Positions 1-44,601 of a stretch of 44,601 bases of DNA are shown here, piece after piece. The translations under genes were made by a program, and so were the position numbers. How positions within the stretch are numbered: position 1 is the first letter of the stretch; each line of letters begins with the position of its first letter. This DNA comes from Phycisphaerae bacterium (GTDB taxonomy: Bacteria; Planctomycetota; Phycisphaerae; UBA1845; PWPN01): the NCBI GenBank assembly GCA_012729395.1, contig JAAYDF010000217.1, positions 1-44,601 of the forward strand, given 5' to 3'. The notes beneath the pieces are model-generated. The model worked only from the letters and a program-made list of their open reading frames with translations. It was not told the DNA's origin and made no database searches.

Positions 1-498
1 ACACAAGGCGATTCCGGCCTAAGCCGAAATCATACGCGAACGCGAGGCTCAACACCAGCAGTGCGGCCTGCGCGAGCGGTTAAACTCCGCGCGTCATGAC
101 CCCTCGCCGCACGGCAGTACCATTCGTTCCTGACACCTTTTTGCGGGGCGCTCGCGTCCTGGGTAGTATGCCGCAACGTCAGGATACGCAAGAGCCGCCG
201 CGTGCCACCGGGAGGTCTGAGGATGGATGCCGATATCCGGAGCAGCGGTCGCCCCCCGACTTCGGCGAGCTCAGCCGAGCCGTGGCGACCGGAGTGCATG
301 ACGCTATCGCTGCCCAGCGGCCGCCGCGGGGGGCGGCCGCTACAGGTGTGGCACCGGCGTCTCGCCGGTGCGCGAGAGTGTCAGACTGCGAGTTGCCAGG
401 CGCACCGTACAGGAATAGCTTCACACACCGGCCGCCGCGGCTCGGCTGAGCTCGCCGAAGTCGGGGGGCGGCCGCTACAGGGAAACGCGGCACTCGGC
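1..498. other. Gene-free, repeat-rich region
   Basis: I see no credible gene here. Reading frames on both strands translate to low-complexity, arginine-rich peptides with no domain or ribosome binding site. The second half is built of palindromic repeats, listed separately. The upstream part (1-240) shows nothing I can assign. The long frame starting at 202 is an upstream read-through of the real gene that begins at 499. Confidence 0.6.
245..475. repeat. 40-nt inverted repeat pair around a hairpin
   Basis: Arm 245-284 and arm 436-475 are reverse complements at 38 of 40 positions. Between them lies a perfect 9-bp hairpin with a 3-nt loop (GCACCGGCG at 351-359, CGCCGGTGC at 363-371). The 23 nt at 344-366 recur at 35158-35180 with one mismatch, so the block belongs to a dispersed family. 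It sits directly upstream of the secreted phosphatase-family gene at 499. Confidence 0.75.
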
Positions 499-2052
499 AT
501 GCGCTCGCTCCTTGGGCTGAGCGTGGTCCTCGCCATGGTGCTCGGGCAGCCGTCCGCACTTGGGCAGACGCTCAAGAGGATCGTGCTCGACGGCCTGTTC
601 GAGGACTGGTCCACCATCCCCGCCGCCTTCACCGACCCGGCCGACGACCACGGCAACAGCCCGATCGACCTGCGACGCGTGTGGCTGGCCCATGATGAGC
701 GTTTCCTTTACCTAAGGTTCGAGACCCACCGCCCACTCAATCTCCAACACTTCGACGGTGCCCTGCGTATCCACTTCGACACCGACCGCTCACCCGCCAC
801 CGGGCACCCAATCGGCCCCATCGGTTCCGACTTCGCTATCCTCCTGCCCGAGCGCCGCGGGGCCGAGCAAACAAGTCAGGCGTTCGAGGCGGCGATCATC
901 AGGCATGTGGACTTCTCGCTCACTTGGGAGCCTACGCTAACCGGCGAGTGCTTCGAGATGCGCATCGCCCGCGACGCCCGCTTCCCACAGAGCGGCAACC
1001 CGATCTTCCCGCAGAAGAGCTTTGACATCGTGCTTTCCGCCCGCGGCATGCAGACGGATGTTGAAGATTGGGCACCCGACGGCCCCACCGCCCGCACTTA
1101 TACCTTCGCCGAGGGCACCTTGCCCCCCTACCGCCCCATCCCGATCGATAAGCAAGACCCCGCTCACGTACGGCTGGTCAGCTACAACATGCTCTGGGGT
1201 GGGATCATCCGCCGGCCGGAATACTACAACCGCATCCTCCGGGCCCTGCGACCCGATGTGATTTGCTTCCAGGAGGTCGGCCACTCATGGCGGGAGAGTG
1301 ACCCGCCCGACGTGCTCGTCAACGCCGAGACGGTCGGTGCCCGGCTCGACGAGATCCTACCGCTGGGCGACGGCCAACGCTGGCACCTGCACAGCCACCG
1401 AAGCTGTCTGATCGCCTCCCGCTGGCCCCTGGCCATGCAGGCCGACGACGTGCCCTTTGCCACCGGGGTCGGGCAGGCGATGGCCTTGGTCGATCTGCCG
1501 GATGATCGCTACCCGGCCGATCTGTACGTGATCTGCACCCACTACAAATGCTGCGGCTCGCTGGACAGCGAGGAGGACCGGCAGCGACAGATCCAGTCCG
1601 ACGGCAACGTGGCCTGGCTTCGTGAGCTGCGCGAGCCCGGCGGGCAAGCCACACTCCCGCCTCGGACGCCGTTCGTCATCTGTGGCGATCTCAACCTGGT
1701 CGGCGGCCATCAGATCCTCGATACGCTGGTTACCGGCAATATCATCGACGAGGCCCGCTTCGGCCCTGACTCGCCGTCCGACTGGAACGACTCGCCGCTG
1801 TGCGACCTACGGCCGTTGCACAACTCGGGCCCCGCGGCCTACACCTGGCGCGACGACGAAGCCGCCTTCACCCCAGGACGGCTCGACGCCATCATTTACT
1901 CCGATCGTGTCATGCGGGCCGCCCACAGTTTCATCCTCAACACCCGAGATATGGCCGCGGAGGATCTCACCCGATGCAACCTGCATCGCGATGACGGCCC
2001 CAAAGCGTCTGACCACCTCCCGTTGGTGCTCGATTTTGAGATACTCCCGTAG
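499..2052 (+). CDS. Secreted CBM9-like / endonuclease-exonuclease-phosphatase family protein
   Basis: A 517-residue protein with a signal peptide (about residues 1-23). A beta-sandwich region follows (about 25-210) whose opening DGLFEDW and later RRVWLAHDERFLYLRFE resemble CBM9/DOMON-like sugar- or haem-binding modules. The C-terminal half is an EEP-fold, Mg-dependent hydrolase: VSYNMLWGG, the acidic ICFQEVG, GDLN, and a terminal SDHLP. EEP enzymes cleave phosphodiesters in nucleic acids, phospholipids or inositol phosphates; the substrate here is not readable. The frame stays open back to 202, but the ATG at 499 is chosen because the signal peptide begins there and the upstream residues come from repeat DNA. 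The modular pairing suggests an extracellular, surface-bound hydrolase (inference). Confidence 0.8.
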   Translation: MRSLLGLSVVLAMVLGQPSALGQTLKRIVLDGLFEDWSTIPAAFTDPADDHGNSPIDLRRVWLAHDERFLYLRFETHRPLNLQHFDGALRIHFDTDRSPATGHPIGPIGSDFAILLPERRGAEQTSQAFEAAIIRHVDFSLTWEPTLTGECFEMRIARDARFPQSGNPIFPQKSFDIVLSARGMQTDVEDWAPDGPTARTYTFAEGTLPPYRPIPIDKQDPAHVRLVSYNMLWGGIIRRPEYYNRILRALRPDVICFQEVGHSWRESDPPDVLVNAETVGARLDEILPLGDGQRWHLHSHRSCLIASRWPLAMQADDVPFATGVGQAMALVDLPDDRYPADLYVICTHYKCCGSLDSEEDRQRQIQSDGNVAWLRELREPGGQATLPPRTPFVICGDLNLVGGHQILDTLVTGNIIDEARFGPDSPSDWNDSPLCDLRPLHNSGPAAYTWRDDEAAFTPGRLDAIIYSDRVMRAAHSFILNTRDMAAEDLTRCNLHRDDGPKASDHLPLVLDFEILP

Positions 2053-2488
2053 GCCCGTCCTTGCCGGGCCTCGACAAGCTCTCCTCGACACAACGAGGCA
2101 CTGATCGCACCGCCCATGGGTGCATCCGAATTTCAGGGGCACTGGGTGGCACTGGTCTGTACCCAGACCAGTGGTTGTCCCTGTTTGGCCACGGGTCGGA
2201 GTACCGACCCATGCCACCCTCGATACTTCGCTTTTGGCAACTTGCCACTGAACGGCGGATGCACCTACCGCCCATTCGCCGGCCACCTTGACCCCTCAGG
2301 TCGGCAAGGCGACAATCCCTGACGCGGAGCCTGGGGTGAGGTTTCGTTGCTGACGTGAATCCGCGGCGCGGCCGAGGGCGGCTGCCCGCCGCCGGAACCT
2401 TGCCTGACCTGCACAGAAACCGGCTCCCGGCCACGTGCGCGTCAGGTCGCGCTGGGTGCGCAGTTCACCGCCATAGGAGATCCCAACG
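2053..2488. other. Intergenic region with two hairpins
   Basis: No coding frame with support. It holds the two hairpins listed separately (2150-2210). A good Shine-Dalgarno (AGGAG near 2472) lies just before the ATG at 2489. I could not pick out a clear promoter. Confidence 0.5.
2150..2210. repeat. Two adjacent perfect hairpins
   Basis: CACTGGTCTG (2150-2159) pairs with CAGACCAGTG (2164-2173) across TACC. GGGTCGG (2193-2199) pairs with CCGACCC (2204-2210) across AGTA. No T-run follows, so an intrinsic terminator is not supported. The density suggests another dispersed palindromic repeat. Confidence 0.65.
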
Positions 2489-4003
2489 ATGCATCGCGTT
2501 TCCAGATTCACTTGGCCACTGGCGGCTTTGGCCTGTTTTCCAGTAGTGGCTATCCACAAGGCCGCGCTTGCGGATCAGATCCCCTCGCCCACGAGAGAGT
2601 TCCGCGCCGCGTGGGTCGCCACGGTCGCCAACATCGACTGGCCCTCGAAACCCGGCCTGCCTGTTGAACAGCAGAAACAGGAAATCATCGTGATTCTCGA
2701 CAAATGCAAGGAGCTGAACCTCAACGCGGTTGTGCTCCAGGTGCGTCCCCAAGCCGACGCGCTGTATGCCTCGGACCTGGAGCCTTGGTCGTTTTTTCTG
2801 ACCGGGAAGCAAGGCCAGGCCCCCGAACCACTTTACGATCCCCTCGAACTTTGGGTGAAAGAATCGCACTCGCGCGGTATCGAGCTGCACACCTGGCTCA
2901 ACCCCTACCGTGCCAATCATCCATCGAATGAAGGCCCCCTGGCCGACAGCTCGATTGTCAAGGCCCGCCCCGAGATGGTCGTGAAACTCGGCGACCAGGG
3001 ATACTACTGGATGGACCCGGCCCTCAAGGCGGTGCAGGACCACTCGATCGCGGTGGCCATGGACATACTGCGCCGCTACGACATCGACGGCATCCATTTC
3101 GACGACTACTTCTACCCATATCGTGAATACCACAACGGCCAGGATTTCCCGGACGACAAGAGTTGGGCCGCGTACGTGGGCGCAGGTGGCACCATGTCGC
3201 GTAATGACTGGCGTCGCGCGGCGGTGAATACGTTCATCGAACGGCTTTATCGCGAGATGAAGGCCGAGAAGCCTTGGGTCAAACTCGGGATCAGCCCGTT
3301 CGGAATCTGGCGTCCTGGGTATCCGCGGGGCACCACCTCCGGCATCGACCAGTACGACGTGCTCTATGCCGACGTACGTCTGTGGTTCAATGAGGGCTGG
3401 CTCGATTACATGACGCCTCAGTTGTACTGGCCGACCTCACAGATCCTCCAAAGCTATCCCCTCGTGCTCAACTGGTGGGTCGGCGAGAACACACGCAAGC
3501 GTGCGCTGTGGCCCGGCCTAACCATCTCGGGAGCGGATCGCGAAGGCGCCGCCGTCGAGGCCATCAATCAGATCATGATCACCCGTGGCATGGTGCCGGA
3601 AGGGCCGGGCAACGTCTTCTTCAGCATGAGGCATCTTGTCCAGAACCGCGGCAATCTCGCGACCATGCTGGCCGAGGGGGTCTATGCGAAGCAAGCCCTG
3701 GCTCCCGCGATGCCCTGGCTCGACGACAGCCTCCCCTTCCCTCCGCAAGTGCTTGTGAAGAGCGGCGCGAACGGTCTGGAGGTGTCCTGGCAGCCCGACG
3801 GTGACAAGCCCGTGGCCCTCTGGGTGCTCTACACCGAGCGGGATAAGAGCTGGGACTACCAGATTCTGCCGGGCTCGACGCTCAGCGTCGTCCAGCCGCT
3901 CGAGGGCAAGCCGATCACCCGCGTCGCCGTGTCCGCGGTCGACCGCGTCGGAAACGAAGGTCCCAAGAAAGTGCAGGCGATCACCCGCGGCGATCGCCGA
4001 TGA
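2489..4003 (+). CDS. GHL10 (DUF187) family glycoside-hydrolase-like protein
   Basis: A 504-residue secreted protein. A signal peptide (about 1-28) is followed at once by the family hallmark EFRAAWVATVANIDWPSK. A TIM-barrel-like domain follows (about 35-400) with VVLQVRPQADALY, HTWLNPYRAN, DGIHFDDYFYPY and GISPFGIWRPGYP, as in the YngK/GHL10 family. The last 90 residues look like a fibronectin-III-type beta domain (VLVKSGANGLEVSWQPD...VAVSAVDRVGNEGP). The family is assigned to glycan hydrolysis, mostly without a proven substrate. The start is well supported by AGGAG about 12 nt upstream. The gene is convergent with leuC. Confidence 0.9.
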   Translation: MHRVSRFTWPLAALACFPVVAIHKAALADQIPSPTREFRAAWVATVANIDWPSKPGLPVEQQKQEIIVILDKCKELNLNAVVLQVRPQADALYASDLEPWSFFLTGKQGQAPEPLYDPLELWVKESHSRGIELHTWLNPYRANHPSNEGPLADSSIVKARPEMVVKLGDQGYYWMDPALKAVQDHSIAVAMDILRRYDIDGIHFDDYFYPYREYHNGQDFPDDKSWAAYVGAGGTMSRNDWRRAAVNTFIERLYREMKAEKPWVKLGISPFGIWRPGYPRGTTSGIDQYDVLYADVRLWFNEGWLDYMTPQLYWPTSQILQSYPLVLNWWVGENTRKRALWPGLTISGADREGAAVEAINQIMITRGMVPEGPGNVFFSMRHLVQNRGNLATMLAEGVYAKQALAPAMPWLDDSLPFPPQVLVKSGANGLEVSWQPDGDKPVALWVLYTERDKSWDYQILPGSTLSVVQPLEGKPITRVAVSAVDRVGNEGPKKVQAITRGDRR

Positions 4004-4162
4004 CTCGCTACCGGGGCATGTGCCGGTCGACTTCAGCCGGCATCCTGCCCGCTCCTTCTGCCGGTATCATCTCAGCGCAGCCAGTCCCCCTGCGGCCGGC
4101 ACCACGCTTCGGCCACTGCGAGAGGTAGCAGCCACCGCGGAGTGCGATCCAGCACTCCCATG

Positions 4163-5563
<1,401 letters not shown>

Positions 5564-5840
5564 GATCGTGTGGTCCTTACAGCTTCCCGAGGCAGGCCGC
5601 CAGCCATTCGCACCACGGCCGGGTGGGCAGACAGCCGCCCCCCGCGGCCCATCGGCCGCACCGGTCAGGCTCGCGGTGTGTCCGGGGAGTAACCGCCTCG
5701 GAAGGCGTCGATTGTAGCCCGAGGCATACGAGGGGGCAATGGCCCGCACGCTCTCGCCGACTGCCGCCCGTCGAGCCCCCGGCCGGCTCGCGGGAGTACC
5801 AGGGAGCTTGACAGTCCCAAAGGCGTAAGGTAACGCGACC

Positions 5841-6578
5841 ATGATGCAAACACGCCGTACCATTCGCTGGGGCCGCTGGATTGGGTTGGGAGGCGGGTTA
5901 CTGGTTCTGTCGGCACTCGTCACGGGATGGATGTTGTTCCAGCATATCCCGAGTTGGTATCAGCCGATGGCCATCCCACCGGACCAACGTCAGGCGGTAC
6001 GCGACGATTTTGTGGGGACATTCGACAATCTGAGCGAAGGGCTCATCGAGTCCCGACGGTCCTTCGACTGCCGCTTCACCCAAAACCAGCTCAACGCCTG
6101 GCTGGCCGCCCGCGAGGAAATGTGGCCGGCCTCCAGGCACTGGCTCCCGCGCTTCATGAAAGACCCGCATGTCGTGATCGACAACCAGGGCATCCGGCTC
6201 GCGGTCAAGTGCCGCCAGCGCGGAGTGGAGATGATCCTGCACGCCCGCCTCCAAGCCCAAATGGAACCAGATGGGATCAACTTGCGTCTGATCGCGGTAT
6301 CGGCCGGCTCTCTGCCCATGCCACGGAGGTTGATCGAGGACCAGTTGGCGAGCTTGGACGGTAGCCAGTGGCCCGCGGGGGAGAGGTTCTCGAGCCAGAT
6401 CGGCAACCGCCCGGTGCCGCCGTTAAGCGCCCTGTTTGATGGCATCGTCATTCCAAACGGGTGGATCTGGCAGAACGGCGAACAGCCGTTCAAGATCACC
6501 GGGCTTCGATTCGGGCGCGGCGAGGTGGTGGTCACGTTTCAGCCGCTGCCTCGGTCCTCCTGGCAGGGAGCTCATTGA
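5841..6578 (+). CDS. Unknown membrane-anchored protein
   Basis: I do not recognise this 245-residue protein. It has a basic N-terminus, one hydrophobic segment (about residues 15-34) and a soluble remainder predicted outside the cytoplasm. The body reads as mixed alpha/beta with a FDCRFTQNQLNAWLAAREEMWP region and a strand-rich centre (VVIDNQGIRLAVKCRQRGVEMILHARL in pieces). That layout resembles lipid-binding or inner-membrane clamp proteins, but only loosely. Two ATGs are adjacent (5841, 5844), with GTAAGG about 10 nt upstream. It is divergent from leuC, with 277 nt between them, and its last 7 nt overlap the convergent phosphoesterase gene. Confidence 0.75.
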   Translation: MMQTRRTIRWGRWIGLGGGLLVLSALVTGWMLFQHIPSWYQPMAIPPDQRQAVRDDFVGTFDNLSEGLIESRRSFDCRFTQNQLNAWLAAREEMWPASRHWLPRFMKDPHVVIDNQGIRLAVKCRQRGVEMILHARLQAQMEPDGINLRLIAVSAGSLPMPRRLIEDQLASLDGSQWPAGERFSSQIGNRPVPPLSALFDGIVIPNGWIWQNGEQPFKITGLRFGRGEVVVTFQPLPRSSWQGAH

Positions 6579-6973
6579 CGGGCACGGACGACTCCGGGCT
6601 GGGCCCCGGCTGGGAGCTCGTAGACGCCCAGGAGCCGTCCCCCGTGCAATTCCACCACCCAGCAGTCAGGTGACCGCTCAAGCAGGCGGTACCGGCCGGC
6701 ATCCACTTGTCTGACACAGCCCCGCCCCCCGGAAATCGGCCCCTCGTAGTCCAGGTAAGCCGCCCGGTGATCGGCGATCCGTCGCCCCGGCACGCCGGAC
6801 GGTGCAAGGGCGGCCCCGGTAACCGTCGGATCGGACGCCAATTGCCAGGTCGCCAAAACAGATCCCACCTCGAACATCAGATCCCAATGAGTATTGTCCG
6901 ATACACTATGTTGGAGGAGGACGAAACGCAGAGTGGGCGCGCTCTGTACGCTGGATGTACTCATGGGTACCAT
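6572..6973 (-). CDS. Orphan LigD-type 3'-phosphoesterase domain protein
   Basis: A 133-residue protein made of one domain resembling the N-terminal phosphoesterase of DNA ligase D, which trims 3'-phosphate and ribonucleotide ends. Candidate metal ligands are visible: H22, H29 and D31 in the THWDLMFE stretch, and H69 with Y73 in DHRAAYLDYEG. The arginine normally two residues after the aspartate is a methionine here (M33), so activity may be altered. No ligase, polymerase or Ku gene is nearby. The start could be 6973 or the ATG at 6964; neither has a strong ribosome binding site. The 3' end overlaps the convergent gene by 7 nt. Confidence 0.7.
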   Translation of the reverse strand: MVPMSTSSVQSAPTLRFVLLQHSVSDNTHWDLMFEVGSVLATWQLASDPTVTGAALAPSGVPGRRIADHRAAYLDYEGPISGGRGCVRQVDAGRYRLLERSPDCWVVELHGGRLLGVYELPAGAQPGVVRARQ

Positions 6974-7071
6974 TATAGGCTGATATGTCCTTGCCCTCGC
7001 CCCTGGGCGGGATTACTATTGAGCAGTCGGCAAGGATGTCCCACGCCGGGCAGTCAGGGAGGCTATTAACC

Positions 7072-7818
7072 ATGTCGGGACCATTTGACAGGCACGTACG
7101 CGTGGCTGGGGTGGTAGTTTTGGCCGCGGTTCTTGGCGGCGCCTTGTGTGGGTGCGCCCCGAGCATCCAGGAGCTGCGCGAGCAGGCGGTCGACCAGTTT
7201 CGCAATCGCCAGTACATCGAGTCGATGGCCACGCTGCGCGAGGTTCTCGAGATCCGCCGCGAGGATCCGCAGGCCAACTATTACATGGGCTTGAACTATC
7301 GCACTATCGCCGCGCGCAAGTTCCGCGATGGCGATATTCCATCCGCTCGCCGCGAGCTGGACACCTCGATCCTCTATTTCACCGACGCTCTCAAGAGCTG
7401 GCCCAACTACATGGCCGCCGCCGATGCCAAGAACGAAGCCTTCGAAGCTCGCGGCAAGTACGACGAGGCCTTGGCGGTCAGCCAGCGCGTGGCCTACAAC
7501 AACCGCGGGGTCGCGGATCACTTCCTCGTCCTGGGCAACGAGTATCGCGAGCGAGGCGATTACGACAACGCGCTGCGGTACTACAAGATCGCCCTGTCCA
7601 CGGCTCCGGATATGGATCAGACCTACGCGGCCATGGGGCAGCTCTACCTGCGGACGGGCAACCGCACCTTGGCGATGGACTCACTTCGCCGGGCGCACGA
7701 GCTGAATCCATCCGACGAGCAAGTGGCACAATACCTGGCGAGCCTGGACGCCGCCTATGAGGCCCATCCGGCGAGCCACGTGCCGGCCCAGGTACCGACA
7801 CCAGCGCCCCAACCCTGA
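7072..7818 (+). CDS. TPR-repeat lipoprotein
   Basis: A 248-residue predicted lipoprotein. A hydrophobic leader ends in ALCGC-APS, a slightly atypical lipobox, placing the mature protein on a membrane. About four tetratricopeptide repeats follow, for example NYYMGLNYR, AAADAKNEAFEARGKYDEAL, DHFLVLGNEYRERGDYDNALRYYKIAL and TYAAMGQLYLRTGNRTLAMDSL. The tail is rich in Pro and Ala. TPRs are protein-docking surfaces; the partner is not visible. The ATG at 7072 is chosen over 6985 because GGGAGG lies about 10 nt upstream and the leader starts there. Confidence 0.82.
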   Translation: MSGPFDRHVRVAGVVVLAAVLGGALCGCAPSIQELREQAVDQFRNRQYIESMATLREVLEIRREDPQANYYMGLNYRTIAARKFRDGDIPSARRELDTSILYFTDALKSWPNYMAAADAKNEAFEARGKYDEALAVSQRVAYNNRGVADHFLVLGNEYRERGDYDNALRYYKIALSTAPDMDQTYAAMGQLYLRTGNRTLAMDSLRRAHELNPSDEQVAQYLASLDAAYEAHPASHVPAQVPTPAPQP

Positions 7819-7917
7819 CCCGAGCCCAGCTCGCAGCTTCGGGTAAAACGCGACGGTGCCGCGAGCGCAAAACGGGGCACCCCGCCATCCAAATATCAAA
7901 ATATTCCCAATTGTGAC

Positions 7918-7949
7918 TTGACGCGCCCGAGTCGAGCCATTAGCATAAT
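7918..7949 (+). promoter_or_regulatory. Candidate sigma-70-type promoter
   Basis: TTGACG (7918-7923), a 17-nt gap and TAGCAT (7941-7946), with the AT-rich tract AAATATCAAAATATT just upstream that could act as an UP element. The TAGCATAAT context also allows CATAAT with a longer gap. This would leave a leader of about 165 nt. The match is by eye to the E. coli consensus; planctomycete promoters may differ. Confidence 0.4.
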
Positions 7950-7969
7950 CCCTGTATTTGTGAGTCAGG

Positions 7970-7999
7970 GGGCGTGCGCGTTGGGAGACGCTCACGCCC
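7970..7999 (+). promoter_or_regulatory. Leader hairpin of the PEP-CTERM gene
   Basis: GGGCGTG (7970-7976) pairs with CACGCCC (7993-7999). Inside, GCG (7978-7980) pairs with CGC (7989-7991) across one mismatch, closing an 8-nt loop. It is not followed by a T-run and lies about 120 nt before the start codon, so an RNA-stability or regulatory role is more likely than termination. Confidence 0.45.
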
Positions 8000-8120
8000 G
8001 GATGGGAGAGAGAGACCCACCAACTGGCTCGCGTTTTTTCATGGCGAAGAGTTGCAGGTCCGACATGACGGACTGCGAATCCGTGCTGCGGACCCTGGCA
8101 CCTCTAGGGAGAGAGGAATC

Positions 8121-8660
8121 ATGGCAAGATCACTACTCGCAGGCATCTGTGTACTGGGGCTGGTGGCGGCCGCTCAGGCAACGATCATCGAAAGCGAGCC
8201 CAATAACACGATCCCAACCGCCAACCCGATCGTCGTAGGCGCCAAACCTTGGGCGGATGTCGGGGTCATGTCGCTGGGTGGTGCCGGTGGCGACGTCGAC
8301 TTCTTCGCCATCACACTGGTCAAGAACGATGTCCTGACCGTCGTGACGACGCCCCTGCAACCCATGTTCACGAAGCCGGACACGTTGCTGGCCCTGTTTG
8401 ATGCGGCCAACGTACAGCTTGTGCTGGACGACAACTCGGCCAACAACGGCAGCAGCACGGGGTCGACGATCATGTTCTCGGCTCCAGCCGACGGCACGTA
8501 TTACCTCGGTGTGACCGGCGCTGCTGATCTGGCATTCACGGGCGGCCACACAGAGACCGGCTTGTACATTCTGACCGCGAGTGTTGTTCCAATCCCCGAG
8601 CCAGCGACCGCGATGCTGCTGGCCACAGGGATGAGCGCTTTGGCTTGGCGACGTCGCTGA
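8121..8660 (+). CDS. PEP-CTERM sorted exported protein with PPC-like domain
   Basis: A 179-residue exported protein with a signal peptide (about 1-20, ending AAAQA). The mature part begins ESEPNNTIPTANPI, typical of pre-peptidase C-terminal (PPC) and DVUA0089-type beta-sandwich domains, with VDFFAITL and GTYYLGVTG strands. The C-terminus is a classic PEP-CTERM sorting signal: PIPEPATAMLLATG, a hydrophobic helix and a terminal RRR. Such proteins are processed by an exosortase at the cell envelope; none is in the window. The start is fixed by GAGAGGAA a few bases upstream of 8121. Confidence 0.9.
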   Translation: MARSLLAGICVLGLVAAAQATIIESEPNNTIPTANPIVVGAKPWADVGVMSLGGAGGDVDFFAITLVKNDVLTVVTTPLQPMFTKPDTLLALFDAANVQLVLDDNSANNGSSTGSTIMFSAPADGTYYLGVTGAADLAFTGGHTETGLYILTASVVPIPEPATAMLLATGMSALAWRRR

Positions 8661-8683
8661 TCGGCCAGCCAGCGTTACGGCGC

Positions 8684-8769
8684 AGAAGAACGTGTCAGGC
8701 GCCCTCGCTTTGGGGCTGGCGATCGAAGGATCGGCTAGACCCGAGCGAAGGTTCCTGGCACTTTTTTCT
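8684..8769. repeat. Imperfect 23-nt inverted repeat with T-run
   Basis: Arm 8684-8706 and the reverse complement of arm 8747-8769 agree at 17 of 23 positions, centred on GTGTCAGGCGCC / GGTTCCTGGCAC. The second arm carries a run of six T. It lies 23 nt after the PEP-CTERM stop codon and could end that transcript, but the 40-nt gap is long for an intrinsic terminator. It resembles palindromic repeats often seen near REP-associated transposases (recalled, not checked). Confidence 0.45.
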
Positions 8770-8874
8770 GCGCCTCGTGCATTTGCCGACGACTAGGCAC
8801 CGAGGGTACGATGCCCTTGGCTGCGAGACGAAGCGGAAGGCTCTTGTTTCTCCTTTGCGATGGGCTGACTGAGC

Positions 8875-9873
8875 ATGCAGGATCGGGATCGGGTATGGGC
8901 TATCGGGGTTGACCTGGGCGGTCAAAGCGTCAAGTTGGCGTTGGTTGACGAGACAGGGCGGATCGGGCCGCGGCGACAGGCGCCACTGGACGCCGGCCAG
9001 GCCGTTGAGCACATCACCGCCCTGATTGTTCAGGAGATCAACACCCTGAGCGAGGATGCGCGGCGGGCCGGCCTCGAACCCGTTGGCGTGGGCATGGTCA
9101 TGCCCGGGTACATGGACGCAGCCCGCTCCAAGCTCGTTTTCGCGGCCAACCTTCCCACACTGAACGGGACCGATTTTCTGGGCGTCATCCGGCGAAGCCT
9201 CGATTTGCCGGTGGTGTTTGACGCGGACTCGAATGCGGCGGCCTACGGGGAGTATCGATTTGGGGCCGGTCAGGATGTGGACCGGCTGATCGTCGTGGCC
9301 ATCGGGACAGGAATCGGCGCGGGGGTCATTTTGGGTGGGCGGATTCTTCGGATTTGGAATCACATCGCGGGCAGCCTGGGGCACGTGATCGTAGACGCGA
9401 ACGGACCGGCCTGCCGATGCGGGGCCCGCGGGTGCGTCGAGGCCCACGCGTCGGGCCCGGTGTTTGAGCGTCGGGCGGGGGAACTGGCCGACGCCGAGCC
9501 GAGCTCCCGGCTAGCAGCCCTGCGAGCGGCATCGGGCCGATTGACGGGAGTAGAGCTCGGACAGGCCTTGCGCGAGGGGGATACCGCTGCCGCCAAGGTC
9601 GTTCAGGCCTGCGGCTGGTGGCTGGGGGCGGGCGTAGCGTCGTGGTCGGTGATTTATCATCCGGACAAGGTGCTGATCGGCGGGGGCATCGGTGCGTTGG
9701 GTGCCCCCCTGCTGGCCGCGATCCGGGAGGGTCTTGCCGAAGTTGGGCAGCCCAAGGCAACGCAACATGTAGCCATCGAGGCCGCATTGCTGGGAGCCGA
9801 CGCCGGCGTGGTCGGTGCGGCTGCCCTGGCGATGGCGGAGACGGAGACGAACTCCGCGATGTCGGCGACGTGA
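8875..9873 (+). CDS. ROK-family sugar kinase, glucokinase-like
   Basis: A 332-residue cytoplasmic kinase that would phosphorylate glucose or a related sugar with ATP. The N-terminal phosphate-binding motif is GVDLGGQSVK (D13, G15, G16), the catalytic aspartate is D118 in DADSNAAAYGE, and GTGIGAG follows. The ROK zinc site is intact: H170, then C180, C182 and C187 in CRCGARGCVEAH. The C-terminal nucleotide region holds VLIGGGIGALG. Length fits the family. The sugar cannot be read from sequence; N-acetylmannosamine or allose kinase would be alternatives. It lies 63 nt upstream of trpB on the same strand, so the two may be cotranscribed. Confidence 0.88.
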   Translation: MQDRDRVWAIGVDLGGQSVKLALVDETGRIGPRRQAPLDAGQAVEHITALIVQEINTLSEDARRAGLEPVGVGMVMPGYMDAARSKLVFAANLPTLNGTDFLGVIRRSLDLPVVFDADSNAAAYGEYRFGAGQDVDRLIVVAIGTGIGAGVILGGRILRIWNHIAGSLGHVIVDANGPACRCGARGCVEAHASGPVFERRAGELADAEPSSRLAALRAASGRLTGVELGQALREGDTAAAKVVQACGWWLGAGVASWSVIYHPDKVLIGGGIGALGAPLLAAIREGLAEVGQPKATQHVAIEAALLGADAGVVGAAALAMAETETNSAMSAT

Positions 9874-9936
9874 GAACCGCCGTTGCCTGCCGCAATGTGC
9901 GGGGAAAGTGAGAGCGAAGCAGTGAGTGAGACAGCA

Positions 9937-11142
9937 ATGAATAACGTATCGATTGCACCGGACACCCACGGACGGTTTGGAGCGTTCGGTGGGCAGTATG
10001 TTCCCGAGACGTTGATGGCCGCGATCCACCAGTTGGAAGCGGAATACGCTCGTGCCCGAGTGGATTCGGCGTTCTGGGCGGAGCTTGAGGGCTACCTGAA
10101 GGATTACGTGGGCCGACCGAGTCCGTTGTACTTCGCTCGCCGTCTGACCGAGCGGCTTGGAGGCGCCCGCATTTACCTGAAACGCGAGGACCTCAATCAC
10201 ACCGGGGCCCACAAGATCAACAACACCATAGGCCAAGCCCTGCTGGCGGTGCGGATGGGTAAGCGGCGAGTCATTGCCGAAACGGGTGCGGGGCAGCACG
10301 GCGTGGCGACGGCGACCGCCGCGGCGGTCCTGGGGCTCGAGTGCGTGGTGTACATGGGTGCGGAGGATGTGCGACGGCAGAAGCTCAACGTATTCCGCAT
10401 GGAACTGCTGGGTACACACGTGGTATCCGTCGAAAGCGGCCAGAAGACACTCAAGGATTCCATCAATGAAGCGATGCGCGATTGGATGGGGAGCGTCGAA
10501 TACACGCACTACATCATTGGCAGCGTGATGGGGCCGCACCCTTTCCCGATGATCGTGGCCGATTTGCAGTCGGTGATCGGACGAGAGACGCGCGAGCAGT
10601 TCCTGGCGGCGGAGAGGCGATTGCCGGACGTGGTCGTTGCGTGCGTAGGCGGCGGAAGCAACGCGGCGGGCATCTTCGCACCCTTTGCGGGTGACACCGC
10701 GGTGCAACTGGTAGGCGTGGAGGCCGGCGGCGAAGGGATCGAGGGCAACCGGCACGCGGCGACACTGGGCAAAGGGCGACCGGGTGTTCTGCACGGCATG
10801 TACACCTATGTGCTCCAGGATGAAGACGGCCAAACGCTGCCGGTACACTCGGTTTCGGCGGGGCTGGACTACCCCGGCGTGGGCCCGCTGCACTCCAACT
10901 GGAAGGACACCGGGCGCGTCACCTACGTCAACGTGAACGACCAGGAGGCCCTGGCGGCCTTCACGCTGCTCAGCGAAACGGAGGGGATCATCCCAGCGCT
11001 GGAGAGTGCCCACGCGGTCGCCCACGTCGCCAAGCTGGCTCCCACTCTGCCGCGGGACCAGGCGATTGTGATCAACCTGTCCGGTCGGGGCGACAAGGAC
11101 TGCGTCGAGGTTGCCAGGCTCCTGGGCAAGCAAATTGGCTGA
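9937..11142 (+). CDS. trpB: Tryptophan synthase beta chain
   Basis: A 401-residue PLP enzyme that condenses indole with serine in the last step of tryptophan synthesis. The opening [16 protein letters not shown], the PLP lysine K93 in [20 protein letters not shown] and the phosphate-binding GGGSNAAG are all canonical for TrpB1, the form that partners TrpA. The ATG at 9937 gives the usual N-terminus; the frame extends back to 9883 through unrelated sequence. No trpA, trpC or other trp gene is in the window, so the pathway is dispersed. Confidence 0.95.
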
Positions 11143-11167
11143 ACGGAGGCCGTTTCCAGGACCAAGG

Positions 11168-11218
11168 CAGCTTGTTGGTGTTCGTTCCATCCGTTTGGAC
11201 ACGGCCATCAACAAGTTG
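11168..11218 (+). promoter_or_regulatory. Hairpin between trpB and ABC ATPase gene
   Basis: Arm 11168-11180 pairs with arm 11206-11218: 11 Watson-Crick pairs plus two G-U pairs in RNA. The loop holds a second small stem (CCGT/ACGG). No T-run follows. It may separate the trpB transcript from the exporter genes or protect the trpB 3' end. Confidence 0.35.
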
Positions 11219-11284
11219 ATTCGGTCCTCAGCCGCGAGCGGCAAGGCGTCGTAATCGGCGGCGAATTGGCTACAATGCCCCACC

Positions 11285-12265
11285 ATGGCCCAGATCGAAG
11301 TTGACCAACTCGGCAAGGTGTTCCGCGTGCCCGAGCGTGAAGGCGGGTTCAAGGCGGCGCTGCGCAGCCTCGTCAACCGGCGTTACCGCGAGGTACGGGC
11401 GGTGGACGGAGTCAGTTTCAGTGTCGAGGCGGGGGAGATCGTGGGCTTCCTTGGCCCCAACGGCGCGGGCAAGACGACGACGCTCAAGATGCTGGCGGGC
11501 CTTCTGCACCCCACAAGCGGGCAGGCGAACGTGCTGGGCCACGTTCCCTGGCGGCGCGAATCGGGCTACCTCCGGCGAATCAGCATGATCATGGGGCAGC
11601 GCAGCCAGCTTAGCTGGGATCTGCCAGCGATAGACTCCTTTCTCGTACACCTGGCCGTCTACCGTGTGGACCGGGAAGCGGGCAAGCGTACGATGGAGGA
11701 GCTGATCGAACTGCTCGAGATCGGCCCGGTCATCCGCAAGCAGATCCGCTCGCTGTCGCTGGGCGAGCGGATGAAATGCGAAATATGCGTGTCGCTCCTT
11801 CACCAACCGGCGGTCATGTTTCTGGACGAGCCCACCCTTGGGCTGGACGTAACCATGCAGGACCGCATTCGCGGCTTCGTGCGCGAGTACAACCGGCGGC
11901 ACGGGGCGACAATCGTGCTGACTTCGCACTACATGGCGGACGTGACCGCTCTGTGCAAGCGGATCGTGGTGATCGACCACGGGCGTATTCTGTTCGACGG
12001 GCCGTGGACGGCCTTGAGCGCCCGGTTGGCCCCGTTCAAGGTGATCAAGATCGATCTGGCCCATTTGCCGGATGGATACGCGTTCGACCGGATGGGCGAA
12101 GTCCTGCTGCGCGAGGGCCTCAAGGTCACACTTCGGGTGGGCAAAGATGATGCCGCGGCGGTCACGAGCAGGTTGCTGGCCGATCTTTCGATTCTTGACC
12201 TGACCATCGAGGATCCGCCGATCGAGGACGTGATCAAGCAGGTGTTCGCCCGGGGGGTTGGATGA
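11285..12265 (+). CDS. ABC-2 type exporter, ATP-binding subunit
   Basis: A 326-residue ATPase that powers the two permeases encoded next. Walker A is GPNGAGKTT (57-65), the signature is SLSLGERMK, Walker B is VMFLDEPTLGLD, and the switch histidine is in LTSHYM. The insertion around EREGGFKAALRSLVNRRYREV before the Walker A and the C-terminal ~80-residue domain are typical of the COG4586 subfamily, which pairs with COG4587 and COG3694 permeases. The transported compound is unknown. The next gene starts 22 nt downstream. Confidence 0.9.
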   Translation: MAQIEVDQLGKVFRVPEREGGFKAALRSLVNRRYREVRAVDGVSFSVEAGEIVGFLGPNGAGKTTTLKMLAGLLHPTSGQANVLGHVPWRRESGYLRRISMIMGQRSQLSWDLPAIDSFLVHLAVYRVDREAGKRTMEELIELLEIGPVIRKQIRSLSLGERMKCEICVSLLHQPAVMFLDEPTLGLDVTMQDRIRGFVREYNRRHGATIVLTSHYMADVTALCKRIVVIDHGRILFDGPWTALSARLAPFKVIKIDLAHLPDGYAFDRMGEVLLREGLKVTLRVGKDDAAAVTSRLLADLSILDLTIEDPPIEDVIKQVFARGVG

Positions 12266-12287
12266 GCCACGGGACGGAGACGCACGC

Positions 12288-13097
12288 ATGAGGACGGTCC
12301 TGTCGGCCATGCCCGCCTACCTTCGGCAATCGCTGGCCGAGATGTTTCAGTATCGCGGCGAGATCATCCTCTGGGCGGTCTGGGGAGTGGTCTACCCCAT
12401 CATCGCCATGGCCATGTGGTCGGCGGCGGTTGAGGGCTCGCCCGACGGCAAGACCATCCGCGGCTTTCATCCGCACGATTTCGCCGCCTACTTCTGGCTG
12501 ACCATGGTCATCGGGCACCTGAGCACAAGCTGGGACGTATACGAGATGGGCTACCTGGTGCAGAGCGGAGCGATGTCGCCGCGTCTGCTGCGACCCATTC
12601 TGCCCGTGTGGCAGAGTATTGCCGACAACTTGGCCTACAAGGTCCTGACGCTGGTGATCCTTGTGCCGATCTGGCTGGGGGTGATCTGGTACACACAGCC
12701 TTCGTTTGAGACGACGGCTCGGGACTTGGCCCTGGGCGTGCCTGTCGTGCTGATGGGATCGATCATCAACTACCTGTGGGGCTACAACCTGGCGTTATTG
12801 TCGTTCCGGTTCACCCGGATGGACGCGATCGGGCAGTGTTGGTTCGGGGCGAGCTTGTTCTTCGGCGGCCGGCTCGCCCCCCTGCCATTGCTACCCCCGA
12901 TGGTACAGCGGATTGCCGATGGGCTGCCGTTCAAATGGGTCATCTGGTTTCCGTGCGAGGCGGTCATGGGCCGACTGCCCGCCGGGACGATCCATCGCGG
13001 CATGGTCCATCAGTTGCTGTGGATTGCACTGGGCCTGGCTGCTTTCTTCTGGCTCTGGCGACGGGGCGTGAGGCATTACACCGCCGTGGGCGGCTAA
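12288..13097 (+). CDS. ABC-2 type exporter permease, COG4587-like
   Basis: A 269-residue inner-membrane protein with about six hydrophobic segments, for example ILWAVWGVVYPIIAMAMW, VLTLVILVPIWLGVIWY and LLWIALGLAAFFWLW. The N-terminal YLRQSLAEMFQYRGEIILW is typical of DUF990-type permeases that work as a heterodimer with the next gene product. ATG at 12288 is preferred because GGAG lies about 9 nt upstream; an in-frame TTG at 12258 would overlap the ATPase gene. Confidence 0.85.
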   Translation: MRTVLSAMPAYLRQSLAEMFQYRGEIILWAVWGVVYPIIAMAMWSAAVEGSPDGKTIRGFHPHDFAAYFWLTMVIGHLSTSWDVYEMGYLVQSGAMSPRLLRPILPVWQSIADNLAYKVLTLVILVPIWLGVIWYTQPSFETTARDLALGVPVVLMGSIINYLWGYNLALLSFRFTRMDAIGQCWFGASLFFGGRLAPLPLLPPMVQRIADGLPFKWVIWFPCEAVMGRLPAGTIHRGMVHQLLWIALGLAAFFWLWRRGVRHYTAVGG

Positions 13098-13101
13098 GAC
13101 G

Positions 13102-13890
13102 ATGATTCGCCATCTTAGACTACTGTGGCTGTTCGTGCGCGTGGGCATTCAGGACGATGCGGCCTACCGGGCCAACTTCATCGCCCACCTGGTGGTGACG
13201 TTTCTGGCGTTCGGGGCCGAGCTGATCGGGCTGTGGACGATCTTCTCGAACACCACCTCACTTGGCGGCTGGAACGCTTATGAGATCCTGGCCATGCTCG
13301 GCGTGTTCCGGGCCATGCATGGAATCATCGGCATGTTCATCTCCCCGAACATGAGGCGGAACATGGAGGAGATCCGCGACGGCCGGCTGGACTACATGGT
13401 CATCAAACCGCTCAACACCCAGTTCTACGCGAGCTTTCGGCGGATTGTGGTCTGGCGGCTGACCGATATCACCATGGGGCTGATCCTGGTGGGGATCGCC
13501 TGCGGGCATCCCTCCGCCGCGCTGACCGCTGGCCGGCTGGCGAGCTTCATTGTCATGCTCGCCGCCGGCGTGGTCATCATCTACTCCTTCTGGCTGATCC
13601 TTTCGACTTGTGCGTTCTGGTTCACGCGGATCAACAACATCGAGATGGTGTTCTGGAACGTCTTCGAAGCGGGCCGATACCCCGTGGATATCTACTCCCA
13701 CCCGGTGCGGCTTGGGTTGACCTACATTGTGCCGCTGGCTTTCATCGTCACCTTCCCGGCGGGAGCATTGATGGGCAAGGCCCATGTGCCGGGTGCAGGG
13801 TTTGCGGTGGTCGCCGCTGTGGTTTCGTTCTGGGCAGCTTCAGCCTTCTGGCGCTACGGCCTGCGGTGCTACAGCGGGGCATCGGCCTGA
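13102..13890 (+). CDS. ABC-2 type exporter permease, COG3694-like
   Basis: A 262-residue membrane protein with about six transmembrane segments and the family features RANFIAHLVVTFLAFGAELIGL (in part), GRLDYMVIKPLNTQFYAS and an AGRYPVDIYSHPVRLGLTYIVPLAF block before the last helices. It completes the three-gene exporter and starts 4 nt after the preceding permease. Function of such triads is mostly unproven; drug, lipid or surface-polymer export are all possible. Confidence 0.87.
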   Translation: MIRHLRLLWLFVRVGIQDDAAYRANFIAHLVVTFLAFGAELIGLWTIFSNTTSLGGWNAYEILAMLGVFRAMHGIIGMFISPNMRRNMEEIRDGRLDYMVIKPLNTQFYASFRRIVVWRLTDITMGLILVGIACGHPSAALTAGRLASFIVMLAAGVVIIYSFWLILSTCAFWFTRINNIEMVFWNVFEAGRYPVDIYSHPVRLGLTYIVPLAFIVTFPAGALMGKAHVPGAGFAVVAAVVSFWAASAFWRYGLRCYSGASA

Positions 13891-13910
13891 GCAGGCACGC
13901 AAGAACGTCA

Positions 13911-14020
13911 AGCAGGGCCGCGACCGTAAGGGAGTGATCTTGACGTACGCAGCAGCTTCCCCCGAAGACCGCTTCCTTACGGTTGCGGCTCTGCGTGGGT
14001 GCGACTCTGCGTGGGCGCGG
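13911..14020. repeat. Inverted repeat plus 16-nt tandem repeat
   Basis: Arm 13911-13933 and the reverse complement of 13973-13995 match at 19 of 23 positions. The core is ACCGTAAGG on one side and CCTTACGGT on the other. It runs into a tandem pair, CTCTGCGTGGGTGCGA (13989-14004) and CTCTGCGTGGGCGCGG (14005-14020), 14 of 16 identical. It lies between the convergent permease and MFS genes, where it could also serve as a bidirectional terminator. Confidence 0.6.
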
Positions 14021-14039
14021 CTCCGGCAACTTGATGAGC

Positions 14040-15365
14040 TCACGTCGCTATGGGCATGGCTGCGGCTTCTTTGCCGCGGCGTTCGTTGACGAAGGCGAGC
14101 AGGATCATGCCGACGACGAAGAATATGCCGATGGCGAGAATGGCCGGACGCTGGCTGCCGGTCATGCCTGAGATGGTGCCGAACACCAGCGGACCGACGA
14201 AAGCCATGGCCTTGCCGGCGACACCGAGGAAGCCGTAGAACTCGGCGGCCTTTTCCTGAGGGGTGAACAGGGCGACGAGGCTGCGGGTGACCGACTGGCA
14301 GGAGCCCATGCCGACGCCGGCCAGCGTGGCCACGAGGTAGAACGTCCCCTTGCTGCGGGCGAAGTAGGCCAGCACGACCGCCGCGATCCAGATCGAAAGC
14401 GAGAGCATGATGGCCCGCTTCTGCCCGATGCGGTCGGCCAACCAGCCGAACGCCAGGGCCCCCGCCACCGCCACCACGTTCATAGCGATGAACAGCGTCA
14501 TGACCTCGCCCGCGGTGAAGCCGATGGTCACCTTGGCATAGAGGGCAGCGAAGTAAATGACGGTCACGATGCCGTCGTTGTACACCAGGAAGGCAATGAA
14601 GAGCTTGAACAGCTCGCGGTAGTGGCGGATGTTGCGGAAGGTCTGGGCCAGTTCGCGAAAGCCGACGCTCAGGTACCCGGTGCCCGGCGGGAGGGGTCTT
14701 CTCACGCTACGGTCGCGCAGAAAGAAAAAGGTCGGGATGACCATGATCGCGTAGTAACCGGCAATGACCACGGGCACGAGGCGGGCAAGGCTCAACTGCT
14801 CGCTGCTTGGATCGGCCACGATGTTGCGGGCCAGCGGCAGGCAAAGGATCAGGGCCACCAGCCCGCTGGCGTAGCCCATGGCCCACTTCAGGCCGGAGAT
14901 ACGCCCGGCGTTGGCCGACGTGGAAATGCCCGGCAGGAAACTGTCAATGAACACCCCCCCGCCGGCAAAGCCGATATTGGCGATGATGAACAAGGTCAGC
15001 CCGATACCGACCATGCCCGGGCCGACGAACCACAGGGAGGCAGTGAAGAAGGTGATCACCGCCGCACAGACGCCGAGGAACTTCTTGCGACTGCCGGCAT
15101 AGTCGGCGATGGCCCCGAGCACGGGAGCGACCAGGGCCACGACCACCTCGGAGATGGACGCCGCCCAGCCCCACAGTTGGTCCGCCCGGCTGGAGTCGCC
15201 GACCACGATCGTACCGAAGTACATCGCGAAGGCGGTGGTCACGATGACCGTGGTGAAGGCGGAGTCGGCGACATCGTAGAAGCACCAGCCGAGGATCTCG
15301 TGCCGGGTAACGGGCGGGGCGGTGCGAGCGCCAATATCCTGGGTCATCGCTTCACTCGTTTCCAC
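14040..15365 (-). CDS. MFS transporter, Atg22/UMF1 family
   Basis: A 441-residue polytopic membrane protein with about 12 hydrophobic segments. The N-terminal signature LGWCFYDVADSAFTTVIVT is typical of the UMF1/Atg22-like branch of the major facilitator superfamily, and GWLADRIGQKRA is a standard MFS loop 8-9 motif. Eukaryotic Atg22 exports amino acids from the vacuole; bacterial substrates are largely unknown. The start is GTG at 15365 with GGAG about 10 nt upstream; ATG at 15347 is the alternative. It is transcribed toward the ABC-2 genes. Confidence 0.88.
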   Translation of the reverse strand: METSEAMTQDIGARTAPPVTRHEILGWCFYDVADSAFTTVIVTTAFAMYFGTIVVGDSSRADQLWGWAASISEVVVALVAPVLGAIADYAGSRKKFLGVCAAVITFFTASLWFVGPGMVGIGLTLFIIANIGFAGGGVFIDSFLPGISTSANAGRISGLKWAMGYASGLVALILCLPLARNIVADPSSEQLSLARLVPVVIAGYYAIMVIPTFFFLRDRSVRRPLPPGTGYLSVGFRELAQTFRNIRHYRELFKLFIAFLVYNDGIVTVIYFAALYAKVTIGFTAGEVMTLFIAMNVVAVAGALAFGWLADRIGQKRAIMLSLSIWIAAVVLAYFARSKGTFYLVATLAGVGMGSCQSVTRSLVALFTPQEKAAEFYGFLGVAGKAMAFVGPLVFGTISGMTGSQRPAILAIGIFFVVGMILLAFVNERRGKEAAAMPIAT

Positions 15366-15457
15366 GCTGGCGTCACTCCGTAGCCGCCGCCGCCAACCAG
15401 CGAATTGACACTACTCAGACTGACCGCTTGGCGGGTGCTGGTAATCGCAACTCCAAC

Positions 15458-15546
15458 GAGCCGCGGGCTTCAGCCCGCGCGGAGCTTGTGCGTAAGGCAA
15501 CGCCTGATCCCGGCGAAAAAGCCGCGCGGGCTGAAGCCCGCGGCTC
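15458..15546. repeat. Perfect 25-nt inverted repeat of nested palindromes (REP-like)
   Basis: Arm 15458-15482 and arm 15522-15546 are exact reverse complements over 25 nt, separated by 39 nt. Each arm contains its own palindrome, GCGGGCT-TC-AGCCCGC. A pair of inverted palindromes is the layout of BIME/REP elements mobilised by TnpA-REP (RAYT) proteins; no such gene is in the window. It sits between yceH and the MFS gene. Confidence 0.8.
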
Positions 15547-15576
15547 ATTAACCCGCACCGGTTTGTTTGTGTTACC

Positions 15577-16305
15577 CTACAGTCGCCCCTCGACAGCTTC
15601 GATGCGCCGTCGCAATTCCGACAACTCACTAATCAGCTCGGCCAACTCAGCCTGGAGATCGTCCAACTGCGTCTGCACATGGCTCACTTCGACGGGCGCC
15701 GCAGGGGAGCGCTCGATTGATGCGGCGGCTTCGCTTGGCGCGCAGGCGGGCGTCCTGAGAGCAGTCGACACCGCGGGCGGCGCGGAATCGACGGTCGGTT
15801 GCTCGCCCTCCGGATAAAATAGGTGGGTATAGCGGATCGCCGCTCGGCCGGGCTCACGCGGCAGCGGGGCCACTGCCGGCGGGTCCGCCGACCGCAGCAT
15901 CTCCAGGACATTGCCGACAATGTCCAGGCTGTCGAAGGGCACCATGCGCGAGCAATGCGTGCGCAGCTCACCGCTGGTCTGCGGACCGCGGAGCAGGAGT
16001 TCCGCCACGACCGCCCGTTCGCGCGGCGACCAGGAGAACCGGGCCTCAACCTTGTGCCGAAACCGATCGGTCCGCCCCCCAGGTGCCGGCAGAACATGCT
16101 CGACCAGCCCCCGCTGACGCAGGGCATCGAGAGCCGCCTGTACCGCCACCTCGTCCAGGGCCATCACCGGGTCGCGATTCGACCGCTGGTTGCAGCCCGC
16201 GGTGATCGCGTTGAGGGTCATCGGGTAGTAGTCCGGCTGGGTCATGGCCTTCTCCATAAGAACACCAAGCACCCGCCGTTCGATTTCGTTGAACGTCTGA
16301 TCCAT
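15577..16305 (-). CDS. YceH/UPF0502 (DUF480) family protein
   Basis: A 242-residue cytoplasmic protein. Residues about 1-170 are the YceH double winged-helix region: NEIERRVLGVLMEKAMTQPDYYPMTLNAI, NQRSNRDPV, VEAALDAL-like helix, ERAVVAELLLRGPQT and GELRTH. The function of the family is not established. A Pro/Ala-rich linker (about 175-205) leads to a C-terminal heptad-like coiled coil (about 207-242), as in many family members. The ATG at 16305 has GGGAG about 7 nt upstream and begins the family N-terminus; the frame upstream to 16407 is not conserved sequence. Confidence 0.88.
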   Translation of the reverse strand: MDQTFNEIERRVLGVLMEKAMTQPDYYPMTLNAITAGCNQRSNRDPVMALDEVAVQAALDALRQRGLVEHVLPAPGGRTDRFRHKVEARFSWSPRERAVVAELLLRGPQTSGELRTHCSRMVPFDSLDIVGNVLEMLRSADPPAVAPLPREPGRAAIRYTHLFYPEGEQPTVDSAPPAVSTALRTPACAPSEAAASIERSPAAPVEVSHVQTQLDDLQAELAELISELSELRRRIEAVEGRL

Positions 16306-16482
16306 GTGCAGGCTCCCAGAAACGGGATGCCGACTTGCCACTCGGCCCACCCCGTCTCGCTGGGATTCTACCCGCTCATGCGACCCGGTCCAGACAAGGG
16401 CGCGCACGGCGATCCACCCGGCCGGTCATGGCGCCTGAGCCCCGTCGGATGATGAAACGCGGCAGCGTCACCCCACAGGCCA

Positions 16483-19400
16483 TCAGCCGGCGCACGCCGG
16501 ATCGCCCGGTACATCCGCACCTGAGAAGCAATTGATGAGCCGCCCGAGATCCACCGCATCCACGTCCTCGTCGGTGTCGAAATCCGCATCGGCACACTCA
16601 GGCGAAGGCGGCGCTATTCCCGACCCGCTCAGACAGCTCTGCAAGAAGGCGAAGTCATCCAAGTCCACGTCCCGATCGCTGTCGAAATCACCGGGGACCG
16701 GCGGCGGCGTGTAGACGTCCAGCAAAGCCGCCTCCGAAGCGACGCTCCCGCAATCCGCGGTCACCACGCATCGGTAGCTACCCTCATCTGCCGGGGCAAA
16801 GTTGGTAATCTGCAGAGTCGGAGTCGTCGCCCCAGAGATCGAGCCGCCGTTGTTGAGATCGACCTCATTCTTCTGCCAACGGTAAGTCACCGTGCCCGCT
16901 CCGGAACCGGCGACGGTCAGGACCGCGGTAGCCCCAAGTTCGATGCCCTGCGACTGCGGATGCTCGGTGATGACCGTGGCGGCCTGCACGCTGAGGGCCG
17001 CGGCACTCGAAACGTCCGTTCCTCCCAGGCTGGATACGATGCAACGGTAATGCCCGGCATCCTCGTCGGCCACATCCACGATCTGGAGCGTGTGGTTGTC
17101 GGAACCGAAGATTCGGTCATCATCGCTGAGGTCACTGCCGTCCTTCTGCCACTGGTAACTGAGGATACCGTCACCTGTCGCGGTCACCGCGAAGCTCGCC
17201 TGCGCACCGGCGCACGCCAACAGTGCCGTAGGCTGGCCGGCAACTTGCGGTGGCGTGCTCGGCGGCGGAGTCATCTGCTCAAAGACATCCAGGTCAACGC
17301 TGAAGGGCCCGGCTGAGTCAACTACCGCGAGTCCGATGTGCTCGATCGTACCCTTGTTGTTGGCGGCAGCGAGGACGCCGTCACCAGTGAAACCCAAGAC
17401 CGAATCAGCGAGCGGATCGAACGACAGCGTTTGCCATTGACCGCCCTGGTCGCTGATCACGACACCCTGTGGGGCGCCGGAAGTGCTCGATGCGGCCCCA
17501 AGCCATTCGATCGTGCCCGACGTCCCGCCGTTCTCGCCGATGGGCACATCGGTCCCCGTCTCGCGAATGCCCAGGCAAACCCGCAGCGAGCCGGTACTGT
17601 TGAGCCGAATGCGGAAGCGAATCGGGCGGGTGAGGTCCACGGCCGGATTGGGCAGGTTGCCCGTACCGCTGGTCGTGAGACGCAGCCACCTGCTCGGATC
17701 GGTGTCCAGAAAAGCCCAATCGACCTGGTAGATCTTGCTCCCGCCAAACGCCGAGCCGCTGACAACCCGCGACGTGTTGGGTGACGTCTGGAGATGCTCA
17801 TCCGTCGAGCCTGAGTACGTCGGCTGGCGGAACATGACTTGGACACCGTCGGAGTAGCCCTCGAAGTCGGTGATGAGTGTGCCCCGAACGACCAGGGAGG
17901 CGGCGGCGGATGTGTCGCTGCCATAAGGGCTGGTCACGACGCAACGGTAGTTGCCTTCTTCGGCCACGGTCGCACTGGCGATGCTGAGCGTGGGCGAGGT
18001 CGCGCCGGAAACGCTGCCGCCGTCGGCGAGATTGGTGCCGTCTTTCTGCCAACGATAGAAGAGAGGCTCGTCCCCGGCGGCCTGAACCGTGAAGGTGGCG
18101 GTGGCACCTTCGCTCACAGTGGCACTCGCGGGCTGACCGGTCACAACCGGAGGCTGCGGCCCGCCGACTTCAACCACAACCTGCTTGGTGAGCGTAGGCC
18201 CAAACCACGTGACTCCCTCGCGGATCATACGCCAATCGGTGGTGTAGGTGCCGGGTGTTTCGGGCGCGGTCATCGTGAAGGTGAAGGTGTAGGTCTGCCC
18301 CGGCCGGACGGTGGTGCCTTCGATCGTCTGGCGCGTGGCGGCGAAGGGATCACTGTCGTCCACGGCACCGAGCTTGTAGTTGCGGGCGCTGGTCCAGAGC
18401 ACACCGCGATTGCGGAAGGTGATGCCGACCACGTAGCTCTGCCCGGCCAGCATGGTGGCCGGGATCGTGTCACTGACGAACTCGCCCGAGTACTTGTCCC
18501 AGGTGGGCGTCCGGCCGAAGTAATCGCAGATACCTTTGTACTCGCCCCACGTGGTCAGGGAGCGGAACCAATCGTCGATCAGGTAAAGAGCGTCCTTGTC
18601 ACAGCGATCGTGAAACGCCAGCTCGACCAGGCATGCCGGGCGATTGGGAATGCGGATCTCGCCAAATCCTCCGTTTGAATTGCCGATGCCTCGGTCCCGC
18701 CATGTGCTGTCGTACATCTCTCGGACGACATTGACGATGCCGGCCTGCACTTTGGTCGCCAGCGTCAGGCTGTTGGCAACGTGAGCCTGATAGGCCATGG
18801 CCGAATCACGGTAAGTAATCGTCCCTGTGCCCTCGGCGGCGTTGCTATGATGCGAGAGGTAAATATGCGAACCGCGGTAGTCGGCAAACAATGGGCGGGA
18901 ACGAATATCGTCACTCGATCGACTCACCGACCCGGTATCGGTCGAGCAGAGCCCCGAAGAGTTGGCGTAGACCGAGCAGGGCAGCCCGGCGTTACGAAGC
19001 CAGATGTAGGCGGCCGTCTTCCACCAGGCATAGCCTGTGCTGTGACAACATGTGCTCTCATCGAGCGCGCGGCACACGTGGACTGTCGCCCCATCCTGAA
19101 CAAGGTACTGGTACAGATACTGCATCAGCCGGATCGAGTTGGTGTCCTCGAGCACCGCTTCGCCGAACCCGCAGGGGTCGCTGCGTTGCCAGTACCAGCC
19201 CGAGCCGTTCCAAAACCGGCCGTGAGACGGACCGATGGTGATGTTCAAACCGCTCAGACCGGCCTGCTCGGCGCCAACTCCCCCTTCAATCAACGTCGGG
19301 GCCGCGGGCGCGGGAGCCACGTCAAAATCCACCTTGACCGGCGAGAGATAATCCGACAGCAACTGCCCGCCGCAGGTGAGCCGCATATCGCTCACTTCCG

Positions 19401-19728
19401 AACCCAACGCAAACGCGCCGCTGAACTCGCCAAATAGGTGAGCAAGCGTAGCCTCATCCAGCACGCTGAGGATATCCGCCGGGAAATCAATCGTCGCGGC
19501 AGATCCGTTAACGGATACACGCGGCAAACCCGCCTCAGCAGGCAGATGCAGGGTGACCGGCCAACCTTCCGGGATAGCGAAATCGCCTTCGATCGCCAAA
19601 TCGGCCGTTGATATCGCCGCCTTCCCGCCCGACTCGGCCCGGGCATCCGCCGAAGCGAACATCGCAAGAAGACACCCGCACAGCAGAATTGCCACGCTCG
19701 GCAAGCAGCTTCGTTTCACCGTTCCCAT
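16483..19728 (-). CDS. Secreted N-acetylmuramoyl-L-alanine amidase with NBR1-like, Ig-like and dockerin domains
   Basis: A 1081-residue exported protein. After the signal peptide (1-31) and a beta region (about 40-140) comes an Amidase_3-like domain (about 160-400) that would cleave the peptidoglycan amide bond: H169 in PSHG, E190 or E194, H293/H294 in LSHHSNA as zinc ligands, and E369 in LVELAFHD as catalytic acid. Then follow an NBR1-like Ig domain (about 418-522), an Ig-like domain (525-615), a 200-residue module of unknown function (618-817), two Ig-like domains (825-1004) and a dockerin type I (1012-1070, DFDSDRDVDLDDF and DFDTDEDVDAVDL). The ATG at 19728 has GGGAGG upstream. It lies 26 nt behind the phosphatase gene, probably the same operon. 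Confidence 0.87.
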   Translation of the reverse strand: MGTVKRSCLPSVAILLCGCLLAMFASADARAESGGKAAISTADLAIEGDFAIPEGWPVTLHLPAEAGLPRVSVNGSAATIDFPADILSVLDEATLAHLFGEFSGAFALGSEVSDMRLTCGGQLLSDYLSPVKVDFDVAPAPAAPTLIEGGVGAEQAGLSGLNITIGPSHGRFWNGSGWYWQRSDPCGFGEAVLEDTNSIRLMQYLYQYLVQDGATVHVCRALDESTCCHSTGYAWWKTAAYIWLRNAGLPCSVYANSSGLCSTDTGSVSRSSDDIRSRPLFADYRGSHIYLSHHSNAAEGTGTITYRDSAMAYQAHVANSLTLATKVQAGIVNVVREMYDSTWRDRGIGNSNGGFGEIRIPNRPACLVELAFHDRCDKDALYLIDDWFRSLTTWGEYKGICDYFGRTPTWDKYSGEFVSDTIPATMLAGQSYVVGITFRNRGVLWTSARNYKLGAVDDSDPFAATRQTIEGTTVRPGQTYTFTFTMTAPETPGTYTTDWRMIREGVTWFGPTLTKQVVVEVGGPQPPVVTGQPASATVSEGATATFTVQAAGDEPLFYRWQKDGTNLADGGSVSGATSPTLSIASATVAEEGNYRCVVTSPYGSDTSAAASLVVRGTLITDFEGYSDGVQVMFRQPTYSGSTDEHLQTSPNTSRVVSGSAFGGSKIYQVDWAFLDTDPSRWLRLTTSGTGNLPNPAVDLTRPIRFRIRLNSTGSLRVCLGIRETGTDVPIGENGGTSGTIEWLGAASSTSGAPQGVVISDQGGQWQTLSFDPLADSVLGFTGDGVLAAANNKGTIEHIGLAVVDSAGPFSVDLDVFEQMTPPPSTPPQVAGQPTALLACAGAQASFAVTATGDGILSYQWQKDGSDLSDDDRIFGSDNHTLQIVDVADEDAGHYRCIVSSLGGTDVSSAAALSVQAATVITEHPQSQGIELGATAVLTVAGSGAGTVTYRWQKNEVDLNNGGSISGATTPTLQITNFAPADEGSYRCVVTADCGSVASEAALLDVYTPPPVPGDFDSDRDVDLDDFAFLQSCLSGSGIAPPSPECADADFDTDEDVDAVDLGRLINCFSGADVPGDPACAG

Positions 19729-19754
19729 TCCCTTGACCTCCCTTCGCCAGGTGC

Positions 19755-22700
19755 CTATTGCAGGCAATCCGGCTCACCGATAATGCTCGCACCCGAAAAG
19801 CAGTTGACGAACAGGCCCAGATCGACCTTGTCTACGTCCTGGTCATGATCCAAATTCGCCTCATCACAACCCGCGTCGGTTGGAGCCTGCCCGGAACCGT
19901 TGAGACACGCCTGTAAAAAAGCGAAGTCATCCATGTCGACATCGCGGTCATCATCGAAATCGCCGGGGATCGGCGGCGGCCCCGGCAACGAAAGCACCGC
20001 CTCCTCGGAGAGCGTCGTACCGCAATCCGCGGTGACGGCACAGCGATAGCTGCCGTCATGACCGATGCCGAAGCTGCTGATCTGCAATGTGGCCGTTTGC
20101 GCACCACTGATCACACCGCCGTCCACCAAATCGCCCCCATCCTTGCGCCACTGGTAACTGAGGCTGCCCGCACCAACCGCCGTCACGCTCAGCACGGCGG
20201 TCGCGGCATAGGCGATCGTCTGCGACGCCGGCTGCTGGGTGATCTCCGTCGCAGGCTTGACTGTAAGCACTCCCTGATTCGAGTAGGTGCTGCCGCCCGC
20301 GTTGGTCACCACGCAGCGGTAGTGGCCCGCGTCGGCGGCGTCGGCGCTCGAAACAAGCAGATTCGCCGTGGCCACGCCGGAGTAGTGTCCACCCTCCGTC
20401 AGATCGCTGCCGTTCCGCTGCCACCGGTACGACAGATCCCCTTCACCCGTGGCCGTCACGCTGAAATCTGCCGACATTCCCGGACAGATGAGGCTGTCGC
20501 CGGGGTTCGCGGTGATGATCGGCGGAACGATGGGGTCGGGCTCAGGTTGCTCGAAAAAATCGAACTGCACGCTCCATGGCCCAGCCTGATCGACGAAAGC
20601 CAACCCTACATGCTCCAGCACGCCCTTGTTGTTCGACGCACTGAGCACACCATCGCCGGTGAAAGCCCGCACGCTATCCGTACGCGGGTCGAACACAAGC
20701 GTGTGCCATTTTCCCCCCTCTTCGGAAACCAGTGTACCCTGGGGAGCGCCGCTCACGACGGAATCCGCGCCGACCCATTCGATGGTCCCGGTTTTCCCGC
20801 CATCCTGCCCGATCGGCACATCGACGCCCGTCTCCCGGATGCCCAAGCAGACCCGCAGCGAGCCGGGCGTCAGAAGGCGGCACCGAAAACGGATCGGGCG
20901 AGTCAGGTCCACCGCCGGGTTGGGCACGTTACCCGTCGCACTGGTTGAAAGACGAAGCCACCGCTGTGGGTCGGCATCCAGAAAAGCCCAATCGACCTGG
21001 TAGACCTTGCTCCCACCGAAAGCCGAGGCGGTCACGACTTGTGAGCTGTTGGGCGTGCTCTGAAGGTGGCCGTTGGTCGAGCCGGAGAAGCTCGGGTGGC
21101 GGAACAAAACCTGGACGCCGTCGGCATAACCTTCAAAGTCGGTGATCATCGCCGTCGCCGGCGTCGTCGGAACGGACACGACCACATCGTCCACCAAGGT
21201 CTTGGCTCCCGCGTTGCTGGCCCGGTAGTTGTAGATGAACGGCCTTCCCTTGGGCAGCGTGGCATCCTCGATCGGCGTCTCGGTCTTGAGCACGCCATCG
21301 ATCCATACGGACAACTCGCTGCCGGAGACGGACAGTTTCAGCTTGTGCCAGCCGCTCACATCGGGGAACTCCCACGTCGCCAAAACGGTTTCGGTATCCG
21401 GCTCGAGCCGCAGTAGAACGCAGTGTCCGTTGGCTGCCACAGTGTCGTTACGCACGAAGGTCAAGAGATAACCGCTGCGTCTGGTGGAGCTGAAGAACTG
21501 CCGCCCGCGCACGCCGATTCCGTAGCGGTTCTTCACCGACGCCGTCGCGTCGTAGTACACTTGGGCCTCGAGGGCACAGGCGGTCAACGATTCATTGGCC
21601 AGCATGGGGTAAGCGTACTGGTGCCCGCTGGAGTCGGCGACCTGGAAAACATGTCCATCGCCGCTGGGGTTGCCCGCCTGGGCCTTCAGGCCGCACTGCG
21701 TCGTGAAGTTCCACGGCGCAATCCAGTTCAACTGCGGACCCGCCGCGGGGAAGGAATCATGCCAGGGCATGGTGATCGGCGGCTTGTCGAGCTGGAAGCC
21801 ATCCAGGATGTCCCCTCCCGTCGTCCGCCGGCAGTAGCCAAGAAGCCGTGTTCCCTGGATATCCAGCCGAGTGAAGCAGTACTCGTTGTTCGCGTACGTC
21901 TGGACATAGGATTGGCTGTCGTCGGAGTTCTGTCCGAGGCTCTGCCCGCCGGTGCCCTGGAGCATGTAGGTCACACCGTTGACCATGTTGCGTTGGTATT
22001 CGTGGTAATGGCCGCAAAGGTACAAGTCGACGTCGTGCTGCTCGAACAACGGCACCAGATGCGTTCGCACGACACTGCTGCCTGACGCCGCCCCTCCCTG
22101 GCTGATGTAGGGGGCATTGTGGCCATACACGATCTTCCATGTCTTGTTTGTCGCGGCCAGATCATTCGCCAGCCACGTGTGCTGAGCGGATCCGGTGGTA
22201 TAGGGCTCCCAGAACGTGACCAAACTGGCAAAGTGAACGTGGGCTTTGTCGAACGAGTAGTAAACCTCGGTGCCCGAGTTCTCTGTCGGCAACGACCAGT
22301 TGGCCAAGTACTTAACGGGTGGCACGTAGTCCGGGAACGAGCTCTCGTCGTACAGCTCGTGGTTGCCCAGGCAAGGGTACATGGCAACGTGCTTGAGGAA
22401 CTCGCGGACGGGGTCGAAGAAGTGGGATTTCCAGTAATCGGTGATGTTGTCTTCGCCCCGGCCGGCCAAGTCGCCGACGGTGATACAGAAGCCGTTCTTG
22501 ATCTCGGGCAACATGGCGTTGTAGGTCCGCGTAGCGTTGCCCGGCGCGCTGCATGAGTCTCCCACAAAGCTAAACGAAACGGCCGTCGCGGTATCCAGTG
22601 GAGCGGTCTTGAAGGTCGCATCCTCGGTGAGCGCCGTACCCCCGCAACGGACGCGATAATGGTAGAGCGTATCGGGTGTCAGACCGGTGATGGCGATCTC

Positions 22701-22934
22701 ATGCCGCGTGGCCGACTCGGTCGCCTGCTTGACCTGCCCGTAACTGGTAGTCGCCCCCCACTCCACCTCGCCCACGCAGGCGGTGTCCGTCAGCCAGACA
22801 ACAGTCATCGAGGTCGGGCTCTGTAACTGCAGATACGGACCTCGCGTGACCGTGGCCGCCGACGCCCCCCCCGCATAGACTCCCGCCAGCAATAAGCTTG
22901 TGATCCACGCCACAGAGAGCATTGGGGTTCGCAT
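19755..22934 (-). CDS. Secreted purple-acid-phosphatase-like protein with Ig-like and dockerin domains
   Basis: A 1059-residue exported protein. Signal peptide 1-26; N-terminal fibronectin-like PAP domain (about 28-112); metallophosphoesterase (about 118-370) with the metal-binding series GDS (125-127), GDLAGRG (from 154), GNHE (190-193), GH (271-272) and GHYHEY (from 308). A laminin-G/concanavalin-like domain follows (about 385-590). The last 464 residues repeat the layout of the neighbouring amidase: 200-residue module (596-795), two Ig-like domains, dockerin (989-1048). It should hydrolyse phosphate esters outside the cytoplasm. ATG 22934 has GGAGGAG about 6 nt upstream. Confidence 0.88.
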   Translation of the reverse strand: MRTPMLSVAWITSLLLAGVYAGGASAATVTRGPYLQLQSPTSMTVVWLTDTACVGEVEWGATTSYGQVKQATESATRHEIAITGLTPDTLYHYRVRCGGTALTEDATFKTAPLDTATAVSFSFVGDSCSAPGNATRTYNAMLPEIKNGFCITVGDLAGRGEDNITDYWKSHFFDPVREFLKHVAMYPCLGNHELYDESSFPDYVPPVKYLANWSLPTENSGTEVYYSFDKAHVHFASLVTFWEPYTTGSAQHTWLANDLAATNKTWKIVYGHNAPYISQGGAASGSSVVRTHLVPLFEQHDVDLYLCGHYHEYQRNMVNGVTYMLQGTGGQSLGQNSDDSQSYVQTYANNEYCFTRLDIQGTRLLGYCRRTTGGDILDGFQLDKPPITMPWHDSFPAAGPQLNWIAPWNFTTQCGLKAQAGNPSGDGHVFQVADSSGHQYAYPMLANESLTACALEAQVYYDATASVKNRYGIGVRGRQFFSSTRRSGYLLTFVRNDTVAANGHCVLLRLEPDTETVLATWEFPDVSGWHKLKLSVSGSELSVWIDGVLKTETPIEDATLPKGRPFIYNYRASNAGAKTLVDDVVVSVPTTPATAMITDFEGYADGVQVLFRHPSFSGSTNGHLQSTPNSSQVVTASAFGGSKVYQVDWAFLDADPQRWLRLSTSATGNVPNPAVDLTRPIRFRCRLLTPGSLRVCLGIRETGVDVPIGQDGGKTGTIEWVGADSVVSGAPQGTLVSEEGGKWHTLVFDPRTDSVRAFTGDGVLSASNNKGVLEHVGLAFVDQAGPWSVQFDFFEQPEPDPIVPPIITANPGDSLICPGMSADFSVTATGEGDLSYRWQRNGSDLTEGGHYSGVATANLLVSSADAADAGHYRCVVTNAGGSTYSNQGVLTVKPATEITQQPASQTIAYAATAVLSVTAVGAGSLSYQWRKDGGDLVDGGVISGAQTATLQISSFGIGHDGSYRCAVTADCGTTLSEEAVLSLPGPPPIPGDFDDDRDVDMDDFAFLQACLNGSGQAPTDAGCDEANLDHDQDVDKVDLGLFVNCFSGASIIGEPDCLQ

Positions 22935-23006
22935 ATCTCCTCCTAGACATCGATCCTTGCCAAACAAGACTCCGCGCGCACCCGTTCCGCGTGATGTGCT
23001 CCCGCT

Positions 23007-23035
23007 ATCTTACCCTATCGGCTAAGTAGATCCAA
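23007..23035 (-). promoter_or_regulatory. Weak promoter candidate for the phosphatase-amidase operon
   Basis: On the minus strand TTGGAT (23035-23030) and TAAGAT (23012-23007) are 17 nt apart, giving a leader of about 65 nt before the ATG at 22934. Each hexamer matches the sigma-70 consensus at only three or four positions. Confidence 0.25.
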
Positions 23036-23232
23036 GGCGGAACGCTTCTGGCGGCGGATTCTGGAAAACAGGCACCGGTGAGTTCGGTGCGCCCGGGTTG
23101 GCGAAGGGACCGGTAACCTGCGATCACACTCCGCTCCGGCGGCGTGACCGGCGACGTAAGCCTCACCCCCACCTCCCCGCACCGCGTCAGATTCGCTTGC
23201 GAAATCAAGGGCGATTGCACGATACTAACCGC

Positions 23233-24138
23233 ATGGACTCCAAACCGATTGCGGTATTCGATAGCGGACTGGGGGGATTGACGGTTGTACGGGCACTGCG
23301 CCGACATTTGCCGCACGAATCACTCATCTACTTCGGCGATACCGCCCGCGTTCCCTACGGGATCAAGTCATCCGAGACGGTCGTGGCCTTCGCGGAGCAA
23401 GACTGCAACTTCCTCCTGCGATTCAACCCCAAACTGGTCATTGCCGCCTGCAACACGGTCAGTGCCCTGGCCCTGGAGGAGCTGACCCCCAAGGTTCCGG
23501 TCCCGCTGGTCGGAGTGGTCGGGCCGGGGGCGTCGGAGGCTGTACGGCAGGCCGGCGGACGAAGCATCGCCGTGCTGGCTACTGAAGCCACCGTCGCGTC
23601 CCAGGCGTACATCCGGGCCATTCACCACCTGGCCCCACGGACCCCGGTGACGCAGCAACGCTGCCCCAGCCTGGTCTCCCTGATCGAGGAAGGCCGCACA
23701 AGCAGCGACAAAATCCTGCTCATGATCCTCGATGAGTACCTGGACGGGGTACGGCAACTCGACCCGGCCGTCGTGCTGCTGGGCTGCACACACTATCCTC
23801 TGGTCGCCGAGGCGGTCGGCAAGCTCATGCCGCTGGCTCGGATCGTCGACTCGGCCGACGCCACGGCCCGAGTGGTCAGGGAACTGCTGGCCAACCGCGA
23901 CGCCTTGTCCGCCTCGGTCGAGCCGGGTAGACTCCGCTGCTACGTCAGCGATAACCCCCAGCGGTTTCGCGAGGTAGGCGGCAGTTTCCTTGGGGAGCCG
24001 ATACGCGAGGTCACCTGGATCACGCCGGAGCAGTTCTTCCATGAGCAATCCGTGTTCAAGCCCGTCCGCGAACTGGAAGACGCCATTGCCCGCGGATCGG
24101 ACCGACCTGAAGCCGTTCACATCTCCAGCGGGCGGTAG
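23233..24138 (+). CDS. murI: Glutamate racemase
   Basis: A 301-residue cytoplasmic enzyme that makes D-glutamate for peptidoglycan. FDSGLGGLTV (D10), the two catalytic cysteines C73 in AACNTVSA and C185 in LLGCTHYPL with H187, and YFGDTARVPYG are all in place. A C-terminal tail of about 40 residues extends past the usual end. The ATG at 23233 gives the family N-terminus, though the ribosome binding site is poor. The lipoprotein gene starts 16 nt downstream, so the two are probably cotranscribed. Its presence implies a peptidoglycan wall, consistent with the amidase and YceH nearby. Confidence 0.93.
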   Translation: MDSKPIAVFDSGLGGLTVVRALRRHLPHESLIYFGDTARVPYGIKSSETVVAFAEQDCNFLLRFNPKLVIAACNTVSALALEELTPKVPVPLVGVVGPGASEAVRQAGGRSIAVLATEATVASQAYIRAIHHLAPRTPVTQQRCPSLVSLIEEGRTSSDKILLMILDEYLDGVRQLDPAVVLLGCTHYPLVAEAVGKLMPLARIVDSADATARVVRELLANRDALSASVEPGRLRCYVSDNPQRFREVGGSFLGEPIREVTWITPEQFFHEQSVFKPVRELEDAIARGSDRPEAVHISSGR

Positions 24139-24154
24139 ACGACCATCGCCCCGC

Positions 24155-24946
24155 ATGTTCCCATGCCTTGCCGCTCTGGGGCTCGCCGCCTTGGCCCTGA
24201 CCCTCGCCGGGTGCTCCGACCACCAGAAACGGACTTGGCAACCTCGTTCGGCCGAGGAGAACTACCGCATCGCCCTGGAAGCTGAACATGCGGATGAGCG
24301 GCGTGACGCGGTCGCCCGGATCGCGGAGAGCGGCTACTACCGCCAGGAGGATGCCTTCCACGTTCTCGATGTCGTCGCCCGCACTGATGAGGCACCGCAA
24401 ATCCGGTGCATCGCGGTTCGATCGCTGGCTCGCTACAACGACGAGCGTCCCGTGAAGACGCTCCTGCTGATCCTGCAAGCGACGCGCGGCTCTGGTGACG
24501 CCCTGCCGGCCAACGATGACCTGCGGTGTGAAACCGCCACCGCCCTGGCCGGCTTGCTCAGGAAGGGAGTGGTTGACGAACCAGTCCGGGATCTGACGCG
24601 TGACATCTTCATCAAGCTGGCCGAGTCGGATTCCTCCCGCAACGTGCGTATCGTGGCCATCGAGGCACTGGCCGAGTTCCGGGAGCCGCAGGTACTGCAG
24701 CCCTTGATCCGGTCGCTGCGTCATGAGGACTTCGGTATCGTGGACCGGGCGGAGCGATCCCTGATCGCCCTGACCGGTGAAACGCACTTTCACGATGCCG
24801 ATCTGTGGGAGCAGTGGGCGGCGGCCACAAGCGAGCCCTTTGCCCGCGCTGGACAGTCGCCAGCGGTATCGCAGCCCGCCGGCCCCTCCTGGTGGGACCG
24901 TCAGACGCGCGCCTGGCGACGCGGGCTCAAACTCGCTCCGGATTAG
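24155..24946 (+). CDS. HEAT-repeat lipoprotein
   Basis: A 263-residue predicted lipoprotein: hydrophobic leader with lipobox LAGC at about residue 20. The body consists of HEAT/PBS-like alpha-helical repeats, for example DERRDAVARIAESGYY, APQIRCIAVRSLARYND, RNVRIVAIEALAEFREPQVLQPLIRSLRHED, which form protein-binding solenoids. The C-terminus is Pro/Trp-rich and basic. Specific role unknown; the gene follows murI closely. The ATG at 24155 starts the leader; the frame upstream runs inside murI. Confidence 0.8.
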   Translation: MFPCLAALGLAALALTLAGCSDHQKRTWQPRSAEENYRIALEAEHADERRDAVARIAESGYYRQEDAFHVLDVVARTDEAPQIRCIAVRSLARYNDERPVKTLLLILQATRGSGDALPANDDLRCETATALAGLLRKGVVDEPVRDLTRDIFIKLAESDSSRNVRIVAIEALAEFREPQVLQPLIRSLRHEDFGIVDRAERSLIALTGETHFHDADLWEQWAAATSEPFARAGQSPAVSQPAGPSWWDRQTRAWRRGLKLAPD

Positions 24947-24994
24947 ACCACTTCACGTGGTTCGGCAACCTACAGACGCAAGACGCTCCGCCCG

Positions 24995-26128
24995 TCAGCC
25001 TGGAGACTCAGCCACCTTGGCCGTGGCTCGTTGCCGCACGGATTGCAGCCAGTCACTGAGAACCTTCTCAGCGGGTTTTCCACGAGGGGTGTAGTTGTAG
25101 TCTTCCGGACCGCCGCGGTCGTCATTCCACTCCCACCAGATCATACCGCCGACCTCGGGCGTATCCGCCCAGGTCTTCAGAAAGGCGAGATAGCAGTTGC
25201 GTTGCTCTTCGAGACCGGCCGGCGTGGCCTTCTGCTTGTGGAAGTAGTTCCATGGCTGGCTCGCCGCTCCCTCCTGGCTGCACCAGCCGATCTCGGTGAA
25301 AAGCAGCGGCTTGCCGACCCGCTGCTGCCAGCGTAACACGCCGCGTTTGATGGGCTGCCACGCTTCCAGCAGGGCATCAAGTGAAGGATTCGGCTCAGAG
25401 GCCAGTTTGTAGTAACTGGTCATGCCCACCAGGTCGAGCTCATCCCAGAACTCGACCACCTTGTAGTGATCCCAATTCGAGGAGTAGGAGAGCTTACCGT
25501 GGTAAACCTTGCGAACATCACGGATGAGATTCCGCCAACGGTCGGTGTATTTCTCGGTGCTGATGAGTTCGGAACCGACGGTCATCACCTCGACGCGGTT
25601 GGCCTCGGCAATGCGGGCAAAGCGGAGGACGAACTCGCGATAGCGGTCGAACCAGTCATCCCAGTTGGGTGGGTTGATGACCCCCCGCCACTCACTGCCG
25701 CGGGGATGACTGAGAAGCACGATGGGCATGAGGATGACCCGCAGGCCGTGGTGGTGGGCGAGCCGGATAATCTCTCGCCACTGCTCGTCACTGGGTGTCA
25801 CCGCGGGGTCAATCTCGAACGTGTCCGAGCCGGCATGCTCCTGGTAGCCGGGGTTGCTGATAAGGACAGCGTTGGCGCCCAACTCGGCCATCTCGCCGAA
25901 CAGCCGCCGAGCACGTTCCACAACCCCGTCCACATGGTGGATCTGCCACGCGAGGCCACAGTATGGCGCGTGCGCGGGCGCGAGCGGCCTCGCGGCAGGC
26001 AGCGGTTGTGATTGGTCAAACGTGGCTTTGACGGCCGGGACCACACCATGGCCATCCCCTGAGCACGCCCACCAGACGGCGGCGGCGACGGTCGCGAGGG
26101 GCAGCAGCAGCTTACCGGTGAAACTCAT
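24995..26128 (-). CDS. GH113-like glycoside hydrolase
   Basis: A 377-residue exported TIM-barrel protein. The N-terminus is hydrophobic with WACSGDG, possibly a lipoprotein signal. The barrel shows GEMAELGANAVLISN, LRVILMPIVLLSHPRG, the probable acid/base glutamate in VMTVGSELIS, SYSSNWDHY, and the probable nucleophile in LLFTEIGWCSQ, with IWWEWNDDRGG near the end. This set resembles GH113 beta-mannanases and related GTA-type barrels; the true substrate is open. It is convergent with the murI operon and 136 nt from the ThuA gene on the same strand. Confidence 0.78.
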   Translation of the reverse strand: MSFTGKLLLPLATVAAAVWWACSGDGHGVVPAVKATFDQSQPLPAARPLAPAHAPYCGLAWQIHHVDGVVERARRLFGEMAELGANAVLISNPGYQEHAGSDTFEIDPAVTPSDEQWREIIRLAHHHGLRVILMPIVLLSHPRGSEWRGVINPPNWDDWFDRYREFVLRFARIAEANRVEVMTVGSELISTEKYTDRWRNLIRDVRKVYHGKLSYSSNWDHYKVVEFWDELDLVGMTSYYKLASEPNPSLDALLEAWQPIKRGVLRWQQRVGKPLLFTEIGWCSQEGAASQPWNYFHKQKATPAGLEEQRNCYLAFLKTWADTPEVGGMIWWEWNDDRGGPEDYNYTPRGKPAEKVLSDWLQSVRQRATAKVAESPG

Positions 26129-26264
26129 CTAGTATGATTCTCTTGGCGCGTCACGACATTTCACGGGATTCGCCCCGCACGGCCGGCGGGTACGCCACGA
26201 CGGCTTTCAACTCAGGCGAGCACCAGCCAGACACCGGTGTTCCACCCACAGGGGCAAGACACTT

Positions 26265-27053
26265 TTACTTCGCCTCCGCCAAACCGAGAGCCCAGGCCAC
26301 CCCGGCCAGCACATGATCCTGATAAAGCGGGTTGGTCCACACGTCCTCGCGATGCCCTAGCGAAGTGTAGAACACGCGGCCCTTGCCCTCCTCACGCGTC
26401 CAGGCCACAGGGTAGTACTCATCAGCCTTCATCCTCTGCGGCTCAAGGTTTGTCTTGCCCGTGTCAATGCTGATGAGCATCCTGACGTTGTCGCGAGAGA
26501 AACCCTTGAACTGGTAAATCTCGTCCGCCAGCACCCACTCCGCAGGCAGCATGCGGGTGGACGGGTGGTCCCGGTTCTCGACCTTGACCGTCACTTCCTT
26601 GTCACCGGCGCCGTGTGTCAGGAACGCGGCGCCGATCATCCGGACAAAGGCCTCATCGTCGGTGAAGCTATCCGTAGCCGCGTGGATTCCGACCAGCGTC
26701 CTGCCCGATCGCAGCCATTTGAGCAAGGCCTCGCGGTTGATCTTCGGGTTGCCCGAGGTGTACAGGATGATTCCATCGAACTGGTCGAACTGCTTCTCAT
26801 CCTTCAGGTCATGGAAACACTGGGAGAAATAGACCTCGTAGCCGGCCTTCGTCAGGATGTCCTTCAGGATCTTCTCCGCAAAGGACAGCTCCCCGGTCAG
26901 CGGTCGGGCCACGACCGAATGTCGGAAACCATCGGACTCACTGTAGACAAGCAGTTTCTTCCTGGCTCCGCCCTGCTCGGCCGCCAGGCAGTAGAGCACG
27001 CCGGTCACCAACATCGCCGTTCCGATTGCCGCCAACACTCGCATATTCCGCAT
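26265..27053 (-). CDS. ThuA-domain exported protein
   Basis: A 262-residue protein with an N-terminal signal or anchor (about 1-24). A class I glutamine-amidotransferase-like ThuA domain follows: KKLLVYSESDGFRHSV, FDGIILYTSGNPKINREALLKWLRSGRTLVGIHAATDSF (in parts), TMLPAEWVLADEIYQF-like stretch, and the closing VFYTSLGHREDVW. ThuA-like proteins are linked to trehalose and other sugar metabolism, and are abundant in planctomycetes; the reaction is not established. ATG 27053 is preferred because GAGG lies 9 nt upstream; ATG 27062 is the alternative. Confidence 0.85.
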   Translation of the reverse strand: MRNMRVLAAIGTAMLVTGVLYCLAAEQGGARKKLLVYSESDGFRHSVVARPLTGELSFAEKILKDILTKAGYEVYFSQCFHDLKDEKQFDQFDGIILYTSGNPKINREALLKWLRSGRTLVGIHAATDSFTDDEAFVRMIGAAFLTHGAGDKEVTVKVENRDHPSTRMLPAEWVLADEIYQFKGFSRDNVRMLISIDTGKTNLEPQRMKADEYYPVAWTREEGKGRVFYTSLGHREDVWTNPLYQDHVLAGVAWALGLAEAK

Positions 27054-27679
27054 CGCGGTCATCCTCGTCTCAGGCGTGAAACGTCACACATGCCCTGCCC
27101 GCCGCCAGGCAAGGGGCACCTATCGGCAGACAGCCTACCACCCTGCATCCAGCGGTTCAATCAGCCGGCCGCCCCCGGGTTCCTGTCGTGAGGCCGCATG
27201 GCAAGCTGATCGTCCCCACGTCGCGCGTCCGCTCATCAACGCCATCGCCGCGACTTGTTCAGCCGGACTACCTGTGTTCCGGTTCTCCTGAACACGCAAC
27301 CATGCCGAGTGCGACGCTCGACTTGCATGATTTGCCGTCCGGTGCCGTTTTCTCTATGATCTCCGCGTAATGAGGCACGATCCCCCCTGCCGCGGGAGGA
27401 AGACGAGGCACTTGCATCAAAGATCAAGGGACAGGATACTCCCGGGACATCGTGATGTCGCGTACTTGAAACTGCCAGGTTTGGGCCGGGCATACGCAAA
27501 CCGGTACCGAGTGAGCTAACAGTCCGGCAGAGACGCGGAGCGATACAAGGCAGCCAGCCCAAGTCATCCGGTTTTCGGAGGACGCGGGCGGCACACCAGC
27601 ACCTTTGAATGAGCGCTCCCCCACCTGCCTCGGCATACCGATCGTTCCTGATTCGAGTCCGGTAGAGGATACGCACCTG
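27054..27679. other. 626-nt divergent spacer and nqr leader
   Basis: No coding frame with support. It contains a candidate promoter (27332-27360) and then about 310 nt of possible nqrA leader. Within the leader are a GACATC-GT-GATGTC palindrome (27456-27469) and a GGTTTG/CAAACC stem (27478-27483 with 27497-27502). I recognise no known riboswitch class. Confidence 0.45.
27332..27360 (+). promoter_or_regulatory. Candidate promoter of the nqr operon
   Basis: TTGCCG (27332-27337), a 17-nt spacer and TATGAT (27355-27360): four and five of six matches to the sigma-70 consensus, inside an otherwise GC-rich region. It would start RNA near 27367 and leave a leader of about 310 nt before nqrA. Confidence 0.45.
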
Positions 27680-29053
27680 ATGGCTCTGCACAGGATCTCC
27701 AAAGGTCTGGACCTGCCCATCGCGGGCGCCCCGCGACAGGCTGTGGACGGCGCGCCGCCGTGTTCGCGCGTCGCCCTGCTGGCGGATGACTATGTGGGCA
27801 TGCGCCCCACCATGCACGTCAAGCCGGGGGACGCGGTACGGCGCGGCCAGTTGCTCTTCGAGGACAAGAAGCTGCCGGCGGTTCGCTACACATCGCCGGG
27901 AGCGGGCACGGTCGTAGCGGTCCATCGCGGCGAGCGACGGGCGTTGCAGTCCGTGGTCATCGAGCTCAGCGCCGGCGAGCGGGCCGGCCAACCCACCGAG
28001 ACGGACTTGGCTCCCTTCGCCGCCTACACGGGTAAGCCCGCGGCGTCGCTGACTCGCGAGGAAATCCGGAATCTGTTGATCGAGTCGGGCATGTGGACGG
28101 CCATCCGCGCCCGGCCGTACGGTAAAGTTGCCGATCCCGCCACGACCCCTCGGTCCATCTTTGTCACGGCAATGGACAGCAACCCACTGGCGGCGTCGGC
28201 CGAGGTGGTACTCAAAGGTCGCGAACAGGACTTCACGACTGGGCTGGCCTGCGTAACCCGCCTGACCGAGGGCCGGACCTTCCTCTGCAAAGCGCCGGGG
28301 GCGACGATACCAACTGCCGACGGCGTGCAGGTCGAGGAGTTCGCTGGAGTTCACCCCGCCGGCACGGTCGGTGTGCACATCCACACGCTCGACCCCGTGT
28401 GCCGAACCAAGACCGTCTGGTACCTTAACTACCAAGACGTCATCGCGATCGGCAGGCTGATGAGCACGGGGCGACTCGACGTCGACCGAGTGATCTCTCT
28501 CGGTGGCCCCACGGTGAAGAAGCCTCGGTTGCTCAGAACGCGGGTCGGGGCCAGTGTGGACGAATTAGTCCGGGGCGAGCTCGAGGAGTGCGAGAATCGG
28601 GTGATCTCCGGCTCGGTCTTGTCAGGGCGCAAGGCCACGGGCGAGATTCTGGGCTACCTGGGCCGCTACCACCTGCAAGTCTCGGCCCTGCGTGAGGGCC
28701 GGGATCGCGAGTTCATGAGCTGGGTCCGGCCGGGACTGGGCAAATTCTCCACCATTCGCGCGTATATGGCGGCCTTCCTAGGCCCCCGGCAATGGGCCTT
28801 CACGACGAACAAAAACGGCTCGGACCGGGCGATCGTCCCGATCGGGATGTACGAACGGGTGATGCCCATGGACATCGAGCCAACGTATTTGTTGCGTAGC
28901 CTCGTCGCCGGCGACGTGGAGCGGGCTGAGCAGCTCGGAGCTCTGGAACTGGAGGAGGAGGATCTGGCGTTGTGTACGTTCGTCTGCCCGGGCAAGATCG
29001 AATACGGGCCGATCCTCCGTGACAACCTCACCACCATGGAGAAAGAAGGGTAA
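27680..29053 (+). CDS. nqrA: Na+-translocating NADH:quinone reductase subunit A
   Basis: A 457-residue peripheral subunit on the cytoplasmic face of Na+-NQR. Family blocks are visible: [10 protein letters not shown] near the start, [25 protein letters not shown] in parts, [35 protein letters not shown] (parts) and a C-terminal [27 protein letters not shown]. NqrA helps form the quinone site and carries no covalent cofactor. ATG 27680 has AGAGGA about 10 nt upstream. The stop codon shares one base with the nqrB start, indicating translational coupling. Confidence 0.95.
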
Positions 29054-30270
29054 TGAAAATCCTGCGCAAGATGCTGGATATCACCGGCAAGCCCTTCGGA
29101 CATGGCCAGCCCCTGGAGAAATTCCACCCGCTTTACGAGGCGATGGACACCTGTGCCTATTCTCCCGGCAAGGTCACCGGCGGCGCCTCACACGTTCGCG
29201 ATGCCTTGGACCTCAAGCGGATGATGGGGCTGGTACTCGTCGGTCTGGTTCCGTGCATTCTGATGGCCATGTACAACTCGGGGTACCAGGCGAATCTGAC
29301 CCTGGCCGACAGGGGCCTTACTCCCGAGGGCTGGCGGGCGACGGTGGTCACGACGTTGGGCCTGGGGTTCTCGCCGGGGAATCTGCTGGATTGCTTCGTT
29401 CACGGCGCCCTTTACTTCCTCCCCGTGCTGGTCGTGACCTTTGCGGTGGGCTTGAGCTGGGAGATACTCTTCGCCATCGTCCGGAAACACGAAGTCAACG
29501 AAGGCTTCTTCGTGACCGGGATGCTGATGCCGTGCATCGTCCCGCCCACGATTCCGCTGTGGCAGGTGGCGGTGGCCGTCACCTTCGCGGTGATTCTCGC
29601 GAAGGAAGTGTTCGGCGGAACGGGCATGAACTTCCTGAACATCGCTCTGACGGCCCGGGCGTTCCTGTTCTTCGCCTACCCGGCACAGATCTCGGGCGAC
29701 TTGGTCTGGGTGGCGGTGGACGGCTTCAGCGGCCCGACCATGCTGGCCCAAGCGGCCGTCGGTGGAATGGAAGCGATCGCCGCCAGCGGCTATACGTGGT
29801 GGGACGCTTTCCTCGGTTTCATTCCCGGCTCGATGGGTGAGACATCGACACTATGCTGTCTGATCGGGGCGGTCGTCCTGCTGGTCACCCAGGTGGCCTC
29901 TTGGCGCGTGATACTCGGTGTAGTGCTTGGAAGTTTGGGCATGTCCCTCACGCTGAGCGCCTTGGCCGGTCACGTCGCCAACCCGTACTTCACCATTCCC
30001 TTCCATTGGCATATCGTCCTGGGAGGATGGGCCTTCGGTACGGTGTTCATGGCCACCGACCCGGTCACCAGCGCGTACACGGAAACCGGTAAGTGGATTT
30101 ACGGCTTGGCGATCGGGGTCTTGGCCATCCTCATACGAGCAGTCAATCCCGCGTATCCCGAGGGGATGATGCTGGCGATCCTGTTCATGAACGTGTTTGC
30201 CCCGGCCATCGACTTCCTGGTCGTCCGGTCGAATATCAAGAGAAGGTTGGCGCGCCATGCAGCGGTTTAG
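29053..30270 (+). CDS. nqrB: Na+-translocating NADH:quinone reductase subunit B
   Basis: A 405-residue membrane subunit with about ten transmembrane helices, the main sodium-translocating and ubiquinone-binding subunit. The covalent FMN attachment threonine should be T229 in GFSGPTML; the usual motif is SGAT, so Ala is replaced by Pro here. Other family features are [27 protein letters not shown] (parts) and [22 protein letters not shown] (parts) at the C-terminus. It overlaps nqrA by 1 nt and nqrC by 14 nt. Confidence 0.95.
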
Positions 30271-31042
30271 CACGCTTTACATCATCGGCTTTTCGACGGC
30301 GGTCTGCGTGGTCTGCTCGCTGCTGGTATCCAGCTCTGCGGTCGGTCTCCGAAGCCTCCAGCAGCAGAACATCGCCCTGGACCGCCAGAAGAACGTGCTC
30401 ATAGCCGCCGGGCTCGTCGGCGAGGGCGAGAAGCTCACCGCGGCCCGGGTCAAGGAGCTGTTCGAGCAGGTCCAATCGGTGGTCGTCGACCTGCGAACCG
30501 GGCAAGAAACCGATATCGACCCGCAGACCTTCGACCAGGCACAAGCTGCCAAAGACCCGACCGCGAGCAGCTCCGCACCGAAGAACGCCGCCGGCGTCTC
30601 ACGGCTGCCCCATCATGCGACGGTTTACAAGGTGTTGAAGGACGGCCGGCTTGACGAGGTCATCCTGCCTATTGAAGGCAAAGGGCTATGGTCCACATGC
30701 TACGGCTTCCTCGCCCTGGACGCCGACGGTACCACAATCCGCGGCATCACCTTCTATCAGCACGGCGAGACGCCGGGGCTGGGAGGCGAGATCGACAACC
30801 CCCGCTGGAAATCGTTGTGGATCAACCGCAAGGCCTTCGACGAAACCTGGACACCTCGCATTGAGGTGATCAAGGGGCACGCCGGCCCCGCCGCGGAGGA
30901 GCCTCACAAGGTGGACGGCCTCTCCGGGGCGACGATCACCAGCCGGGGCGTCAGTCATCTGGTCCAGTTCTGGCTGGGGGAGCAAGGATTCGGACCTTAT
31001 CTTCAGCGGCTTCGAGATAACGGAGGACCCGGGCATGGGTAA
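30257..31042 (+). CDS. nqrC: Na+-translocating NADH:quinone reductase subunit C
   Basis: A 261-residue subunit with one N-terminal transmembrane helix and a periplasmic FMN-binding domain. The covalent FMN site is T226 in [12 protein letters not shown], the exact SGAT(I/T) motif used by Apb[21 protein letters not shown] is also typical. The start ATG lies inside nqrB with AGAAGG 10 nt upstream; the frame open from 30197 is not needed. The end overlaps nqrD by 8 nt. Confidence 0.95.
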
Positions 31043-31658
31043 GAAGAGCAAAGCTGCACTGCTGGACCCGCTGTTTGACAACAATCCCATCGGGCTGCAG
31101 GTGCTGGGCATCTGCTCGGCCCTCGCCGTCACCACCAAGATGGAGACCGCCGTGGTGATGGCCATCGCCGTGACGCTGGTCACGGGCGGCTCGAACCTCG
31201 CGATCAGCCTGTTGCGAAACAGGATCCCATCGAGCGTGCGAATCATCGTGCAACTGACGGTCATCGCCTCACTGGTGATTATCACCGACCAGATCCTCAA
31301 GGCATTCGTGTTCGACATCAGCAAGCAGCTGTCGGTCTTCGTCGGGCTGATCATCACCAACTGCATCGTGATGGGCCGGGCGGAAGCCTATGCCATGCAG
31401 AACGGCCCCGGCTTGAGTTTTTTGGACGGCATCGGCAATGGGCTCGGCTACAGCCTGGTCCTGGTGCTGGTCGGGCTTGTCCGGGAACTCTTCGGCTCGG
31501 GCTCGTTCTTCGGGATTCAACTGTTCAAGCTGGCATCGGAGGGTGGATGGTACACGCCCAACGGGTTGATGCTCCTGTCGCCCGGAGCGTTCTTCCTGAT
31601 CGCCCTGTTCATCTGGGCTGTCCGCACATGGAAGCCTGAGCAGAGGGAGACAGAGTGA
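31035..31658 (+). CDS. nqrD: Na+-translocating NADH:quinone reductase subunit D
   Basis: A 207-residue membrane protein with six predicted helices, homologous to Rnf[18 protein letters not shown], the conserved [15 protein letters not shown] with its iron-ligating cysteine, and [17 protein letters not shown] are family blocks. With NqrE it holds an iron centre between the two inverted halves of the membrane core. It is embedded in the operon by overlaps at both ends. Confidence 0.95.
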
Positions 31659-32284
31659 TGCTGGAGCATTACCTGAGTTTGTTCATCAAGAGCGTGTTCA
31701 TTGAGAACATGGCCCTGGCCTTCTTCCTGGGCATGTGTTCGTTTCTCGCCTGCTCGCGCAAGGTTGAGACCGCGCTGGGCCTTGGATGTGCAGTGGTGTT
31801 CGTGTTGGGCATTACTTGTCCGATGAACAACCTGATCCTGAATTACCTGCTCAAGCCCGGTGCTCTCGTCTGGCTGCCGGTGGTGGGCCCGCAGATGGCC
31901 GACGTGGACCTCGTCTTCCTGGGCTTCATCAGCTACATCGGCAGCATCGCCGCGATCACCCAGATCGTGGAAATGGCGCTCGACCGTTTCCTTCCCGCTC
32001 TGTACAACACCCTTGGCATTTTCCTTCCCCTGATCGCGGTGAATTGCGCCATTCTCGGAGCATCGCTGTTCATGGTCGAGCGGGATCAGACCCTCAGTGA
32101 AAGCGCCGTGTTCGGCTTCGGTAGCGGCGTGGGCTGGGCGCTGGCTATCGTGGCTCTGGCGGCCATTCGCGAGCGCATGCGTTACAGCAATGTGCCGGCC
32201 GGCCTGCGCGGGCTGGGTATCACCTTCATCGTGACCGGACTGATGGCTATCGGGTTTATGGCGTTCGCGGGCATCCAGCTTTGA
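31658..32284 (+). CDS. nqrE: Na+-translocating NADH:quinone reductase subunit E
   Basis: A 208-residue membrane protein with six predicted helices, homologous to RnfA and inverted relative to NqrD. Typical blocks are [25 protein letters not shown] (in parts), [12 protein letters not shown] and the iron-ligand region [13 protein letters not shown]. The start ATG at 31658 shares one base with the nqrD stop; a GTG just before it (31655) is a possible alternative. GGGAG lies upstream. Confidence 0.95.
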
Positions 32285-32287
32285 TTC

Positions 32288-33547
32288 GTGGGCATTCAGC
32301 TTGAAGAGGTCGTCTCGATGTTGATCGTACTCCTGGGCGTGCTGATGTTCACCGGGGTGATCGTCTCCCTGGTCGGGGTTCTGCTGATCGCCAAGGCTCG
32401 ACTGGTCAGCAGCGGTGATGTCACCATTCGCATCAACGACGACCCAACCAACGATGTCCAAACGCAAGCGGGCAGCACCCTGCTAAACACGCTGGCGGAG
32501 CGAAAGATCTTCATCCCGTCGGCGTGCGGGGGCAAAGGCAGTTGCGGCGTCTGCAAGGTCGACGTGCTCGAAGGCGGCGGCAGCATCCTGCCTACCGAGC
32601 TAAGCCACATCACTCGCGGAGAGGCCCGCGAAGGGACCCGCCTGTCCTGCCAGGTCAAGGTCAAAAGCGACATGCGCATCCACATCCCGCCGGAGATCTT
32701 CCACGTGCGGCAGTGGACCTGCAAGGTGCGTTCGAACCATAACGTGGCGACTTTCATCAAGGAACTGGTCCTCGAGCTGCCCGCGGGCGAAGAGGTCCCC
32801 TTCCGGGCTGGCGGCTACATCCAGATTAAGGCCCCGCCGTGCACCGTACACTTCAAGGATTTCGACGTCGAGGAGATCTATCGTCCCGACTGGGACCGCT
32901 ACGACCTGTGGAAGCTGTCCGCCACCATCAGCGAGCCCATCGAGCGAGCGTACTCCATGGCCAGCTACCCGCTCGAGAAGGACATCATCATGCTCAACGT
33001 GCGGATCGCCACGCCGCCGCCCAAGGCGCCGCCCGGCACGCCGCCCGGGCTGATGTCATCCTTCATCTTTAACCTCAAGCCGGGCGACGAGGTGGTGATC
33101 TCCGGGCCGTTCGGCGAGTTCTTCGCTCGCGAGACCGACGCCGAGATGCTCTTCATCGGCGGTGGAGCGGGTATGGCGCCGATGCGCTCGCACATTTTCG
33201 ATCAGTTCAGGCGACTGCACACCGGCCGCAAGGTCACCTTCTGGTACGGTGCCCGCAGCCTGCGAGAGATGTTCTACGTCGAGGATTTCGACGCCATCGG
33301 GCGGGACTACCCGAACTTCAAATGGCATGTGGCCCTATCCGAACCCCTGCCGGAGGATAACTGGAAGGGCTATACGGGCTTCATCCATGACGTCGTGCGG
33401 GACAACTACCTCAAGCAGCACCCGGCCCCGGAAGACATCGAGTACTACATGTGCGGCCCGCCGATGATGAACTCGGCCTGTATCCAGATGCTCCTCGACA
33501 TGGGTGTCGAACGCGAAAACATCATGCTTGATGACTTTGGAGGCTGA
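32288..33547 (+). CDS. nqrF: Na+-translocating NADH:quinone reductase subunit F
   Basis: A 419-residue electron-entry subunit. One N-terminal transmembrane helix (about 11-35) is followed by a plant-type 2Fe-2S domain with C80, C86, C89 and C121; an FAD domain with RAYSMASYP; and an NADH domain with [19 protein letters not shown] and the conserved C-terminal DDFGG. It oxidises NADH on the cytoplasmic side and feeds NqrC/NqrB. The start is a GTG at 32288, only 3 nt after nqrE. Length and motif order match Vibrio NqrF as I recall it. Confidence 0.96.
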
Positions 33548-33552
33548 CCGCC

Positions 33553-34689
33553 GTGCACACCCCGCCGCCGCAACGCAGACCGCGCCGCGTCTGGTCGGTG
33601 GGCATTGCTCTCCTGCTTGTTACCCTCTTGCTGGTGGCACGGTTCGGCCGCGCCGGCCTGCGGCTGTGCACAATCACCGGGCCCACCATGGGCACGACTT
33701 ACAGTATCAAGCTGGTCGTCGATCCCGCGGCATTCGGGAGGGATGACGAGACTCTGCTGCGTGAGCAAATCGGCGAGTGCCTGCTGGTAGTGAATCAACG
33801 CATGTCGACCTACCTGCCCGAGTCGGAACTCTCGCGTTTCAACCAGCATACCAGCGAGGCGCCCTTCCCGGTTTCGGAGCAGACACTGCATGTGATCCGA
33901 CGAGCCCTGGAAATCAGCGATTTGAGCGATGGTGCTTTTGACATCACCGTTGGGCCGATCGTCAACGCCTACGGTTTCGGGCCAGACCCGCGGCGGATGG
34001 ATGGGCCTTCGGAGGACGAGTTGGCCGCCCTGCGCGAACGTGTGGGGTATCACCTGATCGAAATCGACACCGACGCACGCACGCTCCGCAAGAAGCATCC
34101 GCAGGTCTACTGCGACCTATCGGCGATTGCCAAGGGCTACGGCGTAGACCAAGTCGCCGAGACGCTCGACGATTTCGGGCTCGGCCGCTACATGGTGGAG
34201 ATCGGCGGAGAAGTGCGAGCCCGGGGGCTCAACCTCGACGATCAGCCCTGGCAGATCGCCGTGGAGAAGCCCGATCCCGAAGGGCGAGGCATTCTTCAAG
34301 TCTTAGGCCTTCGCGATAAGGCGGTGGCGAGCTCAGGCGATTATCGCAACTTCTACATGCGCGACGGCAAGCGGATCTCGCATACCATTGACCCGCGGAC
34401 CGGCCGCCCGGTCACGCACCTCCTGGCCTCCGTCACCGTCATCGCCGACGATTGCGAATGGGCGGATGCATGGGCCACCACCCTCATGGTCTTGGGCCCG
34501 GATGAGGGCTACAATGTCGCCGAGAGACAAGGCTTGGTCGCCCTGTTTCTCCGTCGGCACGAAGACGGGACCATCTCAAGGAAGCAGACGCCGGGCTTCG
34601 CCGCTTACCTCAGCGGTACGCCCGCGTCGGCTCCACAAGACGGCCCCAACAACCGTGGTCACCGCAGCGAGGGAGTCAGTCCGTCATGA
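33553..34689 (+). CDS. apbE: FAD:protein FMN transferase ApbE
   Basis: A 378-residue protein anchored by one N-terminal transmembrane helix (about 13-30). It should transfer FMN from FAD onto the threonines of NqrB and NqrC. Motifs: GPTMGTTYSIK, MSTYLPESELSRFN, the ADP-binding DLSAIAKGYGVD, EIGGEVRARG, and the Mg-site SHTIDPRTGRPV. It begins with GTG 5 nt after nqrF, which fits a dedicated maturation role. Its C-terminal tail is Pro/Ser-rich. The next gene overlaps it by 4 nt (ATGA). Confidence 0.94.
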   Translation: MHTPPPQRRPRRVWSVGIALLLVTLLLVARFGRAGLRLCTITGPTMGTTYSIKLVVDPAAFGRDDETLLREQIGECLLVVNQRMSTYLPESELSRFNQHTSEAPFPVSEQTLHVIRRALEISDLSDGAFDITVGPIVNAYGFGPDPRRMDGPSEDELAALRERVGYHLIEIDTDARTLRKKHPQVYCDLSAIAKGYGVDQVAETLDDFGLGRYMVEIGGEVRARGLNLDDQPWQIAVEKPDPEGRGILQVLGLRDKAVASSGDYRNFYMRDGKRISHTIDPRTGRPVTHLLASVTVIADDCEWADAWATTLMVLGPDEGYNVAERQGLVALFLRRHEDGTISRKQTPGFAAYLSGTPASAPQDGPNNRGHRSEGVSPS

Positions 34690-35129
34690 AAATCAAAGAA
34701 ATCCTGGCCGGCAAGCCCAACGCGATCATCTGCTCCATCGCCCCGGAACGAACCATCGCCGACGCGATCGCCCTCTTGTGCGAAAAACGCATCGGGGCCT
34801 TGATGGTCGAAGACACCGGCGGACAGCCGCTGGGTATTATTACCGAACGGGACATGCTCCGGGCCGCGAATCAGGACATCGCAGGTTTCGGTGACCGGCG
34901 CGTGGCGGACGTGATGACCCGGGAGCTGATCTGCGGGCTCCCGGACGATAACGCCCACTACGTCATGCAGGTGATGACCCAGAACAAGATCCGCCATCTG
35001 CCCATCGTCGAGAACCACCGGGTCATCGGCTTGATCTCCATCGGCGATGTCATCAAGAGCCAGCTCGAGAGCGCCCGAATTGAGAACCATATGCTCAAGG
35101 ACTACCTGCACCTGCGAGGAGAACTCTAG
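34686..35129 (+). CDS. Two-CBS-domain protein in the nqr operon
   Basis: A 147-residue cytoplasmic protein consisting almost only of two CBS motifs (about residues 8-60 and 74-130): TIADAIALLCEKRIGALMVED, GIITERDML, VADVMTRELICG and RHLPIVENHRVIGLISIGDVIK (in parts). CBS pairs bind adenine nucleotides or related ligands and regulate partners. The ATGA overlap with apbE implies coupled translation, so a link to NQR activity or assembly is plausible but unproven. I do not recall a CBS gene as a normal part of nqr operons. Confidence 0.88.
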   Translation: MKIKEILAGKPNAIICSIAPERTIADAIALLCEKRIGALMVEDTGGQPLGIITERDMLRAANQDIAGFGDRRVADVMTRELICGLPDDNAHYVMQVMTQNKIRHLPIVENHRVIGLISIGDVIKSQLESARIENHMLKDYLHLRGEL

Positions 35130-35157
35130 TGTAGCCCACCAAGCAGTCTGGATCTTA

Positions 35158-35180
35158 AGGTGTGGCACGGGCGTCTCGCC
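35158..35180. repeat. Second copy of a dispersed 23-nt repeat
   Basis: Matches 344-366 at 22 of 23 positions, on the same strand. It is in the 204-nt spacer between the CBS gene and nqrM. The copy lacks the full hairpin of the first, because its right arm is changed. Confidence 0.6.
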
Positions 35181-35333
35181 ATTGTGGGCCGGGGCGGCTC
35201 GCCTGGGCAAAACTGTGTCACAAGGTATCTGGCGGAGGCCACTAGCAGGGAAGTGTCGTTCTCGCACGACGGCCAATAAAGGATGAAGTCACCGGCCGTT
35301 ACCGCGGCTGAATATCACGAGAAGGCTGATTGC

Positions 35334-35564
35334 ATGACCACGATCTTGTTTGGCTGCCTGATCTTTACCTTGGCCGTCGTCCTGTTGGCCATCGGCGTTA
35401 TCATCAAAGGCAAGCCCCTCCGTGGTTCCTGCGGCGGCCCCAAACCCGTGGGCCCCGATGGCGAACCACTTACTTGTGACCACTGCACGTGTAGCCAACA
35501 AGAGCCCAGCCAATCCCAACTTCTGCAGATCACCATTCCTACGAACTTGCCGCGGCAAGAGTAG
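35334..35564 (+). CDS. nqrM: Na+-NQR maturation factor NqrM
   Basis: A 76-residue protein with one transmembrane helix (about 4-24) followed by a short cysteine-rich tail: KGKPLRGSCGG (C33), then C48, C51 and C53 in CDHCTC. This is the NqrM (DUF539) pattern; the factor is needed to insert the iron centre held by NqrD and NqrE. The ATG at 35334 has GAAGG about 8 nt upstream and starts just before the helix; a longer frame from 35283 is less likely. It lies 204 nt past the CBS gene, so it may be read through from the operon. Confidence 0.82.
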   Translation: MTTILFGCLIFTLAVVLLAIGVIIKGKPLRGSCGGPKPVGPDGEPLTCDHCTCSQQEPSQSQLLQITIPTNLPRQE

Positions 35565-35974
35565 CAGACAACGCCTGCCCAGAACACCATCAGAGCCGAC
35601 CTGAAGGTTGCGGGTTGCATCGCGGTTGGGCGTTGTACGCATCCCGCACTGCTCACAGAGAAGTGCCAATGCAGAGCGGTGACACACCAATGCGAAGCGG
35701 CGACACGCGGTGCGCCCGGGGATTGGCTCCTCTTTGCCGGCCCGAGGGCTCTGCACGCAACTCAGTCACTCGACATGACGGCCCCGTCGCGTCGGAAAGC
35801 TTCAAGCCGAAGACGTGCCTGTCCCCATCCTCAACTGTCGCCCGCCCCGACTGTCTCCCTCCACGACTATGCCCTTGCCCGACTGTCCCCCGCCCCAACG
35901 CGAGACACTTGTGGGGGGCTACCGCTACGGGCTTCGATCGTCACAGCCTGCCCGCCGTAGCGGGGGAGCGATCG
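35565..35974. other. Gene-free spacer with tandem and palindromic repeats
   Basis: I see no supported gene in this 410-nt spacer between nqrM and the convergent hemDE gene. A frame running from 35615 into 36487 is antisense to hemDE and low in complexity. A 21-nt unit occurs twice in tandem (35666-35686 and 35687-35707, 17 of 21 identical). CCGCTACGG (35922-35930) is inverted at 35955-35963. A 10-bp palindrome, AGCGATCGCT (35967-35976), overlaps the hemDE stop codon. Confidence 0.55.
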
Positions 35975-37930
35975 CTACGCGGTGTCGCGGGTCGGGCGGT
36001 ATTCGTGGACGGCGTCGACAAGGGTGATCGCGTGGTCGATGGGCGTGTCGGGCAGGATGCCGTGGCCGAGATTGAAAATGTGCCCGGGGCGGCCGGCGGC
36101 CTGGGCAAGGATGCGTTGGGCGCGACGGCGGATCTCGCTCGGCGTGGCGAAGAGCACGACCGGATCGAGGTTGCCCTGCACCGCCACGTCGTAGCCGATG
36201 TCCGCCCACTTCTGGCCGAGATTGACCCGCCAGTCAAACCCGATGACATCGGCGCCGACCTCCTTGATAGCCTTGAGCAGCGTCGCGGTGTTGGTGCCGA
36301 AGTAAATAATGGGAATTCCGGGCTTGATGGCCTCGATCAACGTGCGGGTGTGCGGCAGAACGAATTCCTCATAATCCTCCGGGCTGAGGCAGCCGACCCA
36401 ACTGTCGAACAACTGGACGGCCTGCACGCCCGCGGCGATCTGCTCGTCGAGGTAGCGGACATGTGCCCAAACGAGGCGATCGAGTAGTGCATGCCAGGCG
36501 CCGGGGTCACGATACATGAAGGTCTTGGTCTGGCGGAAATCGCGGCTGCCGCGGCCCTCGATCATGTAGCTGGCCACTGTGAATGGAGCGCCGCAGAAGC
36601 CGAGCAGCGGGACGGCCGGGTGCAACGCCCGCCGCGTGAGACGGATGGCTTCGGCGACGAAGGAGAGCGACTCGGCGGGCTCGACCTCCGCGAGAGCGTC
36701 CACGTCATGTCCATCGCGTACCGGCGGGGTGATCGCCGGACCTTCGCCCTCGTTGAAGGTCAGGCCCACACCCATCGGCTCGACGATGAGCAGGATATCC
36801 GCGAAGATGATGGCCGCGTCCACGCCAAGCCGATCAACCGCCATCAACGTCACTTCCGCCGCCAGTTCCGGGCGCTTGCACATCTCCAGAAAGGAAACCT
36901 TGGCGCGGATCTCGCGGTACTCTCGCTGGTATCGACCGGCCTGGCGCATGATCCAGATGGGCGTGTAATCGGTGGGTTCCCGACGGCAGGCTCGCAGGAA
37001 GACGCTGTTCTGCAATGGGTCTGGGCAGTCGGCGCACTCGTCGGCGGGCCAGACCAGATCGACTCGCGTCGCCCGACCGGTATCCACGCCCGCATCCGCC
37101 GACGCGCGTTTGCGCCGCAAGAGGTACTTGCCGTGACGGGACAGCCCGCGCACGAGGTCGCCCATCTTCGGTCGGTCCGGCTCGAAGTCCATGCCCAGCG
37201 CGAGGCGGCGTAGCGTTTCCGTCGTCGTCGGGCCGACCGAGCCGATGAAAACGCGTTTGAGGGCGTCGCGTAGCCGCTCCTCCAGGCCCATTTCCGCGGC
37301 GACGCGCAGCACGTGCCGGACCTGCTGGGCGCTGGTGAAGGCCACGACCTCGACTTCGCCCGCGACGATGGTTTCGATCGCCGATCGCAGGGGGGCGCAA
37401 TCCTCCGGCAGATCCCAGGTGTAGACCGCGATCGGGGTCACCTCCGCCCCACGGTCGCGCAGGGCTTGGACCAGTTCTTCGTTAGACTCTCCGTACTCCT
37501 GCACGGCGATACGTTTGCCGGCGACTGGGCCGGCCGCGTCGATCGCCGCCAGAACCTCTCGCCACGTGTTCGGCTCGGTCGCCACATGGGTCGGTGTGAT
37601 CCGCCACTCGCGCATAGCCGCCACCGGCTTGGGCCCGCGGGCCACGGTGACAACCTTGCTCAACGCCTGAAGGAACGCTTCTCGCGGGTGGGCTTCTTCG
37701 ATGATCGCCAGCAGGGCCCGGGCGCCAACACCGGTCAGGAAGATAACCATATCGATCCGGCCGGCGAGCAGTGCCTCGGCAAAGGCCAAGGCCCCGGGGC
37801 TATGCGGCACGGGCAACTCGCGCATGGCCGGCGCCGACAGCACCTTTCCCCCGAACCGCTCGACCGCCGAGCGCATCTCGCCCGACATCCGGTTCTCGAA
37901 CAGCACGACCCGCATTCCATCAAGACTCAC
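35975..37930 (-). CDS. hemDE: HemD-HemE fusion: uroporphyrinogen-III synthase / uroporphyrinogen decarboxylase
   Basis: One 651-residue frame. Residues about 5-265 look like HemD (MRVVLFENRMSGEM, VIFLTGVGARALL, VEVVAFTSAQQVRHVL, VFIGSVGPTTTETLRRLAL), which closes hydroxymethylbilane to uroporphyrinogen III. A charged linker (about 266-305) leads to a full-length HemE (about 308-651), which decarboxylates it to coproporphyrinogen III: R329 and R333 in WIMRQAGRYQREYREIR, D378 in IIFADILL, the ASYMIEG tyrosine and the LGHGILPDTP histidine. The substrate of the second half is the product of the first, so channelling is possible. Start is GTG 37930 or ATG 37915. No frameshift is visible. Confidence 0.9.
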   Translation of the reverse strand: MSLDGMRVVLFENRMSGEMRSAVERFGGKVLSAPAMRELPVPHSPGALAFAEALLAGRIDMVIFLTGVGARALLAIIEEAHPREAFLQALSKVVTVARGPKPVAAMREWRITPTHVATEPNTWREVLAAIDAAGPVAGKRIAVQEYGESNEELVQALRDRGAEVTPIAVYTWDLPEDCAPLRSAIETIVAGEVEVVAFTSAQQVRHVLRVAAEMGLEERLRDALKRVFIGSVGPTTTETLRRLALGMDFEPDRPKMGDLVRGLSRHGKYLLRRKRASADAGVDTGRATRVDLVWPADECADCPDPLQNSVFLRACRREPTDYTPIWIMRQAGRYQREYREIRAKVSFLEMCKRPELAAEVTLMAVDRLGVDAAIIFADILLIVEPMGVGLTFNEGEGPAITPPVRDGHDVDALAEVEPAESLSFVAEAIRLTRRALHPAVPLLGFCGAPFTVASYMIEGRGSRDFRQTKTFMYRDPGAWHALLDRLVWAHVRYLDEQIAAGVQAVQLFDSWVGCLSPEDYEEFVLPHTRTLIEAIKPGIPIIYFGTNTATLLKAIKEVGADVIGFDWRVNLGQKWADIGYDVAVQGNLDPVVLFATPSEIRRRAQRILAQAAGRPGHIFNLGHGILPDTPIDHAITLVDAVHEYRPTRDTA

Positions 37931-37948
37931 AGCTACCGCGCCTCACGA

Positions 37949-38968
<1,020 letters not shown>

Positions 38969-38971
38969 GGG

Positions 38972-39910
38972 TCAGATCCTCAACTTGGGGTCCAGGGCGT
39001 CGCGCAACCGATCGCCGAAGATATTCAGCGCCAGGACGATGACGAACATCGCCGCGCAAGCCGCCACCGCCTCCCACCACCGTCCCACGACAAGGTCGAG
39101 GCGTGCGGCGTTGATCATCGTGCCCCAACTCGGGGTACCCACCTCCACGCCCAGCCCCAGGAAGGACAGGATCACTTCCGCGGAAATGGCCCCCACGAAG
39201 CCGAGCGTGAAGTTGATGATCGCCAGATGCAGAAGATTGGGCACGATGTGACGTACGAGGATGCGCACACGGCCCTGCCCGCTGGCCCGGGCGGCGGTGA
39301 CGTAATCGAGACTCTTGAGCTTGAGCGTCTCGGCTCGAATAATGCGGCAGGTACCGATCCAGCTCAGCACACCCAAGGCGATGTACAAACCATGGATACC
39401 GCTGAGATTCAGCTCGATGAAGGTGCCTTCGAAGAGGATGATGCCCTGGAACGCGTATTTGAGGGCGATGAGCAGGATGATGCCGGGGATACTCGCGAGG
39501 GTGGTATAGAGCCAAACGACCAAGTCGTCAATCCACTTGCCGAAGTAGCCGCCCAGCACGCCCAGGGCCAGCCCGAGGGGCACGGCGATGGCGTTGGCCA
39601 TGAAACCCACGGTCATCGAGACTCGGGCACCCAGAAGCGTTTTCGCGAGGACGTCCCGGCCGAAAACATCCGTGCCGAACCAGTGATCCGCCGAGGGAGG
39701 CAGGTTCCGTTCGCTGTAATTCTGCGTCTCCAGGAAGTCGGGGTACCAGTAAACGGCCCCGACGGCGAGCGCGACATAGGCGCCAATAACCAGGAAGCAG
39801 GCCACCGCTGCCGGGTCGCGGCGCAACCGCCGAAACGCGTCGCCCCAGAGGCTGCGGCCCTGCTGAACGGGGGCTGCCAGGATGGCCGGGTTGGGCGCTG
39901 TCGTGGTCAC
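38972..39910 (-). CDS. Peptide ABC importer permease, OppC/DppC-like (first pair)
   Basis: A 312-residue membrane protein with the OppC N-terminal domain (WGDAFRRLRRDPAAVACFLVIGAYV in parts), ADHWFGTDVFGRDVLAKTLLGARVSMTVGF (parts) and the EAA loop YVTAARASGQGRVRILVRHIVPN (parts), followed by GLGVEVGTPSWGTMI. It has an unusually long insert near residues 150-175 (FQGIILFEGTFIELNLSGIHG). The GTG start overlaps the preceding stop by 4 nt. Confidence 0.92.
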   Translation of the reverse strand: MTTTAPNPAILAAPVQQGRSLWGDAFRRLRRDPAAVACFLVIGAYVALAVGAVYWYPDFLETQNYSERNLPPSADHWFGTDVFGRDVLAKTLLGARVSMTVGFMANAIAVPLGLALGVLGGYFGKWIDDLVVWLYTTLASIPGIILLIALKYAFQGIILFEGTFIELNLSGIHGLYIALGVLSWIGTCRIIRAETLKLKSLDYVTAARASGQGRVRILVRHIVPNLLHLAIINFTLGFVGAISAEVILSFLGLGVEVGTPSWGTMINAARLDLVVGRWWEAVAACAAMFVIVLALNIFGDRLRDALDPKLRI

Positions 39911-40854
39911 GTCAACTCCACTCTCGGATCAAAGATCACATACGTGATGTCCGTCGCCAACGTACCCAGCACGTAGATCAACGCCGTCAGAAACGTCAAA
40001 CCGCTGACGATCGGCTCATCCCGGTTGGTGATGCTGCTGAGCAATAGGTCACCCAGCCCCGGGATGCCGAAGAACAACTCGAGCAACAGGCTGCCCATGA
40101 TCAAAAACGGGATCGCCATGATCAGATTCGTCAGGATGGGCAGCATGCAATTCTTGAGGATGTGCTTGAACATCACGCTGGGCAGGGGCACGCCCTTGGC
40201 TTGAGCGGTGCGCACGTAGTCCCGGGTTGTCTCGTCCAGAATGACGGTACGGTAGAAGCGGACGCTGCCGCCCAACCCGGCCACCACGGAGATGACCACG
40301 GGGACGAAGATATTGAACGGGTTGGCCAGCCCGTAGGCCATGCTGGGAGCGACTTTGAACATCAGCCACTGACCGCCCATGATAAACGCGAGGTAGGGCA
40401 CGCACATTCCCAGGACGGCGAGGAATACGCCGACGTGATCGATCAGGCTGGCCCGATAGTAGGCTACCAGAGTACTGACCACCATCGCCAAGGCCCAGCC
40501 CAAAGCCAACGCAGGTACGGTGATGGCCAGACTGTAGGGTGCCCGCTCCAGAATGGTGTCGCTGAGCTTCTCGTTGTTAATCAGGCTGCGCGTCTTGAAG
40601 GTGGCCGTTGTACTCACATAGTGGGCGAACTGCGTGTCGTACCAGCGGGTATCGGGCTGACGGTTGATGAGCAGAGGCCTGTCATACCCGTACTTCTTGA
40701 GCCACTCCCGCTTCTGCTGCTCGGTCGCTTTGGGGCCGAGGTGGGCACCGGCGATGTCACCCGCCACGACGCGGAATAGCAGGAAGGTCACCAACATCAC
40801 CCCGAAGATGGTGAACACCGCCTGCACCAGTCGCCGGATAACGTACGCACCCAT
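39907..40854 (-). CDS. Peptide ABC importer permease, OppB/DppB-like (first pair)
   Basis: A 315-residue inner-membrane protein. The N-terminus YVIRRLVQAVFTIFGVMLVTFLL (parts) and the EAA loop DYVRTAQAKGVPLPSVMFKHILKN (parts) are typical of OppB, as is GIPGLGDLLLSSI near the end. A long periplasmic loop (about 50-105) separates the first two helices. It follows the binding-protein gene after 6 nt and pairs with the OppC-like gene downstream. Confidence 0.92.
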   Translation of the reverse strand: MGAYVIRRLVQAVFTIFGVMLVTFLLFRVVAGDIAGAHLGPKATEQQKREWLKKYGYDRPLLINRQPDTRWYDTQFAHYVSTTATFKTRSLINNEKLSDTILERAPYSLAITVPALALGWALAMVVSTLVAYYRASLIDHVGVFLAVLGMCVPYLAFIMGGQWLMFKVAPSMAYGLANPFNIFVPVVISVVAGLGGSVRFYRTVILDETTRDYVRTAQAKGVPLPSVMFKHILKNCMLPILTNLIMAIPFLIMGSLLLELFFGIPGLGDLLLSSITNRDEPIVSGLTFLTALIYVLGTLATDITYVIFDPRVELT

Positions 40855-40860
40855 ACTCGC

Positions 40861-42765
40861 TCAGCGTCCTCCCATCTCCCGCCGCAACTGAGTATCAATC
40901 CGCAGATGCTTCGTCATCCCATACGCAAAGGGATGCCGCTTGTAGCCTTTGACCCAGTCGTAGGTCAGAACGTAGTACATCGGCTCGACCAGCAGGAGCA
41001 CCGGGCAGTCTTCGTTGAGCATGTGCACCATCCGGGCGTAAACCTCATTGCGATCATGCTCGTCGGGCATCACCGTGACCTGATCGTACAGCGCGTCGAA
41101 CTCGGGATTACGGTAATTCGAGTTGTTGGTGCCCTTCTCAATGTTCGGACCATAGTAGAGTTGGAGGAAATTCTCGGCATCGGGGTAGTCGGCATGCCAT
41201 CCCATGGCGTAGAGCTGGCATTGTTTGTTGTGGACCTTCTGCTGGAGGGTGGGCCAGTCGTTGAGCTCGATGCGGACGCGCAGGCCGAGAGGCTCGAACT
41301 GTTGCCGGATGAACTCGCCCATTCGCCGGGAAGTCTCGTCGCGCCCACCGAGGTCGACGGTCAGCAATGGGAACTGGTCGTTGGCGTCGAGCCTGCCGAC
41401 CGCCGCCAGCTCACTTCGGGCTTGGTCGAGTTGGCGTCTGGCCTCCTCCATGTCGTAACGGTAGTACGGACCCGGGCCGGCAATCGGATGAGCGGGGAAC
41501 GAACTCGGCAGCACGTTCACTGCTCGTCTTCCCCGCCCGTTGTACAGAACCTCGATGAGATCCTCCACATTGAACGCCAAGCACATCGCGTGCCGTAGCG
41601 ACTTGCTGGCCCCCATGACGGGGTCATCCATGTTGAACGCGAGCCAGAAGACCGTGGGATCCGTGAACTTGCTGAGCCTTAACCCCTGCTTCGCCCACTT
41701 ATCCAGCAGGTCGCGATCCGGGGTAATGACCGTATCGAACACGTCACGCGGGATGCCCGATACGTCCGTCTGACGGCTCAAGAAGCGCAACCACGCGGGC
41801 ATGTCTTCGAGGATGCACTCGTAGTGCAGCACGTCGACGAAAGGCAGGGGTTTGCCCGCATCGTCGAGCAGGCCGGCCTCGGCATCGCCCGGCTCCCCCT
41901 CTGTCGGATAGAACCCGTGCCGGTACTCGGGGTTTCGCTCGAAGACCATCAACGCCCCTTGCTGCCAATGAGTGAGCTGGTACGGTCCGGTACCGACGAT
42001 TTGCTCCACTTGTGTGATCTGGGCAGTGCGCCGGCTTATCGGGATGGGCCGGCGCTCATCACCGGGACCGGGCTCCGTGGCCAGGTGATAGTCGATCAGC
42101 TCGCGCGGCACCGGTGCGTAAGTCTGCATGGCCAGCACATAGATGAGTTGCGGAAACGGAGCCTTCAGGTGGATCCGTAGCGTAAGATCATCCACCGCTT
42201 CAAGGCCCTCGACCTCCATATCGTACCTTGAGAAGTCACCCTCCCGGTACGCCTCGCAACGTGCGCGGTATTCGTCCAGACCGACGATCCGTTCGCTCAA
42301 GAACGACCATGCCAACGGCGTTTGAAGGTGGAAATCGGCAACGCGCTTGAGCCCGAGGGCGAAGTCATCCGCCCGGACAGTGCGCGTGCGGAATGAGCCG
42401 TCCGGCTTGATGCCGAAACAGGGATTAGGGGCATAGTGGATGTTCGGCTTCAACCTGAATGTGTAAATCCGAGAGTCTTCGGAAATCTCCGGCATCTCGG
42501 CCGCCAACTGAGGGATGATTTCCACCGGACGTTTCAGGTAGTGGTAGGTGTAGAGGCTCTCGTAGACCTGGCCCTGCATGCTCGCGCTGGTGGTGTCGCC
42601 GCAGGTGGCCGGGTCGATCGATTTCACCTTCGCCGAGTAGGTCTGGTACAGAACCGTCCGGTCGCCGTAGTCGGCCTTCTTCCGCAATGCGAGGAACCCG
42701 ACGGGCGCAAGCACCAGAGCCAATACCAGCAACCCGGCAATGGCGTAGAACTTACCCACAATCAC
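40861..42765 (-). CDS. Peptide ABC importer substrate-binding protein, OppA/SBP_bac_5-like
   Basis: A 634-residue family-5 extracellular solute-binding protein. It begins with a transmembrane or uncleaved signal segment (about 5-27, no lipobox), then SIDPATCGDTTSASMQGQVYESLY, FRLKPNIHYAPNP, VGTGPYQLTHWQQGALMVFERNPEY (parts), and a C-terminal GWHADYPDAENFLQLYYGPN (parts). It should capture peptides or similar solutes outside the membrane and hand them to the permeases. The start is GTG, overlapping the stop of the upstream permease as GTGA. It is somewhat longer than typical OppA. Confidence 0.92.
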   Translation of the reverse strand: MIVGKFYAIAGLLVLALVLAPVGFLALRKKADYGDRTVLYQTYSAKVKSIDPATCGDTTSASMQGQVYESLYTYHYLKRPVEIIPQLAAEMPEISEDSRIYTFRLKPNIHYAPNPCFGIKPDGSFRTRTVRADDFALGLKRVADFHLQTPLAWSFLSERIVGLDEYRARCEAYREGDFSRYDMEVEGLEAVDDLTLRIHLKAPFPQLIYVLAMQTYAPVPRELIDYHLATEPGPGDERRPIPISRRTAQITQVEQIVGTGPYQLTHWQQGALMVFERNPEYRHGFYPTEGEPGDAEAGLLDDAGKPLPFVDVLHYECILEDMPAWLRFLSRQTDVSGIPRDVFDTVITPDRDLLDKWAKQGLRLSKFTDPTVFWLAFNMDDPVMGASKSLRHAMCLAFNVEDLIEVLYNGRGRRAVNVLPSSFPAHPIAGPGPYYRYDMEEARRQLDQARSELAAVGRLDANDQFPLLTVDLGGRDETSRRMGEFIRQQFEPLGLRVRIELNDWPTLQQKVHNKQCQLYAMGWHADYPDAENFLQLYYGPNIEKGTNNSNYRNPEFDALYDQVTVMPDEHDRNEVYARMVHMLNEDCPVLLLVEPMYYVLTYDWVKGYKRHPFAYGMTKHLRIDTQLRREMGGR

Positions 42766-43694
42766 CGACTCCCGCGAGGGTCAAACGCGTCCCGCAACCC
42801 ATCGCCCACGAAGTTCAGAGCCAGCAGCGTCATCCCCAGAAACAAACACGGGTGGAGCAGCATCCACCAGAAGCTCTCCACCGTATTGATCGCGGCCACG
42901 CCCTCGGCGGCCAGCGAGCCCCAAGTGGGAACCGGCGGAGCCACGCCGATGCCCAGGAAACTTAGAAACGACTCCTGCAGGATCGCCTGCGGTACCGTGA
43001 GCGTCGCATAGACCACGATCGGCCCGATCAGGTTGGGCAACAGGTGCCTACTGAGAATCCGGACCGGCCCGATGCCGGCGGCCCGAGCGGCCTCGATGAA
43101 CGCCATCTCCCGCAACGACAGCACCTGCCCGCGGATCACCCGGGCCATGGTCAGCCAGCTGACCGACCCGATGGCGACGAACAGAATCACTACGTTGGCC
43201 ACTTGCTTGTCGCCGATCAACCTCGTCAGCGGCTGCTCGAAGGCGACCTTCAGCAGGATCACAAGCAGAATATAGGGTAGGCCATAGAGGATGTCTACCA
43301 GCCGCATCATCGCCCCGTCGACGCGTCCGCCGGCCAGCGCGGCAATCGCTCCCCACATCACGCCGACCGTCACGCTCAGCAGTGCGGCCCCAAGCCCGAC
43401 GCTCAGACTGATCGTCCCACCGAACAGGCAACGAACCAAAAGGTCGCGTCCCAGGCCGTCGTGGCCGGCCGGGTTGCTCCACGCCGGCGGTCGTCGGTTC
43501 AACTCCAACCGCTGGGCATCGTAGCGCGACGCGGTCAGCGGCAGGGCCGCCAGCATCGACAGGACCAACAGCCCCAGAAACAGCCCGCTGACAACCGCGA
43601 CGCGGTTGCTCAAGAACCGCCGCCAGGCTCGCGACGCGGGCGACTGCCCGTCGTTGGCGAGATCGGCGGCAGGTATGGCGATCGCTTCACTCAT
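42762..43694 (-). CDS. Peptide ABC importer permease, OppC/DppC-like (second pair)
   Basis: A 310-residue membrane permease with the OppC/DppC layout: SRAWRRFLSNRVAVVSGLFLGLLVL (parts), NPAGHDGLGRDLLVRCLFGGTISLSVGLG (parts), the EAA loop AFIEAARAAGIGPVRILSRHLLPN (parts) and GIGVAPPVPTWGSLAAEG. It is not a near copy of the other OppC in the operon. ATG 43694 is chosen over the TTG at 43700; it overlaps the upstream gene by 8 nt. Confidence 0.92.
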   Translation of the reverse strand: MSEAIAIPAADLANDGQSPASRAWRRFLSNRVAVVSGLFLGLLVLSMLAALPLTASRYDAQRLELNRRPPAWSNPAGHDGLGRDLLVRCLFGGTISLSVGLGAALLSVTVGVMWGAIAALAGGRVDGAMMRLVDILYGLPYILLVILLKVAFEQPLTRLIGDKQVANVVILFVAIGSVSWLTMARVIRGQVLSLREMAFIEAARAAGIGPVRILSRHLLPNLIGPIVVYATLTVPQAILQESFLSFLGIGVAPPVPTWGSLAAEGVAAINTVESFWWMLLHPCLFLGMTLLALNFVGDGLRDAFDPRGSR

Positions 43695-44601
43695 AACCAA
43701 CCCTCACCCGCGGATCCACAAAGTTGTAGCACAGGTCCACCACCAGATTCATGCCGATCAACAGCGCGGAGTACGTCAGCACGGTACCCATGATCAGCCC
43801 ACGGTCGAGGTTGAGCACGCTGTTGACGAAGTGCTGGCCAAGGCCGGGAACAGTGAACAGCTTCTCAACCACGAACGAGCCGGTCATCGCCGCCGCCAAG
43901 GCAGGCCCCACGAAGCTGAGCACCGGCAGGAAGGCGTTGCGCAAAGCGTGCTTCCAGATCACGCCGCGACGACTGACCCCCTTGGCGTAGGCAGTGCGAA
44001 TGAAATCGCTGTTCAGCACGTCCAGCATGCCCATCCGCGTGAGCCGGGCTATGTAGGCCATGAAGGGTAGCGACAGCGTGAGCGCGGGCAGCGGGATCTG
44101 CGACAGTTCGCCCCACCCGCCCACGGGCAGCCATTGCAGCTTGAGAGCGAATACCAGCAACAAGGCTGTGCCGGTCACGAACGTCGGCAGCGACACACCG
44201 ATCAGCACCAGACCCAGCGAGCCCACGTCGAACCATGAGTTCCGCTTGACCGCGCTGATGACCCCGATTGGCACGCCGACCAGCACCGCCAGCATCACCG
44301 CCAGCAAGCCGAGGGCGAACGACGTCGGCAGGGCTTGGGCGATGATCTGCGTACAGGTCCAGTCGCGATACTGAAAACTCGGCCCGAAGTCCAGCCGCAC
44401 CGCGCCGGCCAGGTACTGCCAGTAGTAGGTCCAGTTGTTGTCGATGCCGTACCGGGCCTCGAGCGCCCGCTGCACGGGCTCGGGCATCTGGCGGTCGGCC
44501 TGCTGAAAGGGATTCCCCGGCACGGTCACCACCATCAGAAAGGTGATCGTGTAGATAGCCCACAGCGTGGGCACCGCCAACAGCAGCCGCCGAACGAGGT
44601 A
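43687..44601 (-). CDS. Peptide ABC importer permease, OppB/DppB-like (second pair), 5' end missing
   Basis: The frame continues to the window edge. The first readable residues, YLVRRLLLAVPTLWAIYTITFLM in effect, match the OppB N-terminus, so only about the first few residues are missing. Family features: YGIDNNWTYYWQYLAGAVRLDFGPSF (parts), the EAA loop SDFIRTAYAKGVSRRGVIWKHALRN (parts), VPGLGQHFVNSVLN and the closing NFVDPRVRVGYE. It is the first visible gene of the minus-strand importer operon and pairs with the OppC-like gene just downstream. Confidence 0.93.
   Translation of the reverse strand, partial: YLVRRLLLAVPTLWAIYTITFLMVVTVPGNPFQQADRQMPEPVQRALEARYGIDNNWTYYWQYLAGAVRLDFGPSFQYRDWTCTQIIAQALPTSFALGLLAVMLAVLVGVPIGVISAVKRNSWFDVGSLGLVLIGVSLPTFVTGTALLLVFALKLQWLPVGGWGELSQIPLPALTLSLPFMAYIARLTRMGMLDVLNSDFIRTAYAKGVSRRGVIWKHALRNAFLPVLSFVGPALAAAMTGSFVVEKLFTVPGLGQHFVNSVLNLDRGLIMGTVLTYSALLIGMNLVVDLCYNFVDPRVRVGYE

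Follow-up and report, generated by a model that had tools for sequence, protein, structure and literature searches.

Two neighbouring genes in the window (the whole 44,601-nucleotide stretch that was analysed, from an uncultured planctomycete of the Phycisphaerae) encode secreted enzymes with a common C-terminal tail, which probably combines a glycan-binding-type module, Ig-like spacers and a cohesin-docking dockerin, and which appears to have been shuffled between proteins in the distant past (Table 1). The predicted fold, glycan- and cell-wall-related partner domains, dockerin matches, divergence at silent sites (pS 0.67), evidence of shuffling, and cohesin-like domains in the same genome all favour this reading; moderate structural similarity scores, cohesin-like proteins that carry a different class of dockerin, the failure to find a multi-cohesin scaffoldin in the genome, and 8 of 13 same-family genomes without a detected cohesin count against it.

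Both tail segments (positions 16483–17877 and 19755–21149) are encoded on the minus strand; a plus-strand reading of either was rejected, as that frame is broken by stops. The gene 1 open reading frame is listed from a TTG at 19767, and its first ATG precedes a signal-peptide-like stretch. On the shared strand the gene 1 ATG follows the gene 2 stop at a distance of 26 bp, and the two genes likely form one operon. The sequence-only reading had described unrelated N-terminal catalytic parts (amidase and phosphatase) followed by a 200-residue module, two Ig-like domains and a dockerin. Pfam domains bear out the difference between the N-terminal parts (Amidase_3 vs. purple acid phosphatase N-terminal domain plus Metallophos), and the tail composition was recovered in both genes.

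Table 1. Positions of the two genes and their domains in the window.
Feature	Position	Strand	Basis
Gene 1, secreted amidase-type protein	16483..19728	-	Start picked by sequence reading
Amidase_3 (N-acetylmuramoyl-L-alanine amidase) domain, gene 1	18556..19161	-	Pfam PF01520, E 2e-7, 31.7 bits, cut-off 27
N_BRCA1_IG-like Ig domain, gene 1	18172..18366	-	Pfam PF16158, E 1.7e-9
I-set Ig domain upstream of module, gene 1	17902..18150	-	Pfam PF07679; common to C251 paralog
ITDFEGY module copy A, gene 1	17266..17877	-	AF2 pLDDT 96.3; Foldseek to CBM X584, CBM30, CBM4-2, CBM11
Tail Ig domain 1, gene 1	17002..17250	-	Pfam I-set, P0003 residues 210-292
Tail Ig domain 2, gene 1	16723..16974	-	Pfam Ig_3, P0003 from residue 302; lower boundary by eye
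Four-cysteine ("class 2") dockerin, gene 1	16489..16698	-	Pfam Dockerin_1, profile A5, AF2, Foldseek
Gene 2, secreted metallophosphatase-type protein	19755..22934	-	ATG 22934 or 22922; start picked by sequence reading
Purple acid phosphatase N-terminal (fn3-like) domain, gene 2	22605..22838	-	Pfam PF16656, E 2.7e-10
Calcineurin-like phosphoesterase (Metallophos) domain, gene 2	21996..22538	-	Pfam PF00149, E 2.5e-14
ITDFEGY module copy B, gene 2	20538..21149	-	72% identity with copy A
Tail Ig domain 1, gene 2	20286..20516	-	Pfam I-set, P0004 residues 212-288
Tail Ig domain 2, gene 2	19995..20246	-	Boundaries by homology (gapless alignment with gene 1)
Four-cysteine ("class 2") dockerin, gene 2	19758..19970	-	Profile A5; 62% identity with gene 1 dockerin

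Each tail ends in a true dockerin, which belongs to a class with four cysteines. Pfam Dockerin_1 (cut-off 22.9 bits) scores the gene 1 domain at 23.9 bits on the tail fragment and 21.2 on the whole protein, and the gene 2 domain at 11.4–13.8; profile A5, which includes both sequences, matches them at E 7e-30 and 8e-29, respectively. A tandem repeat of calcium loop (DxDxDxxxxxxD) plus helix is present, with D4, D8, D12, D43, D47, and D50 approximately invariant in A7, and the AF2 model (pLDDT 97.3) places helices at residues 13–22 and 48–57. In Foldseek, every one of the best 17 matches contains a dockerin (highest TMt 0.77, to 2y3n_B), with weak E-values (0.03 at best), and dockerins also lead the profile search, with matches to the solved structures 2vn5, 5nrk, and 2mte. 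The two loop-helix repeats are shared with type I dockerins (PF00404, e.g., Clostridium cellulolyticum endoglucanase A, 2vn5), from which this class differs in having four conserved cysteines (in A7, C22 and C35 never vary and C57 and C69 hardly do), in the C-x-SG...C element by which each helix is followed, and in the many members that score below the Pfam cut-off. Dozens of these dockerins occur in the window's genome, at the extreme C-terminus of secreted proteins. The domain would serve as a Ca2+-loop tag, putatively using Ca2+ and disulfides, by which the enzyme may be docked outside the cytoplasm to a cohesin-type receptor or scaffold.

No cohesin was found in the window's genome with Pfam (PF00963), but the resulting view that the genome has none was given up when a cohesin profile from relatives recovered four divergent cohesin-like domains (E 1e-11 to 2e-8; profile-profile probability 98.7%). 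These are clustered on one contig (C201), one per protein, in proteins that carry a class 1 dockerin; no multi-cohesin scaffoldin was found in the genome. Contamination as the source of this contig was rejected on G+C content (0.62, compared with 0.63 for the window), although a contamination of 3.4% weakens the exclusion. Also rejected as receptor was the small PEP-CTERM-anchored cohesin of a sister genome (G394), of which the window's genome has no homologue. Four-cysteine dockerins were detected in 13 of 13 same-family genomes (52 to at least 59 copies in 11 of these, and up to 419 candidates), whereas a cohesin-like domain was detected by Pfam or the relatives' profile in five and in none of the other eight. 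The earlier proposal of dockerins without a cellulosome, and with another docking partner, is partly wrong in view of the candidate cohesins in the window's genome, which may or may not bind the dockerin of the tails; with none detected in those eight genomes, a different partner keeps some probability.

This mismatch, together with a tag that forms the C-terminal end of secreted proteins, would suit a sorting tag for a non-cohesin receptor, belonging to a dedicated surface-anchoring system of a Phycisphaerae lineage. We regard that alternative as unlikely: several of the genomes are incomplete, proteins of relatives combine a class 2 dockerin with a cohesin, and the divergent cohesin-like domains of the window's genome were missed by Pfam and recovered by a better profile, so that absence elsewhere may reflect insensitivity. 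"Dockerins without cohesins" can therefore be a detection problem. A broader version is also doubtful, in which a single Phycisphaerae lineage uses the four-cysteine dockerin for large-scale docking or sorting, the receptor is either a very divergent cohesin or a non-cohesin protein, and the tagged enzymes carry a new, circularly permutable glycan-binding family; if true, up to hundreds of tagged secreted proteins per genome would belong to that system. The discrepancy between dockerin and cohesin counts makes the binding target of non-cellulosomal planctomycete dockerins directly testable.

Among the closest described systems is the "Planctosome," a hypothetical cohesin/dockerin complex of Nemodlikiaceae, freshwater Planctomycetes (PMC6461901). 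Both are non-cellulosomal cohesin/dockerin sets proposed by inference, with dockerins on non-cellulase enzymes; the present set differs in its dozens of dockerins of two classes, its CBM-like module and Ig spacers, and in that no anchoring LTD protein was identified. A cellulosome would have a multi-cohesin scaffoldin, in place of which there are four single-cohesin-like proteins, and would bear dockerins mainly on plant-polysaccharide hydrolases, whereas the module-bearing set comprises amidases, a peptidase, phosphatases, GHL10, and GH18. There is a link to PEP-CTERM/exosortase sorting in that one relative's module (L092) is followed by a PEP-CTERM tag in the dockerin's place, and exosortases are encoded in the window's genome; the tails in the window, however, have neither a PEP-CTERM motif nor a C-terminal transmembrane segment, and end in ...GDPACAG and ...GEPDCLQ. 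A full-text literature search for dockerin and PEP-CTERM together gave no match.

The ITDFEGY module is predicted with high confidence to be a jelly-roll beta-sandwich, and its nearest solved structures are mostly carbohydrate-binding modules (CBMs; 8qx6, 1wzx, 2c24, 2y6k) or sugar-binding proteins. TM-scores are moderate (about 0.45–0.59), and the module would thus be a distant relative of known CBMs. A Pfam scan of 39 module sequences gave no match beyond noise, and a search of PDB sequences gave none at E 10. On the basis of the modelled fold, the module represents a CBM-like domain family that is not in the Pfam copy searched. It shares with X584, CBM30, CBM4, CBM11, and CBM22 the fold, a length of about 170–200 residues and attachment to secreted enzymes, but differs in lacking a sequence match to a Pfam family or solved chain, in its moderate TM-scores, in having apparently permuted versions, and in that its binding is a prediction. 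The possibility that it would prove to be a known carbohydrate-binding family was borne out by the predicted fold, but not by Pfam or PDB sequence matches. Circularly permuted forms of the module, the L092 domain among them, appear to occur naturally.

Relatives of the module are found across three phyla, in Phycisphaerae, Armatimonadota, and Verrucomicrobiota, with GHL10 (seven proteins), GH18, Amidase_2, Amidase_3, Peptidase_C39_2, phosphatases, and a glycosyl hydrolase core as partner domains; the family, attached to cell-wall and glycan enzymes, is ready to be described and named. A phylum-wide draw gave matches to the module profile only in the module's own genome, as few close relatives were included in that draw; the search of relatives matched 34 of 101. 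In relatives the module is accompanied by a dockerin or by PEP-CTERM, or lacks both (dockerin-free cases occur in Verrucomicrobiota), which speaks against a role as sorting signal; the earlier view of it as a surface-targeting element is not supported, given this distribution and the CBM-like fold. As a non-catalytic carbohydrate-binding-type domain, it may hold the enzyme on a glycan, perhaps the bacterial cell wall or an extracellular polysaccharide, with the Ig domains as putative spacers. It is rather improbable that the module is instead a structural or protein-protein spacer without a ligand, kept for stability beside the dockerin: jelly-rolls do have non-sugar roles (the Foldseek matches include FlaA1 sheath and gingipain adhesin domains) and all eight copies in the window's genome precede a dockerin, but W64, R66, R105-E106-T107, and E124 are strongly conserved across the 39 sequences, the module is associated with glycan-active enzymes, and it occurs elsewhere with PEP-CTERM or with no dockerin.

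From the ITDFEGY motif to the stop, each gene has exactly 464 codons plus the stop, so that the equal length first noted from sequence reading is correct. The tails align by BLASTP with 281 of 462 residues identical (61%), 76% positive, no gaps, and 556 bits, far above chance; at the DNA level, 1395 columns align without gaps at ~64% identity (in a two-row alignment, equivalent to 82% mean column identity). Identity is thus not low, nor are there compensating gaps. The module, judged by eye to be well over half identical, is the most similar part (72%, compared with 52% for Ig-Ig-dockerin). Equality without gaps is less special given that the Ig-Ig-dockerin stretch aligns with a paralog on contig C58 with just two gap columns, and that a third full tail (contig C251) has 456 residues; equal length reflects conserved domain lengths, and there is no fixed cassette of 464 residues.

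A recent local duplication of the tail, or its homogenisation by gene conversion, as suggested by the sequence-only reading, is very improbable: the genes are adjacent and alike in architecture and tail length, and modules A, B, and that of C251 form a weak clade (support 83/84) that leaves out L061, a full-length orthologue of gene 2, but synonymous sites are saturated (pS 0.67, dS about 1.7), no exact DNA match within the module region is longer than 28 nt, identical codons are not clustered (permutation p 0.63), no homogenised tract was found between the neighbours, and the gene 2 Ig-Ig-dockerin stretch is as close to the C58 paralog (51%) as to gene 1 (52%). The tail is therefore an old, widely reused modular unit, not a recent copy; it would have been assembled long ago by domain shuffling, with purifying selection on each domain maintaining the likeness. 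The sole hint of a local tract lies between gene 1 and C251 (codons 74–110, p 0.009, one of six tests).

The idea of a "swappable surface-targeting tail" holds for its reuse and not for surface targeting by the module. A search of the genome for further copies recovered one more full module-Ig-Ig-dockerin tail, on a C39-like peptidase, and five modules fused directly to a dockerin. Amidase paralogs without the module-Ig-Ig block are also encoded: C40 is 62% identical to gene 1 over residues 54–629, and in C168 the amidase is fused directly to a dockerin. Conversely, C251 shares a block (539–1092) with gene 1 at 62% identity and has a different catalytic part.

The window spans the entire contig C189 of a 5.74-Mb MAG (99.6% complete, 3.4% contamination; relatives with named records are Phycisphaerae). 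Two neighbouring genes on its minus strand encode secreted proteins that end, as the sequence-only reading had observed, in tails of 464 residues each from the ITDFEGY motif to the stop. The tails align at 61% identity with zero gaps, with 72% identity in the ITDFEGY module (204 residues) and 52% in the Ig-Ig-dockerin part; the N-terminal parts are unrelated, as was also claimed, with different Pfam domain sets. Because only 26 bp separate the gene 2 stop from the likely gene 1 ATG (read from the sequence), the genes are probably co-transcribed. The observation of the tails is true, whereas its interpretation was partly wrong, and the main value of the locus lies in an unnamed module family, its circular permutants, and the question of the dockerin partner. 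Between phosphatase and module, gene 2 encodes a region without a Pfam match that by eye looks like a concanavalin/LamG-type fold and resembles part of locus L026. Same-strand genes near the pair encode a GH113-type glycoside hydrolase and a protein with a ThuA domain.

Coordinates of features discussed in the text
Feature	Location	Strand	Details
Gene 1, amidase-type	C189:16483-19728	minus	N-terminal part: Amidase_3, N_BRCA1_IG, I-set Ig
Gene 2, metallophosphatase-type	C189:19755-22934	minus	N-terminal part: purple acid phosphatase N domain, Metallophos
Gene 2 region before module	C189:21168-21770	minus	~200 residues
GH113-type glycoside hydrolase	C189:24998-26128	minus	
ThuA domain protein	C189:26268-27062	minus	
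Permuted module frame	L092:1991-2893		301 residues
Four cohesin-like domains	C201:37337-37684, 43607-43957, 47249-47566, 48985-49305		Within 12 kb; L160 (G000:C201:32000-51999)
Single-cohesin protein	L149:598-1155 (G394)		185 residues

The tails of gene 1 and gene 2 are not recent copies. The proposal of recent duplication or gene conversion between the neighbours is contradicted by synonymous differences near saturation (pS 0.67, dS about 1.7), by a longest shared exact DNA run of 28 nt in the module region, and by the absence of clustering of identical codons between the tails (p 0.63). A same-family genome encodes a full-length gene 2 orthologue (L061; 60% over 1027 residues) with a tail identical in layout. 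A tree of the modules places the copies of gene 1, gene 2, and C251 in one group (support 83/84) that excludes L061, a weak sign that the module moved from gene to gene once those lineages had separated. At the sequence level, the Ig-Ig-dockerin part gives the neighbouring tails no special mark: that of gene 2 is 51% identical to the one in a protein with an unrelated enzyme part on C58 vs. 52% to that of gene 1, and the C58 stretch differs by only two gap columns, so that equal tail length mostly reflects conserved domain lengths. In codons 74-110 of the gene 1 tail and that of C251 (L003), 25 of 30 same-residue codons are identical (p 0.009, one of six tests); this reduced silent divergence might represent a small gene-conversion tract between non-neighbouring paralogs.

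The tail had also been described as swappable, and it is modular and reused in paralogs, but the 464-residue unit is not a single cassette. A Peptidase_C39_2 protein (C251) has the whole tail plus the upstream Ig of gene 1. The C40 paralog matches gene 1 at 62% across the amidase and first Ig, after which it has one dockerin without the module-Ig-Ig block; in C168 the dockerin is joined directly to the amidase, and in five further modules of the genome the dockerin directly follows the module, without Igs. The tail is old and modular, with Ig spacers linking a CBM-like domain not yet catalogued to a dockerin of the four-cysteine class.

Searches of Pfam and of PDB sequences gave no match to the module. 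Its AlphaFold2 model (39 relatives) is all-beta (pLDDT 96.3, pTM 0.91), and Foldseek matches in the PDB (E 7e-5 to about 1e-3, TM 0.45-0.59) include CBM X584 (laminarin), CBM30, CBM4-2, and a B. thetaiotaomicron putative sugar-binding protein, with CBM11 ranking slightly lower. Residues invariant among 39 sequences include W64, R66, R105-E106-T107, and E124. Module-bearing proteins include GHL10, GH18, amidases, a C39 peptidase, phosphatases, and one Golvesin_C protein. We infer a glycan-binding role. Surface targeting, as earlier suggested, is not borne out, since end tags vary across lineages: Verrucomicrobiota have several modules per protein beside cadherin/He_PIG domains without a dockerin, Armatimonadota have a dockerin of another type after the module, and the module ends the protein in L069 and precedes PEP-CTERM in L092. 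The module is therefore not a sorting element.

Judged from sequence, the module exists in naturally circularly permuted forms. The L092 frame encodes a stand-alone protein made of a signal peptide, the second module half, the first half, and PEP-CTERM; the same order of halves occurs in L086, L091, L117, and L120-L127. In the module model, the breakpoint maps to the loop that connects strand 86-92 with strand 97-105.

The genome has 84 Dockerin_1 matches in two classes. The gene 1 dockerin exceeds the Pfam cut-off in a scan of the isolated tail but not of the whole protein, and that of gene 2 falls below it; the four-cysteine class profile matches solved dockerins, and the best 17 PDB matches (Foldseek) to the AF2 model (pLDDT 97.3) all contain dockerins, with weak E-values. 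Of the conserved cysteines that define the class, each helix is followed by one, and another precedes the next element; the four would form two disulfides. Four-cysteine dockerins occur in 13/13 same-family genomes, the copy number ranging from 52 to at least 59 per genome in 11 of them. One dockerin-bearing frame (L011, G000:C78) has an in-frame TGA, which may reflect a pseudogene or sequencing error; the class 1 dockerins of L032 and L034 are not C-terminal but are followed by a further 290-314 residues or so.

The partner of the dockerin is most likely of cohesin type; a receptor other than a cohesin is less likely. A Pfam search of the genome found no cohesin, and a profile built from 14 cohesins of relatives found four divergent cohesin-like domains (E 1e-11 to 2e-8), all on C201 (profile-profile probability 98.7%). 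Their hosts are secreted proteins, namely a trypsin-like protein, a beta-helix protein, and two others; all four have a C-terminal class 1 dockerin, and the set may be an adaptor cluster. Cohesin-like domains were detected in 5/13 same-family genomes, and G393, G402, and G403 combine one with a four-cysteine dockerin in a single protein. The L149 protein of the same-family genome G394, for which no homologue was found in the window's genome, consists of a signal peptide, one cohesin-like domain, and a PEP-CTERM anchor, and is possibly a minimal surface receptor. The cohesin/dockerin set is comparable to the 'planctosome' proposed, hypothetically, for freshwater Planctomycetes (PMC6461901).
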